A stretch of DNA of 61,693 bases, taken from positions 1-61,693 of the forward strand of contig CAJCID010000117.1 in the NCBI GenBank assembly GCA_903970305.1, in the 5' to 3' direction. A program made the position numbers and the translations under genes. Positions 1 through 61,693 of the stretch are shown piece by piece. Within the stretch, counting starts at the first letter, position 1. Each line of letters starts with the position of its first letter. This DNA comes from Rhodospirillales bacterium. GTDB lineage: Bacteria; Pseudomonadota; Gammaproteobacteria; Burkholderiales; Burkholderiaceae_D. The notes under the pieces were generated by a model. It made no database searches, was not told the DNA's origin, and saw nothing but the letters and a program-made list of their open reading frames with translations.

Positions 1-151
1 TCAGCAGCACCCAGACAAATTCACAGAGGCACGGCAGCGCCACAGCGATTAACTCCGCATTCTTCAATACTTTCGCTGCGGCTTTGGCCTGTACTGAATC
101 GTCGCGCACCACGGCTCGGATCAAGACATTGGTGTCAACCGCGATCTTCAC
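1..151 (-). CDS. vapC: VapC-like PIN-domain toxin, N-terminal part (runs off window)
   Basis: The reverse strand encodes about 50 residues beginning VKIAVDTNVLIRAVVRDD, then continues past the window edge. The DTNVLIR stretch is the classic first acidic motif of PIN-domain endoribonucleases, which cut tRNA or mRNA as the toxin of VapBC systems; the Asp is a Mg-binding catalytic residue. The start is a GTG whose bases overlap the TGA stop of the antitoxin (GTGA, four bases), the usual translational coupling of toxin to antitoxin. The C-terminal two thirds, with the remaining acidic residues, lies outside the window, so activity cannot be judged. Confidence 0.8.
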   Translation of the reverse strand, partial: MKIAVDTNVLIRAVVRDDSVQAKAAAKVLKNAELIAVALPCLCEFVWVLL

Positions 152-399
152 TTCTTCGAGGCCCAGCCGCGGGATATTGCATCATTCATCTCCTCGATCG
201 TCGCCACCTTCTGCGTCTTCCCTGAAAGGAGGCCGACAAAATCGTCGATCGATTGAGAAGGTCTCAACGCTCGAAGCATGCCCTTGCCCTCCGGCAAAAG
301 CTCCAATTCGATCTTGTCGCCTGGACGTATGCCAAGATGTTGCAGGACGTCCTTCTTGAAGGTGACCTGCCCTCTCGAGGTAACCGTTAGCTTTGCCAT
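148..399 (-). CDS. vapB: AbrB/MazE-family antitoxin (VapB-like)
   Basis: An 83-aa protein whose N-terminus (MAKLTVTSRGQVTFKKDVL) is the swapped-hairpin AbrB/SpoVT DNA-binding fold, including the TSRGQVTFPK-like motif. The C-terminal half should wrap the PIN toxin encoded directly downstream with a four-base overlap. The ATG at 399 was chosen because the AbrB motif begins there and a GGAAG ribosome site precedes it; an upstream ATG at 447 would add 16 unrelated residues and run into the operator. Antitoxins of this class bind their own promoter, and a perfect inverted repeat lies just upstream (439-458). Confidence 0.82.
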   Translation of the reverse strand: MAKLTVTSRGQVTFKKDVLQHLGIRPGDKIELELLPEGKGMLRALRPSQSIDDFVGLLSGKTQKVATIEEMNDAISRGWASKK

Positions 400-438
400 T
401 TGTACTTCCGATTTTGTTGCGTCGTAACGATCGTCATT

Positions 439-458
439 GTAATGCAAAAAAGCATTAC
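439..458. promoter_or_regulatory. Inverted repeat upstream of vapB, candidate autoregulatory operator
   Basis: Perfect 7-bp arms GTAATGC and GCATTAC are separated by six A residues. On the reverse strand the right part of the repeat runs into a TACAAT hexamer (436-441) that could serve as a -10 box about 35 bases upstream of the vapB start. AbrB-type antitoxins, alone or with VapC, bind such palindromes and repress their own operon, so this is the likely operator. I found no convincing -35. Confidence 0.5.
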
Positions 459-584
459 TCTCCGGCTTTTTCTCACCGATAATTGTGTGATGCCTGCGTC
501 AGGCGAGATGGTCAAAATGCGCAACCAACCCTTTGCAGAGCCGGGGTAGCAGCCGGGCAACGAGTGGGCTCTCGCTGACCCGCC

Positions 585-1271
585 TCATGTAGCCATTGGA
601 AACAGCGGCAGCTTGACCATCGAGACGTTCAATAACCCATCGAGAGCGTCGTCTGCCTGGCGCGCCACCTCTGCACCGACGCGTTCGGCAAGGACTTCTG
701 AGAGCTGTCGCAATTGCCGGGTGGTCAGCCCGATATTCATGCTGATACGAAGGTGGGCCTGCAATTGCGATTCAACTCCACCTAGAGCTGCCAGCATGCT
801 CACTGTAGCGATTTCGCGGCTCTGCCAATCGAGGTTGTCGCGCTCGAAGACATCCCCGAAGAGGTGGGTTTTCAAGAACAGATCGATCTCGGGAGCAAAC
901 TCGAAGAGTGCACCCTTCACAGGAGATCCGACCAGCCTGGTCTGATTGGCCGTTCCCACGGCCAACAGGGTCTCGCCCGTCGGAATGGGTTGACTGGGCG
1001 TTGGGCCTGGCTCATCCACTATGCCGACCTTTGAGCGCGCATCCAAAGCCTTCATCAGCTCGCCCAGGGCGTTCAGGCTGCGTGGAAAGCCCGCGTATGC
1101 ATAGAGCTGCACCAGCACCTCCTTCAGCTCATTGATGGTCAGGCCCGCATCCAGCCCCTGATTGATGGCTGCGGCCAGGCGAGGCAGGTCGCCGCGTGCC
1201 GCAAAGGCCGCAATTGGCGCAATCGCCCTCTGGGCGGCGGACAGACCGTCGCAGGAGTCTTGCGCGGTCAT
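585..1271 (-). CDS. Carboxymuconolactone decarboxylase family protein
   Basis: A 228-aa protein with two alpha-helical CMD/AhpD-like segments, roughly residues 20-85 and 125-210. The first contains the family pattern of conserved Glu and a following [17 protein letters not shown] stretch. No CxxC pair is visible, so it is not an AhpD-type peroxidase. It resembles gamma-carboxymuconolactone decarboxylase relatives whose substrates are mostly unknown. The ATG overlaps the stop of the upstream cupin gene by four bases (ATGA), so the two are translationally coupled. Cupin plus CMD pairs next to a LysR regulator are common in proteobacteria. Confidence 0.75.
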
Positions 1272-1681
1272 CGCTTGCTCGCAGGGCCGGCAAAGTACTG
1301 CTCATCGGTGACGTGTTCCATCCATTCCACGTTCTTGCCGTCGAGTGCTTCTTGAATGGCGATATGCGTCATCGCCGTGGTAGCCGAAGCGCCATGCCAG
1401 TGCTTGTGACCGGGTGGGCACCAGATCACATCGCCGGCACGGATTTCGACGATGGGCTCGCCCTCGCACTGCGTCCAACCGCAGCCCGCAGTCACGAGCA
1501 GAGTTTGGCCGAGCGGATGAGTGTGCCAGGCTGAACGGGAACCCGGCTCGAACGTTACGGCTGCGCATGAGGCGCGTGCCGGGGCAGGCGGGTTGTTCAG
1601 CATGTCAATGCGAACTGTGCCGGTGAACCATTCGGCCGGTCCTTTCATCGAGGGCGTCTCGCCAGGTCGTTTCAATTGCAT
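1268..1681 (-). CDS. Small cupin-domain protein
   Basis: A 137-aa single-domain cupin. Cupin motif 1 is visible as [15 protein letters not shown] with two His ligands, followed by motif 2 as [19 protein letters not shown]. These His residues would hold a divalent metal. Similar stand-alone cupins act as small dioxygenases, lyases or stress proteins, and the substrate cannot be read from sequence. It is the first gene of a two-gene operon with the CMD protein (four-base overlap) and is divergent from the LysR gene at 1809, which probably controls it. Confidence 0.75.
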
Positions 1682-1808
1682 GGGGGTCTCCGCTTGGGTT
1701 GTCAGCGCTGCAGGCCGCTACAGGCGCACGATGCCAACAACTCTATTACGGGCGACATTGGTGGACTAGACAGCATAAAGCGCATAGCATGGTGCATGGA
1801 ATTCACCA

Positions 1809-2702
1809 ATGGCCAAACAGAACCTTCATGACCTTCAAGCCTTCGTCGTGGTTGCGAGGGAGAAAAGCTTCACTCGGGCAGCCGCGCAGTTGGGTGTGTC
1901 GCGTTCCGCTTTGAGCCACGCGATGCGGGCTCTGGAAGAGCGCTTGGGAATACGGCTTCTGAGCCGTACGACACGCAGTGTGTCAGTCACGGACGCCGGC
2001 GCACGGCTCCTGAGCACGGTCGCACCACACTTGCAGGGAATTGAGGAAGAGCTCAACTCATTAGGCGCTTTACGCGACAAGCCGGCCGGAACGGTGCGAA
2101 TCACAGCGCATGACCATGCCATCGTCACTGTCCTTTGGCCACGATTGTTGCCGCTCCTCAAGGAATACCCCGACATTCAGATCGAGTTCAACGTTGACTA
2201 CGGGCTCACCGACATTGCCGCCCATCGCTTCGATGCGGGGGTGCGCGAGGGCGACCGGGTCGACAAAGATATGTATGCGGTTCGCCTCACGCCTGAACTG
2301 CGCATGGCCGTGGGGGCGTCACCAGGGTATCTTGCGGGGCGACCCACGCCAAACACGCCCCACGATCTGACCGCACAGAGCTGCATCAACCTGCGCTTGC
2401 CGACGCTGGGCGGCCTCTATGCTTGGGACTTCGAGAAGAACGGCCAGCCTCTGAAAGTGCGCGTGACGGGTCAGACGGTGTTCAACAACACGTTTCTGAT
2501 GCTGCAAGCGGCGCTTGACGGCATGGGCTTCGCATACCTCCCTCTAGACCTTGTTCAGCCGCACATCGACGCGGGTCATCTGGTTCCTGTTCTGGAGGAT
2601 TGGTGGCCGCGATCTCCCGGTTATCACCTGTATTACCCCAACCGTCGGCAGACGGCCCCCGCTTTGGCGCTGGTCATTGATGCGCTGCGCTACCGCGCCT
2701 AG
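1809..2702 (+). CDS. LysR-family transcriptional regulator
   Basis: 297 aa, the normal length for LysR. The N-terminal winged helix-turn-helix occupies about residues 5-65, with the typical motif in which AAAQLGVSRSALSHAMRALEE forms the DNA-contacting region. Residues 90-295 form the periplasmic-binding-like effector domain. It closely resembles the LysR subgroup found beside oxidoreductase and cupin genes. It is divergent from the cupin/CMD pair across a 127-bp intergenic region, the classic layout for a LysR activator and its target. The effector is unknown. Confidence 0.88.
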   Translation: MAKQNLHDLQAFVVVAREKSFTRAAAQLGVSRSALSHAMRALEERLGIRLLSRTTRSVSVTDAGARLLSTVAPHLQGIEEELNSLGALRDKPAGTVRITAHDHAIVTVLWPRLLPLLKEYPDIQIEFNVDYGLTDIAAHRFDAGVREGDRVDKDMYAVRLTPELRMAVGASPGYLAGRPTPNTPHDLTAQSCINLRLPTLGGLYAWDFEKNGQPLKVRVTGQTVFNNTFLMLQAALDGMGFAYLPLDLVQPHIDAGHLVPVLEDWWPRSPGYHLYYPNRRQTAPALALVIDALRYRA

Positions 2703-2829
2703 ATTTTCGATCCGGGCGACGCACTTTTTCAGCGCTTTATGTCCTCTCCGCGCGTCCTGGGAGTCGAGCGCGACACAGTCCCGTGTCGGGCAAGCGCCTG
2801 GCGTATCGCGAAGGCAGCCGTCGACTCGC

Positions 2830-3279
2830 CTACTTCGGCTGCCACAGTTCGATCTTGGTGCCGTCAGGATCGAGAATCCAGGCGAACCTGCCGTTCGGAT
2901 CCTTGTCGTCTCGCCGCAGAATGCGCACGCCCTTCGAATTCAGGCGCGCGATGACCGCATCCATGTCGTCGACTGCGAAGTCGATCATGAATTCCCGGGT
3001 CGACGGCGCCATATAATCGCTGGCCTCCGAAAAGGGCGACCAAACGACTGCAGGCGGATGTCCCGGAGCGTCATAGGACAGTTTCGCTCCGCCCCAAGCT
3101 TTGATCTCCAACCCCAGGACATCGCGGTACCAGTCAGATAGAGCCTTGGGATTCTTGCTCTTGATGAAGATGCCGCCGACGCCAGTGACATGGCCGACGG
3201 GCTCCTCTGCCCACGTCGAGACCATCGAGAGTATCTCCGCAGTGACTACGGCCAAGACCAAAACGAGTCGCAACTTCAT
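2830..3279 (-). CDS. Exported VOC/glyoxalase-like protein
   Basis: 149 aa with the ATG at 3279 preceded by AGGAGCG. Residues 1-24 look like a Sec signal peptide: MKLR, a hydrophobic core, then STWA before EE as a likely cleavage site. The mature part is one vicinal-oxygen-chelate module, from GVGGIFIKSKNPKALSDWY to DPDGTKIELWQ, with the beta-alpha-beta-beta-beta arrangement and a terminal Glu in the metal-ligand position. VOC proteins are usually cytoplasmic, so periplasmic export is notable. The substrate is unknown. A longer start at 3336 would bury the signal peptide and lacks a ribosome site. Confidence 0.72.
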   Translation of the reverse strand: MKLRLVLVLAVVTAEILSMVSTWAEEPVGHVTGVGGIFIKSKNPKALSDWYRDVLGLEIKAWGGAKLSYDAPGHPPAVVWSPFSEASDYMAPSTREFMIDFAVDDMDAVIARLNSKGVRILRRDDKDPNGRFAWILDPDGTKIELWQPK

Positions 3280-3454
3280 CAACGCTCCTTCAGAGTTTAG
3301 GGTTGGTGACTGCTCGCGAAGGATCGGCGAGCGCACCGTTCATCAGTCTAGCCTCCAACGCGGCTGCTTCATCGCGTCGCAGCAACGCACGAATTCTGCC
3401 GATCCCGGGCGATATCCAGGTGCACAGTGTAATGGACAGGAGTTCCAATACCCA

Positions 3455-4081
3455 TCAACCGAGAGGCTTGTCTGGCCAAGGATCGCGCCAGGCGGGGATG
3501 CAGAGCAGGCCGTCAATCCAGCGAGCGATATTGGGGAAGTCCAGAAAGGGCATCGCCGCTTCACGCCAATAGGTGGCCATCGAGGCGAGCTGGAAGTCGG
3601 CGATGGTGAGTCTGTCGCATGCCACGTAAGCGCGGTGCTCCAGATGGGCGTCGAGTACCTTCGCGAACTTTCGCAGATCCGGCAGGCTCGCCTGGACTGC
3701 CTCAAGATCGGGTGGCCCCATCCCGAAGGTCGCCTTCACGACGTGTTCGAAATAGCACGTGGCTACGGAATTGGCCCAGTGACAGTCGTTCCATGAAAGC
3801 CAGCGCAGTACCTCCACCTGCTCGGAGGGATTCCTTGCCGGCCACAGATCTGATCCGCATTTCAAGCAAAGATAAGCCATGATGGCCGATGACTCCCAGA
3901 GTACGAGATCGCCGTCCACGAGAGTCGGGGCCTTCATGTTCGGGTTGAGTCTTTCATAGTCGGGCTCTTGGAGTTCACCCGCCATCAGGTCGACCTCGAT
4001 GTACTCGACAACAACCCCGAGGTGCTTGGCCAATGCCATCACCCTTCTTGGAGCCTGCGCTTGAAACCAGTAGATCCTCAT
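3455..4081 (-). CDS. Glutathione S-transferase family protein
   Basis: 208 aa. The N-terminal thioredoxin-like domain (about 1-80) contains the cis-Pro loop NPNMKAPTLVDGDLVLWESSAI, in which MKAP and the Glu-Ser pair bind glutathione. Residues 90-205 form the all-alpha domain, with TIADFQLASM matching the conserved N-capping box. The start at 4081 is supported by GGGGGA seven bases upstream; the reading frame stays open further upstream without homology. The GSH-activating residue near the N-terminus is not clear (YWFQAQAPRR). It probably acts in detoxification or as a peroxidase; no operon partner is evident. Confidence 0.82.
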   Translation of the reverse strand: MRIYWFQAQAPRRVMALAKHLGVVVEYIEVDLMAGELQEPDYERLNPNMKAPTLVDGDLVLWESSAIMAYLCLKCGSDLWPARNPSEQVEVLRWLSWNDCHWANSVATCYFEHVVKATFGMGPPDLEAVQASLPDLRKFAKVLDAHLEHRAYVACDRLTIADFQLASMATYWREAAMPFLDFPNIARWIDGLLCIPAWRDPWPDKPLG

Positions 4082-4583
4082 CTGTCCCCCTACACAAAGA
4101 GAACCCGCAGCAACTCCTTCGAGGCCGCAAGGTTTTGCTTGCCGAAGCACGCCTGCTTGATGGCATGGAACCCGCCCCAGCGCGCTCATGCCGGTATCGG
4201 CTTGATCCCGTGAGCGGCGCCTTGCCCTCTTCAGGGTCGACTTGATTTTACGGGGGTTCCCGGGAATTGCCACGGGGAAAAGGGGGAGTGGGTCCGAGGC
4301 CACCAATCGCCTTGAGTCCTGTCTCCTGCGAGCCTATCGGAGCACTCGTGCGCTTTGTTAGACTCTCCAAGAACGCCCTGCCCTGGGGTCGGCGACGTCA
4401 CCTGATTGATCCCCTCTTGAATCGGGGCGACGCCTCGTCGAGCATCGGGGGATCGCATCTGAGGAGTTTCTTTGAGTTCAAACCTTTCCGGATACTTGGC
4501 GCCACGTTCGTGGAGGAGAGTCGGGCAATGACCTCGGTCATCGTCGGCGCGCGCCGATGCACCGATTCGCCTGCCAGAGCGCG
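4082..4583. other. Intergenic region with no recognised gene
   Basis: About 500 bases separate the divergent GST and CHAT genes. Reading frames on both strands are open for stretches, but none shows a ribosome site plus recognisable protein. No tRNA-like T-arm or clear sigma-70 promoter was found. It presumably holds both promoters. Confidence 0.5.
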
Positions 4584-7500
4584 ATGAGCAGTCAGCGGAT
4601 CTGGCGCGGACTCTGTCTTGGTTGGCTTCTCGTGGAGATCGGGATCTCGTGCCCGCAGGCAGCCTTAGCGAACAAGGCCGATGCCGGGCTTGGGCTGCAG
4701 TTGCGCGGCATGGGAGATGCCTGCCGGATTGCCCTGCGGCAAGGGGATCTGGATCGAGCGGAGAACATCGCACGTGAACGGCTCTCGCTCGCGACCTCGG
4801 CTAATCGAGAGCACTGGATCGGGAATTCCTTGACCCTGCTGGCCAAAGTGCTGCGCTTTCGCGGTAAGTACCGGGAGTCCGAGGCACTCCTTTCGAAGGC
4901 GTTGCCCTTGGTCGAGTCCGAGGACGGAATCGACTCGATCCAGGCGATCCGCACCCTGGATAATCTCGCACAGGTCGAGATGATCCAGGGGCGTTATGCG
5001 CAGGCCAAAGCGCTCAACGACAAGGCGCTCGAGCGCACCCAAAGGGCCCGTCCGACGAGCCTGGAGAGGCTCCAGGCCCTAAACGTTGGGGCGGCGATTG
5101 AGAGTCTCCTGCATCGCGATGAGGCGGCATTGGCCCTTCTGGATCGCGCCCTGGCGGTTCACATCGACGCGGGCGACGCGACCGAGCACGAGATCGACTA
5201 CGCCCGGGTGCGTAGCCTGCACACGAGGGGGGCGAGCGAGTTCCGGCTGGGACGCCTTGCGTTGGCCAAAGAGCACCTGAGGGAGGCGAGCGAAGGCTAT
5301 GCGCGCCTGGGCAGCGAGAGCTACGATTCGATCGCCGCGGCAGAAGGATTGGGTTTTGTCGAGGAGGCGCAAGGCGAGGAGGCCGAAGCGGCCCACATCT
5401 TTCAGGCGAATCTCGCCACTGCGCAACGCGTCCTAGGACCCACGCATCCGCTGACGGCGCGCATCGAGGGGATATTAGCCAACTCGTTGGCCGGTCTCGG
5501 GCAGCGCGACGCGGCCGCACCGCTGCATCAACATGCGCTGGACATCCTTAGAGCGGCGAACGCGCCCGAATTTCTGGCCTACGAGGCGCGGCTCGATGCC
5601 CAGTACCTCACCGCTGGGGGTGACCTGAAGGGGGCGCTTGTAGCACAGCGCCTGGCGCTCGATGCAATCGACGCCGAGTATGCTCAGACGCGCGGACTCG
5701 ATGAGGGGGACCGGGCGGACTTCATCGACCGCTACGCGGGATACTATGTCCAGACGCTCCGCACACTGTTGGCCTTGCACCAGGCGTCGCCGGAGCAAGG
5801 CTATGATCGCGAGGCGCTTGAGGTCGTATCCCGCACGCAAAGCCGGTTCTTCACGGAACTCATGCGCGAGGCGGATGTCAGCCGGTTTTCTTCGAATCCC
5901 GATTATCAGGCTTTGCGCGCGCGTCAGACAGACGCCCAGGAAAAACTTGCCGAGTCGCGCCGCGAGCGCGCCGCCATCGCCGATGAACGACCAGGTGAGA
6001 GCGAACTCCGAGGCGAGGACGAGGGCGACGACGAGGAGGCGCCCGAGTCCGCGGCGCACGAGCGCCGCGTCAAGGTCCCCCACAGCACCCGGCAAAATGG
6101 CGAAGGACCAGGCGTCGAGTCACGGCGCCGCGAGGATCCGATCGTGGCCGCAAGACGCGAGGCGAGCGCGCGCGAGCTCGACCTGAAGATTCTCCAACAG
6201 GTCAAGATTCTCGAGGGAGTCGACGACCAACTCTGGAGTCGGTTTCCACGCTACATGGAACTCAGTCAGCCCCGTCCTGTCAGCGTCGCGCAACTGCAAG
6301 GCGAGGTCGTCAAACCAGGGGAGGTGCTCCTCACCTACTATCTCCTGCCGAATGAAACCTTGGCCTTTGTCCTGACCAGGTCGACTCTGCATCTGGTCCG
6401 ACTACCGCTTGCACGCGCCGCTGTCGGTCAGCTCGTCGCTACCCTGCGCGCGCCCGAGGACAATGCAGACGAGGGCATCGCAAGCTTGGCCCAACTCCAG
6501 CCGGCCCAGCTCTACGACGCCTACCAGAAGCTCATCTCGCCCGTCGAACCCTTCTTCGAAGGCGCACATCGGATACTCGTGGTCGCCGACGGCCCGCTGC
6601 TCACGCTTCCCTTCGAGATGCTCGTCACGCGCTGGACTCCTCCAGACCAGCGCCGCTTCGACGAGGCGCGTCGCGCCGCCACCTTGCCGCTTGCCGAATA
6701 CGCCACGCCCACCTATCTCGGTGAGCCTTATGAGTTCGCGTATCTGCCCTCTTTGTCGACCTTCGTCTCGATGCGTCTGTACGCCAAACCGAGCGTGCAG
6801 TACCAGACCGAGTTCGTCTCATTCGCCGATCCGCTTTTCGAGGGTGCCTCCGATGGTCTCCAGACCGGTTCGCAAGGTTTGCTGCTGCAGCGTAACCTCA
6901 GGATGCGCGACGGCAAGCTCAGCATTCCGCGCCTGCCGGAGACTGCCGAAGAGGCCCGCGGCATCGCAGAGATTCTCGGCGGTCAAAGCCACCTCTACCT
7001 CCGCGCCGACGCCCAGGAGCACACGGTCAAGACGATCGATCTGCGCAACGTGCGCTTTCTGCACTTCGCCACACATGGTTTGCTGGGCGGCGAGTTCTCC
7101 GCGGTGGATACCGATTCGGGCGCCGCGCAAGAGCAGAGCCCTCAGGCGAAGCCACTGCCCACCGCCCGCGCGGAACCGGCACTCTTGTTGTCCCTTGCGG
7201 GGGACATGCAGGGCGAGGACGGGCTCCTGACCGCCCACGAAGTGGTTCAGTCGCTGAATCTGAACGCGCAGTTGGTCATTCTCTCGGCGTGCAACACCGC
7301 CGGAGAACACGATGCGGCGCATAGCGGCGAAGGCGTTGCGGGTCTGACGCGGGCGTTCGTCTTCGCCGGCGCGCGCGGACTCGTGGTCAGTCACTGGACA
7401 GTCGAGAGCGAGGCCACCGAGGATACGATGCTTGCGCTGTTTCGGGATCTGAAAGCGGGGATGGGACCGACAGAGAGCCTGTCGAAGGCACGAGCGGCAA

Positions 7501-7589
7501 TCCGCTCGAGCTCCGTACAGGTCTCGGGGGCGCCCTGGTCGCGTTCCCACCCGTTTTTCTGGGCCCCGTTCATCTACGTGGGCGACTAG
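4584..7589 (+). CDS. Exported TPR-CHAT domain protein
   Basis: 1001 aa from the ATG at 4584. Residues 1-36 form a signal peptide ending AALANKADA. Residues about 45-400 carry tetratricopeptide-type repeats (GNSLTLLAKVLRFRGKY; DNLAQVEMIQGRYAQA; HTRGASEFRLGRLALA). Residues about 440-530 are a highly charged Arg/Glu/Asp-rich linker. The C-terminal third is a CHAT domain of caspase-like fold: LHFATHG gives the catalytic His near residue 831 and LSACNTA the Cys near residue 903. CHAT proteins are cysteine peptidases or inactive relatives, as in separase-like bacterial effectors. TPR-CHAT is a known architecture; the client and trigger are unknown. Neighbours give no clue because flanking genes face it or are unrelated. 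Confidence 0.88.
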   Translation: MSSQRIWRGLCLGWLLVEIGISCPQAALANKADAGLGLQLRGMGDACRIALRQGDLDRAENIARERLSLATSANREHWIGNSLTLLAKVLRFRGKYRESEALLSKALPLVESEDGIDSIQAIRTLDNLAQVEMIQGRYAQAKALNDKALERTQRARPTSLERLQALNVGAAIESLLHRDEAALALLDRALAVHIDAGDATEHEIDYARVRSLHTRGASEFRLGRLALAKEHLREASEGYARLGSESYDSIAAAEGLGFVEEAQGEEAEAAHIFQANLATAQRVLGPTHPLTARIEGILANSLAGLGQRDAAAPLHQHALDILRAANAPEFLAYEARLDAQYLTAGGDLKGALVAQRLALDAIDAEYAQTRGLDEGDRADFIDRYAGYYVQTLRTLLALHQASPEQGYDREALEVVSRTQSRFFTELMREADVSRFSSNPDYQALRARQTDAQEKLAESRRERAAIADERPGESELRGEDEGDDEEAPESAAHERRVKVPHSTRQNGEGPGVESRRREDPIVAARREASARELDLKILQQVKILEGVDDQLWSRFPRYMELSQPRPVSVAQLQGEVVKPGEVLLTYYLLPNETLAFVLTRSTLHLVRLPLARAAVGQLVATLRAPEDNADEGIASLAQLQPAQLYDAYQKLISPVEPFFEGAHRILVVADGPLLTLPFEMLVTRWTPPDQRRFDEARRAATLPLAEYATPTYLGEPYEFAYLPSLSTFVSMRLYAKPSVQYQTEFVSFADPLFEGASDGLQTGSQGLLLQRNLRMRDGKLSIPRLPETAEEARGIAEILGGQSHLYLRADAQEHTVKTIDLRNVRFLHFATHGLLGGEFSAVDTDSGAAQEQSPQAKPLPTARAEPALLLSLAGDMQGEDGLLTAHEVVQSLNLNAQLVILSACNTAGEHDAAHSGEGVAGLTRAFVFAGARGLVVSHWTVESEATEDTMLALFRDLKAGMGPTESLSKARAAIRSSSVQVSGAPWSRSHPFFWAPFIYVGD

Positions 7590-7610
7590 GATCCGCGCCC
7601 GCGGTCCCTC

Positions 7611-8297
7611 CTAGATCCCCCTTGCACCTTCTCGTTTGCCCCTGGAGCGCGCCACGATGTAGCAACGCTCGGTCTGGGCTTCGACGTCGGCATCGTAGGG
7701 CCGCCGCGTCTGGCACTCGACGATCTCGAACGATTCCGATGACAGCGCGGCCAGAACCGCTTCGGGTTCGAAGAAGCTGAACTCGAGCGAGGTCTTGACG
7801 CCCCAGAGTTCCTCGACGCGAACCACCTGCTGGCCCACGTGAAAGGCGAGAACCGCCGATCCGCCGGGCACCAACACGCGCCCCATCTCGGAAAGCGCCT
7901 GGCCGAGCCCCGCGGCGTCCAAGTGCACGATCGCATAGAAGGCGGCGACCCCTGCAAGCGAGTTCGCCTTAAAGGGCAGGGCGCGTAGATCGCCCAGCTG
8001 GAAGGACAAGCCCGGACAGAGTTGGCGGGCGATCTCGAGCATTCCGGCAGAAAGGTCCACCCCGGTCACCTCGCGCCCCAGACCGGCCAGAAAGCGCCCC
8101 ACGTGCCCCGGACCACAGCCGAGATCCGCGCAAGGTCCCGGTGGAGAACCGGCCTCAAAGCGCTCGAGGACTGCGCGGTCGAATGGCTTACGCTCGAGCT
8201 CATGAAAGAGGTGCTCCGCATAGGCTCTGGCGAGCGCATCGTAGCTGCGCACGGTTGCTTCGCTCTGGGACTCGCGAGGCAAGTCTGGGTCGGACAT
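7611..8297 (-). CDS. Class I SAM-dependent methyltransferase
   Basis: 228 aa. SAM-binding motif I is seen as CADLGCGPGHVGRFLAGLG near residues 56-74, followed by the acidic residue of motif II in VTGVDLSAGMLEIAR. Motif IV/post-I surrounds AFYAIVHLD. This is the Methyltransf_11/25 type, which methylates small molecules; the acceptor cannot be told. GGAG precedes the ATG at 8297. It ends 22 bases from the convergent CHAT gene. Confidence 0.82.
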   Translation of the reverse strand: MSDPDLPRESQSEATVRSYDALARAYAEHLFHELERKPFDRAVLERFEAGSPPGPCADLGCGPGHVGRFLAGLGREVTGVDLSAGMLEIARQLCPGLSFQLGDLRALPFKANSLAGVAAFYAIVHLDAAGLGQALSEMGRVLVPGGSAVLAFHVGQQVVRVEELWGVKTSLEFSFFEPEAVLAALSSESFEIVECQTRRPYDADVEAQTERCYIVARSRGKREGARGI

Positions 8298-8398
8298 CTG
8301 GGGGCTCCTCTGATCGCTCGGTCACTCACCTTTGGGGGGCAGGGTCGATGCGGGTTGAGCCGTCGTCATCTCTTCCTCGGGCGGATCCATGCCGGGCA

Positions 8399-9046
8399 TC
8401 ACAGGGTTCGGAGAAGCTCGGGAAGCTCAGCCAGCGATCCGATCGCTTGCTTGATCTCGGGCGTATCGGGCGCGCTCGACTGGATGAACGCCCACGGTCC
8501 GCGCCTGATGTGGATACCGACCAAGCCCGCGGCGCACGCGGGGATGACGTCCTTGTCCAGCCTGTCTCCGACATAGGCGATCTGCGCGGGCGAAGTGAGC
8601 TTACACCGATCGACGAGATGGAGGAAGAAGCCCGGGTCGGGTTTTTCCACACCCATGGACTCTGAAGAGCAGATGAAGTTTACGGGCAGCTCCATTCGTT
8701 TGAGCGCAATCTCGATCGGGCGGGGCTGGTTGCCGGCGATGCCCACGACTAGACCCATCTCGTTTAAGCGCGACAGGCATGAGAGCGCATCCGGATAGAA
8801 ATCAGCCGCGGTGACGCTGAGTGGTCCGCGCGCGGCTGCGCGGCGCTCGGCGAGCAGTGCATACGGTGTATCCGGACAGACGATCTCGAACACCCTGCGG
8901 TGATGCCAGCCACGCGCGATTGCAGCGCCGAGCGCGGCGCAAAAGGTCAGGCGGGAGACGCCCAGATCATCGGCCCACTCGCCCCAGTGGCGCGACTCGT
9001 CGACAAGGGTCTCGCCGACATCGAAAACGACGGCCTTGATGGGCAT
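8399..9046 (-). CDS. HAD-superfamily hydrolase
   Basis: 215 aa starting MPIKAVVFDVGETLVDESRHWG. Motif I is DVGET: the first Asp, the nucleophile, is present, but the usual second Asp two residues later is Glu, as in some phosphatase and phosphonatase-like HADs. Motif II is the VGIAGNQ region, and motif III/IV is GVEKPDPGFF and AYVGDRLDKDVIPA. The cap resembles subclass C1. It is probably a small-molecule phosphatase of unknown substrate. The start was chosen at 9046 because AAGGAC precedes it and the HAD motif begins at once. Confidence 0.78.
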   Translation of the reverse strand: MPIKAVVFDVGETLVDESRHWGEWADDLGVSRLTFCAALGAAIARGWHHRRVFEIVCPDTPYALLAERRAAARGPLSVTAADFYPDALSCLSRLNEMGLVVGIAGNQPRPIEIALKRMELPVNFICSSESMGVEKPDPGFFLHLVDRCKLTSPAQIAYVGDRLDKDVIPACAAGLVGIHIRRGPWAFIQSSAPDTPEIKQAIGSLAELPELLRTL

Positions 9047-9257
9047 CCCTGGGTCCTTGTAGCGTCTGCTCTCGATCACCTGTAGTGACAAGAGCCTCAC
9101 CCATAACCACGGCCCGCTCGGGCGCGGTTCCAACATCCCGGCTGTCCCACGATCGAGTCACCCTGTCGCTGCGCATTGCACCCGGTCGCAATCCCCTGGA
9201 ATGGGCGCCGCAACGCGCTAGGATGATGGCATTCAATACCGTATAGGAGAGTCTGCA

Positions 9258-9596
9258 ATGTCCGAAAGTGAAGAACTGGCCCGCCTCGCCGAGCTCCATG
9301 ACCGCGGCGTCTTGACCGACGAGGAATTTTCCCGGGCGAAGGCACGTGTGCTCGGTGGAGCATTCTACCCGCATGATATTCCAGTGGTCGGCGCACTCAA
9401 TGCACTGCGTCGCACTCGCTACGATCGCTGGTTCGGGGGCGTGTGCGGCGGGATTGGTCGAAGCACCGACACGCCCCCGTGGGTCTGGAGGCTCATCTTT
9501 ACGCTACTCGTGCTCTGCGGCGGTACGGGCTTCCTCGCGTATCTGCTCTTGTGGCTGTTCGTGCCCATCGAGCCCCTCCTGGTCCGTTCCGCCTAA
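9258..9596 (+). CDS. SHOCT-PspC domain membrane protein
   Basis: 112 aa. Residues 3-35 form a short SHOCT-like helix pair (ELARLAELHDRGVLTDEEFSRAK), and residues about 48-108 form a PspC domain containing RWFGGVCGGIG and one long membrane segment (WRLIFTLLVLCGGTGFLAYLLLWLFVPI). PspC proteins take part in the envelope phage-shock response; this one stands alone without pspA or pspB. AGGAG lies 11 bases upstream of the ATG. Confidence 0.8.
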   Translation: MSESEELARLAELHDRGVLTDEEFSRAKARVLGGAFYPHDIPVVGALNALRRTRYDRWFGGVCGGIGRSTDTPPWVWRLIFTLLVLCGGTGFLAYLLLWLFVPIEPLLVRSA

Positions 9597-9648
9597 CCCA
9601 GCGAGCCCTGCTCCGAGGGTCGCCCCGCGCCGCCATGCCCTTCATCGA

Positions 9649-10017
9649 TCAACCCGGAGCGTGACACACCGCCTCGATGTTGTGTCCGTCCGGGTCCAGA
9701 AGGAATGCGCCATAATAGTTGGCGTGGTAGTGCGGGCGCAGTCCGGGGGCACCGTGGTCACGTCCGCCCGCCAAGAGTCCCGTCCGGTGAAACGTATCCA
9801 CGAGCAGTCGACTGTCGACGGCGAAGGCGATATGGGCCCCGGTAAGCGGGGCTTCGCGTGCCCCGATCCAGAAGAAGGCCTTACCCTTCGTGCCATAGCC
9901 TACGAACCTTTCTTCGAATGCGTACAGCTGAGCGATTCCGATCGCGCCAAAGACCGAGTCGTAGAAGGCGACTGACTTCTTCAGGTCCGTGACGCCGATG
10001 GTGACGTGGTCGAGCAT
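9649..10017 (-). CDS. VOC family protein (glyoxalase/bleomycin-resistance-like)
   Basis: 122 aa, one VOC module. It begins MLDHVTIGVTDLKKSVAFYD, the usual first beta-alpha unit with a His metal ligand, and closes with GAFLLDPDGHNIEAVCH, where Glu would be the last ligand. The middle carries GAHIAFAVDSR. Proteins like this are widespread with unknown substrate. GGAGTCC precedes the ATG at 10017. Confidence 0.8.
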   Translation of the reverse strand: MLDHVTIGVTDLKKSVAFYDSVFGAIGIAQLYAFEERFVGYGTKGKAFFWIGAREAPLTGAHIAFAVDSRLLVDTFHRTGLLAGGRDHGAPGLRPHYHANYYGAFLLDPDGHNIEAVCHAPG

Positions 10018-10106
10018 GATGGACTCCTTTTGTTCTGGGCCGAGGGGAGGGTCCCGGGTCTGGACTGGCGAATAGACGTTCTCACGCGCGCCCGCTCAAC
10101 CCGGGG

Positions 10107-10577
10107 TCAAGCGGGAACAGGCTCGATGCGGACATCGGTCTTGACCGAATTGGCAATGAAGCACTCGTCATGAGCCGTCTCGTGCATCGCCTCGATCTCG
10201 CTTCGAGTGGGAAGTTGGGTGCCCGAGAACGCGACCTCTGGCCTTAACGTCACTTCGGTCATCGCCATCTTGCCCAGGCCGTTGCGCGCCATGGTCCCGG
10301 TGGCCTCATCAGAGTAGCGCTCCACCGTAAAGCCGCGTTGTGCTGCAATCGAGAGGAACCAGAGCATGTGGCAGCTCGCGAGCGAGGCGACGAAGGCTTC
10401 TTCCGGATCGATCGCGGCGTTGTCCGACCAGGGCAGGGGCACAACATGGGGTGAGGACGAGCCCGCTATCTCCAGTCCGCCGTCAAAGCGCAGGGTATGC
10501 CTGCGGCTGTACCGGTTGGCCAGAAAGTCCTCTTCGCGATCCCGGCTCCACAATACGCTCGCGCCATAGTGCGCCAT
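10107..10577 (-). CDS. OsmC family peroxiredoxin-like protein
   Basis: 156 aa from the ATG at 10577, which follows GAGGAGGACAAG. The OsmC fold is indicated by NPEEAFVASLASCHMLWFL-like sequence (here DPEEAFVASLASCHMLWFL), with the first redox Cys in ASCH, and by HDECFIANSVKTDV, which holds the second Cys near the C-terminus. Both peroxidatic cysteines are thus present. It should reduce organic hydroperoxides. It is distinct from the Ohr protein at 35110. Confidence 0.83.
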   Translation of the reverse strand: MAHYGASVLWSRDREEDFLANRYSRRHTLRFDGGLEIAGSSSPHVVPLPWSDNAAIDPEEAFVASLASCHMLWFLSIAAQRGFTVERYSDEATGTMARNGLGKMAMTEVTLRPEVAFSGTQLPTRSEIEAMHETAHDECFIANSVKTDVRIEPVPA

Positions 10578-10768
10578 CTTGTCCTCCTCGATCGGTGTGC
10601 TCGGGCTCGGGCCTAACCTTGGTGTTCCTTCTGCGGGCGGCGCCTGCTCTTCCACGGGTACCATTCTAGAGGAACGAGGTACCTTCAGTCCTCTTCATGT
10701 ACATTGTTGCCCGGAGATCCCCTTTCTAGTTCGGCGACACCTCGCCTTCGATCCGCCAGCAAACCATC

Positions 10769-11677
10769 GTGACCTATTCCGAAGATTCCGCCTATCTCCC
10801 GCGACAGCAGGGTAGATCCCGATTCCAACGCTTAAACGGCCTGCATTATCACCTGCGCGAATGGGGTGATGAGAATGCGCCCCTCCTGGTGCTCGTGCAT
10901 GGATGGATGGATGTCTCGGCCTCCTTTCAGTTTCTTGTCGACCAGTTCCAGTCCGACTGGCATGTGGTGGCCCCAGACTGGCGCGGCTATGGCCTGACCG
11001 AATGGAGTCATCAGAAGTGCTACTGGATTCCTGACTATCTGGCGGATCTGGACGCACTGCTCGAACTGATCTCCCCCGAGGAGCCCGTCCGTCTGGTCGG
11101 CCACAGCATGGGTGGCAACATCGCCACGCTCTATGCCGGCGTGCGACCGGCCCGCATCAGAAGCCTCGTGAATCTGGAAGGCTTGGGACTACCCGGCGAG
11201 TCCGCGGAGGCGGCTGCCGGACGGCTGGCGAAATGGCTGGGCGAAATGCGCAATCCGCCGACCATGAAATCCTATGCGTCGCGGGCCGAGGTCGTCTCGC
11301 GCCTGCAAAAGACCAATCCGAGACTGCCCCCGGCGCGCGCCTGGTTCCTTGCTGAGCACTGGTCTGAAGAAGGTACCGACGGGCGCTACGCGATCCTGGG
11401 CGATCCGGCGCACAAGGTCAGTAATGCCTACATCTACCGTGCCGACGAGGCGCGCGCGATCTGGAGCGCGATCACGGCTCCCGTACTCTGGGTCATGGCA
11501 AAGGAATCCGACTATGCACGCCGCATGGAAGCGCATCCGGGTTACGCCGAGCGCATCGCCAGCATCGCCCAGGTCGAGCGCGTCTGGGTCGAGGCTGCCG
11601 GTCACATGATGCATCACGACCAACCGGAGGTCCTGGCACCCCTGATCGAGGAGTTCTTCGCGCGGACTGCGAACTGA
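10769..11677 (+). CDS. Alpha/beta hydrolase
   Basis: 302 aa. The oxyanion region is LVHGWMDVSASFQ, the nucleophile elbow is GHSMGG (Ser), and the terminal His sits in AAGHMMHHDQPEV; the acid is probably in the segment after VLWVMAKESDY. The spacing matches the esterase/haloalkane dehalogenase-like family, and DWRGYG is typical. The start is a GTG at 10769; the next in-frame ATGs would cut into the first strands. The substrate is unknown. The gene may run with the PHP gene 64 bases downstream. Confidence 0.85.
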   Translation: MTYSEDSAYLPRQQGRSRFQRLNGLHYHLREWGDENAPLLVLVHGWMDVSASFQFLVDQFQSDWHVVAPDWRGYGLTEWSHQKCYWIPDYLADLDALLELISPEEPVRLVGHSMGGNIATLYAGVRPARIRSLVNLEGLGLPGESAEAAAGRLAKWLGEMRNPPTMKSYASRAEVVSRLQKTNPRLPPARAWFLAEHWSEEGTDGRYAILGDPAHKVSNAYIYRADEARAIWSAITAPVLWVMAKESDYARRMEAHPGYAERIASIAQVERVWVEAAGHMMHHDQPEVLAPLIEEFFARTAN

Positions 11678-11741
11678 TCTCCCGGGGGCGGAGCGAAGAT
11701 TTCCTCTGCGAGCCTGGCCCTGCCTGGCGTAAAATGGCGTC

Positions 11742-12602
11742 ATGGATACTGTGTGCCACGATCTACGGCTGCTCAATGCGGACCTGCACTGCCATTCGAC
11801 GGTTTCGGACGGCACCTTGTCGCCCACGGTCCTGGCACAAAGGGCAAAGGAGCATGGCGTCGAGTTGTGGTCGCTCACCGACCATGACGAGTTGGGCGGG
11901 CAGGCCGAGGCCGAGGCGGCGGCGCTGGCTTTGGGGATGCGGTATGCCTCGGGCGTCGAGATCTCGGTCAGCTGGGCCGGTGAGACCTTGCACATCGTGG
12001 GATTGCGCATTGATCATCGCTCGGCGGTCCTGCGCGCGGGTCTCGAGGCGGTGCGCAGTGGGCGGGCGCGCCGGGCGCGGGCGATCGGCGACGAACTCGC
12101 CGCGGCCGGTATTGCCGGGGCATTCGAAGGGGCGCTCGGCTTTGTCGGCAATCCCGATCTCGTCAGCCGCACCCATTTCGCACGCTTTCTGGTGGACTCT
12201 GGCGTGTGCGCCGACGTCCATGCGGTGTTTTCTAACTATCTCGTCTTCGGTAAGCCAGGTTACGTGCCGATGATCTGGGCGAGCCTTGGCGATGCGCTCG
12301 GATGGATCCAAGATGCAGGCGGTATAGCTGTCGTGGCCCATCCGGGACGCTACCGTTTGAGTCGCCTTGCGATGCAGGAGATGCTCGGCGAATTCAAGGA
12401 TCTGGGCGGTGCGGCCATCGAAGTCGTCACGGGCAGTCACACCCCGGACCAATACCGTGAATACGCGGCGCTCGCTTTGGACTATGGATTCCTCGCCTCA
12501 AGGGGCTCGGACTTCCACAGCCCCGGGGAAAGCCATATCGAACTGGGTTCCTTGCCCGCACTTCCCGACACCCTCACTCCCGTTTGGCATAACTGGTTCT
12601 GA
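11742..12602 (+). CDS. PHP-domain phosphoesterase (RNase AM / TrpH-like)
   Basis: 286 aa. The PHP metal motifs are clear: DLHCHSTVSDGTLSP near the N-terminus (HxH), LTDHDELGG, GVEISVSW, AVVAHPGRY and ASRGSDFHSPGE. Family members hydrolyse 3',5'-nucleoside bisphosphates or trim RNA 5' ends (RNase AM, E. coli TrpH/YciV). The next gene is a YciO-like protein, the same pairing as yciV-yciO in enterobacteria, which supports the assignment. Confidence 0.85.
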   Translation: MDTVCHDLRLLNADLHCHSTVSDGTLSPTVLAQRAKEHGVELWSLTDHDELGGQAEAEAAALALGMRYASGVEISVSWAGETLHIVGLRIDHRSAVLRAGLEAVRSGRARRARAIGDELAAAGIAGAFEGALGFVGNPDLVSRTHFARFLVDSGVCADVHAVFSNYLVFGKPGYVPMIWASLGDALGWIQDAGGIAVVAHPGRYRLSRLAMQEMLGEFKDLGGAAIEVVTGSHTPDQYREYAALALDYGFLASRGSDFHSPGESHIELGSLPALPDTLTPVWHNWF

Positions 12603-12657
12603 CAGAGCCGGGTCCAGCGCGCGGCTTGACGCCGCGTGGGCTCGGCCCGCACGACCC

Positions 12658-13308
12658 ATGGCGCAATATTTCGTCATTCATCCCGATAACCCGCAGCCGC
12701 GGCTGGTGCGCCAGGCGGTCGACATCGTCCAACAGGGCGGCGTGATCGCCGTGCCGACCGACTCCTGCTATGCCTTGTGTTGTCATCTGGACGATCGCGA
12801 GGCCGTCACGCGTCTGCGGCGCATCCGGGCGGTCGATGAGAACCATCATCTGACGCTGTTGTGTCGGGACCTCTCCGAGATCGCCCAGTATGCCCAGATC
12901 GACAACACCCAGTATCGGCTCTTGAAGGCCACGACCCCGGGGCCCTATACGTTCATCCTGGAAGCCACGCGCGAGGTGCCCAAGCGGCTGTCCCATCCCT
13001 CGCGCAAGACGATTGGCCTGCGCGTCCCAGAAAACCCGATCGCCCGGGCACTCCTTGAGGAACTGGGTCAGCCACTCCTGGGCACGACGCTCATCCTTCC
13101 GGGCCAGTCGGAACCTCTGACGAGCGGCTGGGAGATCCGCGAGGAACTCGAGCCTGTCATCGATCTTGTCATCGACGGCGGTGCCTGCGGGCTTGAGCCT
13201 ACGACGGTGGTGGATCTGACCGGTGCCGCGCCGGCCTTGATTCGCGCCGGCCGCGGTTCGCTCAAGCCTTTCGGATTCGCCGACACCGGTAATGGGCCGA
13301 GCGGGTAG
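12658..13308 (+). CDS. YciO-like (Sua5/YrdC family) protein
   Basis: 216 aa from the ATG at 12658. YrdC-fold signatures are GGVIAVPTDSCYALCC (usual form PTDTvYGL), LLCRDLSEIAQYA, GPYTFILEATREVPKRL and TIGLRVPENPIARALL, then TVVDLTG. This matches YciO, the paralogue of the threonylcarbamoyl-AMP synthase TsaC; YciO has weak t6A-related activity and an uncertain main role. It lies downstream of the PHP gene and just upstream of the M50 protease. Confidence 0.85.
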   Translation: MAQYFVIHPDNPQPRLVRQAVDIVQQGGVIAVPTDSCYALCCHLDDREAVTRLRRIRAVDENHHLTLLCRDLSEIAQYAQIDNTQYRLLKATTPGPYTFILEATREVPKRLSHPSRKTIGLRVPENPIARALLEELGQPLLGTTLILPGQSEPLTSGWEIREELEPVIDLVIDGGACGLEPTTVVDLTGAAPALIRAGRGSLKPFGFADTGNGPSG

Positions 13309-13311
13309 CGC

Positions 13312-13320
13312 TGTTACAAT
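13312..13320 (+). promoter_or_regulatory. Possible extended -10 promoter (TGTTACAAT) before the M50 gene
   Basis: TGTTACAAT fits an extended -10 element. It ends six bases before the ATG at 13327, so transcription from it would begin at or next to the start codon and give a leaderless message. No good -35 is present. Confidence 0.3.
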
Positions 13321-13326
13321 CGGAAC

Positions 13327-14013
13327 ATGGAATCCTCGGTTAGGGCGGTGCAACTGATCACCGTCTACATCCTCCCGATCATCTTCGCCATCACCCTGCA
13401 CGAAGCGGCCCACGGCTATGTCGCGCGCTATTTCGGGGACTCGACGGCCTATCTGCAGGGTCGAATCAGCCTGAATCCGATGCGCCACATCGACCCGATC
13501 GGCACGATCCTCATGCCAATCATTACCTTGGTCCTCTCGGCCTTCTCCAGTGGCTCGGGGTTTCTCTTCGGCTGGGCCAAGCCGGTCCCGGTCAGCTTCG
13601 GAAATCTGCGCAACCCCAAGCGCGACATGCTCTGGGTCGCGCTCGCGGGGCCTGCGATGAACCTCTTGATGGCGATCTTCTGGGAGGCCTTCCTGAAGCT
13701 GCAGCTCTCGACCCATCTTGATGAGGCGTTTTTCATCGACATGGCGCGCGTGGGCGTGCGCATCAACCTGATGTTCATGCTGCTCAATCTGCTGCCGATC
13801 CTGCCGCTCGACGGGGGTCGCATCGTCGTGAGCCTCCTGCCACCCAAGGCCGCCTGGAAGTTCGCCCAGCTCGAACCCTATGGCCTCTACATCCTTTTGC
13901 TCCTGGTCATGATCCCCGGTGTGCTCTCGACGATCCTCGTGCCTCCTCTTTCGGTAGCGAGCGCACTCTTGCAGATTCTTTTCAACATACCAATGTCCAG
14001 CTATGTATCCTGA
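13327..14013 (+). CDS. Site-2 protease family (M50) membrane metallopeptidase
   Basis: 228 aa, polytopic. The zinc motif HEAAHG (HExxH) lies in the first membrane segment and the third ligand in NLLPILPLDGGRIV (xDG) near residue 160. This short form without a PDZ domain is the Rip/YwhC-like group, whose substrates are mostly unknown. The 3' end overlaps the trpS start by 11 bases. There is little ribosome-site sequence before the ATG. Confidence 0.88.
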   Translation: MESSVRAVQLITVYILPIIFAITLHEAAHGYVARYFGDSTAYLQGRISLNPMRHIDPIGTILMPIITLVLSAFSSGSGFLFGWAKPVPVSFGNLRNPKRDMLWVALAGPAMNLLMAIFWEAFLKLQLSTHLDEAFFIDMARVGVRINLMFMLLNLLPILPLDGGRIVVSLLPPKAAWKFAQLEPYGLYILLLLVMIPGVLSTILVPPLSVASALLQILFNIPMSSYVS

Positions 14014-15205
14014 TCGGGTCCTCTCGGGAATGCGCCCTACCGGCGCACTGCACATCGGGCACTATCATGGCGCCCTGAAGAACTGGGTGCAGCTGCAAAA
14101 CGAGTTTCCCTGCTTTTTCTTCGTGGCCGACTGGCATGCCCTGACGACCGTCTACGACGAGACCGAACTGATCGGCCGTAACGTCTGGGAGATGCTCATC
14201 GACTGGCTTGCGGCGGGGATCGATCCGAACCAGTCGACGATCTTCATCCAGTCGCGCGTGCCCGAGCACGCCGAACTGACGCTGCTCTTGGGCATGTCCA
14301 CTCCGCTTGGCTGGCTCGAACGCGTGCCCACCTACAAGGACCAGATCGAAAAGCTCTCTCACAAGGACCTGACCACCTATGGATTTCTCGGCTATCCGCT
14401 GATGCAGGCCGCCGACATCCTGATCTACCGGGCCAGTTTGGTGCCGGTCGGAGAAGACCAGGTGCCTCATATCGAGATGACGCGCGAGATCGCGCGGCGC
14501 TTTAACCATCTGTTCGGGCGCGAGCCCGGATTCGAGCAGAAGGCGCGTGAGGCGGTCAAGAAGTTAGGCGGCAAGCGCGCCAAACTCTACGATGAGTTGC
14601 GCATGCGCCATCAGCAGCATGGCGACGACGACGCGCTTGAACAGGGTCGTGCGCTCCTGGCGGACGCGCAGAGTCTGTCGATGGGCGACCGCGAACGGCT
14701 CTTCGGCTTCCTCGAGGGTTCGCGCAAGCTGATCCTCGTCGAGCCGCATGCGCGGCTGAGCGCCGCGCCGCGCCTGCCAGGCTTGGATGGTCAGAAAATG
14801 AGCAAGAGCTACGGCAACGCGCTCGCCATGCGCGAGGAGCCCGCCGAGGTCACGCGCAAGATCAGGACCATGCCCACCGACCCCGCGCGCGTGAGGCGCA
14901 CCGATCCGGGCGAACCGGAGCTCTGCCCGGTGTGGCAACTGCACCTGGTGTACTCCGACGAAGCCACGCGCCAATGGGTCCAGGTCGGGTGCCGCACGGC
15001 GGGTATCGGCTGCCTGGAGTGCAAGCAACCGGTCATAGACGCGATCCTCGCCGAACAGGGGCCGATCCGCGAGCGCGCCCAGGTCTACCTGGACGACCCG
15101 ACGCTCCTGCGCAATATCGTCGCCGATGGCTGCGATCGCGCCCGCAAGGCCGCGCAGGAGACCATGCGCGATGTTCGCGAAGCGATGGGACTCGCGTATT
15201 CCTGA
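14003..15205 (+). CDS. trpS: Tryptophanyl-tRNA synthetase
   Basis: 400 aa, class I synthetase charging tRNA-Trp. The HIGH-type motif is GALHIGHYHGA near residue 13 and the KMSKS loop is GQKMSKSYGNA near residue 265. Motifs such as YPLMQAADILIYRA and VPVGEDQVPHIE are typical. It is longer than the 334-aa E. coli enzyme, with an insertion around residues 180-240, as in many betaproteobacterial TrpS. It overlaps the upstream M50 gene by 11 bases and is followed four bases on by a methyltransferase. Confidence 0.95.
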   Translation: MYPDRVLSGMRPTGALHIGHYHGALKNWVQLQNEFPCFFFVADWHALTTVYDETELIGRNVWEMLIDWLAAGIDPNQSTIFIQSRVPEHAELTLLLGMSTPLGWLERVPTYKDQIEKLSHKDLTTYGFLGYPLMQAADILIYRASLVPVGEDQVPHIEMTREIARRFNHLFGREPGFEQKAREAVKKLGGKRAKLYDELRMRHQQHGDDDALEQGRALLADAQSLSMGDRERLFGFLEGSRKLILVEPHARLSAAPRLPGLDGQKMSKSYGNALAMREEPAEVTRKIRTMPTDPARVRRTDPGEPELCPVWQLHLVYSDEATRQWVQVGCRTAGIGCLECKQPVIDAILAEQGPIRERAQVYLDDPTLLRNIVADGCDRARKAAQETMRDVREAMGLAYS

Positions 15206-15209
15206 GACC

Positions 15210-15758
15210 ATGGTGCAGGTCCGAGACGAGCTCCTGCCGGCATCGCCCTGGGTGCTGCGTTTCGCTCCCCTGCTTAGGCCAGAGGGTGTGGTCCTTGACC
15301 TGGCTTGCGGATCGGGTCGCCACGCGCTTGCGCTGGGCGAGCTCGGTCACCGCGTGGTTGCGGTGGATCGGGATCCTTTGGCCCTGGCGCGCTTTACCGC
15401 ACACGAGAAGCATCACGTCGATCTGGAGGCAGGGGGCTGGCCGTTCGGTGCGCGCCGCTTCGATGGTATTGTCGTCACCAACTATCTCCATCGCCCGTTT
15501 CTTGCGCAGCTTGGCGCTGCATTGGCGCCCGATGGGGTCCTGATCTACGAGACCTTCGCCCAGGGCAATGGCGAGTTCGGTCGACCTTCGAATCCCGACT
15601 TTCTGCTCGCCCCGGGGGAATTGCTCGACGCGGCGCGCGGGCTGCGCATCGTGGCCTTCGAGGAGGGCTACGTCGCCGCACCGAAACCGGCCTTCGTGCA
15701 GCGCATTTGCGCAGTGCGACACGAGGGCAATACGCCTGCCAAGCGCTACAAGTTGTGA
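15210..15758 (+). CDS. Class I SAM-dependent methyltransferase
   Basis: 182 aa from the ATG at 15210, four bases after trpS. Motif I is [20 protein letters not shown] and motif II is [36 protein letters not shown] is the segment seen in TehB/YcgJ-like proteins of betaproteobacteria. A longer frame from 15126 overlaps trpS and adds no homology. It is likely cotranscribed with trpS; the substrate is unknown. Confidence 0.83.
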
Positions 15759-15823
15759 CCCCCCATGCCGCCCATGCCTCGCCAAATCCGCTAGAATCGC
15801 TGTTTTCCCGACCCACTCCGCTC

Positions 15824-16702
15824 ATGATTGAAGGCAGCCTGGTTGCCCTTGTCACGCCGATGCACCCAGACGGCAGTCTGGACTTTGAGGGCTGGCGTAA
15901 GCTGATCGACTGGCACATCAGCGAGGGGACCGATGGCATCGTCGCGGTCGGCACGACCGGTGAATCGCCCACAGTGAGCGTCGCCGAGCATTGCGAGTTG
16001 ATTCGACTCGCAGTCGAATACGCCGCCCGGCGCATTCCCATCATCGCGGGTACGGGCGGCAATTCCACGGCAGAGGCGATCGAGTTGACGCGTTATGCGA
16101 AAAGCGTGGGCGCAGACGCGGCCCTCTCGGTCGTGCCCTATTACAACCGTCCGACCCAGGAAGGGATCTATCAACATTTCCGCACGATCGCCGAGACCGT
16201 CGACTTGCCTTTGATCATCTACAACGTCCCGGGCCGCACGGTCGCTGATGCGAGCAACGAGACGGTGCTAAGGCTTGCAGAGGTCCCGGGGATCGTCGGC
16301 ATCAAGGACGCAACGGGCGACATCGGGCGCGGCGTGGCCCTGATCGCCCGCGCGCCGGCCGACTTTGCCGTATACAGCGGCGATGATCCGACGGCAGTCG
16401 CCCTGATGCTTCTGGGTGGACGCGGCAACATCTCGGTCAGCGCCAATGTGGCGCCACGGGCCATGCACGAGCTCTGCAGGGCGGCCCTTGCGGGCGACGC
16501 GCACGCGGCGCGGGAGTGGCACTTCAAGACGCTCGCGCTGCACAAGACGCTCTTCGTCGAGGCCAATCCGATTCCCGTCAAGTGGGCGCTTGGCGCGATG
16601 GGGAAGATCGAGTCGGGAATCCGGCTGCCGCTCGTGCCGCTATCGAACGCATTCCACGAGCCGGTGCGCACCGCGTTGCGCCAAGCCGGCATTGCCATTT
16701 GA
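15824..16702 (+). CDS. dapA: 4-Hydroxy-tetrahydrodipicolinate synthase
   Basis: 292 aa, the standard length. DapA condenses pyruvate with aspartate semialdehyde as the first step of lysine and diaminopimelate synthesis. The Schiff-base Lys161 is in GIKDATGD, Tyr133 in IIYNVPGRT, Tyr107 in [12 protein letters not shown], and Thr44-Thr45 in GTTGESPT, all in E. coli numbering. It starts a dapA-bamC-MBL run, an order common in betaproteobacteria. Confidence 0.96.
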
Positions 16703-16724
16703 ATCGAACCTGGACCCCTATCGC

Positions 16725-17894
16725 ATGATGACATTCCGTACTTCCCGCATCCTGGTGCTGTCGATCCCATTGCTCTGGCTTGGGGCCTGCAGTTCCGTGA
16801 CGGATATCTTCTCCGGAGACAAGGTCGACTACAAGAGTGCCTCGGATCAGCCCATTCGCAACAAGCTCGAAATGCCGCCGGACTTGAGCACACTGCCCAA
16901 GGACGACCGCTTTAACATGCCCAATGTGCCGACCAACCTGTCCACCTACACGGCCGACAAGGCTAAGCAGACTGGCGCACCGGCACCGGGCTCGACCGAG
17001 GTGCTACCCACGATCTCGGGCGCCCATCTGGAGCGGGCAGGCGGGCAACGCTGGCTCGTCGTCAGCGAGTCCCCGGAAAAACTCTGGCCGATCCTGCACG
17101 ACTTCTGGCAGGAGAACGGTTTTCTGATCAAGGTCGATTCGCCCCAGACGGGCATCATGGAGACCGATTGGGCCGAGAACCGGGCGAAGTTACCGCTGGA
17201 TTTCGTGCGCCGCAATCTCGGCACTGCTCTGGACAGCATCTACGATACCGGTGAGCGGGACAAATTCAGAACGCGCTTGGAGCGCAGGCCCGATGGCGGC
17301 AGCGAGATCTACATCAGCCATCGTGGCATGGTCGAAGTGGTCACGAGCCAGCAGAGCCAGACGACGCTTTGGACGCAGCGGCCCACCGATCCTGAGCTCG
17401 AGGCCGAATTTCTGCGCCGCCTCTTGGTTCGTCTGGGGGCAGCTGAAGAGAAGGCCAAGACGATCGTCGCCCAAGGGGGGAACCCTGGCGCCCCGGGAGC
17501 GCCTGCCGCAGCCGAAGTGCGTGCCCAACTCGTCACGCAGCCTGGCGGTTTGAGCTACGTGGAGATTCCCGATCCCTTCGATCGCGCCTGGCGCCGGGTC
17601 GGTCTTGCGCTCGATCGCGTCAGCTTCACCGTCGTCGACCGCGATCGCTCCCAGGGGATCTACTACGTGCGCTACGTCGATCCAAAGACCGACGACAAGG
17701 ATCGGCCGGGATTCATCACCCGAATCTTCAGTTCCGACGACAAGAGCAAGCTGGCCGAGCAATATCGCATCGTCGTCAAGACCCAGACCGGCGGCAGCGC
17801 GAGCCGCATCCAGGTCCAGAACAAGGACGGTGCTCCAGAGGCGGGTGATGCCGGCACGCGGATCCTCGCGCTCCTTAACGACCAGTTGAAGTAG
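16725..17894 (+). CDS. bamC: Outer membrane assembly lipoprotein BamC
   Basis: 389 aa. A lipoprotein signal with lipobox LGAC ends near residue 24, followed by the long unstructured N-terminal region of BamC (DKVDYKSASDQPIRNKLEMPPDL), which binds BamD. Two helix-grip domains follow: about 95-215 (GGQRWLVVSESPEKLWPILHDFW) and 265-385 (YVEIPDPFDRAWRRVG). BamC is an accessory subunit of the BAM complex inserting outer-membrane proteins. It follows dapA by 22 bases, as in E. coli (dapA-bamC). Confidence 0.93.
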   Translation: MMTFRTSRILVLSIPLLWLGACSSVTDIFSGDKVDYKSASDQPIRNKLEMPPDLSTLPKDDRFNMPNVPTNLSTYTADKAKQTGAPAPGSTEVLPTISGAHLERAGGQRWLVVSESPEKLWPILHDFWQENGFLIKVDSPQTGIMETDWAENRAKLPLDFVRRNLGTALDSIYDTGERDKFRTRLERRPDGGSEIYISHRGMVEVVTSQQSQTTLWTQRPTDPELEAEFLRRLLVRLGAAEEKAKTIVAQGGNPGAPGAPAAAEVRAQLVTQPGGLSYVEIPDPFDRAWRRVGLALDRVSFTVVDRDRSQGIYYVRYVDPKTDDKDRPGFITRIFSSDDKSKLAEQYRIVVKTQTGGSASRIQVQNKDGAPEAGDAGTRILALLNDQLK

Positions 17895-17898
17895 GCCG

Positions 17899-18672
17899 AT
17901 GCGCTTTGCCTCGCTGGGTAGCGGCAGTGAGGGCAATGGACTGGTCGTCGAAGGCAACGGAGCCCGGCCCTGCCGGATTCTGCTTGATTGTGGATTCACA
18001 CTGAAGGAGACCGAGCGCCGCATGGCGCGCCTCGGACTCGCCCCGCAGACGCTCACCGCACTCGTCGTGACCCATGAACATGGAGATCACATCTCGGGTG
18101 TCTTCAAGCTTGCGCGGCGCTACCAGCTACCGGTCTGGATGACCTTTGGGACCGCACGTGGGCTCGAGCCCGGCACGACCGAAGGGGTCGAACTCAACTA
18201 TTGCGAGCCCGGGCGCGCCTTCGCGATCAAGGGCCTCGAGGTGCTGCCCTACGCCGTTCCCCACGATGCGCGCGAGCCTGTCCAGTATGTCTTTTCTGAC
18301 GGCGCGCGTCGGCTTGCGGTGCTGACCGACGCGGGATCCCCCACGACCCACATCATCGGCATGCTCGATGGTTGCCATGCGCTGGTCCTGGAATGCAACC
18401 ATGATCCCGAACTGTTGCGTGACTCGAGCTATCCGCCCTCTTTGAAGTTGCGCATCGGTGGCGCCTTTGGCCACCTCGCCAATGACGTTGCCGCCGAGAT
18501 CTTGTCCCGGATCGATCGAAAGCATCTGTCTTGCATCGTCGCTGCCCATTTGAGCCGCACCAACAATACGCCCGCGCTGGCTCGGGCTGCGCTCGCCGGA
18601 GTGCTCGGGTGCGCGGGCGACGAAGTCTTGGTCGCCGACCAGGAGCGCGGTTGGGACTGGACCCCGGTGTGA
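17899..18672 (+). CDS. MBL-fold metal-dependent hydrolase (YycJ/WalJ-like)
   Basis: 257 aa. It starts MRFASLGSGSEGNGLVVEG, typical of this group. The zinc motif is THEHGDHISG, with downstream ligands in VLTDAGSPT and ECNHD and in AHLSRTNNTP. Proteins of this subgroup are exonuclease-like MBL enzymes. It begins four bases after bamC and probably shares its transcript. Confidence 0.88.
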   Translation: MRFASLGSGSEGNGLVVEGNGARPCRILLDCGFTLKETERRMARLGLAPQTLTALVVTHEHGDHISGVFKLARRYQLPVWMTFGTARGLEPGTTEGVELNYCEPGRAFAIKGLEVLPYAVPHDAREPVQYVFSDGARRLAVLTDAGSPTTHIIGMLDGCHALVLECNHDPELLRDSSYPPSLKLRIGGAFGHLANDVAAEILSRIDRKHLSCIVAAHLSRTNNTPALARAALAGVLGCAGDEVLVADQERGWDWTPV

Positions 18673-18685
18673 GGTCCTGCGCAGC

Positions 18686-19918
18686 TTGGCGGGCGAGGGC
18701 CTGCCGCAGCATGGGCACGCCCATCTCGTGACGGCGGGCCTTGCCGTCGTGCTGCTGGCCCAGTTCTTGGCGACCCTGGCCGACAACGCGGTGCTTTTCG
18801 TCGCCATCGCCTTGCTGCGCCAAGGCCATGCGCCGGAATGGCAGGTCCCGATCCTGCAGGAGTTCTTCGTGGCGGCGTTCATCCTGCTCGCGCCCTTCGT
18901 TGGCCCTTGGACGGACGCACAGCCCAAGGGACGCGTCCTCCTCCAGGGGGCCCTGTTACGTCTCGTGGGGGCGCTGGCTCTCGCCCTGGGCCAGGATGCT
19001 TTTTTCTCTTTCGCGATGATTGGACTCGGGGCTGCCTGGAGTTCGGCGGCCAAGAGCGGCATTCTGGGCGAACTCTGTCGCCCGGGGACCTTGGTCGCAG
19101 CCAATGGCGCGCTCGAAGCTTCCCAGGTCTTGGCTCTTCTTCTCGGAGCGGTGGCGGGGGCCCACTTTGCCGATGTGGCGCCCGCATCGACGCCGTACGG
19201 GATCGGGCTCATCTACGCCCTCTCGGCGGCGAGTTGTCTGGCGATCCCCAGACTTCTGCCCGCCCGTCCCGTGCACTTCCCCGTGATTGCGCTCGCGGGC
19301 CGGTTCTTGCGCATGCTCACGACTCTCCTCGCCGATCCGCTGACCCGTTCGGCCCTTCTGGGCACGGCTCTCTTTTGGGGATGTGCGGCGGCCTTACGCT
19401 TTGTGCTCATCGCCTGGATCCCCATGGCGCTGGGCCGCTCGGACCTGACCGATGCGGGCTATCTCACCGCAGCGACCGGCGCCGGCGTCGCGTTGGGCGC
19501 GCTGTTCGCGGCGCGCTTCGTGCGCATCGAAGCTGCCCCGCGCGTCTGGTACTTCGGGCTCGCGATGGCCTGTGTGGTCGCGGCCTTCGCGTGGATCCAC
19601 GGCACCGGGTTGGCCGTGCTGGCACTGATGCTCACGGGCCTTTTCGGGGGAGTGTTTCTCGTGACCTTCAATGCCGTGTTGCAACACTTCGGCGCGACGC
19701 GCGTCGGCTCGGGTGGCGCGATTGCCGTGCAGAATCTGCTCGATAATCTCGGTATGCTGGCCTTGGTCGGATGTTATCTGGAAGGTGCGCGCCGGGGCCT
19801 GACCCCTGCCGATGCCGCCCTCCTGGTTGCCGCCGTGCTCGGTGTGGCGAGCTGCTTCCTTGGTCTGCAATATCGCGCTGCCGTTCTGGCGCTCGCACGC
19901 CGGGAAGCGCTGCTTTGA
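18686..19918 (+). CDS. lplT: Lysophospholipid transporter LplT (MFS)
   Basis: About 410 aa with 12 predicted membrane segments. It matches LplT throughout: AQFLATLADNAVLFVAIALL, EWQVPILQEFFVAAFILLAPFVG, KSGILGELCRPGTLVAANGALEAS. LplT flips lysophospholipids across the inner membrane for re-acylation by Aas. In E. coli lplT is next to aas; no aas is present here. The start is uncertain: TTG at 18686 or the in-frame GTG at 18728, fourteen codons later and just before the first membrane helix. Confidence 0.9.
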   Translation: MAGEGLPQHGHAHLVTAGLAVVLLAQFLATLADNAVLFVAIALLRQGHAPEWQVPILQEFFVAAFILLAPFVGPWTDAQPKGRVLLQGALLRLVGALALALGQDAFFSFAMIGLGAAWSSAAKSGILGELCRPGTLVAANGALEASQVLALLLGAVAGAHFADVAPASTPYGIGLIYALSAASCLAIPRLLPARPVHFPVIALAGRFLRMLTTLLADPLTRSALLGTALFWGCAAALRFVLIAWIPMALGRSDLTDAGYLTAATGAGVALGALFAARFVRIEAAPRVWYFGLAMACVVAAFAWIHGTGLAVLALMLTGLFGGVFLVTFNAVLQHFGATRVGSGGAIAVQNLLDNLGMLALVGCYLEGARRGLTPADAALLVAAVLGVASCFLGLQYRAAVLALARREALL

Positions 19919-19980
19919 ACCATGCGGCGCGCAGGCCTTCATGGCCTACGCTGATCGAGGCGGCCGTTAAAGCAGGAGGT

Positions 19981-20016
19981 GACTAAGGTGTTGACTAAGG
20001 TGTTGACTAAGGCGTT
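19981..20016. repeat. Three tandem 12-bp repeats
   Basis: The unit gactaaggtgtt occurs three times back to back; the third copy has one change (ggc for ggt). It lies between lplT and the terminator of the downstream lipoprotein gene. An AGGAGG sequence directly precedes it, but the following frame runs antisense through the terminator and is not convincing as a gene. Confidence 0.75.
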
Positions 20017-20033
20017 GCGTGAACCAGCCCGCG

Positions 20034-20064
20034 CAAAAAAAACGAGGACCTGTCGGTCCCCGTT
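20034..20064 (-). terminator. Rho-independent terminator of the 62-aa lipoprotein gene
   Basis: On the reverse strand the stem AACG-GGGACC pairs with GGTCC-CGTT around a GACA loop (20041-20064) and is followed by a run of eight or nine U. It sits 37 bases after the stop of the lipoprotein gene. Confidence 0.85.
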
Positions 20065-20101
20065 GCTTCGATCCGGACGGACTGTGCCCGGGAAGCACGG
20101 A

Positions 20102-20290
20102 TTACTTCGGTGCGGGCGCCGCGTCCGGTGCGGGAGCCGGAGCCGGAGCCGGCGTGGGAGCACTCGAGTCAGCAGGTGCGGGAGCAACCGCCGGTGCGGC
20201 CATGGGCGCGGCAGCCGGAGCCTCAGTCTTGTTGTCGCATGCGGACAGGCCCAATGCGAGCAATGAGGCGACGAGCAGGGTCTTGTTCAT
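20102..20290 (-). CDS. Small Ala/Pro-rich lipoprotein
   Basis: 62 aa. MNKTLLVASLLALGLSAC is a lipoprotein signal with lipobox LSAC; the mature part is DNKTEAP followed by Ala-Pro repeats (APAPAPAPAPD). AGGAAAG precedes the ATG at 20290, and the longer upstream frame is not needed. Pro/Ala-rich tails of this kind act as spacers in the periplasm or outer membrane; no catalytic domain is present. A strong terminator follows. Confidence 0.75.
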   Translation of the reverse strand: MNKTLLVASLLALGLSACDNKTEAPAAAPMAAPAVAPAPADSSAPTPAPAPAPAPDAAPAPK

Positions 20291-20617
20291 GTTTCTTTCC
20301 TTCCAGAGGGGAATTGCAGGTGGGATTGAATGCGGAGAATATTGTTCTAGCGGTGTTGATTTTGGGAGAGGGCTTAGGGCCTGACGGCCCGCAACAAACC
20401 CTTTGCGGTGTTCACCCAAGAGAGATTATAGGTCAAGCTTCGCTCCCCACAAAATCAGCCCTATGAACGCCAGCGCACAGACGCAAATGAGGCCCGCATG
20501 ATGGACGCTGAGCAACCTGAGGCTTGATGCGGCACTCCTGGTCGGACTCATCGGTGGGCGAGAAAACGCGTTGCGCCACGTTCCCCGGGGCTGCTTAGGA
20601 CGGCACGCCGCATGCCC
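20291..20617. other. Intergenic region with no recognised gene
   Basis: This holds the promoter of the small lipoprotein and the tail of the roxA unit. A short GC inverted repeat, GGGCC-TGAC-GGCCC, lies near 20378-20391. I see no coding region. Confidence 0.5.
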
Positions 20618-21133
20618 TCACAGGCCTAAGGTCGTTGCACTGATTCCAGGAGTGGATTCGTCCCACAGCGATTGGAACTGGTCCACCCAGGGGCCGACCT
20701 CGTTGGGATGGAATTCTGCGACGCCACGCATCGTGTCGCGATGAAAACGCCGCACCATGCGGGCCCGGTCGACGATCCCAAAGCTGCAGTCTTCGGCAAA
20801 GCGCAATGCGACCTGTTCGGGAACCTGGCGGCAATAGAGCGAGTGACCGAAGGTGCGCAAGAGCCGCATGAAGCGCGGCGCCTGCTGCGTGAGGTGATGG
20901 GGCGTTGCAGTGATCAAGTGCAGCCGGTTCGCGCGGCTCGTCAGGAGGAAGCGCTGCATGGCTTCCTCGATGGCTGGAGAGTTCAACGGCCAGCGCGAAA
21001 AATCGGCGTCCGCGAGCCAGACCTCGCGCTGCGCGCTGCCCAGTGCCGCCAACAGCTGGGCATCGAATTCGGCGCGTGAATCGAAACGAATGGTGGGAAA
21101 AGGTTCCCCCGCGGGGATTTCAGTTGGCGACAC
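20618..21133 (-). CDS. Conserved hypothetical protein (DUF7931-like)
   Basis: About 171 aa if translation begins at the GTG at 21133, which lies inside the end of roxA (14-base overlap). Contents include REVWLADADFSRWPLNSPAIEEAM, HLITATPHHLTQQAPRFMRLLRTFGHSL, and RARMVRRFHRDTMRGVAEFHP. This resembles the DUF7931 module that betaproteobacteria often carry fused behind a GNAT acetyltransferase domain; here it stands alone. I recognise the family with moderate confidence only. Coupling to roxA suggests cotranscription. Function unknown. Confidence 0.65.
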   Translation of the reverse strand: MSPTEIPAGEPFPTIRFDSRAEFDAQLLAALGSAQREVWLADADFSRWPLNSPAIEEAMQRFLLTSRANRLHLITATPHHLTQQAPRFMRLLRTFGHSLYCRQVPEQVALRFAEDCSFGIVDRARMVRRFHRDTMRGVAEFHPNEVGPWVDQFQSLWDESTPGISATTLGL

Positions 21134-22286
21134 GACTCTGGTCTCCCTTGGTGATCCATCCGGCGCGAAACCACTCAAAAAGCAAGAGGGCAAGCTCCTC
21201 GTGTTCGAACGCGGCTTGACAGGCCGTGGCCCCGGCCCGGCGCACGTTGGCGAACTCGGCGAGCCAGCCGCGTACCGAGCGCCCGACCTCGAGCCTCTCG
21301 CCGTTGATATAGAAGTTCGCACCGCGATACAGCAGACGGGTCTTCGGGTCGACGCTGAGACCGTCCTTCAGGGCGCCCGCGAGAAAGCGCGTGCGGCTGG
21401 GCCGACTTGGCGGATCGAAGAAGACCTGCGCTTTCGGATCGGAAAAATAGCGTCCTGCGAAGGATTCAATCTCCTCCGAGGTCCAGCGGATCCTTGCGAA
21501 CTGCTCGCTCAGTTGGGTCAGGAGATGCTGATCGATCTCGGCGGGTTCTGCTGTCGCCTTCCGGTTCGCATCCTGGTAGCGGCCAGGCAAAGTGGTTGCC
21601 TCAGAGCGGTCCAGAAGAAATTCCCGCGCGAGTTCCGTGAAGGTGGGCGCGCGAAAGCCGATCGAGTAGGTGGTACAGGCCCCCAGTGCGACACCCTCGT
21701 GGGCGATATGCGGTGGCAGATACAGCATGTCACCCGGCTCGAGAACCCATTCGCTTTCAGGCGTAAAATTCTTCAGGATCTTCAAGGGCACATCGTCGAC
21801 CAATTCGAGCTCGTCTTGGACACCGATGCGCCAGCGCCGCTGGCCCTCGGCTTGCAAGAGGAACACGTCGTAGGAATCGAAATGGGGGCCCACCGAGCCG
21901 TGGTCCGTGGCGTAGCTCACCATGATGTCGTCCAGGCGCGTGTAAGGTAGAAAGGAAAATCGTTGCAGCAATTCGTCGACAGCCGGTACGTAGAGATTGA
22001 CGCCTTGCACGAGGAGCGTCCAGTCGCGGCGCCGCGCCGGCAGTCGCCTAAGAGGGCCGGGAACGAGATTCCAGCGGCCCCCAAAAGAGGTGACGAGGCG
22101 TGACTCGACGTCGTCGCGCTGGGCGAGCGCCGTCAGTTCGGCCAACGAGACGAGAGGCTTGAACTGATCGAAGGCGCGCCGGATCAAAAGCGGCCGCCTC
22201 TGCCAGAAATCACGCAGAAAGCGCGCCACGGGAACGGTCCCGAACGATGCAGCATGGGGTCCGTTCGGTCGGGTCTTCGCAAGCAT
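21120..22286 (-). CDS. roxA: Ribosomal protein uL16 arginine hydroxylase (RoxA/YcfD-type JmjC oxygenase)
   Basis: 388 aa from the ATG at 22286. The cupin-like JmjC core holds the iron ligands in VGPHFDSYDVFLLQ (HxD) and LPPHIAHEG (distal His). RRWRIG, preceding the core's second half, and the winged-helix C-terminus (GERLEVGRSVRGWL) match YcfD. The enzyme uses 2-oxoglutarate, O2 and Fe(II) to hydroxylate an arginine of ribosomal protein uL16. It is divergent from slyD across 79 bases, and the DUF7931-like gene overlaps its 3' end. Confidence 0.88.
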   Translation of the reverse strand: MLAKTRPNGPHAASFGTVPVARFLRDFWQRRPLLIRRAFDQFKPLVSLAELTALAQRDDVESRLVTSFGGRWNLVPGPLRRLPARRRDWTLLVQGVNLYVPAVDELLQRFSFLPYTRLDDIMVSYATDHGSVGPHFDSYDVFLLQAEGQRRWRIGVQDELELVDDVPLKILKNFTPESEWVLEPGDMLYLPPHIAHEGVALGACTTYSIGFRAPTFTELAREFLLDRSEATTLPGRYQDANRKATAEPAEIDQHLLTQLSEQFARIRWTSEEIESFAGRYFSDPKAQVFFDPPSRPSRTRFLAGALKDGLSVDPKTRLLYRGANFYINGERLEVGRSVRGWLAEFANVRRAGATACQAAFEHEELALLLFEWFRAGWITKGDQSRVAN

Positions 22287-22304
22287 CGTCACATTATGCC
22301 ATCG

Positions 22305-22336
22305 TGGCCGGTCGGCCAAAGCGAAATGCGTATAAT
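22305..22336. promoter_or_regulatory. Palindrome and TATAAT box in the roxA-slyD intergenic region
   Basis: TGGCCG-GT-CGGCCA (22305-22318) is a perfect 6-bp inverted repeat with a two-base centre. It covers the -35 area for a TATAAT hexamer at 22331-22336 that would drive slyD about 30 bases downstream. It may be a regulator site, or a chance GC palindrome. Confidence 0.4.
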
Positions 22337-22365
22337 CGGAGGACCATTTCTCGGGCTGCCTCATC

Positions 22366-22905
22366 ATGAAAATCGCCAAAAACACCGTCGTCACGCTCAC
22401 CTACCGGCTCACCGATGCCCAGGGCGAGTTCATCGAACAGACTGACGAGCCCATGGTGTATCTGCATGGCGGCTACGACGGTATCTTTCCCCGTATCGAA
22501 GAGGCGCTCGAAGGACACGAAGAGGGCTACAAATCCGACCTGCATCTGGAACCTGAGGATGCCTTTGGCGCCTATGACGCCGATCAGGTGCGCGTCGAGC
22601 CCCGCTCGAAGTTCCCCGAGCCGATCGAGATCGGTATGCGTTTTGAGGGGGTGCCGGAAGATCCCGAAGAGGACACCGAGATCCTGACGGTGACCGATCT
22701 GACCGACGACACGGTGGTGCTCGATGCGAACCATCCGCTAGCCGGAGTGGCATTGCGCTTCGCAGTCGAGGTGCTCGATGTGCGCGCGGCCAGCGACGAG
22801 GAAATCGCCCACGAACACGCCCATGGTGGCGGCCACGATCACGACCACGACGACCATGACCATGACCACGATCACGGTTCGGACGATCCTTCGTCGCTGC
22901 ACTGA
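22366..22905 (+). CDS. slyD: FKBP-type peptidyl-prolyl isomerase SlyD
   Basis: 179 aa. MKIAKNTVVTLTYRLTDAQG begins the split FKBP domain; the insert-in-flap chaperone domain covers about 65-125 (EPEDAFGAYDADQVRVEPRS). The C-terminal 35 residues are rich in His and Asp (GHDHDHDDHDHDHDHGSD), the metal-binding tail through which SlyD delivers nickel to hydrogenase and other metalloproteins. It is a cytoplasmic chaperone and prolyl isomerase. Confidence 0.94.
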   Translation: MKIAKNTVVTLTYRLTDAQGEFIEQTDEPMVYLHGGYDGIFPRIEEALEGHEEGYKSDLHLEPEDAFGAYDADQVRVEPRSKFPEPIEIGMRFEGVPEDPEEDTEILTVTDLTDDTVVLDANHPLAGVALRFAVEVLDVRAASDEEIAHEHAHGGGHDHDHDDHDHDHDHGSDDPSSLH

Positions 22906-23057
22906 ACCACGATCCTTCGGAGCTTTGTAACCGCACGTTACGGTGCGTGACGCTCAGAAGCCAAGGGGCCCGAATCCCGCAATCTCCGGTAACACAATGA
23001 AAGAGACTGAACCACCTCTTCGGACGTCTAATAAACGCATCCCAAACGGAGGTTCAG

Positions 23058-23201
23058 ATGAAAAAAATCATTGCTCTCATCGTCGCGGCCGCAGCTCTTG
23101 GTGGCTGCGCGGTCTATCCGGCTCCCTATTACGGGCGCGCCTATGTTGAAGCGCCCGCCGTCGTCGTGGCTCCCCGGCCCTACGGCTACTGGCACTATTA
23201 G
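23058..23201 (+). CDS. Tiny lipoprotein, 47 aa
   Basis: ATG at 23058 follows ACGGAGGTTCAG, a strong ribosome site. The product has a lipoprotein signal (MKKIIALIVAAAALGGC, lipobox LGGC) and a short mature tail rich in Tyr, Pro, Ala and Val (YPAPYYGRAYVEAP). Such YXXP-rich micro-lipoproteins are common in betaproteobacteria; function unknown. It converges with paaX, ending 18 bases from its stop. Confidence 0.8.
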   Translation: MKKIIALIVAAAALGGCAVYPAPYYGRAYVEAPAVVVAPRPYGYWHY

Positions 23202-23219
23202 ATTAGACCGGCTCGCGCG

Positions 23220-24197
23220 CTACCCCTGCGATCCGGGTACCAGCGCCTGGGCGAAACGACCCAATAGCCGCAGTGTGGGCGGACCCAGCGCGGGTGGGTC
23301 GAATCCGACGGCCTGATTGAAATGCTCCTCGGCCCGCTGCCGGGCCTTCTGGTAGATCGAGCCGCAGTCCTTGAAGGCTTGGTGGCCCGGCCAGTCAGGC
23401 GCAAGCAGTTCCAATGGCAACTGGGGATCGTGCAGCACGACCCGACGATAGGCGTGGACGAGCAGCGTGCACAGCAAAAAAGCGCGGGCCGGATCCAGGT
23501 CCCACGCGGGTTCCCGCAGGAACGGCTCAAAACGGGCGATGAAGGACCGGTAGCGCGCAGCGAGCGACTCGAGCGGCCAGTGGCGCACGACCAGATCCGC
23601 ATCCGACAGTCCCGGTAAGCGCTCAGCCGCGCGTGCCTCGAAGACCGCCACGGCGCCAGTTAACCCCTGCGCGGCGATGATCTCGGCCAGGGGTTCGTGG
23701 GCCGCGCCCGGATGGCCATACAGGCCGACAGCCAGGGGCGCATAGCCTTCCCAGAGCAGATCTCGCTTCAGGTCGGCCCGTTGCTGGGCACTCAACTCCT
23801 GCGGCCAGGTCAAGACCAGGGTCCACATTCCATCCCAGGATGCAGCGGGCTGCCCGTAGATACGCCGATCGGCATGCTCGATGCGCCGCCGTCCTGCCGC
23901 ACTGAGCGTGTAGAGGCTGCGCCGGCCGATGCGCTCGGCTTCGAGCCAGCCCTCGGTGCACAGCCGAAACACGCTCGTTCGCACCAGACGCTCATTGACC
24001 CCGAAGGGGGCCAACAACGCAATCAGGGATCCCAGCCAGATACCGGCTCCGTGCGGGGCGACGCTGTCCCCGAGGATCGTCACGAGAAGCGATTTGGCAC
24101 GGATCGGCTCCTCGGCCTGGTAGCGCCTGAGCCACTCGTCAAAGCGTGCGTCCGACTGAAGATCCAAGACGTGTCCGAGCGATCGAGGGGGAACCAA
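23220..24197 (-). CDS. paaX: Phenylacetate operon repressor PaaX
   Basis: About 325 aa. An N-terminal winged helix (residues about 35-100, AKSLLVTILGDSVAPHGAGIWLG and RLVRTSVFRLCTEGWL) is followed by the PaaX-type central and C-terminal domains (WDGMWTLVLTWPQELS; FLLCTLLVHAYRRVVLHDPQLP). PaaX represses paa genes until phenylacetyl-CoA binds it. It is divergent from paaA across a 152-bp promoter region. The start is unclear: TTG at 24197 or another TTG about ten codons later, with no ATG in the N-terminal part. Confidence 0.92.
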   Translation of the reverse strand: MVPPRSLGHVLDLQSDARFDEWLRRYQAEEPIRAKSLLVTILGDSVAPHGAGIWLGSLIALLAPFGVNERLVRTSVFRLCTEGWLEAERIGRRSLYTLSAAGRRRIEHADRRIYGQPAASWDGMWTLVLTWPQELSAQQRADLKRDLLWEGYAPLAVGLYGHPGAAHEPLAEIIAAQGLTGAVAVFEARAAERLPGLSDADLVVRHWPLESLAARYRSFIARFEPFLREPAWDLDPARAFLLCTLLVHAYRRVVLHDPQLPLELLAPDWPGHQAFKDCGSIYQKARQRAEEHFNQAVGFDPPALGPPTLRLLGRFAQALVPGSQG

Positions 24198-24271
24198 AGT
24201 GCGCCTTTGCTGGAGTCACTCTCGAGCTCGGGGGTCAAAGGCTCGAAGCGATACAGCTTTTTGGCGCGGGC

Positions 24272-24288
24272 GTGTCATGATATGACAC
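24272..24288. promoter_or_regulatory. Perfect inverted repeat, candidate PaaX operator
   Basis: GTGTCAT-GAT-ATGACAC is a 7-bp perfect palindrome with a three-base centre, lying between paaX and paaA and ending 10 bases before the paaA -35. It differs from the spaced TGATTC/GAATCA site known for E. coli PaaX, although a GAATCA also occurs at 24321-24326. It is the best operator candidate in the region. Confidence 0.6.
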
Positions 24289-24298
24289 GGGTTTCCGT

Positions 24299-24327
24299 TT
24301 GACAAAACGTTTTTTGTATCGAATCAT
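24299..24327 (+). promoter_or_regulatory. Sigma-70 promoter of the paaABCDEIK operon
   Basis: TTGACA (24299-24304) is a consensus -35. With 17 bases of spacing the -10 is AATCAT (24322-24327, four of six matches). Transcription would begin near 24334, giving a leader of about 16 bases before the paaA ATG, which carries GAAGGAG. Confidence 0.55.
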
Positions 24328-24349
24328 GCGCATTCCGAAGGAGACAACG

Positions 24350-25354
24350 ATGTATGCACAAATGGTCGACACGGGCTTAAAGAGCCTGCGCGGGCTTGAG
24401 GACATGGATGCGCAGGAGCGCGCCTTCCAGGAGCGCGTCGATGAAGGGATCAAGATCGAGGCCAAGGACTGGATGCCCGCGGCCTACCGCAAGACGCTCG
24501 TGCGCCAGATCTCCCAGCATGCCCACTCCGAGATCGTGGGCATGCTCCCCGAAGGCAACTGGCTCACCCGCGCGCCCTCCCTGGAGCGCAAGGCGATCCT
24601 TCTGGCGAAGGTGCAAGACGAGGCCGGCCATGGTCTGTATCTCTACAGTGCGGCTGAGACGCTTGGGGTGTCACGCGATCAACTCGTCGAAGATCTCCAT
24701 GCCGGTCGGGCCAAGTACTCGAGCATCTTCAACTATCCGACCTTGAGCTGGGCCGATATCGGTGCGATCGGCTGGCTCGTCGACGGCTCGGCGATCATCA
24801 ATCAGATCCCGCTGTGCCGCTGCTCCTATGGGCCCTACGCACGGGCTATGGTACGCATCTGCAAGGAGGAGTCGTTCCACCAGCGCCAGGGCTTTGACAT
24901 CATGATGAAGCTCTGCCAGGGCACCCCCGAGCAGCGCGAGATGGCGCAAGATGCGCTGAACCGCTGGTGGTGGCCGGCGTTGATGATGTTCGGCCCTTCC
25001 GACGCGGAATCGGTCAACAGCGCCCAGTCGATGCGCTGGGGCATCAAACTGAACAGCAACGACGAATTGCGCCAGCGCATGGTCGATCAGACCGTGCCCC
25101 AGGCCGAGTTTCTGGGATTGACGGTCCCCGACCCCGCACTGCGCTGGAATCCGGAGTCGAATCACTACGATTTCGGTGCCATCGATTGGGACGAGTTCTA
25201 CAACGTCGTCAAAGGCAATGGTCCTTGCAACAAGGAGCGTCTGGCTGCTCGTGTGGCCGCCTGGGAGGAGGGCGCCTGGGTGCGCGAAGCCCTGGCCGCC
25301 CACGCCGAAAAAAAGGCCCGGGCCGAAGCGGCCCAAGCGGTCCAAGCGGCATAG
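24350..25354 (+). CDS. paaA: 1,2-Phenylacetyl-CoA epoxidase, catalytic subunit PaaA
   Basis: 334 aa from the ATG at 24350 after AAGGAG. PaaA is the diiron oxygenase subunit that epoxidises the aromatic ring of phenylacetyl-CoA. Carboxylate and His ligands are visible in [17 protein letters not shown] (ExxH) and [15 protein letters not shown] (ExxH), the two halves of the diiron site. The C-terminal tail is Ala/Lys rich. It heads the paaABCDE-I-K operon. Confidence 0.96.
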
Positions 25355-25370
25355 CACCGAGGAGAATCCG

Positions 25371-25652
25371 ATGACCGAATGGCCCCTCTGGGAGGTATTC
25401 ATCCGCAGCCAGCATGGACTGGCCCACAAGCACGTGGGCAGCTTGCATGCAGCCGACGCGACGATGGCCGTCAACAATGCGCGCGACGTCTATACCCGTC
25501 GGAACGAAGGCGTCAGCATCTGGGTCGTGCGCGCGGCCGATATCGTTGCGAGCAGCCCGTCGGACAAGAGTTCTCTGTTCGAGCCGGCCCACGACAAGGT
25601 CTACCGGCATCCGACCTTTTTTCCGATGCCCGCTGAAGTGAAGAACCTGTAG
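25371..25652 (+). CDS. paaB: Phenylacetyl-CoA epoxidase subunit PaaB
   Basis: 93 aa. It starts TEWPLWEVFIRSQHGLAHKHVGSLHA, the hallmark of PaaB, and contains DVYTRRNEGVSIWVV. PaaB bridges the PaaAC heterodimers in the epoxidase. GAGGAGAATCCG precedes the ATG, 16 bases after paaA. Confidence 0.95.
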   Translation: MTEWPLWEVFIRSQHGLAHKHVGSLHAADATMAVNNARDVYTRRNEGVSIWVVRAADIVASSPSDKSSLFEPAHDKVYRHPTFFPMPAEVKNL

Positions 25653-25663
25653 GACAGGACCTG

Positions 25664-26434
25664 ATGGACGCTGGCCTTGATCCCGCAGTCACCCTGTTCG
25701 AGTTCCTGGTGCGCCAGGGCGACACGACCCTGATCCTCGCGCAGCGGCTCGTCGAATGGTGCGGACACGCCCCGGCTGTCGAGGAGGACATGGCCGTCTC
25801 GAACGTCGCTTTGGACCTCCTGGGCCAGACCCGGCTCTGGTATGCCTATGCCTGCGAAGTCGAAGGGCGGGGCAGAACCGAAGACGACCTCGCCTTTCTG
25901 CGCGATGCCCCCCGTTGGCGCAACCTCCTCATGGTCGAATTGCCGAACGGCAATTATGCCGACACGATGGTGCGGCAACTCATCTTCGATACCTGGCACT
26001 ACCTGTTCCTCGAGAGTCTGCAGTCGTCTTCAGATGCGCGCATCGCGGAGATTGCGGCGAAGTCACAGAAAGAAGTGACCTACCACGTGCGGCGCAGTGC
26101 CGATCTCGTCGAGCGCCTGGGTGACGGCACGCCAGAAAGCCATCAAAAGACCCAGGATGCCTTGGAGCGCCTGTGGCCTTATACCGGGGAATTCTTCGAG
26201 AGCGACGTGCAGGATGACCGCGCGTGTGCGCTGGGTCTGTCCGCCGCGCGCGCGAGTCTTAAACCGGCCTGGGAGGCGCATCTCGAGGAGGTCCTTGCCC
26301 GAGCCACGCTGGTGCGACCCGCGACAGGCTGGATGCATTCGGGGGGACGCTCGGGCCGGCATACCGAGCACTTGGGCTACATCCTCGCCGAGATGCAGTT
26401 CCTGCCCCGTGCCTATCCGGGGGCCAGATGGTAG
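25664..26434 (+). CDS. paaC: Phenylacetyl-CoA epoxidase structural subunit PaaC
   Basis: 256 aa. A ferritin-like fold related to PaaA: LAQRLVEWCGHAPAVEEDMAVSNVALDLLGQTRLWY, then NGNYADTMVRQLIFDTWHYLFLESL. PaaC supports PaaA and has a degenerate metal site in the family. It starts 11 bases after paaB and overlaps paaD by seven bases. Confidence 0.95.
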   Translation: MDAGLDPAVTLFEFLVRQGDTTLILAQRLVEWCGHAPAVEEDMAVSNVALDLLGQTRLWYAYACEVEGRGRTEDDLAFLRDAPRWRNLLMVELPNGNYADTMVRQLIFDTWHYLFLESLQSSSDARIAEIAAKSQKEVTYHVRRSADLVERLGDGTPESHQKTQDALERLWPYTGEFFESDVQDDRACALGLSAARASLKPAWEAHLEEVLARATLVRPATGWMHSGGRSGRHTEHLGYILAEMQFLPRAYPGARW

Positions 26435-26973
26435 TCGAGGGCTTGGTCCTACCCGGGCAGGACGAACCGGAAGGTGCCATCGCAAGGCGCGTGGCCAAGG
26501 CCTGGGCGGCCTTGGCGCGCGTCACCGACCCGGAGATTCCGGTCCTCTCGATCGTGGATCTGGGTATCGTACGCAAGATCACCGAGAACGACGGAACGCT
26601 ACACGTCACGATCACGCCCACCTACTCGGGGTGTCCTGCGCTTCGCATCATCGAGAGCGCGGTGAGAGAGGCCCTGAGTGCCTCTCTACTTGGGCCTTGC
26701 GTCGTCGAGACGGCCTTGGCGCCGGCTTGGACGACCGACTGGATGAGCGCTGCAGGGCGCTCAAAGCTGCGCGAATACGGCATCGCGCCACCCGCCCAAA
26801 AGGTCGTTGACGTCTCGGGGCTGAGCCGGCGCCACACCGCCCCCCATGTCCCCTGTCCGCGCTGCTCGAGCCTGCACACGGAGCTTTTGAGCCAATTCGG
26901 CTCGACCGCATGCAAGGCGCTCTATCGGTGTTGCGACTGTCTCGAGCCGTTCGACTATTTCAAGTGCCACTGA
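26428..26973 (+). CDS. paaD: Epoxidase maturation factor PaaD
   Basis: 181 aa. The N-terminal two thirds are a MIP18/SufT-like (DUF59) domain with TDPEIPVLSIVDLGIVRKI and TPTYSGCPAL. The C-terminal zinc-ribbon-like end has CPRCSS, CKALYRCCDC. PaaD is needed for maturation of the epoxidase metal sites. It overlaps paaC by seven bases. Confidence 0.94.
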   Translation: MVVEGLVLPGQDEPEGAIARRVAKAWAALARVTDPEIPVLSIVDLGIVRKITENDGTLHVTITPTYSGCPALRIIESAVREALSASLLGPCVVETALAPAWTTDWMSAAGRSKLREYGIAPPAQKVVDVSGLSRRHTAPHVPCPRCSSLHTELLSQFGSTACKALYRCCDCLEPFDYFKCH

Positions 26974-26974
26974 A

Positions 26975-28063
26975 GTGGCTTCTTCGCAGAGCACCTTCCA
27001 TCGCCTGCGCATCGCGCATGTCGCGCCCGAGACGCGTGAGGCGCTCGTCGTCTCCTTGGATGTGCCCGATGAGTTGCAGGATGCCTTCGTCCACCGGGCG
27101 GGCCAGCATCTGACACTGCGAACCCAAATCGACGGGGCCGAGGTGCGGCGCTCCTACTCGATCTGTTCACCCGAGGGTGAGACTCCGCTACGCGTGGCGA
27201 TCAAGCGTGTCGCAGGAGGGCTGTTCTCGAACTGGGCCCAAGAGCACCTGGCAGCCGGCATGACGCTCGAGGTGATGCCGCCTGCCGGAAACTTCACACT
27301 CCCCGTGGCACCCGCAACGGCCCGGCACTACCTCGCCTTCGCCGCGGGCAGTGGGATTACGCCCATCCTCTCGATCCTGAAGACCACGCTCGCCACCGAG
27401 CCCGAAAGCCGCATCACGCTCGTCTACGGCAACAGGGCATCGGGTAGCGTCCTCTTCAAGGAAGAGCTCGAAGATCTGAAGAACCGCTACCTGGGCCGGC
27501 TCAATCTCGTGTTCGTCCTCTCGCGCGAGCGTCAGGACATTGATCTGTTCAATGGCCGCATCGATCGCGCCAAGGTGGACGACCTGTTTCGCGTTTGGAT
27601 CAATCCCAAAGATATCGACCTCGTCTTCGTCTGCGGTCCCTTCGGGATGATGGAGGCGGTGCGCGATGCGCTCACCGGTCATGGCTTTGACGCCCAGCGC
27701 GTGAAAATCGAGCTTTTTGCGACCAGCGCCACCCAGGCCAGGCCCGCCTTGCGCCACCACTCGATTGCCGGTGCCGATGAGTGTGAAGTGACGATCATCC
27801 AGGATGGCCGCACGACATTTTTCGGGATGAAAAAAGATGGGCAGAACATTCTCGATGCGGCACTCGCCCAGGGGATCGAGCTACCCTATTCGTGCAAGGC
27901 GGGCGTGTGCTCGACGTGTCGCTGCAAGCGCGTCGAAGGCGAGGTCGACATGGATGCCAATTTCGCGCTTGAGGATTATGAACTGGCACGCGGCTTCGTG
28001 CTCGCCTGCCAGAGCTATCCGGTTTCCGACCGGGTCGTTCTCGACTACGATTCCGAAACCTGA
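26975..28063 (+). CDS. paaE: Epoxidase reductase subunit PaaE
   Basis: 362 aa from a GTG at 26975, directly after paaD. The order is FAD-binding (RRSYSICSP near 60), NAD-binding (AAGSGITPILSIL near 125 and VFVCGPFGMM near 220) and a plant-type [2Fe-2S] ferredoxin domain at the C-terminus (CKAGVCSTCRC followed later by LACQSYP, four Cys). It passes electrons from NADPH to the PaaA diiron centre. Confidence 0.96.
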   Translation: MASSQSTFHRLRIAHVAPETREALVVSLDVPDELQDAFVHRAGQHLTLRTQIDGAEVRRSYSICSPEGETPLRVAIKRVAGGLFSNWAQEHLAAGMTLEVMPPAGNFTLPVAPATARHYLAFAAGSGITPILSILKTTLATEPESRITLVYGNRASGSVLFKEELEDLKNRYLGRLNLVFVLSRERQDIDLFNGRIDRAKVDDLFRVWINPKDIDLVFVCGPFGMMEAVRDALTGHGFDAQRVKIELFATSATQARPALRHHSIAGADECEVTIIQDGRTTFFGMKKDGQNILDAALAQGIELPYSCKAGVCSTCRCKRVEGEVDMDANFALEDYELARGFVLACQSYPVSDRVVLDYDSET

Positions 28064-28111
28064 AGCCCCGCGTACCGATGTTCTTCCTCTCCATCTGAAA
28101 GGGAACCTGAC

Positions 28112-28585
28112 TTGCCCGAAAGCTCAAACGTCCAACCCCCCACCGATCCGCAGGCGCTGGCAGAGGCCGTGGGCGAGCACATGTTCAAGAGGGATCTCGC
28201 CAGCCAGCTGCTGGGCATGAAGATCGAGTCGATCGGCCCGGGCGCAGCGCGCCTGTCGATGCGGGTCCGCCCGGACATGCTCAACGGTCACCGTATCTGC
28301 CATGGCGGCTTCATCTTCACCCTGGCGGATAGCTGCTTCGCTTTCGCGTGCAACAGCCGCAATCACAGCACCGTCGCTGCCGCCTGCATGATCGACTTTC
28401 TCGCGCCGGCCGAGGAGGGGGATCTGTTGATCGCACAGGCGCAGGAGCAGTCGCTCGCGGGGCGCTCGGGAGTCTATGACATCGCCGTCAGCCACGCCGA
28501 CGGTCGTACGATCGCCCTGTTTCGGGGCAAGTCGCGCCGCATCGCCGGCGAAGTTCTTGGCAACGCACCCCAGACTCTGGCCTAA
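28112..28585 (+). CDS. paaI: Hydroxyphenylacetyl-CoA thioesterase PaaI
   Basis: 157 aa, hotdog fold. RPDMLNGHRICHGGFIFTLADSCFAFACN is the family signature, with the catalytic Asp in LADSCF. PaaI hydrolyses ring-hydroxylated phenylacetyl-CoAs to rescue CoA from dead ends of the pathway. The start appears to be a TTG at 28112, with AAGGGAA placed at the right distance and no ATG before the conserved region. Confidence 0.93.
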   Translation: MPESSNVQPPTDPQALAEAVGEHMFKRDLASQLLGMKIESIGPGAARLSMRVRPDMLNGHRICHGGFIFTLADSCFAFACNSRNHSTVAAACMIDFLAPAEEGDLLIAQAQEQSLAGRSGVYDIAVSHADGRTIALFRGKSRRIAGEVLGNAPQTLA

Positions 28586-28630
28586 GGCGATCCAAGGAGC
28601 CAAGGCTCGCCCACCGAGAAGGAGACAACG

Positions 28631-29959
28631 ATGCTCAATCCAGCCCGTAGCACGCCAGAACTCGAGCCGATCGAGACCGCCAGCCGCGACGAGCTTAGGG
28701 CGCTGCAGCTCGAGCGTCTGAAGTGGTCTCTGGGTCACGCCTATGAGCACGTCGAACACTACCGGCGCCGCTTCGACGCAGCGGGCGTGCATCCCTCCGA
28801 CTTGAAGGAACTCACCGATCTGGGCCGCTTTCCGCTCATGACCAAGAGCGATCTGCGCGAGAACTATCCGTTTGGCCTGTTCGCCGTGCCGCGCGAGAAG
28901 GTGCTTCGCATCCACGCCTCGTCGGGCACGACGGGCAAGCCCACTGTCGTGGGCTATACGGCGCGCGACCTCGATATCTGGGCAGGACTTGTCGCGCGCT
29001 CCATTCGGGCGGCCGGTGGACGCCAGGGGGACATGGTCCATATCGCCTATGGCTATGGGCTCTTCACCGGGGGGCTAGGCGCGCACTATGGCGCCGAGAG
29101 GCTCGGTTGCACGGTCATCCCGATGTCGGGCGGCCAGACCGAAAAGCAGGTGCAACTGATCCAGGACTTCAAGCCCCGCATCATCATGGTCACGCCTTCT
29201 TATATGTTGGTGCTCCTCGAGGAGATGGTGCGCCAGGGCTTCGATCCGCGGGCCAGTTCGCTGCGCATTGGTATCTTCGGCGCCGAGCCTTGGACCAATG
29301 CGATGCGCGCCGAGATCGAATCGGCCAGCGGCATCGATGCCGTGGACATCTACGGACTCTCCGAGGTGATGGGTCCGGGCGTGGCGAGCGAGTGCGTCGA
29401 GACCAAGGACGGCCCTGTCATCTGGGAGGACCATTTCTATCCGGAGATCATCGATCCCGAGTCCGGCCGCGTCTTGCCTGACGGCGAGGAGGGCGAACTG
29501 GTCTTCACCTCCCTGACCAAGGAGGCCTTCCCCGTGATCCGATACCGCACCCGCGATCTGACGCGGCTCCTGCCACCGACCGCGCGCTCGATGCGGCGCA
29601 TGGACAAGATCACGGGCCGCTCGGACGACATGCTGATCATCCGCGGCGTCAATCTGTTTCCGACCCAGGTCGAAGAGATGATCTTGCGCAACCCAGAGCT
29701 TGCACCCCACTATCAGTTGATCATCACGCGCGAGGCCCACCTCGACGCGCTGGAAATCTTGGTCGAGATGCGCGAGCCGGCCTGGGTGGCCTCGACAGAC
29801 GCCCAGCGCGATGCAGCAGCAAACGCGCTGCAGCATCACGTGAAGGCTTATATCGGCGTCAGTGCCACGGTCCGCGTTGTGGCACCGAACGCGATCGAGC
29901 GCACCGCAGTGGGCAAGGCGCGGCGCGTGGTGGACCAGCGCAAGCGCCAGACGGTCTAG
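28631..29959 (+). CDS. paaK: Phenylacetate-CoA ligase
   Basis: 442 aa. The AMP-binding P-loop is IHASSGTTGKPTVVGYT; further motifs are DIYGLSEVMGPGVASEC and DDMLIIRGVNLFPTQVE, with Lys in VGKARRVV near the end. PaaK makes phenylacetyl-CoA from phenylacetate, CoA and ATP, the entry step and the source of the PaaX inducer. GAAGGAGACAACG precedes the ATG, the same leader as paaA. It closes the paaABCDEIK unit. Confidence 0.96.
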   Translation: MLNPARSTPELEPIETASRDELRALQLERLKWSLGHAYEHVEHYRRRFDAAGVHPSDLKELTDLGRFPLMTKSDLRENYPFGLFAVPREKVLRIHASSGTTGKPTVVGYTARDLDIWAGLVARSIRAAGGRQGDMVHIAYGYGLFTGGLGAHYGAERLGCTVIPMSGGQTEKQVQLIQDFKPRIIMVTPSYMLVLLEEMVRQGFDPRASSLRIGIFGAEPWTNAMRAEIESASGIDAVDIYGLSEVMGPGVASECVETKDGPVIWEDHFYPEIIDPESGRVLPDGEEGELVFTSLTKEAFPVIRYRTRDLTRLLPPTARSMRRMDKITGRSDDMLIIRGVNLFPTQVEEMILRNPELAPHYQLIITREAHLDALEILVEMREPAWVASTDAQRDAAANALQHHVKAYIGVSATVRVVAPNAIERTAVGKARRVVDQRKRQTV

Positions 29960-29966
29960 CCCCGCT

Positions 29967-30569
29967 CTAGCCCGTCACGGGCGAGCCCAGCGCCTCTGCG
30001 ACGAAGACGAGCCGGTCCTGACCCCAGAAGAGTTCGTCGGAGACGATGAAACTGGGTGCACCGAAGACGCCCCGGGCGACTGCCGCCTCGGTATGGTGTT
30101 TCAAGCGCTCCTTGACAGCAGGATCGGCCACCATCTTGGCGAAGTCCTCGGGGTCGAACCCGTGCCCGTCGAGCCATGCGCCCAGCACGGCCGGGTCTCC
30201 AAGATTGCGTTCTTCTACCCACATGCCCCGAAAGATCAGATCAAGGTAGTCGGCAAAGCGCAGCTCGCGCATCTGATACCCCACCGCCCCGCGCATGAGC
30301 GTGAGGGTATTGATCGGGAAATGGGGATTCTGACGGAATGGGACACCAAAGCGGCGCGCCCAGCGCTTCAGGTCTTCATTCATCCATTGACCTTTGGCAG
30401 GGATCTGGGCCGGACTGTGATTCCCCGTAGCCTGGAAGACCCCGCCAAGCAGAATCGGCGTCCAGACGATGGACGCCTCGGTGCGCGCTGCAATGCGGCG
30501 TAGTTCGTGATACGCGAGGTAGGTGTAGGGGCTGCCGAAATCGAACAGGAACTCGACGGAGGTGCTCAT
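29967..30569 (-). CDS. 2-Hydroxychromene-2-carboxylate isomerase
   Basis: 200 aa, DsbA/GST-kappa-like fold. It starts MSTSVEFLFDFGSPYTYLAYHEL with the active-site Ser in FGSPYTYLA. FRQNPHFPINTLTLMRGAV and GVFGAPSFIV are conserved in the family. Known members isomerise 2-hydroxychromene-2-carboxylate with glutathione in naphthalene degradation. Convergent with paaK by 7 bases, in an aromatic catabolism region, it may act on another ring-cleavage product. The ATG at 30569 follows GGAGCG. Confidence 0.85.
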   Translation of the reverse strand: MSTSVEFLFDFGSPYTYLAYHELRRIAARTEASIVWTPILLGGVFQATGNHSPAQIPAKGQWMNEDLKRWARRFGVPFRQNPHFPINTLTLMRGAVGYQMRELRFADYLDLIFRGMWVEERNLGDPAVLGAWLDGHGFDPEDFAKMVADPAVKERLKHHTEAAVARGVFGAPSFIVSDELFWGQDRLVFVAEALGSPVTG

Positions 30570-30621
30570 GAGGCGCTCCAGAAGGGGGGTGGGCAGACGC
30601 GAAGACCTCTGGTGCCCAAGC

Positions 30622-31347
30622 TCACCAGGTCTCGCTCCAGGGGCGCAGGTCCAGTTCGTGGGTCCACGCAGAACGCGGCTGGCTGTGGAGCTGCCAGTAA
30701 GCCTCGGCAATCGCCTGGGGGTCGAGGATGCCCTCACTGTCCTTTAACGCATAGCGCTCAGGGAAGTTCTCCTTGATCCAGGCCGTATCGATCGCTCCAT
30801 CGATGACCGGATGGGCGACATGGATCCCCACGGGCCCGAGCTCGCGCGCCATGCTTTTCGCAAGCGCGCGCAAGGCATGCTTGGCGCCTGAGAAGGCGGC
30901 GAAACCCTCGCGGCCCCTTAAGCTCGCCGTCGCACCCGTGAAAAGGATCGTGCCATGGCCCCGCGGGACCATCACGCGCGCCGCCTCGCGCCCCACCAAA
31001 AAACCCGCGAAGGCGGCCATCTCCCAGACCTTGCGGTAGACCCGTGCGGTGGTGTCTCGGATCGGGAAACGCACGTTGGCGCCGATGTTGAATACGACGA
31101 CTTCCAGGGGCCCGATGTCTTGTTCGATCTGGGCGAATAGACTCACCACGGCCTCCTCGTCGCGCGCGTCCGAGCCGAATGGGTGGACGATCCCTCCCTC
31201 GGCCTCGATGGAAGTGACGAGATCGGCAAGACGCGCGAGTTCACGGCGCGTCACGCACACCCGAAAGCCTTCCCGGGCGAAGCGCCGCGCGATGGCGCCC
31301 CCGGTGGCATCCCCGGCCCCGACGATGAGCGCCGCGCCTTCGCTCAT
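30622..31347 (-). CDS. SDR-family protein lacking the usual catalytic Tyr
   Basis: 241 aa, Rossmann fold starting ALIVGAGDATGGAIARRFAREGF. FNIGAN is the NNAG-like motif. The active-site segment reads TGATASLRGREGFAAFSGAKHALR: Lys156 is kept but the residue that should be Tyr is Phe152, and the catalytic Ser position (139) is Ala. It therefore may bind NAD(P) without classical oxidoreductase chemistry, or use another residue. The same substitution seems to occur in a wider group of proteobacterial SDRs. It sits directly upstream of the isomerase on the same strand. Confidence 0.82.
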   Translation of the reverse strand: MSEGAALIVGAGDATGGAIARRFAREGFRVCVTRRELARLADLVTSIEAEGGIVHPFGSDARDEEAVVSLFAQIEQDIGPLEVVVFNIGANVRFPIRDTTARVYRKVWEMAAFAGFLVGREAARVMVPRGHGTILFTGATASLRGREGFAAFSGAKHALRALAKSMARELGPVGIHVAHPVIDGAIDTAWIKENFPERYALKDSEGILDPQAIAEAYWQLHSQPRSAWTHELDLRPWSETW

Positions 31348-31627
31348 CGTCTTGCCTTATCGCCATGAGTACCGGCAATGACAAGCGTCGTGACTTCGGC
31401 ACGGCACGTGGGGAAGGCGCAATGAAATCCGACCAATAGCACAGGACGCATATCTTCCTTGAGAGGTATTCCGAGAGGCGATTATCACTCACGTTCGGCC
31501 CCGCACCCTAGGTCTACCCCGGATGGGCGCGCTCTCCCGAGGGTGCTAAGCTCGCCGTGAGCGGGTGCCAGCGCTCGGATCGGCCGCGGAACCAGCCCCT
31601 CAAAGGTACAACAAAAGGAGAGAAAAG

Positions 31628-32029
31628 ATGAACCAGTTCGGACAGTGGAGCCTGAAAGGAGCAGTCGTTCTCGGGGCCTTTTGCGCGGGGGTGCTCTATG
31701 CGCAGAATCCTGGTTTGCAGCGCACCATCGTCGAGCGTGCCGATGTCTCGGTGCCGGGGCGCGAGGCGGTCGTGGCACGCGTTGAGATCGCTCCGGGCGT
31801 GACCGCGGGACGGCACACCCATCCTGGAGATGAGGTGAGCTACGTCCTCGACGGTGAGGTTGAGTTGCTCGTCGAGGGTAAGCCTGCCCAGCTGGTCAAG
31901 GCGGGGCAGGCCTTCGTGATTCCGGCTGGTGTCAAGCATGATGCGCATAACCCCGGTACGGTGCCGGTGAAGCTCGTGGGCGTTTATGTCGTCGACAAAG
32001 GTCAGCCGCTTGCAACGCCGGCGCCCTAA
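31628..32029 (+). CDS. Exported cupin protein
   Basis: 133 aa from the ATG at 31628 after AAAAGGAGAG. Residues 1-27 are a signal peptide (SLKGAVVLGAFCAGVLYAQ). The mature part is one cupin: GVTAGRHTHPGDEVSYVLDGEVEL (motif 1 with two His and Glu) and AGQAFVIPAGVKHDAHNPG (motif 2 with His). It is probably a periplasmic metal-binding protein; substrate unknown. pheC follows 41 bases on. Confidence 0.8.
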   Translation: MNQFGQWSLKGAVVLGAFCAGVLYAQNPGLQRTIVERADVSVPGREAVVARVEIAPGVTAGRHTHPGDEVSYVLDGEVELLVEGKPAQLVKAGQAFVIPAGVKHDAHNPGTVPVKLVGVYVVDKGQPLATPAP

Positions 32030-32069
32030 GCCCTGCCGAAAGGCCGGCCGCGACCCCGTCTGGATCGCG

Positions 32070-32900
32070 ATGCTCGTCTCGGCACGGGTTCGGTCTTTTG
32101 AAAGGGTGGGGCGGGCGGCGTCGCTCGCGCTGATGCTCGGGCTGGTGCTCGGGCCGGTGCTCGGCCTTTTCGTGCCGGCAGCAGGCGCCCAGACGGCCTC
32201 GGCGCTGGATCGCATCGCCACCGCCCAGGTACTGCGGGTGTGCACGACCGGCGATTACCGCCCCTTCAGTTATCGCGAGGAGGACGGGTCCTATTCGGGT
32301 CTGGATATCGAAGTCGTTGGTCAGATCGCCCAGGCCTTGGCGGCGCGCGTCGTGTTTGTGCCGACGACCTGGCCCAACTTGATGCGCGATTTCACGGCGG
32401 GACAGTGCGACATGGCCGTCGGGGGCGTGTCGGTGTCGCTGGAGCGCCAGAAGCAGGCCGCATTCTCTGAGCCCTACCTCGTCGATGGCAAGTCGGCCAT
32501 CGCGCGCTGCGCCGATCTGGCGCGCTTCACCGACCTGGACTCGATCGACCAGAGCTCGGTAAGGGTCATCGAAAATCCGGGTGGCACGAACGAGCGCTTT
32601 GCGCGCGCGCGCCTGAAGAGGGCCCAGCTGCGTATCCATACCGACAACCTCTCGGTCTTCGACGAACTCGTGGCCGGCCGCGCTGATGTGATGATCACCG
32701 ACACCTCCGAGACGTTGGTACAGCACAAATTGCATCCTGAACTATGCACCGTGAGCGCCGATCATCCTTTCCAATATGGCGAGAAGGCCTACCTGCTGCC
32801 GCGTGACGACCTGGCGTTCAAAGCCTTCGTCGACCAGTGGCTGCACCTGGCACGCGCCAATGGGACGCTTGCGGCGATCTCGAACAACTGGCTCAAATGA
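32070..32900 (+). CDS. pheC: Periplasmic cyclohexadienyl (arogenate/prephenate) dehydratase PheC
   Basis: 276 aa from the ATG at 32070. A hydrophobic signal peptide ends AAGAQTASA. The mature protein is a periplasmic-binding-protein fold that follows Pseudomonas PheC closely: LRVCTTGDYRPFSYREEDGSY, TTWPNLMRDFTAGQCDMAVGG, NPGGTNERFAR, DELVAGRADVMITD, and EKAYLLPRDD. PheC converts prephenate or arogenate to phenylpyruvate or phenylalanine outside the cytoplasm. An amino-acid-binding ABC component is the main alternative; no ABC permease genes are nearby. The stop overlaps the GNAT start (ATGA). Confidence 0.82.
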   Translation: MLVSARVRSFERVGRAASLALMLGLVLGPVLGLFVPAAGAQTASALDRIATAQVLRVCTTGDYRPFSYREEDGSYSGLDIEVVGQIAQALAARVVFVPTTWPNLMRDFTAGQCDMAVGGVSVSLERQKQAAFSEPYLVDGKSAIARCADLARFTDLDSIDQSSVRVIENPGGTNERFARARLKRAQLRIHTDNLSVFDELVAGRADVMITDTSETLVQHKLHPELCTVSADHPFQYGEKAYLLPRDDLAFKAFVDQWLHLARANGTLAAISNNWLK

Positions 32901-33439
32901 CCGGTGCTCGAGCGCTGCTCGAGCGGGCCGAGCCCGGCGATGCCGAGGCGATCGCGCAGGTGCACGTGAGCAGTTGGAAGGCCGCTTATGCGGGCATTTT
33001 GCCGAGCGCCTATCTCACCGCGCTCTCGGTGGAGGCCCGTGCCACGCTCTGGCAACGCTCAATCGAGGCAGGGGTGCCAGAGATCTGGGTTGCCCGCCTG
33101 GGTTCTCGGCTGGAGGCATTCGTGGCATTCGGCAAGTGCCGCGACGAGCTGGTGGTGGGCCAGGTGGGAGAGATCTGGGCGATCTATGCGCGCAGGTGCG
33201 CCTGGGGGATGGGCCTTGGGCGTTCCTTGTGTGAGCGTGCGCTCGAGCGCCTCACCGAGGACGGCTTTGAACGTGTGTCCCTCTGGGTCTTCGAGAACAA
33301 CCCGCGCGCGAGGCGCTTCTACGAGGGGGCTGGTTTCGAGGCGGAGCCTGCCTCGGTCAAGACCTTCCCGATTGCGGGGATCACCGCTCGCGAAATCCGT
33401 TATGCTCGCCAGTTGGGCGCCCTGGCAGAGTCCTCCTGA
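32897..33439 (+). CDS. GNAT-family N-acetyltransferase
   Basis: 180 aa. Acetyl-CoA binding motif A is GEIWAIYARRCAWGMGLGRSLCERALE, followed by VSLWVFENNPRARRFYEGAGF, the typical motif B ending. It overlaps pheC by four bases, implying translational coupling; the substrate might be an amino acid or amine, but this is a guess. Confidence 0.85.
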   Translation: MTGARALLERAEPGDAEAIAQVHVSSWKAAYAGILPSAYLTALSVEARATLWQRSIEAGVPEIWVARLGSRLEAFVAFGKCRDELVVGQVGEIWAIYARRCAWGMGLGRSLCERALERLTEDGFERVSLWVFENNPRARRFYEGAGFEAEPASVKTFPIAGITAREIRYARQLGALAESS

Positions 33440-33483
33440 CCGAAGAGGCCAGGCGCGCGCCGCTCAGACGATCGAGGTGACCT

Positions 33484-34419
33484 ATGTTGTCGAATCCCCG
33501 GCGCAGGCAGCTTCTGGCAGGACTCGCCCTGGGTGGCGTCGGTCTGCTCGGACTTGCCCCCTGCGCGGCCGCGGCCAAGACGCGCCTCATACTCCTCGGA
33601 ACCGGCGGCGGGCCCACTCCCAAGAAGAACCGTTCGGCCCCAGCGCAGGTCATCCTCGTGGACGGTCAGGCCTATGTGATCGACTGTGGCAACGGGGTGG
33701 GGCGCCAGCTTGCCGCGGCGCAAGTCCGGTTCTCTGCGATCTCGAACGTCTTCATCACGCACCATCATTCCGACCACAATGCCGACTATGGAAACCTGCT
33801 GCTTTTGGCCTGGGAGACTGATCTGGCCCATCGCGTGGACACCTGGGGCCCGCCACCGTTGACGAAGATGACGGAGTTGTTCTTGCAGCTCAATGACTAC
33901 GATATCCAGACCCGCATCGTCGACGAGGGGCGCGTGCCGCTTGCCCCTTTGATCGTGCCGCACGAGATCACGGCCTCCGGTGTGGTCATGGAGGACGCAC
34001 GCGTGAAGGTGAGCGCGGCGCTCGTGCACCATCCGCCCGTCGTTCCCGCCTTCGCCTATCGGTTTGATACCGCGGACCGCTCCATTGTGATCTCGGGAGA
34101 CACCTCGCCATCGGAGAGCCTCGTCGCGCTCGCCAAGGATGCTGACGTCTTGGTCCACGAGGTCATGCATCTGCCCTCCCTGGAGAAGCTGATCGCCGCA
34201 GAGCCCAATGCCGTGCGCCTGAAGGAGCATCTGTTGGCCGCGCACACGTCCTGCGAGGACGTCGGCCGCATCGCGACGGCGGCTGGCGTGAAGACGCTGG
34301 TGCTGTCGCACTTCGTGCCGGGAGGGTACCCCTTTCTCGAGGACTCGGTCTGGCTGGAGGCGGTCCGGCCTTACTTCTCGGGCGAGGTCATCGTCGGACG
34401 CGATCTGCTCGAGATCTAG
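33484..34419 (+). CDS. Tat-exported MBL-fold hydrolase
   Basis: 311 aa. The N-terminus has a twin-arginine-type signal (RRRQLLAGLALGGVGLLGL, ending CAAAAK). Zinc ligands are in THHHSDHNADYGN, VVHHP-like ALVHHPPVVPAF, SGDTSPSE and LVLSHFVPGG. The layout resembles RNase Z/arylsulfatase-like MBL enzymes, here folded before export. Substrate unknown. It lies 44 bases after the GNAT gene. Confidence 0.82.
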   Translation: MLSNPRRRQLLAGLALGGVGLLGLAPCAAAAKTRLILLGTGGGPTPKKNRSAPAQVILVDGQAYVIDCGNGVGRQLAAAQVRFSAISNVFITHHHSDHNADYGNLLLLAWETDLAHRVDTWGPPPLTKMTELFLQLNDYDIQTRIVDEGRVPLAPLIVPHEITASGVVMEDARVKVSAALVHHPPVVPAFAYRFDTADRSIVISGDTSPSESLVALAKDADVLVHEVMHLPSLEKLIAAEPNAVRLKEHLLAAHTSCEDVGRIATAAGVKTLVLSHFVPGGYPFLEDSVWLEAVRPYFSGEVIVGRDLLEI

Positions 34420-34494
34420 CTTCGCGCCCACCCATACAGTCGGCGCGGGATCCGTGGGCTCCGCGCTACGCTGCCGATCAATCAAATACGACCA

Positions 34495-34533
34495 ATTAAA
34501 TCGCTTGCTATTTAATAGTGTGCTAACTATAAT
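34495..34533 (+). promoter_or_regulatory. ohrR promoter with overlapping inverted repeat
   Basis: TTGCTA (34505-34510), 17 bases, then TATAAT (34528-34533) make a strong sigma-70 promoter. ATTAAAT (34495-34501) and ATTTAAT (34510-34516) form a perfect 7-bp inverted repeat, AT-rich within GC-rich DNA, spanning the -35. OhrR repressors bind AT-rich palindromes of this sort, so it is the likely operator. The predicted start point is at or within a base or two of the ohrR ATG (34540). Confidence 0.7.
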
Positions 34534-34539
34534 GGTCGA

Positions 34540-35013
34540 ATGAAAGCCCTGACCGACACCCCTCTGGATATTGGCGGAGCCTCGTTACTGCTTGAAGACC
34601 AGCTGTGCTTTGCGCTCTATTCCACGGCGCTCAAGATGAATCAGGTCTACCGGCCGTTGCTCGAGCCCTTGGGGCTGACCTATCCTCAGTACCTGGCGAT
34701 GCTGGTCCTCTGGGAACACCAGCGGCTATCTGTCTCGGAGATCGGCTCGCGGCTTTTTCTCGACTCGGCCACCCTGACCCCGCTGCTCAAGCGCCTGGAA
34801 GCGCAGGGCATGGTGCAGCGGACCCGGTCCCGTGAGGACGAGCGTCAGGTGATCGTGAGCCTCACTGCGGCCGGTCGGGCCTTAAAGCGCAAGGCTTGGA
34901 AACTGCCCTTCGGGGTCTTCTGCGCGGCTGGCTGCACGCTCGAAGAACTGAGCGCCATCAAGAGTCGCTTAGAGACCCTGCGGGACCACCTGGATGCGGC
35001 TTCCTCCGCTTGA
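34540..35013 (+). CDS. ohrR: Organic hydroperoxide sensor OhrR (MarR family)
   Basis: 157 aa. The winged helix includes [39 protein letters not shown] and [14 protein letters not shown]. Cys23 in [11 protein letters not shown] is the peroxide-sensing residue of OhrR, and further Cys residues near 127-131 could form the resolving disulfide of the two-Cys type. It represses ohr until oxidised. ohr follows on the same strand, 96 bases on, so both are probably controlled from the promoter at 34495-34533. Confidence 0.93.
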
Positions 35014-35109
35014 CCGATCGATTGCATTGCCGGTTCGGGGCGGCTGGCGCCATTGAAATCGCTCCCTGGAATTCTTTTTTGGGCTCTAACATTTTTGGAA
35101 AGGTATGAC

Positions 35110-35535
35110 ATGAATCTCGAAAAAACACTCTATCGCGCACAAGCGACTGCTACCGGTGGCCGCGAAGGTCGCGCTGTATCCTCAGATGGCGTGCTCGATG
35201 TGAAGCTGACGACGCCCAAGGAACTGGGCGGCGCCGGAGCCGTCGGGACCAATCCGGAGCAGCTTTTCGCGGCGGGCTATTCGGCCTGCTTCATCGGCGC
35301 GCTCAAGGTCGTCGCCGGCCAGGCCAAGGTGGCGCTGCCGGCCGATACGTCGATTACCGGGACGGTTGGCATCGGTCCGATTCCCCACGGATTTGGCATT
35401 GAGGTGGAACTGAAGATTGCCCTGCCGGGCCTGGAGAAGGGCATCGCCGAGGAACTCGTCCACAAGGCCCATCAGGTGTGCCCGTATTCGAATGCCACCC
35501 GCGGCAACGTGAACGTGACCTTGACCCTGGTCTGA
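35110..35535 (+). CDS. ohr: Organic hydroperoxide resistance protein Ohr
   Basis: 141 aa from the ATG at 35110 (AAAGGT upstream). [19 protein letters not shown] carries the peroxidatic Cys and [16 protein letters not shown] the second Cys, the lipoyl-dependent thiol peroxidase pair of Ohr. It detoxifies fatty-acid and organic peroxides. A separate promoter may lie in the 96-base gap after ohrR. Confidence 0.94.
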
Positions 35536-35584
35536 TCAAACGGTGCGCCCCATCGCGTGAAGCCTGGCGGTGCCACGCCGATGG

Positions 35585-35610
35585 CTGACTCAGAGGGCTG
35601 ACTCAGAGGG
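35585..35610. repeat. 13-bp direct tandem repeat (two copies)
   Basis: ctgactcagaggg occurs twice back to back, followed by a further ctga. It lies between the ohr stop and the hairpin. Confidence 0.7.
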
Positions 35611-35652
35611 CTGAAGAGAGGGCCTAGGCGAGTGCTTGGAAGACTGCTGAAA

Positions 35653-35683
35653 AGAGGGTTCAAACTTCAGGTTTGAACCCTCT
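35653..35683. terminator. Perfect 13-bp hairpin after ohr
   Basis: AGAGGGTTCAAAC and GTTTGAACCCTCT pair perfectly around a five-base TTCAG loop. It lies 118 bases after the ohr stop. The following bases (gtggtcttactcttcc) are pyrimidine rich but are not a U run, so termination is plausible, not certain; a 3'-end stability element is the alternative. Confidence 0.6.
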
Positions 35684-35976
35684 GTGGTCTTACTCTTCCT
35701 GGGTACGCTAGCGCACCAACAGGTCATCGGCGTACGCGCTGATACGAGCGCCAAAGGAGAAGGGCCTGTCCTATTTCGCGCGTCCCCCACCGCGCCCCGC
35801 GCCACGCCCCTACGCGAACGACTGGACTCGATCCGAGGTAGGATGCAGGCATCATGAAGCCCTGCGACCCCGTCCGATGCACGTGCATCGGGTAAGTGGC
35901 CTGTCAGTCCGAGGACCGCCTGATCGAGAGAATCCTCGGTCGGCCTACGCGTTCTTGCTTTTTATCGAGGCCAATC

Positions 35977-36726
35977 ATGCCCCCTTCTTTTAGCGCACCC
36001 GCTCTGCGCGCCACCGGCGGGATCTTCTATGGGCTCTTCTTCTTTCTGACGGCCTGCACCGTCACGCCGCTTACTCCTGCGATTCCCTACGAGACCGTGG
36101 TGGCCAGCCCTGCGCGAACGGAGCGCGATCGCAGCGAGGACGCGGGCCGAAAACCCGTGGCGTTCCTGGAGTTCTCCGGCGTAAGGCCTGGCATGCGCGT
36201 GCTCGACATCTGGTCCGGCGCGGGCTACACCTCGGAACTGCTCGCCCTCGAGGTCGGGCCCACGGGTCATGTCTGGGCGCAAAACGACAAGCCCTCCAAG
36301 CGACTCGAGGAGCGGCTCAGCGAGCATCCCCAGGCCAATCTGGAGCAGGTCATCGCCTCCTATGACAATCCGGTCCCGGCGCAGGCCAGCGGGCTCGACC
36401 TGATCACGATCGTCATGTCCTACCACGACATCGCGGCCCTGCCCGTCGATCGCGCGCGCATGGATGCCCAGCTGTATGCGGCGCTGAAGTCAGGAGGACA
36501 CCTGGTCCTGATCGATCATTCGGCCCGTGCCGGCTCGGGGACCTCCGACAGCGCCAATCTGCACCGGATCGACGAGGCTCTGGTCAAGGACGAACTCGCC
36601 CGCGCCGGTTTCCGGCTCGAAGCGCAAAGCGATTTTCTGCGCAATCCGGACGATCCGCGCGGCCAGGCCTTCTTCGACATGCAGATCCCCTCGGACAAGT
36701 TCGCCCTGCGTTTCGTCAAAGGGTAG
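35977..36726 (+). CDS. Methyltransferase-fold lipoprotein
   Basis: 249 aa from the ATG at 35977. The N-terminus has a hydrophobic segment and lipobox LTAC (FYGLFFFLTACTVT), so it is predicted to be membrane-anchored outside the cytoplasm. The rest has a class I methyltransferase fold: MRVLDIWSGAGYTSELLALEVG is a degenerate SAM motif I (usual DxGxGxG), with LDLITIVMSYHDI and GGHLVLIDHSARAGSG following. Whether it methylates anything in the periplasm, where SAM is scarce, is doubtful. A GAGG precedes the start. Confidence 0.75.
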   Translation: MPPSFSAPALRATGGIFYGLFFFLTACTVTPLTPAIPYETVVASPARTERDRSEDAGRKPVAFLEFSGVRPGMRVLDIWSGAGYTSELLALEVGPTGHVWAQNDKPSKRLEERLSEHPQANLEQVIASYDNPVPAQASGLDLITIVMSYHDIAALPVDRARMDAQLYAALKSGGHLVLIDHSARAGSGTSDSANLHRIDEALVKDELARAGFRLEAQSDFLRNPDDPRGQAFFDMQIPSDKFALRFVKG

Positions 36727-36883
36727 GGCGCCTGCAATCTGCGTCGTCGGAACTTGTTTTTCGGCGCTTCGCCTCCATGTGCCCCGCAGGCGGGTTCAAC
36801 GCTTGGGCGACGGGAGAACGACCGGTATCGTTTCCGGGAAGCTCTGCCCGGTTGATCGAGCCCGCAGACAAGGGTGAGTACGG

Positions 36884-37825
36884 ATGAAATTCAAGGACTA
36901 TTACGCGGTGTTGGGTGTCGAGCGCGATGCGAAGCCCGAGGACATCAAGAAGGCTTATCGCAAGCTCGCCCATAAGTACCATCCGGACGTCTCGAAGCTC
37001 GCCGATGCCGAGGATAAGTTCAAGGAGCTCGCTGAGGCCTACGAGACTTTGAAGGATCCCGAGAAGCGCGCCGCCTACGATCAGTTGGGATCGCACCGTC
37101 CCGGACAGGAGTTCGAGCCGCCGCCGCACTGGGCCGATCAGTTCGATAGCGCCGGCATGGGTTTCGAGAACATCGATCTGGCCGACATCCTGGCCGGGCT
37201 GCACCGCGGCCGTACCGGTGGCCGAGCCGGCGGGCGTTCGCGCGGACCGGCGATGCCCATTCCGGGCGAGGACTACGAGACGAGCGCGCAGATCACCCTC
37301 GAAGACGCCTTCCATGGCAGAGAAATAGACCTTGATCTCGTCATGCCCGAACTCGACGAACAGGGCATGACGCGCCGCTCGACGCGGCACTTTCGCGTGC
37401 GGATTCCCAAAGGTGCCGCGGACGGACAGCGGCTACGGCTATCCGGCAAGGGCGCTCCCGGATTCAACGGCGGCCGACCCGGCGACTTGTACGTCAACCT
37501 CGTTCTGGCGCGCCACCCCCTGTTCCGGGTCGTCGGCAGCGACCTTTATCTGGACCTTCCGCTGGCCCCCTCCGAGGCCGTACTGGGTGCGACGGTGGTC
37601 GTGCCGACGATGGAAGGACAGGTGGAGTTGAAGGTTCCGCCCAATACGCGCGCCGGGAACACCCTGCGACTGACCGGCAAGGGCATGCCGCGTGCCGGCG
37701 GGGCAGGAGATCTGTATGCCGTCGTCCAGATCGCCGTACCGAAGGCCTCTACCGATGCCGAGCGCGAGCTGTATCAGAAGCTGGCCGAAGTCTCAGAGTT
37801 CAAGCCCAGGGCCCATTTCTCCTAG
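36884..37825 (+). CDS. cbpA: Curved DNA-binding protein CbpA (DnaJ-like co-chaperone)
   Basis: 313 aa. The J-domain (1-70) has the HPD motif at 33-35 (HKYHPDVSK). A Gly/Arg linker ([14 protein letters not shown]) precedes two beta-barrel client-binding domains (about 125-305) with the [19 protein letters not shown] signature. There is no zinc domain, which separates CbpA from DnaJ. CbpA stimulates DnaK and binds curved DNA. cbpM follows 10 bases on. Confidence 0.93.
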
Positions 37826-37835
37826 AGAGCCCCCT

Positions 37836-38162
37836 ATGCGCATTGAAATCGTCCATACCACCACGGTCGAAGAAGTTCGACGCTACACGCTCGCGGAGGT
37901 CGCAGAAGGTTCGGGTCTGACTGAAATCGAGCTACGCGAACTGGCTGAGACGGGTGTCTTGGAGCCGCTTGAGCACAGCGGTGGCCAGTGGATCTTCTCG
38001 GGCAGAAGTCTCTGGCTTGCGCGCACTGCGCGCCGACTGCGCATGGACTTCGAACTGGATGCATCGGGAGTCGCGCTGGCCGTGCAGCTGATCGGTCGCA
38101 TCCGCGAACTCGAGGACGAGATCCGCCTGGCCCAGGCACGAATGCCCAAGGGCCCCTACTGA
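37836..38162 (+). CDS. cbpM: Chaperone modulator CbpM
   Basis: 108 aa. A MerR-like small helical protein (YTLAEVAEGSGLTEIELRELAETGVLEP, then GGQWIFSGRSLWLARTARRLRMDFELD). CbpM binds the J-domain of CbpA and blocks its co-chaperone and DNA-binding activity. It is paired with cbpA as in E. coli. Confidence 0.92.
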   Translation: MRIEIVHTTTVEEVRRYTLAEVAEGSGLTEIELRELAETGVLEPLEHSGGQWIFSGRSLWLARTARRLRMDFELDASGVALAVQLIGRIRELEDEIRLAQARMPKGPY

Positions 38163-38184
38163 GGGGGCCACGCCGCGCGCGCCC

Positions 38185-38212
38185 AAAAAAATCGGCCCTT
38201 GCACGGGCCGAT
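38185..38212 (-). terminator. Rho-independent terminator of the repeat-protein gene
   Basis: On the reverse strand ATCGGCCC pairs with GGGCCGAT around a six-base loop, followed by seven U. It sits 30 bases after the stop of the 130-aa protein and also faces cbpM from the other side. Confidence 0.85.
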
Positions 38213-38242
38213 CCAGGGTCAGGCGTTTTGACGACGTTTGAC

Positions 38243-38635
38243 TTAAGGCTTGGGCTGGGCTTCGCCGCGAGGAATCTCGCCTGCCTTTTCAGCAGCTTTG
38301 GTATCGGCCTTGACGGCTGCACGATTGGCAGTCGACTTGGTCGTGTCCTTGTTCATGGTATCCGAAGCGTCGCCACGGGGAATCGCATCGGCCTTGACTG
38401 CAGCCTTGGTGTCGGCCTTGACGGCCGCACGGTTGGCAGTCGACTTGGTCGTGTCCTTGTTCATCGTGGGCGATGCGTCACCGCGGGGGATCGCCCCCGA
38501 CTTTTCCGCATCCTTGGCTTCGGCCTTCACTTGAGCACGAGTCTTCGGAGCAGATGAATCATCTTGCGCGAGGACCGGTTGAACCGACACAAGCGCGAAG
38601 ATCGTTGCAGGCAGCAGAATGGAAATGGCTTTCAA
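38243..38635 (-). CDS. Exported protein with 36-residue tandem repeats
   Basis: 130 aa. The signal peptide ends VLAQ (cleavage before DDSS). Residues 48-83 and 84-119 are two near-identical copies of a 36-residue unit containing AIPRGDASxTMNKDTTKSTA and NRAAVKADTKAA, and a partial third begins EIPRGEAQPKP. The sequence is Lys/Ala-rich and low complexity, like DUF4148-type or TolA-like envelope proteins. No enzyme motif is present; a structural or adhesive envelope role is a guess. Confidence 0.75.
   Translation of the reverse strand: MKAISILLPATIFALVSVQPVLAQDDSSAPKTRAQVKAEAKDAEKSGAIPRGDASPTMNKDTTKSTANRAAVKADTKAAVKADAIPRGDASDTMNKDTTKSTANRAAVKADTKAAEKAGEIPRGEAQPKP
38279..38494. repeat. Two tandem 108-bp repeats inside the exported repeat protein
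   Basis: The units 38279-38386 and 38387-38494 encode the two 36-residue copies. They differ mainly at synonymous positions, so the copies have been kept under protein-level constraint since duplication or repaired against each other. Confidence 0.8.
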
Positions 38636-39042
38636 TTGTTTCTCCCGTTATGGTGTTACAAAACCGAAGCTCGTTTTGAGCGGGCCCAGATACCTCTCAT
38701 CCTTCACAGCAGATGCGCTTAACATGAATCGTCAAAGGCACACGCCTATAACGATTATATTCCCGACGCGGTTGACGTTGCCATTTCGAGCGCGGCAGTG
38801 TCGCGTTCGCGCCTCTGGCGCCGCTGGCCAGGGTCTGAATCGTGGCGAAGGTCCTCTCGAGGGGGACGGTTCTTGCTTTTCGACCGTCCGCATTATGCGG
38901 GTCTTGAGCGGTACGGGCAAGTCGCCCGCCGGCGGACGTCCTAAAGCCGGGTGGAGTGGCCGTGCTTGGGGCTTGGCGCCAGGCTTCGCGGTGCGCGAAC
39001 CCGCAGCGCGGGGCGCGAGCCCCATTCCTTCCTTTTGCCTCG
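38636..39042. other. Intergenic region with inverted repeats, no gene seen
   Basis: It contains the inverted repeat GGACGGT/ACCGTCC (38864-38870 and 38883-38889) and, at 39010-39037 on the + strand, GGGGC-GCGA-GCCCC followed by ATTCCTTCCTTTT, which looks like a terminator with a GNRA loop although no + strand gene precedes it within 800 bases. A small RNA ending there is possible; I cannot show it. Confidence 0.4.
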
Positions 39043-39615
39043 TTACAGATTCAGGCGCGACACCTTAGTGCCCGCGATGGTCGCGTTGGCCATCAGGCCC
39101 TCGTTAGTCACCACAAAACCAATCACAGGTCCGAGGGCAGTGGTGAGATCGACATCCCCGTTGGCACCGAGCTTGAGAACCGCAACCGAGGCGTCGGCAC
39201 CGGCGGTCCAACCATTGCCCGCCCGAAACCGATCAAGCGCGTCCTGGGTCATGAACAAGAAGAAGACGGCCTTCGATTGCGCACCCAGCTGCAGCCCGAA
39301 CGATCCGCTTGCTGTGCTGTAGTAGGCGATCGGTGCGCCGCCGATGCGCAACTCACCTTCGCCATACTCGCCGCCCACGCCCAGACCCGCTGCGATCACC
39401 GAGGGGAAGACCAGGATGCCACTCGACTTGCTGACGAGCTCGCGCGAGCCGCGGGCATTGGCGTAGAGCCGGGCCAAGGATTCAGTCGAGGCGATATCAA
39501 GCTGGTGCCGTCGCTCGGCCGGATTGGAGGGCTTGTCCGTCGAGGTGGTGGTGCAACCACTGGCCACCCAGCCCAGCGAAGCAGCCGCGCCGATCAATAG
39601 GGTTCTTCGTTGCAT
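39043..39615 (-). CDS. SYLF/Ysc84-domain lipoprotein
   Basis: 190 aa. Lipobox ASGC after MQRRTLLIGAAASLGWV gives a lipoprotein of about 170 mature residues. The SYLF domain is visible as SGILVFPSVIAAGLGVGGEYGEG, GSFGLQLGAQSKAVFFLFMT, ALGPVIGFVVTNEGLMAN and IAGTKVSRL. SYLF domains bind lipids; bacterial exported versions are of unknown function. A second family member lies at 60894. An AGGAG lies before the ATG. Confidence 0.82.
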   Translation of the reverse strand: MQRRTLLIGAAASLGWVASGCTTTSTDKPSNPAERRHQLDIASTESLARLYANARGSRELVSKSSGILVFPSVIAAGLGVGGEYGEGELRIGGAPIAYYSTASGSFGLQLGAQSKAVFFLFMTQDALDRFRAGNGWTAGADASVAVLKLGANGDVDLTTALGPVIGFVVTNEGLMANATIAGTKVSRLNL

Positions 39616-40026
39616 CGTGTTCTCCTTGAGTGCGTGTTACGTTCACAATGGAATCGACCGTCGCTTCGGAGCTGGCGCATCCCACGGTCCGAGCGGCCGA
39701 TTGCCTCTCGAGATGAGACGCGCGAGGCGGCGGCCTCTTGCATTTGGATCGATTTGGCGCGAATAGTTCGGCCCTGGACCAGCGCCCCGGTCAGATTGAA
39801 GGAATTCACTATGACAAAAACCTATTCAAACCAGATAGATAGGAAATGAATCAATAAAATGCTTGAGGTGTTTGGGCGACCTCGGCACTGTTAGGGCCGT
39901 CTGGCACGGAACGTCTTGCGGCGAAGCTCCGGGGCTTCCTCTTCTACCTTGAGCGGGGCGCTTCGGGCCGAGCCTGGCTTCTGAGCGGCGCTCGCCCCCG
40001 AAGTCCTTCTCGTGCGTTCTGAACTC
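39616..40026. other. Intergenic region, no gene seen
   Basis: Holds the promoter side of the SYLF lipoprotein gene and an AT-rich patch around 39805-39870, unlike its surroundings. A short open frame ending at 39849 has no ribosome site or homology. Confidence 0.5.
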
Positions 40027-40533
40027 TTAGGAGCCGCAGTTCTCAGCGATGCGCTGCTGGGCCAGCTGGCTCTGACGCTGCCTATCGTCGTCGTTCAGAT
40101 AGATCTTCTCGCCCTGCTCATTGACGTTATAGAGTCGGCCTTGGCGGTTCAGCAGATCGAGCGAGGCCTGGGCGTTCAGGCAGGCATTGCGGCGCGCCTG
40201 AAGGGACTTGGCCTCGCGCTCCTCTTCCTGCTTGTGCAGATCGGCCTTTTTGGCCTGGCGCTCCCGAAACTCCTGGTCCTGAGCCTGCCAGCTCTGCTGC
40301 GTCGAGGCCGGGCCCTGATCGGGGGGACTCTTCGCCTGGGGCAACTCCAGCACCGACGCCTTGCCCGCACCCCCCGGGGGAGGGGCCTCGGAATAGTGGG
40401 TTACGCCCTGGCTGTCGACCCACTTATAGATCTGGGCGTAGGCGGGCCGCGCCGCGACCAGGATCAGAGCGAGGCTGAGTGTGACACCAAGCGCCATCCC
40501 ATGAATGTTCCGAGACGCCAAGATCTGAGCCAT
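40027..40533 (-). CDS. DUF4124-domain exported protein
   Basis: 168 aa. A signal peptide ends ARPAYAQ, and the mature N-terminus YKWVDSQGVTHYSEAPPPGG is the DUF4124 hallmark (KWVDxxGxxxYSxxPP). The rest is a Gln/Glu/Arg-rich coiled coil (EFRERQAKKADLHKQEEEREAK). DUF4124 proteins are periplasmic with unknown role. Confidence 0.85.
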   Translation of the reverse strand: MAQILASRNIHGMALGVTLSLALILVAARPAYAQIYKWVDSQGVTHYSEAPPPGGAGKASVLELPQAKSPPDQGPASTQQSWQAQDQEFRERQAKKADLHKQEEEREAKSLQARRNACLNAQASLDLLNRQGRLYNVNEQGEKIYLNDDDRQRQSQLAQQRIAENCGS

Positions 40534-40957
40534 TGCGACTGCTCCGCGAAGAAATGAAGGCGTCCAAGCCTTGATCTCGGCTGGTGCCGCCCCTTGTGGG
40601 TCGATGCGGGGAGAACCTGCCAGACGTCCTCTCGATGACCGCAGGCGGAAGTGTAGCGAAGCGCTTGGTGCGGGTCACGCCTTTCCGCCAAGTTTGTTCT
40701 GCCCTTCAGGGACCGCTGCTCTGGGGTTTCCCGGGAGCGACCGGGAGCCACTTTCGGGCCTTCGGCTAGCTGGCCCTGATTTTGCTCAATGACTCCGGTA
40801 GCGTGTTGCGGCAGCCGAAATATCTTGGTTCAGCAGGGGTCTGGTCCGCAAGTGACGTTTTTTTCACGTGGAGCGTCCAAAAGCGACAAGTTTGGTCGCT
40901 CCGTGTTCCGGTCCGGCTCCAACGGGAGTGGGCATGTGCTTTAACGAGGAGGATCCA
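40534..40957. other. Intergenic region with hairpin leader
   Basis: No gene is supported. At 40870-40902 GGAGCG and CGCTCC flank an inner GCGAC/GTCGC pair, a possible stem-loop ending 55 bases before the ATG of the 98-aa gene. Confidence 0.4.
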
Positions 40958-41254
40958 ATGTACGGCGAACGCGATTCTGCAACTGTGGAAGCTCTCATCA
41001 AGTCAGGAACGGATTTCACCACGCTCGCTGCTGTGCTGCTGCGCGTGCCGACCACCACCGATCCGACGATCAACAAGATGATCCGCCTTGCGCGCGTGAT
41101 GGACTCCGCCATGGAGCTTTCGATCGCTCAGCTTGCGACGCCTTCGCAACAACCCAAAGAGATCGGCCAGATGATGTCGCGCAATGTGATCGTCGCCCAG
41201 CAACTGCAAAACGCTCTCGAAAGGGTCATCGCGACCACCCACAAGGAGTCCTGA
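40958..41254 (+). CDS. Hypothetical protein, 98 aa
   Basis: ATG at 40958 after AACGAGGAGGATCCA, a strong ribosome site. The product is helical and polar (MYGERDSATVEALIKSG, then TTTDPTINKMIRLARVMDSA, QLQNALERVIATTHKE) without signal peptide or membrane segment. I do not recognise the family. Its message may carry the stem-loop at 40870-40902. The TPR-GGDEF gene follows 259 bases later on the same strand. Confidence 0.6.
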   Translation: MYGERDSATVEALIKSGTDFTTLAAVLLRVPTTTDPTINKMIRLARVMDSAMELSIAQLATPSQQPKEIGQMMSRNVIVAQQLQNALERVIATTHKES

Positions 41255-41513
41255 AGCCGACGCGCCTGACCGGAGACACGGCAGGGGAGCGCGCGTCATC
41301 GGATCTTGCGCAGTCGCGCCACGTGCATCGGGTCGAGGTCGAGACCTGTAGAGGCATCGATCCTCAGCTTCGGTCCGATGCTGCCGATAAGTGTCCTGGA
41401 CTCTCTTGTGTCCCACCTGAGATCTGAGTGGGTTTTCGCCGTATCGAGAAGAACCGATTTTCAGCCGAATGAAGTGCGGGTCTTCGCCAGGATGTCCCTT
41501 CAAGCCATGAATC

Positions 41514-43148
41514 ATGTGTAGCCTGCCCTCGAGCGCGCCTCGACTGGTTGCGGAGTTGCAGAGCCAGAACGTCCGGGCCGAAGAACTGATGGTCTCCAAC
41601 CCCCGCGAGGCTCTCGCCCTGGCGCGCGAGGCCCACGCGAGCGCATGCGCGCACGACATCACCCAGACGCAACCGACGAGCCTGTGGCTGCAGGGCATTG
41701 CGCTTGGGCTTCTTGCGCAGATGGAACAAAGCGACGCCTTGCTCACCGAGGCGACCCGGCTTGCCGAACAATACGGACAACCTGCCCTGCAGTTTCGGGC
41801 GATCAATGGACTGGCAACGAACGCGCATCAGCGCGGCGAGTACGGCCGAGCCTTCTCCCAATACCACCAGTATCTGTCCTGGGCGCGCCAGGCAGCCGAT
41901 CCGCTCGCCGAGGCCCGCGCCTTGGGCAATATCGGCCTCTTGTTTCACGAGATGGGGGAATACGCCCGCTCGGCCGAGATCATCGAGCAAGTTCTGGCGA
42001 TCGGGCGTGCGCTTGATCGGCCGCTCCTTTGTGTCGTGCAGGCGATCAATATGGGCCAGGCGCGCATCGATCTGCGTGAGTTCTCCGCGGCGCTTGACAT
42101 CGTCGACTGCTGGCTGCCGGTCGCCCAACGTCATGGTTTCCAGGTTCAAGGGGTTCTGCTGCTTGCCGTGCAGGGTGCGGCCAAGCTGGGCCTGGGCCGC
42201 CCGGACGATGCCTTGAAGGATCTCGAGGCTGCCGTAGAGGAAGGGCGGCGTCTGGGTGACTTCCATGAAATCTGCGGTCCGCTCATCGATCTTGGCGAGG
42301 CCTACCATGCCGTCGGTCGCCACGACGATGCGCTCCAAGTGCTCAACGAGGCGGTCAGCCGTTGCGATCAGGTCGATTCGCTCGCCCTCGAAGCCAAGGC
42401 GAGCCGTGTTCTGGTCAGCCTGCACCAGTCTTTGGGCCAGTTTGCCGAGGCGCTTGCGCATGCGCAGACCCTCCTCAGGTTGCAAGAGCACGTGCACACC
42501 GAGCGCATGAGCCGTCGCACGGAGGTGCTCGCCGTTGAATTCGAGATCGATCAGCTGCGCCAGAAAGCCGAACTCGAGCGGCAGAAGATGCAGGAGCTGC
42601 AACAGTCCAACGCGCTCTTGCATCGCCTCCAGGAAAATCTGCGGCACGAGGCCACCCATGACTATCTGACGGGTCTCTACAATCGCCGCTACTTCCTGCA
42701 GTTGCTCGAGGCCACGCTCGTGGCCTCCTTGGATGGCACGAGGCGTTTTGGTATCGCCTTTCTCGATCTGGACGGCTTCAAGCAGGTCAACGATACGCAC
42801 GGCCATCCGGCCGGTGACGCCCTGCTCGTCGAGATTGCCCAGCGCGTCTTGCGCACGACCCGTTCGGGCGATGTCGCGGCTCGTCTTGGCGGCGACGAAT
42901 TCGCGATCCTCTTGCACGACATCGGAACCGGCGAGGGCGTCCAGGGGCACTTTGAGAGGCTCGCCCAAAGCATCAGCGAATCCTTTCCCTGGCGCGAGGG
43001 CTGGGTGCGCTGCTCGGTCTCGGTGGGTGTGGCGATCTTCCCCCAGCATGGCCGCAGCGCTGCCGAACTGCTGCATCACGCTGACGCCGCGATGTATTGC
43101 CGAAAGCGCGAGCGCCAGGATTGTTCAATGAAGGGCGAGGATGCTTGA
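41514..43148 (+). CDS. TPR-containing diguanylate cyclase
   Basis: 544 aa, no membrane segments. Residues about 20-330 form TPR-type helical repeats (ALQFRAINGLATNAHQRGEYGRA; ALGNIGLLFHEMGEYARSAEI; LIDLGEAYHAVGRHDDALQVL). Residues 335-375 form a coiled coil. The GGDEF domain (376-540) has intact GGDEF at 459-463 (RLGGDEFAIL), metal site FLDLDGFKQVND, and an RxxD inhibitory site (RSGD, 450-453). It should make c-di-GMP with product feedback control. The TPR segment resembles that of the HD-GYP protein at 57063. It overlaps the next gene by eight bases. Confidence 0.92.
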   Translation: MCSLPSSAPRLVAELQSQNVRAEELMVSNPREALALAREAHASACAHDITQTQPTSLWLQGIALGLLAQMEQSDALLTEATRLAEQYGQPALQFRAINGLATNAHQRGEYGRAFSQYHQYLSWARQAADPLAEARALGNIGLLFHEMGEYARSAEIIEQVLAIGRALDRPLLCVVQAINMGQARIDLREFSAALDIVDCWLPVAQRHGFQVQGVLLLAVQGAAKLGLGRPDDALKDLEAAVEEGRRLGDFHEICGPLIDLGEAYHAVGRHDDALQVLNEAVSRCDQVDSLALEAKASRVLVSLHQSLGQFAEALAHAQTLLRLQEHVHTERMSRRTEVLAVEFEIDQLRQKAELERQKMQELQQSNALLHRLQENLRHEATHDYLTGLYNRRYFLQLLEATLVASLDGTRRFGIAFLDLDGFKQVNDTHGHPAGDALLVEIAQRVLRTTRSGDVAARLGGDEFAILLHDIGTGEGVQGHFERLAQSISESFPWREGWVRCSVSVGVAIFPQHGRSAAELLHHADAAMYCRKRERQDCSMKGEDA

Positions 43149-46065
43149 TTCTTTCGCATCGGGCGGCGCGCACGGGCTTGGGGAAGTGACGCCAGGCTCC
43201 GGTCTTGAACGCGTCACGGAAAGCCAGAGCCCGCTCGGCCATGACCGTGTGCGCTTCGAGGAGGTTGCAGCGCCCTCTCCGACGGGGGGTGCAGGCGCCT
43301 TGCGCGCACCAGTTCTCTTCGGAGCCAAGAGCCGCTCGGGTCTGGCCTCGGCGCCCGCTTGGCTGTTCGTCGCCTTCTGGGCCTTTCTGTGCCTTCTGAT
43401 CGTGATTGCGCTCTGGGTCTCGACCTTTTCCCGGATCGAGCGCATGCGCGCAGAGACGATCGCGCGCGCCAACGAGCGGGCGCGCTCGGCGGTCAACGCC
43501 TACCAGGGCTTCGTCGAACGATCGGTCAAGAACTCCGACCAGCTGCTCGAGATCGTGCGCTACCGCTCGATGGAAGGCGGAATCGATCTTGGCGCTCTCA
43601 AGGAGCGCGCGGGCTTTCGCGGCCAGGACTGGTTGGGAGTGGCGATTCTGGACGCCAATGCCCACTGCGTATCCGCCTCATTTGGCTGCGATCGGCGCCA
43701 AAGCTTCGAGTTTCGCGAGTACTTTCAATTTCACCGAGACCATCCCGAGGACGTGGCGCACCTGGGACTTGCCGTAGCGGGAATCAACGGTGGGCCATCC
43801 CACCCGACGGTGATCCATCTGAGCCGGCGCATCGTCGACGCGAACGGCCGCTTCGCCGGGGTTGCAGTGATCGCGCTGCTTGAACCGTATTTCACGCAGT
43901 TCTTCACCGGATCGAGCCTGTCGGATCCTGACTTCCTGGCCGTGATGGGAGAGGACGGCATCGTGCGGGCGCTGCGCGTGGGGCACGCCGACGTCGACAC
44001 TGCAGGGTCGGCGATCAAGATGCCGGCCGCCATGCGAGGCAAGGAGGGTTCGACCCAGCTGCAGCCGGGCGAATGGGCAGCTTCACCCCAGTCGAGTCTC
44101 ATCGCCTGGAAGCGCCTCGACCAGATTCCGATGTATGCGCTCGTGGGCCTGTCGGAGGATCATGTTCTCGCGGCCTGGGCCGAATCGCGGCAGAGCGCGC
44201 TCCACCAGGCGCTGCTCTGGACACTGGTGCTGATCGCGCTCGGCGGGCTCTCGAGCGTCCTGGCCTTGCGCTTTGTCTCCAAGCGGGTGCGCGAGGAAAG
44301 GATCCGTGCCGCCTATCGGGTCGCGACCGAGGGCACGCGCGACGGGCTGTCCTTTCTCGAGCCGCTCTACGACTCCGCGCACCAGATCGCGGATCTGGCC
44401 TTTGCCGATTGCAACGAGGCCGCTGCCAGCATGCTGGGGATGACGCGCCACCGACTGGTCGGGCGGCGTTGCGCCGAACTCCTCGACCCGGAGGGACTCG
44501 CCCGCACGCTGCTGCTTTTCGAGAGGGCCGCAACGGCAGGCCATCTCGAATTCACCCAGGCCGGCTGCGCGCTGGGTCCTCTGGATCCCGACACCCTTTG
44601 GGTCGAGCACCGCATTGTGCGCACCGGGCTCGGTTTTGCGGTGACGCTGCGCGATGTCACGGAAGGGGTTGTGCATCGTGATCAACTGGCGCAGATGGCC
44701 AACGAGGATCGTCTGACGGGCCTGCCGAATCGCAACTGGCTCGAAACCGAGGTGGGTGAGATGATCCGCGCCCGTGCCGGGGGCCTGGCCCAGTTCGCCC
44801 TCTTGTTTGTTGATTTCGATGGCTTTAAGCGCGTCAACGATTCGATGGGCCATTCTGCCGGAGACGAGCTCTTGCGCGCGGCGGCCAAACGCCTGGCGGT
44901 CCCGCTCGGTCCAGAAGACTCCGTCGTTCGTCTGGGTGGCGACGAATTCGTCATCCTCGTGCGCTCAGCGGTCAGCGAGGCGCCAGTGGCCGAGCTCGCC
45001 AACCAGATCGTCGCGAGTTTCCAGACCCCGTTTTGCCTCGCGCCAGGGGAGGTCAAGATTGGAGTCTCGATCGGGATCTGCCTGTACCCCGAGCACGGTG
45101 TGACGATGGAGGAACTGTTACGTAACGCAGACCTGGCCATGTATGAAGAGAAGGCCTCGCGCCGCGGGAAATTCCGCTTCTTCCGTCCGGAACTGTTCTC
45201 GGCGGTCCAAGAGCGCTTTGAGATGGAAGGGGCCTTGCTGAGCGCCATCGATCGCAATGAATTCGTGCTGCACTTTCAGCCGCAGTTCGCGATCGACTCG
45301 GGCCAGTTGATCGGATTCGAGGCGCTGGTGCGCTGGGTCCGTGCGGGCCGGGGCCTGATCTTGCCGGCTGACTTTGTTCCGGTAGCCGAGGAAGCGGGCT
45401 TGATCACCCGCCTGGGCGAACAGGTCATCGAGAAGGCCTGCCAGCAACTCGCCACCTGGCGTGCCCTGGAGTTGCCGGTCGTACCGGTCTCGGTGAACGT
45501 CTCGGCGATCCAGTTCCACCATTCGAATATCCGCAAGACCTTCGAGACCGCACTGGCGCGCTATCGTGTCCCACCGCAACTGATCCAGATGGAGATCACC
45601 GAGTCGTCCATGATCGGCAACGAGGCCGCAATCAGTGCGATGCTGCAGCAGATCCGGGGCTTGGGGATCAAGATCTCGGTCGACGATTTCGGCACGGGCT
45701 ACTCATCGCTGTCCCAGTTGCAACAGCTTCGGGTCGATGCGATCAAGATCGATCGCAGCTTCATCTCGGCGATGCAGGCGTCTGCCGAGGGTGAGGTCTT
45801 TGTCCGGGCGATCATCTCGATGGCCCATGCTCTGGCCATGAAGGTCGTCGCAGAGGGCGTCGAGACGGCGTCCCAGCTCGAGTCACTGCGCCGCCTGCAG
45901 TGCGAGGCCGCGCAGGGCTTCTACTTCTCGAAGCCTCTGGCCGGAGCCCTCGCGACGGATCTCCTTCTGGATCTGTCCGAGGGCCGCCGCGCCCCCCTTC
46001 GGCCTGGCGGAACGGTCGCCTCCATGCCCGGACTGCTGCAGATGCCGGCGATCGGACCCTGGTGA
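43141..46065 (+). CDS. Membrane GGDEF-EAL protein with periplasmic sensor
   Basis: 974 aa. A cytoplasmic N-terminal tail of about 75 residues leads to membrane helix 1 (AWLFVAFWAFLCLLIVIALW), a dCache-like periplasmic sensor (about 98-345), helix 2 (ALLWTLVLIALGGLSSVLAL), a PAS-like module (about 385-510), a GGDEF domain with GGDEF at 599-603 but no RxxD inhibitory site (GPED instead), and an EAL domain with EAL at 727-729, QPQF, NVSAIQF, EITES, DDFGTGYSSL and VVAEGVET. All key EAL residues are present, so phosphodiesterase activity is likely. It starts inside the TPR cyclase gene (eight-base overlap). Confidence 0.92.
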   Translation: MLDSFASGGAHGLGEVTPGSGLERVTESQSPLGHDRVRFEEVAAPSPTGGAGALRAPVLFGAKSRSGLASAPAWLFVAFWAFLCLLIVIALWVSTFSRIERMRAETIARANERARSAVNAYQGFVERSVKNSDQLLEIVRYRSMEGGIDLGALKERAGFRGQDWLGVAILDANAHCVSASFGCDRRQSFEFREYFQFHRDHPEDVAHLGLAVAGINGGPSHPTVIHLSRRIVDANGRFAGVAVIALLEPYFTQFFTGSSLSDPDFLAVMGEDGIVRALRVGHADVDTAGSAIKMPAAMRGKEGSTQLQPGEWAASPQSSLIAWKRLDQIPMYALVGLSEDHVLAAWAESRQSALHQALLWTLVLIALGGLSSVLALRFVSKRVREERIRAAYRVATEGTRDGLSFLEPLYDSAHQIADLAFADCNEAAASMLGMTRHRLVGRRCAELLDPEGLARTLLLFERAATAGHLEFTQAGCALGPLDPDTLWVEHRIVRTGLGFAVTLRDVTEGVVHRDQLAQMANEDRLTGLPNRNWLETEVGEMIRARAGGLAQFALLFVDFDGFKRVNDSMGHSAGDELLRAAAKRLAVPLGPEDSVVRLGGDEFVILVRSAVSEAPVAELANQIVASFQTPFCLAPGEVKIGVSIGICLYPEHGVTMEELLRNADLAMYEEKASRRGKFRFFRPELFSAVQERFEMEGALLSAIDRNEFVLHFQPQFAIDSGQLIGFEALVRWVRAGRGLILPADFVPVAEEAGLITRLGEQVIEKACQQLATWRALELPVVPVSVNVSAIQFHHSNIRKTFETALARYRVPPQLIQMEITESSMIGNEAAISAMLQQIRGLGIKISVDDFGTGYSSLSQLQQLRVDAIKIDRSFISAMQASAEGEVFVRAIISMAHALAMKVVAEGVETASQLESLRRLQCEAAQGFYFSKPLAGALATDLLLDLSEGRRAPLRPGGTVASMPGLLQMPAIGPW

Positions 46066-46076
46066 CCCCGAGGGGG

Positions 46077-47648
46077 TCAGTCCGACGCGTAGAGCGCACT
46101 GTAGCGCTCGCGTAGATCGCGCTTTAAGAGCTTGCCGCTCGGATTCTTAGGCAGGCTCGTCGTGAAGACGACCCGCTTGGGAACCTTAAAGCTGGCGAGG
46201 TGCGACCGGCAGTGTTCGATCAGTTCCGCCTCGGAGAGACTCTGTCCGGCCTTGAGCACCACGATCGCCGTCACGGCTTCGATCCATTGCGGATGACCGA
46301 TGCCAACGACAGCCACCTCGGAGATCGCCCCCAGACGGTAGATGATTTCCTCGACCTCGCGGCTGGCGACGTTCTCGCCGCCGGTCTTGATCATGTCCTT
46401 CTTCCGGTCCACCACCGTGATGTACCCCTCGGCATCGATGGTCGCCAAGTCACCGCTATGGAACCAACCGCCGGCGAACGCGAGTTCGGTACGCTCCTCG
46501 TCATGGAAGTAGCCCGAGAGCAACTGCGGTGAGCGGTGCACGATCTCGCCGATTTCGCCGACCCCTACGTGCGTGCCATCGTCGCGAACGATGCGGGTCT
46601 CGACGTTGAGCGTGGCGCGCCCGGCTGAGCCGGCCTTGCGGAGCTGGTCCTCTGGCTTGAGCACCGTCGCCAAGGGCGCGATCTCGGTCTGCCCGTAGAA
46701 ATTCCACAACCGCACCAGTTCGAGCCTGCGCTGCAGTTCGAGCAGGACTTCGACGGGCATGATCGAGGCGCCGTAGTAGCCCTTGCGTAGGCTAGACAGA
46801 TCGGTGCTCTCGAACAGGGGCGAGCGCAGCAGGGAGATCCACACCGAGGGCGGAGCAAAAAACGAATTGACCCGATGCTCTGCGATCAAGGGGAGGACCT
46901 GCTCGGCAGTGGGCCGGCTCGTGATCACATTGGTTGCCCCGACATAGACGCCTGGACCCAGGAAGACATCAAGCTGGGCGCAATGAAACAGGGGCATGGC
47001 ATGCAGCATGACGTCGGACTCGTCGATTTCACCGTCGACCAGGCAACTGACGTACTGCCAGATGACGGCACTGTGCGTGAGCATGGCACCCTTGGGCAGC
47101 GATTCGGTGCCGCTCGTGTAGATGATCTGGGCGAGGTCCCCGGAGGCCGCGGCAATCCCCAAGCCCACGCTTGGCGAGGCGGCCAAGTCCTCGAACGGGA
47201 TGCAGCCCGCTGGTGATTCAAAGAGCGCCTCACTGGGTAAGCCGAGCAGGAGTTCGACGGCCGTGTCGTCGCGGCACGCGGCGCGGGCGGTCTCGAGAAA
47301 CTCCTCGTCCACGCAGAGGATCTTCGCGCCCGCGTGGCGCAGGATATAGGCGATCTCGTGCGCCTTGAGCATGAAATTGATCGGCACCAGCACGGCGCTT
47401 AACTGCGGCAGGGCAAAGCGGAGCGCTGCGAAGGCGTGCGAATTGCGTGCGAGGACCGCCACCCGGTCGCCGGGTATGACGCCCTGCGCGATGAGCCCCG
47501 CCGCAAGCCTCGTGGTGAGCGCCTGAAACTCGGCATAGGTCCAGCGGACCGGACCGCAGACGATGGCGGTTTTGTCCGGATGGCGCCCTGCGGACCGGCG
47601 CAGGAGGTCGGCGATGTTCTGGCTTGAGAGCGCATGCTTGGTCATCAT
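46077..47648 (-). CDS. Acyl-CoA synthetase (AMP-dependent ligase)
   Basis: 523 aa. The P-loop is IIYTSGTESLPKGAMLTH, followed by WNFYGQTEIAP and GWFHSGDLATIDAEGYITVVDRKKDMIKTGGENV, with Lys in NPSGKLLKRDLRERY. This is the medium/long-chain or aryl acyl-CoA synthetase type. AGGAGA lies seven bases before the ATG at 47648. It could feed fatty or aromatic acids into CoA metabolism; substrate not determinable. It is convergent with the GGDEF-EAL gene. Confidence 0.88.
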   Translation of the reverse strand: MMTKHALSSQNIADLLRRSAGRHPDKTAIVCGPVRWTYAEFQALTTRLAAGLIAQGVIPGDRVAVLARNSHAFAALRFALPQLSAVLVPINFMLKAHEIAYILRHAGAKILCVDEEFLETARAACRDDTAVELLLGLPSEALFESPAGCIPFEDLAASPSVGLGIAAASGDLAQIIYTSGTESLPKGAMLTHSAVIWQYVSCLVDGEIDESDVMLHAMPLFHCAQLDVFLGPGVYVGATNVITSRPTAEQVLPLIAEHRVNSFFAPPSVWISLLRSPLFESTDLSSLRKGYYGASIMPVEVLLELQRRLELVRLWNFYGQTEIAPLATVLKPEDQLRKAGSAGRATLNVETRIVRDDGTHVGVGEIGEIVHRSPQLLSGYFHDEERTELAFAGGWFHSGDLATIDAEGYITVVDRKKDMIKTGGENVASREVEEIIYRLGAISEVAVVGIGHPQWIEAVTAIVVLKAGQSLSEAELIEHCRSHLASFKVPKRVVFTTSLPKNPSGKLLKRDLRERYSALYASD

Positions 47649-47780
47649 CTGTCTCCTGATCGGATGCTTGCTTTGGACTCTCGCGGTCCCTTGGGTGGCA
47701 CTGCAGCACGTAAAGCCCACACCCTGGGGCCCTCTGGGCGGCCCTCTTCGGGTTTCTTCGGGTCCGATCCGAGGACTCGC

Positions 47781-49067
47781 TTAGTGCTCGGTCACGACCG
47801 CATGCACGGCGCGCCAGGCTCCCGCACGCTGCTCCAGCACGAACTCCTCCTGGGATTCGAAGCGGTAGGGTTTGCCTGACTGCTTGCCCTGCTCGAGGAC
47901 TTCGGACTTGATGTAGACGCGGGCGCAGGCCGCGGCGTTCTCGCCTGGCATCGCCACCGCTTCGAGGGTCAGGCGGCGCTGGCTGAAGTTCTTGAGGTCA
48001 CGCAGGGCCTGGGTCGTACTGCTTGCGAATTCTTGGCGGCTAAAGGTCATGGTGGTCAGTTTGCCCTCGGCCTCGCGCACGATCGCATCCACCGTCGCAT
48101 CGTCGGCAAACAGTGCCAGGACGGATTCGGCGTTCTGTGCCGCGACGGCCTTGTCGTAGCGACCGATCCAATCCTTGGCAATGTCGCGCGGATCACACGA
48201 GGAGACCGGCGCAGGAGCGGACTGCTGCTGCTTGTACTTCTCGGCGCTGGTGCTGTCGGCCTGCTTCGAATATTCGTCCAGGTCACCCTCGAAGTGCCCG
48301 CCGACATAGAAGTCCGGAATCCGGTCGAGGAGCTTGGGCAGCAGCAAGGTCATCAGTCCGCGGGTTTGCATCCCTGACGCATTGGACCCGCGCGCAAACC
48401 CGACCTGGCCGGCCGCGATCTCCTGCTCGCCGCGCGCGTTGGTCATCACGGTCCTGCCCGAATTGACCTTGTCATAGGAGCCGACTTCGTAGGGTGTCCC
48501 CGCTGCCCGCTCGGCCGCGAGCACATAGGGTTCGTGATCCGTCCCGCGGACCCCGATGGTGGCCGCAGGAGTGCGGATCGCGTAGTTCTCGTGATGGAGG
48601 CGACCGATCCAGCCAGAGATGACGCGCAAGGACCCAGCGATGATGCGCAAGGTCATGCGATCCGAATCCTTCGCTGTGGCCGAGAAGCGTTCCGCCAGAA
48701 ACTCCGTGTTCGCCCGGATCCCGATCATGCCGGCGTCGTTGGTCTTCAGGACCGCTTCGGCGTCGGGTCCTGTGCGGATGATGTCGCCCACGTAGGTCAC
48801 ATCGCCCAGATGCAGCGCGTGCGCGCTTTGGTCTGAGCCGCGCAGCGCACTGACCTCACCCGTGAGGCGGTAGACCACGCCAAAGGGTGTGCCCAGATCC
48901 GAATTGGCTTTGGCGCCTGACGCGGAGGAGTCGGCGGGAGCGGGCTTGTCCTGGGCGATCGCCTCGGGTCCGGCCACCAGGGCCGTGAGGGCTAAGAGGA
49001 GAAGAAGTGGATTGAACCTTCTGCGCAGACACGACAGGAGTGCGAACGACACGGTGACAGCCTGCAT
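47781..49067 (-). CDS. Exported FecR-domain protein with NTF2-like C-terminus
   Basis: 428 aa from the ATG at 49067; longer frames upstream lack homology. A signal peptide ends EAIAQ. Residues about 58-185 form a FecR domain (LTGEVSALRGSDQSAHALHLGDVTYVGD; GSLRVISGWIG; YAIRTPAATIGVRGTDHEPYV). Residues about 295-425 resemble an NTF2/SnoaL-like module (WIGRYDKAVAAQNAESVLALFADDATVDA). FecR domains usually relay signals to ECF sigma factors, but this soluble, exported form with no sigma gene nearby is of the type found in stand-alone envelope proteins. Confidence 0.82.
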   Translation of the reverse strand: MQAVTVSFALLSCLRRRFNPLLLLLALTALVAGPEAIAQDKPAPADSSASGAKANSDLGTPFGVVYRLTGEVSALRGSDQSAHALHLGDVTYVGDIIRTGPDAEAVLKTNDAGMIGIRANTEFLAERFSATAKDSDRMTLRIIAGSLRVISGWIGRLHHENYAIRTPAATIGVRGTDHEPYVLAAERAAGTPYEVGSYDKVNSGRTVMTNARGEQEIAAGQVGFARGSNASGMQTRGLMTLLLPKLLDRIPDFYVGGHFEGDLDEYSKQADSTSAEKYKQQQSAPAPVSSCDPRDIAKDWIGRYDKAVAAQNAESVLALFADDATVDAIVREAEGKLTTMTFSRQEFASSTTQALRDLKNFSQRRLTLEAVAMPGENAAACARVYIKSEVLEQGKQSGKPYRFESQEEFVLEQRAGAWRAVHAVVTEH

Positions 49068-49569
49068 AGAGCAATTCCCATTGATCCAGCCCTGGTGGCG
49101 GCTGGCAAGATTGGACGGCACTGAATTGGACGGCACTGAAGCGGGCGCAGGGGAGTCACTCCTTAGCGAACCCGAAGTGGATGGTATTGTGCCCGGGCGC
49201 AGTTGTCGAGCAACGATAAACAAGCAACGGCAGGCAAGTCCACCTTCGGATCGGCCGCATGGGTTTCGCTTGCGCCCTGCATGTCGACAGGGGTGTGCCT
49301 GGATCGCTGGAGCAGCACGACTCCATATCCTTGGTCGTACCGAGCGGGCCCGGCGTGTTGCGCCTTGCCGGGTATGCCCACGCCTACCCGAAACAAGTTT
49401 CGCCCATGGAGCAAGTGAGTGTCGCAGCTTGCTGCGATTGTTAAGGAACGTCAATCGCGCTCAATTCGCTGGATACCAAACAACAGCAGGGGATTTGTTC
49501 TCGAAACCGCTATACAGCACGGGCCATGCTCTACAGAATAAGCCCATCTGCTACGAAGCCGGGTCCGAC
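49068..49569. other. Intergenic region, no gene seen
   Basis: Holds the FecR gene promoter. Several overlapping frames are open but lack ribosome sites and recognisable sequence. A lower-GC stretch lies around 49430-49560. Confidence 0.5.
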
Positions 49570-49947
49570 ATGTTTGAGCGATTGCCTTCAGTGCGAGACT
49601 ACGAGATCCTGAACAAGGTGGGCGTGTTGCTTGATGAAGCACGCCACATGGCGGCGCGCGGGACGCGGCGCATGCTCGTCAATGCGCAGGATGTGGCCAA
49701 GGGCTCTGATGCGCTGGCCATCGCGCGCGCGTTGATCTACACCGTCCTGCAAGAGCTCGTCGAGGAATTTGCGCCGCGCACTGCCTCCGAGCGTGAACTT
49801 GCTGAGAAGTTTCGTCTCCAGTCACCGCTCGCGCTCGGTCTGGCCGACGGCGAGGCCGACTGGCCCCTCTCGAGGGCAGCCATTGCCGATTCAAGGCGAC
49901 CCGATTCGCCCGCAAGCGGTACACTCGCAGCGCGCCGCCAGGCCTAG
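49570..49947 (+). CDS. Hypothetical protein, 125 aa
   Basis: The frame from the ATG at 49570 encodes a helical protein (MFERLPSVRDYEILNKVGVLL, DALAIARALIYTVLQELVEEF, ASERELAEKFRLQSPLALGL) with a disordered Arg/Ala/Ser tail. The frame is open far upstream, and the ribosome site is poor (GGGTCCG), so the start is uncertain. No family recognised. It precedes the HiPIP gene by 78 bases. Confidence 0.5.
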   Translation: MFERLPSVRDYEILNKVGVLLDEARHMAARGTRRMLVNAQDVAKGSDALAIARALIYTVLQELVEEFAPRTASERELAEKFRLQSPLALGLADGEADWPLSRAAIADSRRPDSPASGTLAARRQA

Positions 49948-50025
49948 ATCCGGCATTCTGGGCCAGAGCCCCCTTGCCTGGGCACCGGTGCGGATCGACA
50001 CAGGCCGACTTGGGGGAGCCAGCAG

Positions 50026-50334
50026 ATGAATTCTCTTCGCCGTCGATGGATTTTGCGGATCCCGGCGCTCCTCACCGCCCCGCATCTGTCGTCACTCTAT
50101 GCTGCGCCAGCCGCGGTATTGGAGACGGACCCGGATGCGCGCGCTGTGGGTTACGTGACCGACGCGAAGCGCGTCGACCCGGCGCGTTATCCGCTCTACA
50201 GTGCACCCCAGCAATGTGCGAATTGCCAGCTGTTTTCAGGAGCGGCCGATGGCGGGCCGGGACTTTGCACCCTCTTTAAGGGCCGCACGGTGACTTCGAA
50301 CGGCTGGTGCAAGGCCTATCAGGCGGCGATCTAG
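50026..50334 (+). CDS. High-potential iron-sulfur protein (HiPIP)
   Basis: 102 aa. The N-terminus has a Tat-like signal (RRRWILRIPALL). The mature part shows the four [4Fe-4S] ligands in HiPIP spacing: C64 and C67 (CANC), C81 (GPGLC) and C95 (NGWC), plus the conserved ARYP. HiPIPs are periplasmic one-electron carriers between the bc1 complex and reaction centres or terminal oxidases in proteobacteria. GGGGGA precedes the ATG. Confidence 0.9.
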   Translation: MNSLRRRWILRIPALLTAPHLSSLYAAPAAVLETDPDARAVGYVTDAKRVDPARYPLYSAPQQCANCQLFSGAADGGPGLCTLFKGRTVTSNGWCKAYQAAI

Positions 50335-50379
50335 TCGTCGCCTTCGATTCCGCCGCCCCGATGAACGCGAGCGGATGGG

Positions 50380-52125
50380 CTAATAGGCCCAGAAGGGGCC
50401 CGTGCCGGCTGTTGTCGACTGGCCTTCGATGACCACGAAGATGGGTCGTCCAAAGAAGAACGGCAGACCCCAGTCGAACGAGCCCGACAACGAGTTGCTC
50501 CCCGCGATCGAGGCGGCTACAACGGAGGCGCCGAGGGCCTGCAGATCGACCACCGTAAAGGCGACCGGAGCCGATACCGAACCGGTGTAGGAGGCGTTGG
50601 TTGCCGTGAGGTTCAGAGAAGCCGGGGGACAGTCGAAGAAGGTCTCGCCTGGACAGGTGGCGATGCTTGGATCGTTGAAATACAGAGCATTCGAGCCACT
50701 GTCGATGAAGCTGTTCGCGAGCACCTGACTGTTAAAGGTGGTCGTGAAATTGAAATCCGCGTTGGCCAGATAGACCGACTGCGAGCCCAGTTGGTTGTTC
50801 GGCTCGGTATTGACTCCAAAGGTGAGCGTGCCGCTGAGAGTCTGAGCCCCGGTGCTGGCCACGGCGGGCAGGCTCACCACGACACCGTTGTTGTCGACCG
50901 TGAAGGCCGCGACAGGGTTGATCACCTGGTTGGCCAGGGGTGCGGTCGACTCCGAGCAAGCACCGCTTGGCGTGCAGCTGTAGTAAAGCCCCGAATTGGC
51001 AAGCGTTACGCAATAGGTGCCGCAGTCCTCTGTCCCCAGGCCCACCCCGAGTATCCCGTTGGCACCGAGCGCGGCGACTGAGCCCTCGTTCGCCCCGGTG
51101 CCCGAACAGCTTGCCGGAATCGTTGAGAAATTGGAGGCGCCATCGCCGATCACCTCGACCGGAATCGACGAGGCGAGTTCACCTGCGAATTTCACATCAA
51201 GGCGTGTCACGGATCCCCAGGTGAAGCCGCTGACGAACTGCTGGCATTCACCCAGAAGAGTTCCGGCGCTGCTGCCGGCGATATGGCCAAATCCTGACGG
51301 CAGCGCAGCGCTGTTGATGAGGCGTAGCCCGTACGAGCCGGTGTCCATGAGGACATGGTCGATTGTTCCGCATTGCGTGGTCCCGGGCAGGCACACCGTC
51401 ACCGATACATAGGGAACATTGATGACACCCGAGGTGCCCGCCGGACCGCTGTCGAGGACGAGACCAATCTGGTTCTGGGTTGCGCCGGCGGCGGCCACCG
51501 TGAGCGCAGCGCTGCTCGAACTCTGGCCGCCGGCTCCCGTGCAGGTGAGGGTGTAGGTGAACGGTCCGATTGCCCCGGGGGTCTCGGTCACCGCGCCATT
51601 TAAGGCCTGGCTGCCGCTCCACGCGCCCGATGCGCTGCAGGAGCTGGCATTGGTCGCGTTCCAGGTGAGCGTCGAGCTGCTTCCCAGGGTGATGTCGGCG
51701 GGCGAGACGGCGATGTGAACCGCAGGCAAGGCCGCGGTGACGAGATAGGTGGCGCTGGCCACCTGCGAGCCACCCGCACCCTGGCAGGTCAATGTGTACG
51801 TAAACGAGCCCACCTCGCTTGTGGCGACTGCGATCTCGCCCGCGGTCGGCTCGGATCCCGACCAGCCACCCGAGGCGCTGCAGGACGTTGCGTTGGTCGA
51901 GGACCAGAGCACGGACTCGGATTGACCTTGCGCAACGCGCGCGGCCGAGAACTCGATTTGAACGGTCGGAACGGGACCGTTGTCCCCGGCACCTCCCGTG
52001 GCGAGCGCGCTCGAACTCGACGTGCTGCCACCCCCGCCTCCGCCGCCACAGCCGGCCAGTGCCGCCACGACCAGCAACCCGGTGGATCGGAGGGTCCGAA
52101 TGAGGCGTGCTGCGGAAGCGTTCAA
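50380..52125 (-). CDS. DUF3443 lipoprotein with Ig-like repeats and pepsin-like motifs
   Basis: 581 aa. Lipobox LAGC at 23-26, then a Gly/Ser linker (GGGGGGGSTSSSS). Two related Ig-like modules (about 54-131 and 135-211) share SSTNATSCSASGxWSGS and FTYTLTCxGAGG. The DUF3443 domain (about 218-581) contains DTGSYGLRL (Asp261), GANGILGVGLG (357-364) and FIDSGSNALYF (Asp475), which match the two catalytic DTG/DSG loops and the GILGLG strand of pepsin-family aspartic peptidases. It overlaps the DUF2844 gene by four bases. Confidence 0.85.
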   Translation of the reverse strand: MNASAARLIRTLRSTGLLVVAALAGCGGGGGGGSTSSSSALATGGAGDNGPVPTVQIEFSAARVAQGQSESVLWSSTNATSCSASGGWSGSEPTAGEIAVATSEVGSFTYTLTCQGAGGSQVASATYLVTAALPAVHIAVSPADITLGSSSTLTWNATNASSCSASGAWSGSQALNGAVTETPGAIGPFTYTLTCTGAGGQSSSSAALTVAAAGATQNQIGLVLDSGPAGTSGVINVPYVSVTVCLPGTTQCGTIDHVLMDTGSYGLRLINSAALPSGFGHIAGSSAGTLLGECQQFVSGFTWGSVTRLDVKFAGELASSIPVEVIGDGASNFSTIPASCSGTGANEGSVAALGANGILGVGLGTEDCGTYCVTLANSGLYYSCTPSGACSESTAPLANQVINPVAAFTVDNNGVVVSLPAVASTGAQTLSGTLTFGVNTEPNNQLGSQSVYLANADFNFTTTFNSQVLANSFIDSGSNALYFNDPSIATCPGETFFDCPPASLNLTATNASYTGSVSAPVAFTVVDLQALGASVVAASIAGSNSLSGSFDWGLPFFFGRPIFVVIEGQSTTAGTGPFWAY

Positions 52126-52571
52126 TGGACCACCGTCCTGACATCGATCCCTTTGGGCACGAGGGCGGGCACGAAAGCCCTTCCCGCGAAGAAGCGGCTA
52201 TGACCGGACGCGTCGATCACGACGTCGCTGCGTTCGGCATGCAATTGGGAATGACCCGCGAGCGAGGTTCGCGAGGCTTCGAAGACGAAGGTAGTGAAAT
52301 GAGATCCGAGGATCTGTTGCAGATCGGGCTTGAACGGTCCAGACCAGGCGACCCCGAATACCTTACCGCGGCTCAGGAATTCCCGGACCTCGACGCCATT
52401 GGGCAGCGCGACATGCTCGATCGTGTAGGCGGATTGAACCTCTTCGCGCAGCGTCGCGTGGAGCGCTGCCCGGTCGTCTTCGATACTCGTCGGAGGGCCG
52501 CTCAGGCTGGCCCGCGCCGGCGTCGAGGTGGCCGCAATGATCCACAGAAGACATCCCGCCTTGGCGAGCAA
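52122..52571 (-). CDS. DUF2844 exported protein
   Basis: 149 aa, TTG start at 52571 in a stretch without ATG. A signal peptide ends TPARAS. The mature part (YTIEHVALPNGVEVREFLSRGKVFGVAWSG; AERSDVVIDASGHSRFFAGRAFVP) matches DUF2844, which is usually encoded next to DUF3443 in Burkholderia-like genomes. ATGA overlap with the DUF3443 start. Possibly a pro-domain, chaperone or partner of DUF3443. Confidence 0.8.
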   Translation of the reverse strand: MLAKAGCLLWIIAATSTPARASLSGPPTSIEDDRAALHATLREEVQSAYTIEHVALPNGVEVREFLSRGKVFGVAWSGPFKPDLQQILGSHFTTFVFEASRTSLAGHSQLHAERSDVVIDASGHSRFFAGRAFVPALVPKGIDVRTVVH

Positions 52572-52806
52572 CAGACGACGCGATCGATATGGGTCCAGGA
52601 GGGCTCCCTCGAGAGGTCCTACTTTGCCGCGTTGTAGAGAGAGCGCACAACGCTATTGCGCTCGATGAACACACGAGAAGGATCGTGCCACGAGGGCGAC
52701 CCACGCAAACAGAGCGCTAACTCATATTCACGAGTAGATCGATCACCGAGACGGCCCTAGGTGAATCTCCCAGGTGGCTGCGGCCTGGGATCGGTAACCG
52801 CCCCGC

Positions 52807-52947
52807 CTAGGAGCCCCAGTAGGTATCGTGATCGTTGTCGTGGTAGTAGGGGCTCTTTGCGGGGGGCACATCGGTACACCCGGCGAGCAGCGCCATGCCG
52901 AGGAGGGCGCACACGCCTTGCAGCGTGAGGATCCAGTGCTTTTTCAC
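52807..52947 (-). CDS. Small lipoprotein, 46 aa
   Basis: GTG start at 52947 preceded by GGAGAA. Signal with lipobox LAGC (VCALLGMALLAGCTDVPPAK), then YYHDNDHDTYWGS. Unknown small envelope protein. Confidence 0.7.
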   Translation of the reverse strand: MKKHWILTLQGVCALLGMALLAGCTDVPPAKSPYYHDNDHDTYWGS

Positions 52948-53200
52948 CGGGGTTCTCCAGGAGGTGATTCGAGCCGCTAGTTTATTCGACTGGCGCAAAA
53001 GCCGCGTACTGGAGCTCGTCGATGGGCCGAGCGCACCTGCGCTGCGCGGTTTTTGGCGCGCAGCAAGGCTTGAGCATTGCACCCGCGCCTCTCGCTCGCA
53101 TACACTGCGAAACTGCCGCGCGCCGGGTCGCGCCAGACGGTTGCGTCATCCTGGCCCGGTATTTCCCACGATCTCATGATTCACACCATCCGAGCCCCAG

Positions 53201-55357
53201 ATGGTTGACAGCGAAAGCTTCAAGCGGCTTGTCTCGAGCCAGTACTTCTTTAGCGGACTAGAGGCGGGGCTCGGTGTCGCCCTCGTGACGCTTGCCTCCT
53301 ACTACGGCTTGGGCGTCAGCGCGGCCTTGGGAGCGGCCGTCGGAGCGGTGTGCGTGAGCATCGTCGATCTGCCCAATCCACCCCATCACAAGTTCTATCA
53401 GGCCATGGCCGCGGCGATCTTCGGCACGCTCGTGATGCTGGTGATGGAGGCGACAAGCCATGATGTCTGGACCAGAGGGCTTGCGGTCCTGGCGATCAGC
53501 TTCTTTGCGGCCCTCTTGCAAAGCTATGGCCGGCAGGTGCTGGCGCTCAGTTTCTCGCTCTTGTTCGTCATGGTCATCGCCCTGGGCACGCCGGCTGTGG
53601 ACCAGATCGGCATGATCGATCGGATCGCATTCTTCGCTCTGGGTGCTCTGGCCTACGTCGCCTACGGGGTGGTGGCCTCCCGCGTTCTGGCTTTCAAGAC
53701 CAAGCAGCAATCGCTTGGCGAATCGATGTACGTGCTGGCGAACTATCTGCGCGTGCGCTCGCGCTTCTACGAACCCGGTGTGGACCTCGATGCCTGCTAC
53801 CGCGCCCTGATCGAAGAACAGATGGTGGTCGTCGAGAAGCAGCAGGCCACGCGGGAGCTGGTCTTGCGCCGGGTGCGAAGCCCGCGCGATGTGCGCCTCG
53901 TCGCCCTCTTGCTGGGGACCTTGGATGTCTATGAGAAGATCTTTTCGAGCAGTACCGACTACGAGTTGCTCCAGGAACGCTTCGCGGGCTCTGATGCGAT
54001 GCTCTTCCTGCGCGATCTCGCCGAAAAGGGTGCCCAGGATCTCGAGGGTCTGGCGGCCTCGGTCGTCGGGCGCCGCGTGCCCTCGAAGAAGATCAGTTAC
54101 AAGGCTGAGCAGATGGCCTTGGAATATGAGATGGAGCGCCTCGCGCGCGCCGCCTCGGCGAGCGAGGCGGACCAGCATAGCCTGGCGGTGCTTCGGGGCG
54201 TGTGTGACCGCATCTTGCACGGGATCGCCCAGATCCAGGAGCTCCATGCCCTATCGGCCAGCACGCTCACGCGCGCCGAGCTCCTGGGCGGCGAAAGTCT
54301 GCGCCCTTTTGTGACCTCGTTTAGCTTTAGCCCTGGGGTGCTCAGGGCTCAGTTGAAGGCGCGTTCGGCGATCCTGCGCTTTGCCGTGCGTCTGTCGGCC
54401 GCGATGGGATCAGGGTACGTGCTGGCCCACGTGCTGCCCTACGCGACACACAGCTACTGGATTCTATTGACGATCGCCGTGGTGCTGCGCTCGAGTTACA
54501 GTCAGACCCAGCAGCGCCGTAACGACCGGATCATCGGCACAGCCCTGGGCGGCGTCGTCACGGCCCTCTTGCTCCACTTCGGCCCGCCCTCCTGGTTGCA
54601 GATGCTGATCCTGTTCGCGGCGTTGGGCACGGCCCACACCTTTGCCACCATCAAGTACCGCTATACCGCCATTGCGGCTTCGGTGATGGCCTTGCTCCAG
54701 GTTCACCTCATGAATCCGAGCGCAGCCTTCGCACTGCCCGAGCGGATCATCGACACCCTGGTCGGCGCGCTTCTGGCGTTCGCCTTCAGCTTCCTGTGGC
54801 CCAGTTGGGAGCGCCAGAGCATCCCCCAGCAGATCAGAAATCTTCTGGAGGCCAATCTGCGCTATGTCGAGGCGGTCCTGTCGATGACGACGGCGGATCT
54901 CGAATACCGGCTGGCCCGCAAGCGGCTCTTCGACTCCATCGCAACTCTGACGGGCTCCCTGCAGCGCATGCTCAACGAGCCGAAGTCTCACCACCGGGCC
55001 GTGCGCGAACTGCACGAATTCATCACGCTCGACTATCTGCTTGCCGCGCACGCCGCCGCGGCCCACCTGCTGCTCGAGCACCGCGCCGCGGAGATGGATC
55101 CGGGCAAGGCAGCCGCAGAACTCGCGAGCTCAGTCACGGTGATCCGCGAGCACCTCGAACAAGCGCGCCTCGCCTGGGAGCGCAGTCTTCGCGCCGCTCC
55201 CGATCCTCTGGAGATTGCGACACGGATGAGCGCCGCCGAAGCCTATTCGGAGCCACACCTAACCCCCGCGACGCTGCTCAAGCGTCGCCTGCGTCTGATC
55301 GAGGAGACCGCCGCAACGCTCACCGGTCTTTGCGCGCGTATTTCTGCCCAATGGTAG
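53201..55357 (+). CDS. FUSC-family membrane transporter (YccS/YhfK-like)
   Basis: 718 aa. The N-terminal membrane cluster (about 18-165) and a second cluster (about 390-545, including the FUSC-2 segment WILLTIAVVLRSSYSQTQQRRNDRIIGT) flank cytoplasmic helices. This is the YccS/YhfK/AaeB-related inner-membrane family; AaeB exports aromatic acids such as p-hydroxybenzoate. In an aromatic-degrading strain an efflux role is plausible, but no membrane-fusion partner is adjacent. Confidence 0.85.
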   Translation: MVDSESFKRLVSSQYFFSGLEAGLGVALVTLASYYGLGVSAALGAAVGAVCVSIVDLPNPPHHKFYQAMAAAIFGTLVMLVMEATSHDVWTRGLAVLAISFFAALLQSYGRQVLALSFSLLFVMVIALGTPAVDQIGMIDRIAFFALGALAYVAYGVVASRVLAFKTKQQSLGESMYVLANYLRVRSRFYEPGVDLDACYRALIEEQMVVVEKQQATRELVLRRVRSPRDVRLVALLLGTLDVYEKIFSSSTDYELLQERFAGSDAMLFLRDLAEKGAQDLEGLAASVVGRRVPSKKISYKAEQMALEYEMERLARAASASEADQHSLAVLRGVCDRILHGIAQIQELHALSASTLTRAELLGGESLRPFVTSFSFSPGVLRAQLKARSAILRFAVRLSAAMGSGYVLAHVLPYATHSYWILLTIAVVLRSSYSQTQQRRNDRIIGTALGGVVTALLLHFGPPSWLQMLILFAALGTAHTFATIKYRYTAIAASVMALLQVHLMNPSAAFALPERIIDTLVGALLAFAFSFLWPSWERQSIPQQIRNLLEANLRYVEAVLSMTTADLEYRLARKRLFDSIATLTGSLQRMLNEPKSHHRAVRELHEFITLDYLLAAHAAAAHLLLEHRAAEMDPGKAAAELASSVTVIREHLEQARLAWERSLRAAPDPLEIATRMSAAEAYSEPHLTPATLLKRRLRLIEETAATLTGLCARISAQW

Positions 55358-55439
55358 GTGCGTTCTGTTGCGACGCGACATCGAAAGTGCGACGGGACAG
55401 AGATGTCGCCGCCGCGCCGCTGGAGTATCCTCAAGAGCT

Positions 55440-56489
55440 ATGAGTGAGACTGCAGCCAACCGGACGAGCCTTTTTCCGACCACGATTGCGGGCAGCCTGC
55501 CCAAACCCGCCTGGCTTGCCGAGACCCAATCGCTCTGGCCTGCCTGGAAACTCTCGGGCCGGGATCTGGAAGAGGCCAAGAAGGATGCGACGCTCTTGTG
55601 GGTCAAGACACAGGAGGATGCCGGGATCGACATCCTGACCGACGGCGAGCAGTCGCGGCAGCACTTCGTGCACGGCTTTCTCGAATCGGTCGAGGGCATT
55701 GATTTCGAGAACAAAGTGAAGATGGGGATCCGCAACAATCGCTACGAGGCGCTGGTCCCGATCGTCGTCGGGCCGGTGCGCCTGAAGTCGCGCGTGCATG
55801 GCACCGAGGCGGCTCTGGTGCGCGCCCACACTGCGCGCCAGGTGAAGATGACTCTGCCGGGCCCCATGACACTGGTCGACACGATTGCGGATCGGTTCTA
55901 TGGGGACAAACCCACGCTCGCCTTCGCGCTCGCGGACTTGCTGAACAGCGAGGCACGCGCGCTCGAGAAGCAGGGTGTCGACGTGATTCAGTTCGACGAG
56001 CCGGCCTTTAACGTGTACATGGACGAGGTCAGGCAATGGGGCATCCTGGCATTGCATCGTGCCATCGAAGGTCTGCAGTGCAAGACCGCGGTGCACATCT
56101 GCTATGGCTATGGCATCAAGGCGAATATCGATTGGAAGAAGTCCCTTGGCAACCAGTGGCGCCAATACGAGGAGATCTTTCCGGCGCTCGCCGCGAGCCG
56201 ACTCGATCAGGTCTCCATCGAGTGCGCCAATTCTCGGGTGCCGACCAGCCTCTTGGCACACCTCGCGGGCAAGGACGTGCTGCTGGGTGTCATCGACGTG
56301 GCAAGCGAGAAGGTCGAGACCGCCGAAGAAGTCGCCCGGGTGATCGAAGAGGCGCTGAATTTCGTCCCCAAGGAACGGATTTTCGCCTGCACCAACTGCG
56401 GCATGGCACCGATGAAGCGCGAATTGGCGGAAGCGAAACTGGCCGCGATCGCCTCCGGCGCCGCGCTCGCGCGGAGCCGATTGGTTTAG
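55440..56489 (+). CDS. Short cobalamin-independent methionine synthase (core-MetE/MesD type)
   Basis: 349 aa, corresponding only to the C-terminal catalytic half of MetE. TTIAGSLPKPAWL, DGEQSRQHFVHGFLE, PGPMTLVDTIAD, QFDEPAFNVYMDE and the zinc ligands in HICYGYG (His, Cys) and FACTNCGM (Cys) are present. Short enzymes such as MesD take methyl groups from a source other than folate and need the partner MesX (DUF1852); no such gene is seen nearby. The ATG at 55440 opens the conserved region. Confidence 0.86.
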   Translation: MSETAANRTSLFPTTIAGSLPKPAWLAETQSLWPAWKLSGRDLEEAKKDATLLWVKTQEDAGIDILTDGEQSRQHFVHGFLESVEGIDFENKVKMGIRNNRYEALVPIVVGPVRLKSRVHGTEAALVRAHTARQVKMTLPGPMTLVDTIADRFYGDKPTLAFALADLLNSEARALEKQGVDVIQFDEPAFNVYMDEVRQWGILALHRAIEGLQCKTAVHICYGYGIKANIDWKKSLGNQWRQYEEIFPALAASRLDQVSIECANSRVPTSLLAHLAGKDVLLGVIDVASEKVETAEEVARVIEEALNFVPKERIFACTNCGMAPMKRELAEAKLAAIASGAALARSRLV

Positions 56490-56584
56490 TCGGCTCGCCA
56501 AGAGGGCGACGGTGACGCCCGCCGCCTCGCCAGGCTCAGCCACCAAACACGTCGCCGCACCCTGGGCAGTCGCTTCGGGATAAG

Positions 56585-56627
56585 CTTAGGGACCAGTTAG
56601 GGATCAGCTAGGGAGCCGGTTAGGGAC
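56585..56627. repeat. Degenerate 11-bp tandem repeats
   Basis: Four units of ttagggaccag type in a row: ttagggaccag, ttagggatcag, ctagggagccgg and ttagggac. They sit between the methionine synthase gene and the hairpins below. Confidence 0.65.
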
Positions 56628-56652
56628 TACCCGCCACTACCCCCCACTGCAG

Positions 56653-56692
56653 AAATTCCCCTCAGGGCTCGGGTGCGCCAAGAGGGGAATTT
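56653..56692. other. 11-bp inverted repeat
   Basis: AAATTCCCCTC (56653-56663) and GAGGGGAATTT (56682-56692) pair perfectly around an 18-base loop. There is no U run on either side, so it is not a clear terminator. It is downstream of the peptide gene on its strand and may be a 3'-UTR structure or regulator site. Confidence 0.6.
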
Positions 56693-56774
56693 GTCAAACG
56701 CGCTCAACCCACGTTGCGCACAACCCACGCGCGCAAAAAGAGCGACGAAATTGCTCGATACGGTGGTCGGAAAA

Positions 56775-56808
56775 CCCCATAGTCAAATCGCATGGGGCTT
56801 TCTTTCTC
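56775..56808. terminator. Hairpin terminator after the peptide gene (possibly bidirectional)
   Basis: CCCCAT (56775-56780) and ATGGGG (56792-56797) pair around an 11-base loop. On the reverse strand it begins 24 bases after the peptide stop and is followed by UUUU; on the forward strand it is followed by CTTTCTTTCT. Confidence 0.7.
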
Positions 56809-56820
56809 AGGACCTTCGAA

Positions 56821-56964
56821 TCAATAGGGGGTCAGAAGCTGGCCGCCACCAACCAGAACCAGTTCAGCGTCTTCCAGGAACTTCAGCTGGCTCGACTCAA
56901 CTGCAAAGGACTCGGTGGAAGCGTTGTTCTGAGCAGACACGAGCAGTTCGGATTGGGTATTCAT
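56821..56964 (-). CDS. Double-glycine leader peptide precursor (47 aa)
   Basis: ATG at 56964, preceded by AAAGGAAAG at ideal spacing; stop TGA, then a terminator. The C-terminal part reads LKFLEDAELVLVGGGQLLTPY. If cleavage follows Gly41, positions -12 Leu30, -8 Glu34, -7 Leu35, -4 Val38, -2 Gly40 and -1 Gly41 match the double-glycine leader consensus used by C39-peptidase ABC exporters. Processing would release QLLTPY, six residues. The first 26 residues are polar (Asn, Ser, Glu, Gln). It is divergent from the TPR-HD-GYP gene and has lower GC than its neighbours. A pheromone-like signal is the favoured guess; an unmodified-peptide bacteriocin is unlikely at this size. Confidence 0.78.
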   Translation of the reverse strand: MNTQSELLVSAQNNASTESFAVESSQLKFLEDAELVLVGGGQLLTPY

Positions 56965-57011
56965 AGATCTTTCCTTTATCGGTTGTAACGTCAGGGAAAA
57001 CAGGGCATTGG

Positions 57012-57029
57012 CGACAGTTCGAGCTGTCG
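57012..57029. promoter_or_regulatory. Palindrome between the peptide and TPR-HD-GYP genes
   Basis: CGACAGTTCGAGCTGTCG is an 18-bp palindrome with one mismatched pair (positions 7 and 12). It lies midway in the 98-bp divergent promoter region, suited to binding a dimeric regulator of either or both genes. A TTGACA on the reverse strand (57050-57055) is a possible -35 for the peptide gene without a good -10. Confidence 0.55.
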
Positions 57030-57062
57030 AGCCTAGAGTATCTGAAGATTGTCAAAATTGAA

Positions 57063-59045
57063 ATGGATCAAGCTCCCGTTTTTAGCATCGAAGAACTGCT
57101 GACTCGCCCGGTACCCGAGGTCACCCAGATTCTCGAGACGCTGGAGCGCCATCTTTTCGACGTCACGATGGCGGTCTTGCTGAAGCGAGGCGATGCCGCG
57201 GTCGCCAGCTTCTCCTCCGAAAGGAGGAGTCTCGTCGATCATCTATCGATCCTCTGCATGCGCCTCGTCCGTGGCGAAGGCCTTGAGGCACGCATCAAGT
57301 TCCTGATCGACTGCGGCTTTTATTACAACCGGATCGGCCAGAGCCCGATCGGCACGACCCGCGCAGAAGCGGCCCGCGCCTTGGCCTATGAGCACGGCTT
57401 TCCGAACCTCGAGCGCCGCGCCTGCGGCGTCTTGGCGGGCACTCTCATGGACATGGGCGATCTCGAGACGGCCTGCCAGCGCGTCGAGCGCGCGGTCGTG
57501 CTGGCGCGGGAACTGGGCGATCCGTTCCTCGTTGCGAACGCCCTCGGACAGGTCACGCTGCTCTTTAAGGAGATGGGTCTGTACCGCGAGGCCATGGACG
57601 TGGCCGACCGGGTCCTGATGTTCGAATTCCAAACGCCCGAGGGCCAACACGTCATCTTCTCAGCCGCCGGCAACGCGCTCTTTTGTGCACACCGCCTACG
57701 TGATGACGCGCGCGCATTGCGCTACCTGAGCGCAGGATCGGCCTGCCTGGAAAGCCCGGCCATCGATGGCCCCTCACGCGCGACCTTCGACTATTACCGC
57801 GTGCTCCACTTGCTCGACCATAGAGACTTCGAGACCGCCGATCTGCTGATCGAGGCGGCCGTGGCCAAGCTTGGCGCCCTGCAGAATCCCCGCATCGACA
57901 TTCTGATGAAGCTGTGCGCTGCGCTATGCGACTGGGCCAGCCAGAATGCACTGCGCCGCACGCGCTCCAAGCAGGTGCTGCGTGAGCTCTACGCCCAGAC
58001 CAGGCAGACCCGCCTGTACTTCGATGACGTGTTGCGCACACTGTCCCATGTCTGCAGCGTGACCAGCGATGGTGCCGAGATGGAAGAGGGTATCGCCTAT
58101 GCGACCGAACTGGTGGGCTACGTGACGAGCGTCAAGCGGGCCAAGTTCTATCGCCAACTGAATGAACGCGGTGTTGAAACCGCGGGCCTGGCTCTGGGCG
58201 GCGAGCCGGACGTGCTGGCTCCGGCAAAAAGGTGGCTCGGTGGTTCGCCCGCAACCGCCGGCGGGGAACTCGTGGTGGCGGCGGGGCAGATCGAGCGCCA
58301 CGGCGAACTTTCGGCGATCCACGATGATCTGGCCTCCCTTCGGACTTCTGCGTTCAAGGCTTCGGTGCGCACGGTGGCCTACGATGTCGCCGAGAATTGG
58401 GCGCTCGCCGCCGAATTTTTCGACGATGAGACGGGTCAGCACTGTTTTCGCGTGGGCTATCTGGCGCGAATGCTCGCCCGCGAGATCTGCCAGAGTGAAG
58501 AGTTCTGCGAACGGATTGAACTGGCTGCCCGCCTGCACGATATCGGCAAGATCGGCGTGAACGAGCTCATCCTGCTCAAGCCCGGGCCCCTCGACCCGGC
58601 CGAACTTTCGGCCGTGCGAGCCCACGCTGAGGTCGGTGCATTCATGCTCGAGGGCGTGACCGATCCGACCTTGCAGATGGCCGCGGTCATCGCGAAGTAT
58701 CACCACGAGTGGTGGAATGGAACGGGCTATCCGCGCAGGCTCTCCGGACAGGAGATTCCGCTGGAGGCGCGCATCTGCGCCCTGGCCGACGTCTATGACG
58801 CCCTGACGAATCGGCGCGCCTACAAGGCTGCCTGGTCGCATCGCATGGCCATTGAGCAGATGGCCAACGAGACCCCGAGTCACTTTGACCCGAGCCTCAT
58901 CTCGCCATTTCTGAGGGTTCTCGAGAAGTATCTGGCCATCAAGGACTCGTCCGAGTTTCAGCGGGCGCAGCGTTCAGTGATGCATCATAATGGCCTCATC
59001 GATTCGCGCCGGCGACTCGTCGAAGCGGTCAAGGGCTCGGGTTAG
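57063..59045 (+). CDS. TPR-HD-GYP c-di-GMP phosphodiesterase
   Basis: 660 aa, soluble. Residues about 60-370 form TPR-like helical repeats (RRACGVLAGTLMDMGDLETAC; ANALGQVTLLFKEMGLYREAM; VIFSAAGNALFCAHRLRDDAR). The HD-GYP domain (about 430-625) has HDIGK at 492-496, HHE at 547-549, GTGYP at 553-557 and DVYDALTNRRAYK at 576-588, plus His460 and His521, so the metal site and GYP motif look complete. It should hydrolyse c-di-GMP. The TPR domain is the likely ligand or protein sensor. It is divergent from the double-glycine peptide gene. Little ribosome-site sequence is seen before the ATG. Confidence 0.92.
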   Translation: MDQAPVFSIEELLTRPVPEVTQILETLERHLFDVTMAVLLKRGDAAVASFSSERRSLVDHLSILCMRLVRGEGLEARIKFLIDCGFYYNRIGQSPIGTTRAEAARALAYEHGFPNLERRACGVLAGTLMDMGDLETACQRVERAVVLARELGDPFLVANALGQVTLLFKEMGLYREAMDVADRVLMFEFQTPEGQHVIFSAAGNALFCAHRLRDDARALRYLSAGSACLESPAIDGPSRATFDYYRVLHLLDHRDFETADLLIEAAVAKLGALQNPRIDILMKLCAALCDWASQNALRRTRSKQVLRELYAQTRQTRLYFDDVLRTLSHVCSVTSDGAEMEEGIAYATELVGYVTSVKRAKFYRQLNERGVETAGLALGGEPDVLAPAKRWLGGSPATAGGELVVAAGQIERHGELSAIHDDLASLRTSAFKASVRTVAYDVAENWALAAEFFDDETGQHCFRVGYLARMLAREICQSEEFCERIELAARLHDIGKIGVNELILLKPGPLDPAELSAVRAHAEVGAFMLEGVTDPTLQMAAVIAKYHHEWWNGTGYPRRLSGQEIPLEARICALADVYDALTNRRAYKAAWSHRMAIEQMANETPSHFDPSLISPFLRVLEKYLAIKDSSEFQRAQRSVMHHNGLIDSRRRLVEAVKGSG

Positions 59046-59111
59046 ACCCGGCGTCGAGCGGCACTGGAGGCCGCGAGACACGGATCGCATGGTGGCAAGC
59101 CGGGTTTCGGA

Positions 59112-59330
59112 TCAGCTCTTGCGCAGCGGACGGATCGGAACGCTGCCGAGTTCCAGCGGATCGCGCGCCTCGCGTCCGGCGCGCTCGAGTGCTTCTGAGC
59201 AAAGGCGGTCGGTCACGAGGGCCTCGATGAGTCGGTCCGGCAGGGCCGGGTAGCTCGCCGCGAAGGTCATGTTCCCCAGTTGGTCCGCCTCGTACTGGAT
59301 CAGTCCCCAGCGCGTTCGAATCGTCTCCAT
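59112..59330 (-). CDS. Hypothetical protein, 72 aa
   Basis: ATG at 59330 after GGAAAG. The product (METIRTRWGLIQYEADQLG, PALPDRLIEALVTDRL, ELGSVPIRPLRKS) is soluble with no recognised domain. It converges with the TPR-HD-GYP gene, 66 bases away. Confidence 0.6.
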   Translation of the reverse strand: METIRTRWGLIQYEADQLGNMTFAASYPALPDRLIEALVTDRLCSEALERAGREARDPLELGSVPIRPLRKS

Positions 59331-59453
59331 CTGTCTTTCCCGAGGATGTCGCACCGGACGGCGCGAACCACATCATGCTAACGACATCGGCCTGAGGAGT
59401 AGGTGGTCTAGCGTACGGACCGCGGGAACAATCTCTTGCATGCTTCGGAAATC

Positions 59454-60017
59454 ATGCATACCGAACTCACTGAACGCCTCTCCGAAAACCTGGGTGAATG
59501 CGACCGTCTCGAACTGGAGACAGGCATCTACGCCGAGATTGGCGAGATCAACCAGCACCCGCCGAGCCGCGAGGCCCGTCGCGACCTTTACTTCGCAGTC
59601 GAAGACGAAGAATCGCGCAAGCTTCTGATCGGCGCCAGGCGTCGCTACGAGAAGGTGATTCTTGAATCGGTCGAGAGTAATCTGGCCGAGGCCTCGGAGC
59701 GTCTCGTCGAGTCCAGCAAGAAGCCGCAACGCTATCCACTGGGGTCATTCACCGCGATCGTTCTGGTGTTTGCCGGGGTCGGCTATCTGATCGATGGGGT
59801 ACTCGGAGCCGGGCTTGCCGCGCTCCTCGGGACCTTCGTAGGGGGCAGAATCGTCTCGGCCGTCTGGGCCGTGCCGATGGAGGAATCCTTCGAGAATTCC
59901 CTCCAGGATGTTGCGGACCTGAAGAAGCACAAAGCCGTGTATGCCGCCACAGCCGAGTCGTTTGGCCGCGTCGAGGAGCTCAGCGGCAATCGGGATCAGC
60001 TGCTTGATCACGCATAA
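59454..60017 (+). CDS. Membrane protein of unknown function, 187 aa
   Basis: ATG at 59454. A polar helical N-terminal half (ELTERLSENLGECDRLELETGIY; SREARRDLYFAVEDEESRKLLIGARRRYEKV) leads to two close membrane segments (SFTAIVLVFAGVGYLIDGVL, GAGLAALLGTFVGGRIVSAV) and a C-terminal helix. No known family. An upstream TTG would add six residues. Confidence 0.65.
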   Translation: MHTELTERLSENLGECDRLELETGIYAEIGEINQHPPSREARRDLYFAVEDEESRKLLIGARRRYEKVILESVESNLAEASERLVESSKKPQRYPLGSFTAIVLVFAGVGYLIDGVLGAGLAALLGTFVGGRIVSAVWAVPMEESFENSLQDVADLKKHKAVYAATAESFGRVEELSGNRDQLLDHA

Positions 60018-60052
60018 CGCGCTCCTAGGTGATGGTTGCGCGACGGTGCTTC

Positions 60053-60690
60053 TCAAGCCGCGTGCTCCTCTGGATCGACGCTCGATAGGCTAGGCTCGGG
60101 TTCATGCTGGCTCTGCCAGCGCGCAAGCTCTGCCTCGTAAAAGCCTCCAAGTTGTCCCAAAACGAGTGCCACGACCGGGTTGGCTGCTGCCACGCTCGCC
60201 TCTGATCCGTCGCCTGCGACGGTGAGGGCTCCCTCGAAATCACGACTGGCCCATTGTCGGCCCGTCTTGCTCTCTGTCAGGACGGCGCTCAGCTTGAAGC
60301 GCGTCTGGCTCGGGTCACAGTGAAGTCCTGTTCGAGTTCCCTGATCTGCGCGTTGAGTATCACATCACTCACCATGCCACCGGGTGCCTCGGTCACATGC
60401 AGGAGTCCGGTTCCACCTCTTAATTCCGCCACGATGATGGGCTTGAGCATCTCGGCTGGCGTGTCGACCCATTGACGTGTGGCGATGACCTGCGAGTGAG
60501 GTGGAATACGCAAGGTGGCGAGGTCGCCGACCAGAGAGCCCAGTCCGTGGACCGTCCACGAGCCTGAGAGCGCAAGCTCCGAAGGATGAGTCTGAGTGAT
60601 CTCGGCAAGTTCCATGAGTCGGACGTTCGGGAGCAGGTGAAGTCTCGCGACCGGGTCCGGCACGGTCTGTACGCCAACGTACTCACGTTG
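60053..60690 (-). pseudogene. ABC-type transport auxiliary lipoprotein (PqiC/ABC_trans_aux-like), frameshifted
   Basis: On the reverse strand one frame reads PNVRLMELAEITQT, then IPPHSQVIATRQWVDTPAEML and VILNAQIRELEQDF before stopping at 60289. A second frame continues as DPSQTRFKLSAVLTESKTG, QWASRDFEG, SVAAANPVVALVLGQL to a stop at 60053. Joined, they give the ABC_trans_aux order (WADTP-type motif, LxLELExF strand, FVL...RTLLAxRxF strand, AAxxAVxxLL helix). One missing base near 60310, in the ACTGTGACC stretch, would restore the frame. No convincing lipobox start is seen upstream, so the 5' end may also be damaged. Sequencing error is possible. Confidence 0.55.
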
Positions 60691-60893
60691 GGTGCGTCGT
60701 GGTCTCGTTTGAAGTTCGGTGTCGCAACGAACAGAGGGATTGGGATCGCGCGCCGACAATGCAACGGTCTTCTCGTTCGACAGCCATGCCGCACCAGGCA
60801 CAACGACTGGCCGGGCACAGTGGCAAACGAAGGGAAAGCAAGACACACAAGATCCGGTCACCGGGTCTCCGAGTTCAATTGATGGAGAACAGA

Positions 60894-61460
60894 ATGTACA
60901 GATTACGGATTGGGGCGGGCTCACTGGCGCTTGCGACCACCTTGGGGCTGGCAGTGGTCGTCCCCTATGGGATGAGCCAGGCCGCGACAAGCAAACAGGA
61001 ACTCGATGGCGAGTCGAATGCATCGCTGCAGCTTCTCTACAAGACCAACCCTGCAGCATTAGCCCTCTCGAAGAAGGCGAAGGCGATCCTGGTCTTCCCG
61101 AAGATGATCAAGGCGGGTCTCGTCTTCGGCGGGGCTTACGGTGAGGGCGTGCTCCTGGATGGTGCGAGACCGGACGAGTACTTCAACTCGGTCTCGGCGT
61201 CGTGGGGATTGCAGGCGGGTGCGCAAACCTATGGCTATGCGCTTTTCCTCATGAATAGCAAGGCGCTGGGATACCTGCATCGAAGCGAAGGATGGGAACT
61301 CGGAGTGGGGCCTACGGTTGTCGTCGTCGACGAGGGTGTCGCCAAGAATCTCTCGAGCTCGACTTTGAAGAACGATGCCTATGCCGTGATCTTCGATCAG
61401 CAAGGCCTCATGGGTAGTCTCAGCATCGAAGGTACCAAGGTGACACGGATCAAGCCTTAG
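60894..61460 (+). CDS. Exported SYLF/Ysc84-domain protein
   Basis: 188 aa from the ATG at 60894, six bases after GGAG; the ATG at 60882 is less well placed. The signal peptide ends MSQAAT. The SYLF domain reads SKKAKAILVFPKMIKAGLVFGG, ASWGLQAGAQTYGYALFLMNS, EGWELGVGPTVVVVDEG and LMGSLSIEGTKVTRI. It is a paralogue of the lipoprotein at 39043, but without a lipobox, so probably periplasmic. Function unknown; lipid binding is the family trait. Confidence 0.82.
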   Translation: MYRLRIGAGSLALATTLGLAVVVPYGMSQAATSKQELDGESNASLQLLYKTNPAALALSKKAKAILVFPKMIKAGLVFGGAYGEGVLLDGARPDEYFNSVSASWGLQAGAQTYGYALFLMNSKALGYLHRSEGWELGVGPTVVVVDEGVAKNLSSSTLKNDAYAVIFDQQGLMGSLSIEGTKVTRIKP

Positions 61461-61504
61461 GATCCTGGTGCGCGCGGCGAGCTCCGAGCCCATCTCGGAT
61501 GGAC

Positions 61505-61518
61505 CCGCGCAAGCGCGG
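61505..61518. other. GC-rich inverted repeat after the SYLF gene
   Basis: CCGCGC and GCGCGG flank an AA centre, 45 bases after the SYLF stop. There is no U run, so a role in termination is uncertain. Confidence 0.35.
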
Positions 61519-61596
61519 TGTGATGGGTTCGGATCACCGCCAGAACCGGCTCCCGAGCGACTCAGGGATCCGGCGCTTCCCAAGAAACAATATTCC

Positions 61597-61693
61597 CTAG
61601 GCGGAGCACGGCGGTTGCACTCGTGCACAGCAGTAGGTGGCAAAGCCGATCCCGGTCAGCATGGTGCCGACGCCGATCGTCGCGATGACCGCG
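61597..61693 (-). CDS. C-terminal end of an unidentified protein (runs off window)
   Basis: The reverse strand is open from the window edge to a TAG at 61597 and encodes about 31 residues (AVIATIGVGTMLTGIGFATY then CCARVQPPCSA). The Gly/Ile-rich part looks like a membrane helix. Too short to identify; it may not be a real gene. Confidence 0.35.
   Translation of the reverse strand, partial: AVIATIGVGTMLTGIGFATYCCARVQPPCSA

Follow-up and report, generated by a model that had tools for sequence, protein, structure and literature searches.

A double-glycine peptide gene divergent from a TPR-HD-GYP regulator: a candidate peptide-to-c-di-GMP signalling system in Gram-negative bacteria

The window (the whole stretch of DNA that was analysed, 61,693 nucleotides from a Rhodospirillales bacterium, contig CAJCID010000117.1) contains two genes that are real and face away from each other. 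The first (56821-56964, minus strand, ATG start) has 47 codons and encodes a double(triple)-glycine precursor, MNTQ...LEDAELVLVGGG followed by QLLTPY, whose leader type and divergent position are conserved in relatives. The second (57063-59045, plus strand) encodes a TPR-HD-GYP regulator of 660 aa. The 98 bases between them (56965-57062), where a match to the sigma-70 consensus is absent, presumably hold both promoters, and the divergent arrangement at this distance, proposed in the original prediction, was confirmed. With cleavage assumed after GGG, the window leader shows L-12, E-8, L-7, V-4, G-2 and G-1, the six positions named in that prediction. The leader conforms to the double-glycine consensus of C39-exported peptides, and cleavage after the glycines is predicted; the leader would then end in VGGG (56842-56964, minus strand) and the mature product would be the hexapeptide QLLTPY (56824-56841, minus strand), the site being placed by the consensus and in agreement with the tails of relatives (6-9 aa, under purifying selection).

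The peptide gene had also been credited with a strong ribosome site and a terminator. A Shine-Dalgarno-like AAGGA (56972-56976, minus strand) is indeed found 7 bases 5' of the ATG, and a hairpin (56769-56802, minus strand; -22.2 kcal/mol over 80 bases folded) lies past the stop codon. Its stem is trailed by four T only and a scan of 56600-57200 for sigma-70 promoters and terminators made no call, so that the hairpin is retained as a possible terminator. The 47-aa peptide gave no meaningful match in Pfam and NCBIfam (AztC at 0.013 is far below its cut-off), and Rfam, run on window positions 55000-61693 and on 9 cassette loci, returned two tRNAs and no riboswitch.

The regulator is predicted to be cytosolic, the top 19-residue hydropathy mean being 1.19, a value that does not indicate a membrane helix. 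Residues 9-357 (57087-58133, plus strand) fold in the AlphaFold2 model into a TPR superhelix, the predicted peptide-binding domain. The HD-GYP domain comprises residues about 448-633 (58404-58961, plus strand), and shows a fold match (Z 19.3, 39% identity) and a profile match (1.9e-50) to 4mcw. In Pfam the protein is matched by HD_5 (3.3e-31) and by TPR_12 (8.9e-5; 23 bits, below its cut-off of 30.1). The HDIGK motif (residues 492-496, 58536-58550) and the GYP motif (residues 555-557, 58725-58733), both on the plus strand, are invariant, with HD (492-493) and GYP showing no variation in 15/15 aligned sequences, the window one included. The domain thus has the motifs and the HD_5 match of c-di-GMP phosphodiesterases, and hydrolysis of c-di-GMP is predicted; the earlier description as a soluble TPR protein with a full HD-GYP site holds.

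The association of the two genes is conserved. Related regulators elsewhere are accompanied by 1-6 small ORFs in divergent orientation, which have this type of leader (L-12, E-8, L-7, V-4, GGG) and a tail of 6-9 residues. Core regulators were defined by a bit score of at least 430 to the window or the C171 protein; this gives 30 proteins, one of them untestable at a contig end, with lengths of 612-729 aa in 28/30 (the others are 573 aa, truncated at a contig end, and 896 aa, with an over-extended ORF start). A script found a divergent GG ORF within 2.5 kb in 26 of the 29 testable core regulators. The three misses were inspected: at L053 the peptide is present and the miss is an ORF-start artefact, and at L059 and L060 the arrays are cut by contig ends. 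No divergent GG ORF was found in the 9 control HD-GYP rows lacking this TPR half (7 separate loci and the two fragments L123 and L155). Conservation of the small frame beside such regulators, on which the original prediction depended, was therefore observed. A chance ORF is rejected, since dinucleotide shuffles of the upstream regions gave 0.4/29 with such an ORF (maximum 1, 20 rounds), the background away from regulators contained 2 in 359 kb, and the tail is under selection. The 42 weaker relatives were kept outside the 26/29 count; a divergent array is present in 13 of them (4 being second genes that share one array). Of the 29 without an array, 3 start at a contig end. The window genome itself holds at least three such sets, with the tails QLLTPY, YCAADY and NGIMLFI.

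In the case of the peptides, 60 distinct sequences were compared. L-12 occurs in 43, E-8 in 31, L-7 in 43, V-4 in 44 and GG in all 60, where the search pattern required GG and residue classes at -8, -7 and -4 and left -12 unconstrained. The tail is 6-9 residues long in 71/71 ORFs counted, with 4-14 permitted; one copy at L051 (5487-5630) has a longer tail, 21 residues past GGG, and falls outside the length limit of these counts. Within one locus the tails are mostly identical. Across 15 arrays the tails have a pN/pS of 0.11, the 15 residues preceding the glycines 0.47 and the 15 residues before those 0.81 (tandem copies with unequal tail lengths were left uncompared). Tandem copies thus keep the tail while the N-terminus drifts, which is purifying selection on the tail.

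GG leaders serve modified peptides as well, and many tails contain Cys, Trp or Tyr. An enzyme encoded elsewhere might accordingly cyclise or otherwise modify the tail before export, the modified product being the signal. We regard such a modified short core as very unlikely: the tails share no obligatory modifiable residue, and no modification-enzyme Pfam family was recognised in 7 neighbouring proteins of four cassettes (the scan took in 10 cassette proteins, namely these 7 neighbours, 2 regulators and 1 exporter; small genes and other cassettes were outside it).

Tails diverge in step with the TPR domain, beyond what HD-GYP divergence accounts for; this is clear in type A and weak in type B. 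In Mantel tests on type A (14), the partial r between tail and TPR given HD-GYP is 0.53 (p 0.0005), and that for HD-GYP given TPR is -0.15. For all 34 the values are 0.24 (p 0.0005) and -0.02, and for type B only 0.18 (p 0.053) and 0.11; these statistics concern related, not independent, sequences, and covariation was computed for tails only. Without adjustment, tail distance is correlated with HD-GYP distance as well (r 0.52, p 0.0005). Regulators with an array more than 1.2 kb off or with less than 550 aa were dropped from the set of 34, and for L053 and L060 the tail was supplied manually, in the latter case from the array end on contig C24.

These data bear on the interpretation of the peptides as secreted effectors (acting in adhesion, matrix, antimicrobial action or interference), in which the regulator would control the peptide gene via c-di-GMP and the TPR domain would sense something else, e.g. 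a partner protein. The mature peptides of class II microcins and bacteriocins have tens of residues, far more than the 6-9 found in 71/71 ORFs, on which ground both were rejected; an immunity gene was not recognised among the 7 neighbouring proteins scanned, small genes being outside the scan. The sameness of most tails within a locus also argues against effectors, and so does the tail-TPR relationship, clear in type A only. The divergent genes do presumably share a promoter region, and there are precedents for both halves of this interpretation: GG peptides elsewhere serve as bacteriocins or take part in forming biofilms, according to the available parts of two reports (PMC4997328, PMC7595303), and the excerpted account of Vibrio vulnificus RcbA/RcbB describes a diguanylate cyclase under the control of a TPR domain that acts through protein contact (PMC12282931). 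Taken together, an effector role with a different TPR ligand appears improbable.

In the AlphaFold2 model of the window TPR domain, the 10-residue confidence means stay for the most part at roughly 90 or higher as far as residue 330 and are lower beyond. For the TPR model of the exporter-linked L060 regulator, the four best PDB rows are pheromone-bound Rap receptors of phages (Z 27.1-27.5); Rap Phi3T scores 27.5, RapF-PhrF 25.8, RapJ-CSF 25.3, NprR 23.7 and AimR 21.9. The window model gives 24.2 for Rap and 22.5 for NprR. The predicted TPR domain is thus among the closest to the Rap/NprR pheromone receptors, tied with MalT, and the fold is not exclusive to them, because MalT domain III ties or leads (Z 26.9 against L060; 27.4 and first against the window protein) and APPBP2 is close (26.2 and 25.6, respectively). 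LGN follows with about 22 and 19, and at the sequence level LGN and designed consensus TPRs score above Rap. With this qualification, the likeness to RRNPP receptors suspected from sequence is borne out by the predicted structure. The residues N144 and N185 are present in 23/24 exporter-type sequences, their correspondence to RapF N227 not being established; asparagine occurs in the TPR consensus too. RapF N227 is given in the accessible part of its source as a TPR asparagine that is conserved and makes contact with the peptide backbone (PMC3601957).

At the window locus the array is a single copy and the exporter is unlinked. The original prediction placed the transporters elsewhere in the genome, and a C39-ABC exporter was found on another contig, C171, accompanied by a HlyD adaptor and located beside a paralogous regulator and peptide array. 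Such an exporter lies alongside the regulator in 21 loci, and each of these carries a GG array, truncated at a contig end in 2 cases. Among 195 family genomes, a C39 exporter at least 72% identical is present in 8, those in which regulators were found, and the next best is 49%; the close exporter is present also in genomes where it is unlinked to the regulator. A C39 exporter was found in 13/13 regulator-bearing genomes examined (46-100% identity), C39 exporters in general being common (52/195 family genomes at E 1e-150). The HD-GYP gene 5.4 kb from an unlinked exporter (genome G035) encodes 694 aa and matches in the HD-GYP half only, and no GG ORF was found in the stretch. In respect to import, a search of the window genome for Opp-type transporters gave 9 matches to PF00496 (Opp-type binding protein), which show only that candidates exist. 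Opp proteins are common.

The linkage of array, exporter and regulator, together with the predicted cytosolic location of the latter, would also fit sensing inside the producer: the TPR domain would bind the uncleaved precursor or its tail and report the precursor level or export capacity to c-di-GMP, with no re-import. A linked importer was not noticed in an unsystematic look, in keeping with this. We consider internal sensing unlikely, as the tail is under stronger selection than the leader and a length of 6-9 residues suits pheromones.

The interpretation that we favour, and hold to be probable, is that exported and re-imported peptides of 6-9 residues are sensed by the TPR domain and set c-di-GMP breakdown via HD-GYP. 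The triple-glycine-leader precursor would be cut and exported by the C39-peptidase ABC transporter with its HlyD adaptor (C171), and the free tail (QLLTPY in the window) would build up outside the cell. It would then be taken back up, probably via an outer-membrane porin and an Opp-type permease, and would bind to the regulator encoded divergently from it, on the concave side of the Rap-like TPR superhelix, altering how active that regulator's HD-GYP c-di-GMP phosphodiesterase is. Insulated channels may arise where both the tails and the TPR domains differ (QLLTPY, YCAADY, NGIMLFI). Comparative genomics supports this peptide-to-c-di-GMP interpretation and does not amount to proof, because the secretion, uptake and binding of the peptide and the turnover of c-di-GMP are predicted.

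In searches for further members, the window regulator recovered 3 loci from contigs, matching in the HD-GYP part only (2 Halanaerobium, 1 uncultured Firmicutes bacterium), and the TPR half gave zero matches among plasmids. In class and phylum searches the window's own genome was the sole match (1/369 and 1/299, respectively), which is weak evidence of absence because few candidates are scored per genome. The cassette was not found described in the literature searched, and we know of no ligand for TPR-HD-GYP proteins. The available parts of two sources (PMC10075063, PMC13220807), the second of which names the DSF-RpfC/RpfG system, present the sensing of linear peptide pheromones inside the cell as characteristic of Gram-positives, and the signals of Proteobacteria as being typically small molecules produced by enzymes. 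The cassette occurs in a set of Gram-negatives and looks like a cell-to-cell signalling system that has not been described before and whose type is otherwise known from Gram-positives. On balance it may well represent a distinct Gram-negative class of quorum sensing, with gene-encoded linear pheromones of 6-9 residues (precursor genes often in tandem), dedicated C39-ABC export, Rap-like TPR receptors fused to HD-GYP through which the peptide directly sets c-di-GMP breakdown, insulated paralogous channels per cell, and a branch with a LuxR-type DNA-binding protein after the receptor. As it offers sequence-defined ligand candidates, a candidate exporter and matched receptors, Gram-negative peptide-to-c-di-GMP signalling becomes testable with synthetic hexapeptides; orthogonal peptide-receptor pairs might also be drawn from the system.

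Dirix et al. (2004, cited in PMC3262810) reportedly dealt with GG-leader peptides of Gram-negatives and the transporters that go with them. The DSF-RpfC/RpfG system links a cell-cell signal to an HD-GYP phosphodiesterase, as proposed here, with a fatty-acid signal, a sensor kinase and a response regulator, and unlike the present cassette it has no peptide and no TPR receptor. The cassette also resembles the small GG proteins of the Synechococcus elongatus biofilm work, which we take to be EbfG. These are GG-secreted and affect biofilm, and an adjacent TPR-HD-GYP receptor goes unmentioned in the accessible portion of the report (PMC4997328). The pneumococcal rtg locus (RtgR/S, RtgAB), as presented in the excerpts of PMC7018657, likewise combines a TPR-type (Rgg) regulator with a C39 ABC exporter and a number of GG peptides; in that locus RtgS, an SHP-like peptide with PptAB export proposed, is the pheromone and the GG peptides are of unknown function, whereas in the present cassette the candidate ligand is the GG tail and the predicted output is c-di-GMP. 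In Vibrio vulnificus RcbA/RcbB a cytoplasmic TPR domain also controls a c-di-GMP enzyme, but this is a GGDEF cyclase whose regulator is a second TPR protein, with no peptide or exporter mentioned in the available text (PMC12282931).

The closest comparison is with the RRNPP systems (Rap-Phr, NprR-NprX, PlcR-PapR, AimR-arbitrium). In both, a small precursor gene adjoins a cytosolic TPR receptor, the tail is short, the fold is Rap-like (here as predicted) and paralogous pairs occur within a genome. RRNPP membership was nevertheless rejected on export route, output domain and receptor length. Judged by sequence, the present peptides use a GG leader and C39-ABC export, whereas RRNPP precursors use Sec or PptAB and maturation by exopeptidases; the output here is a C-terminal HD-GYP domain instead of HTH/DNA binding or the Rap helical phosphatase/anti-activator bundle; and the receptors mostly have 580-730 aa, against an RRNPP criterion of 250-500 aa (PMC10075063, available part). 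Gram-negative hosts and multicopy peptide arrays are further differences. The cassette would work like RRNPP, yet stands outside that family.

The precursor ORF (56821-56964, minus strand, 47 codons), whose product ends LEDAELVLVGGG-QLLTPY, and the TPR-HD-GYP regulator ORF (57063-59045, plus strand, 660 residues) are divergent, with 98 bases between them. In Pfam the regulator gives an HD-GYP match and a weak TPR match, and none of its hydrophobic stretches looks like a membrane helix (the 19-residue mean tops out at 1.19). The original prediction gave the small ORF a strong ribosome site and a terminator. A Shine-Dalgarno-like AAGGA does lie ahead of it; the terminator is only partly borne out, by a hairpin 3' of the ORF, but not by the T run, which has four T only, nor by the terminator scan, which was empty.

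The genome (4.33 Mb, 329 contigs, the window being contig C117) carries a second TPR-HD-GYP gene on contig C140, 60% identical to the window regulator, with two complete divergent double-glycine (GG) peptides, both ending YCAADY, and a third truncated by the contig start. A third, more distant gene (28% identical) on contig C171 is adjoined by HlyD and a C39-ABC exporter, so that the C39 exporter expected elsewhere in the genome is indeed present, beside a paralogous regulator and its array. The divergent array on C171 is truncated where the contig stops, directly after GGGNGIMLFI and ahead of a stop codon, and contig C24 terminates in two copies of the NGIMLFI peptide with their stop codons; we infer that these ends are the two sides of one assembly gap within a tandem array. 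Close to the array, at 7442-8127 of L060 (the C171 locus), a frame ending ...CAMLFI, with the GG motif not intact, is possibly a decayed precursor copy. Assembly breaks fall inside peptide arrays at the C140 start, the C171 end, the C24 end and the start of C17 in genome G001, as expected since the arrays are tandem repeats, and copy numbers at these four ends are lower bounds.

The window regulator was used as the query against 195 genomes of the family and TPR-only profiles against 399 genomes of the order, and the neighbourhoods of regulator matches were fetched. The exporter-type TPR profile matched 15 and the window-type profile 5 of the 399 genomes (own genome included in each case); in family f22, the TPR-only search matched 22 of 28 genomes. 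There are two main regulator types: A, window-like and mostly 660-730 residues, with no adjoining exporter seen in the fetched neighbourhoods, and B, mostly ~610-680 residues and frequently adjoined by HlyD and C39-ABC genes. One to six divergent small ORFs accompany these regulators at each locus, with tails (the residues predicted to be released after GGG) such as YMAADY (four times), DSTAFNLY (four times) and QAVMVFL (three times). Six tandem 38-residue precursors at L116:7590-8401 are near-identical over their full length (tails EAVGTTY in five, EAVGSTY in one). Tandem pairs of TPR-HD-GYP genes share one peptide array at L101, L102, L103, L137, L138 and L139, the second gene being more divergent. 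No GG peptide was detected upstream of the 24-30% identical TPR-HD-GYP genes at L041:13893-15890 and L050:4295-6481, the latter with only 994 bases to the contig end.

The association was measured with a fixed motif, allowing a tail of 4-14 residues and counting divergent matches within 2.5 kb of the regulator. A divergent GG ORF is found at 26 of the 29 testable core regulators (bit score of at least 430 to the window or C171 protein), as anticipated for a small frame kept beside TPR-HD-GYP homologues. The remaining three are accounted for: at L053 the peptide is present but overlapped by an over-extended regulator ORF, and at L059 and L060 contig ends cut the arrays inside or directly after the tail. 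None of nine HD-GYP rows without this TPR half (seven separate loci and two fragments) has a divergent GG ORF, and when the 1.5 kb upstream of each regulator was dinucleotide-shuffled the mean was 0.4 of 29 (maximum 1, 20 rounds). Sequence lying no more than 3.5 kb from a regulator (517 kb in all) contains the motif 94 times, versus twice in the other 359 kb of these loci; around other HD-GYP genes (22 loci, 77 kb) there are two matches, by eye unlike the peptide family. Weakly similar regulators have a divergent array in 13 of 42 cases, four of the 13 being second genes that share an array.

Nineteen weakly similar loci without a divergent array were re-examined, and 12 of them form a third branch. 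There, a GG peptide gene follows the regulator at a distance of ~1 kb, in most cases in convergent orientation (L109, L111, L113, L114, L143, L145 and L148-L153, in family f22 genomes), with tails [DE]xxPxW or close to it (DSTPNW, DFEPEWP, DGAPVWPY); at the other seven (L106, L108, L117, L118, L120, L146, L154) no downstream GG peptide was found. In the ORF listing, a gene with a LuxR-like start lies between regulator and peptide at five of the 12 peptide-bearing loci and at none of the remaining seven of these 12; all four such genes scanned have a GerE match.

The 71 GG ORFs encode 45 different tails, every one of 6-9 residues (one further L051 copy, which extends into a longer tail, is outside the peptide counts), and in 62 of the 71 an in-frame start codon is preceded by a Shine-Dalgarno-like 4-mer. 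Among 60 distinct peptides the leader has L at -12 in 43, E at -8 in 31, L at -7 in 43, V at -4 in 44 and GGG in all 60, counts that arise partly by selection, because the search pattern fixed GG, a G or A preceding it, and residue classes at -8, -7 and -4. When copies of the same array are compared (15 arrays), pN/pS rises from 0.11 in the tail to 0.47 in the 15 residues ahead of the glycines and 0.81 in the preceding 15, comparisons from one array not being mutually independent. The tail value, the lowest of the three, marks the short tail as the constrained product of the precursor, and the small frames are most likely translated. Tails differ between copies in some arrays (L057, L101, L138).

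A C39-ABC gene stands together with a regulator of this family at 21 loci, all with a GG array (two cut by contig ends). Eight of the 195 family genomes (G000, G001, G009, G020, G035, G036, G050, G073) encode a protein that is 72% or more identical to the C39 protein of C171, and the best match in any other genome reaches 49%; C39 exporters in general are more widespread, with matches in 52 of the 195 genomes at E 1e-150. Among the matches listed, type A or B regulators are found in the same eight genomes, although no more than six candidates were scored in each genome and regulators in others may have been missed. These eight genomes represent five genera, and independent events are therefore fewer than genomes. 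In the stretches fetched from G009, G035, G050 and G073 the exporter lies apart from any array, and the co-occurrence is therefore not due to linkage alone.

Structures were modeled from 15 sequences for the window regulator and 24 for the C171 regulator. For the C171 model, the PDB ranking is headed by Rap of phage Phi3T bound to pheromone peptides (Z 27.1-27.5 over 314-319 residues), tied with MalT domain III (26.9) and followed by APPBP2 (26.2), RapF-PhrF (25.8), RapJ-CSF (25.3), Rap Phi105 (24.8), NprR (23.7), LGN (22.0) and AimR (21.9). For the window model, the Z scores are 27.4 for MalT, 25.6 for APPBP2, 24.2 for Rap Phi3T, 22.7 for RapJ, 22.5 for NprR and 19.0 for LGN. Profile comparison gives RapJ 2e-8, RapF 1e-5 and NprR 9e-4, with HD-GYP entries, LGN/Pins and consensus TPRs all ranked ahead of them. 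The predicted fold in common with Rap receptors is not a demonstration of peptide binding.

Tail distance is correlated both with TPR distance (r 0.56) and with HD-GYP distance (r 0.52; each p 0.0005) over 34 pairs, values that shared descent can inflate. Given HD-GYP distance, the tail-TPR correlation is 0.24 (p 0.0005) for all pairs, 0.53 (p 0.0005) for type A alone (14) and 0.18 (p 0.053) for type B alone (20); the tail-HD-GYP correlations given TPR distance are -0.02, -0.15 and 0.11, respectively. The informative part is this contrast between TPR and HD-GYP, which is clear in type A only.

Most likely, the precursor would be cut after GGG and the C39 transporter would carry the cleaved peptide out of the cell; the tail would then most likely re-enter the cytosol and bind the TPR domain, most likely altering c-di-GMP breakdown. 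Import via Opp-type proteins is possible, the genome search proposed for such transporters having returned nine binding-protein matches. The evidence from sequence supports the original prediction of an exported and re-imported peptide, and widens it to a conserved set of exporter, peptide array and predicted receptor-enzyme.

Judged by title and opening of the abstract, none of the top-ranked papers in searches of the open-access literature, a scope that excludes most subscription papers, joins double-glycine peptides with HD-GYP or with a TPR-HD-GYP receptor. Proteobacterial signals are described as typically small molecules made by enzymes (PMC10075063), and RRNPP is treated as Gram-positive (PMC13220807). 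The RcbA/RcbB system of Vibrio vulnificus has a TPR domain that controls a diguanylate cyclase by contacting a second TPR protein (PMC12282931). An Rgg regulator, a C39 exporter and GG peptides also occur together in the pneumococcal rtg locus, but the pheromone there is a separate SHP-like peptide (PMC7018657, PMC7595303). The system described here is proposed to work like RRNPP signalling, but it lies outside RRNPP, from which it differs in each of three traits compared: the route of export, the output domain and the size of the receptor. As known here from sequence and predicted structure, it nearly amounts to a separate class.
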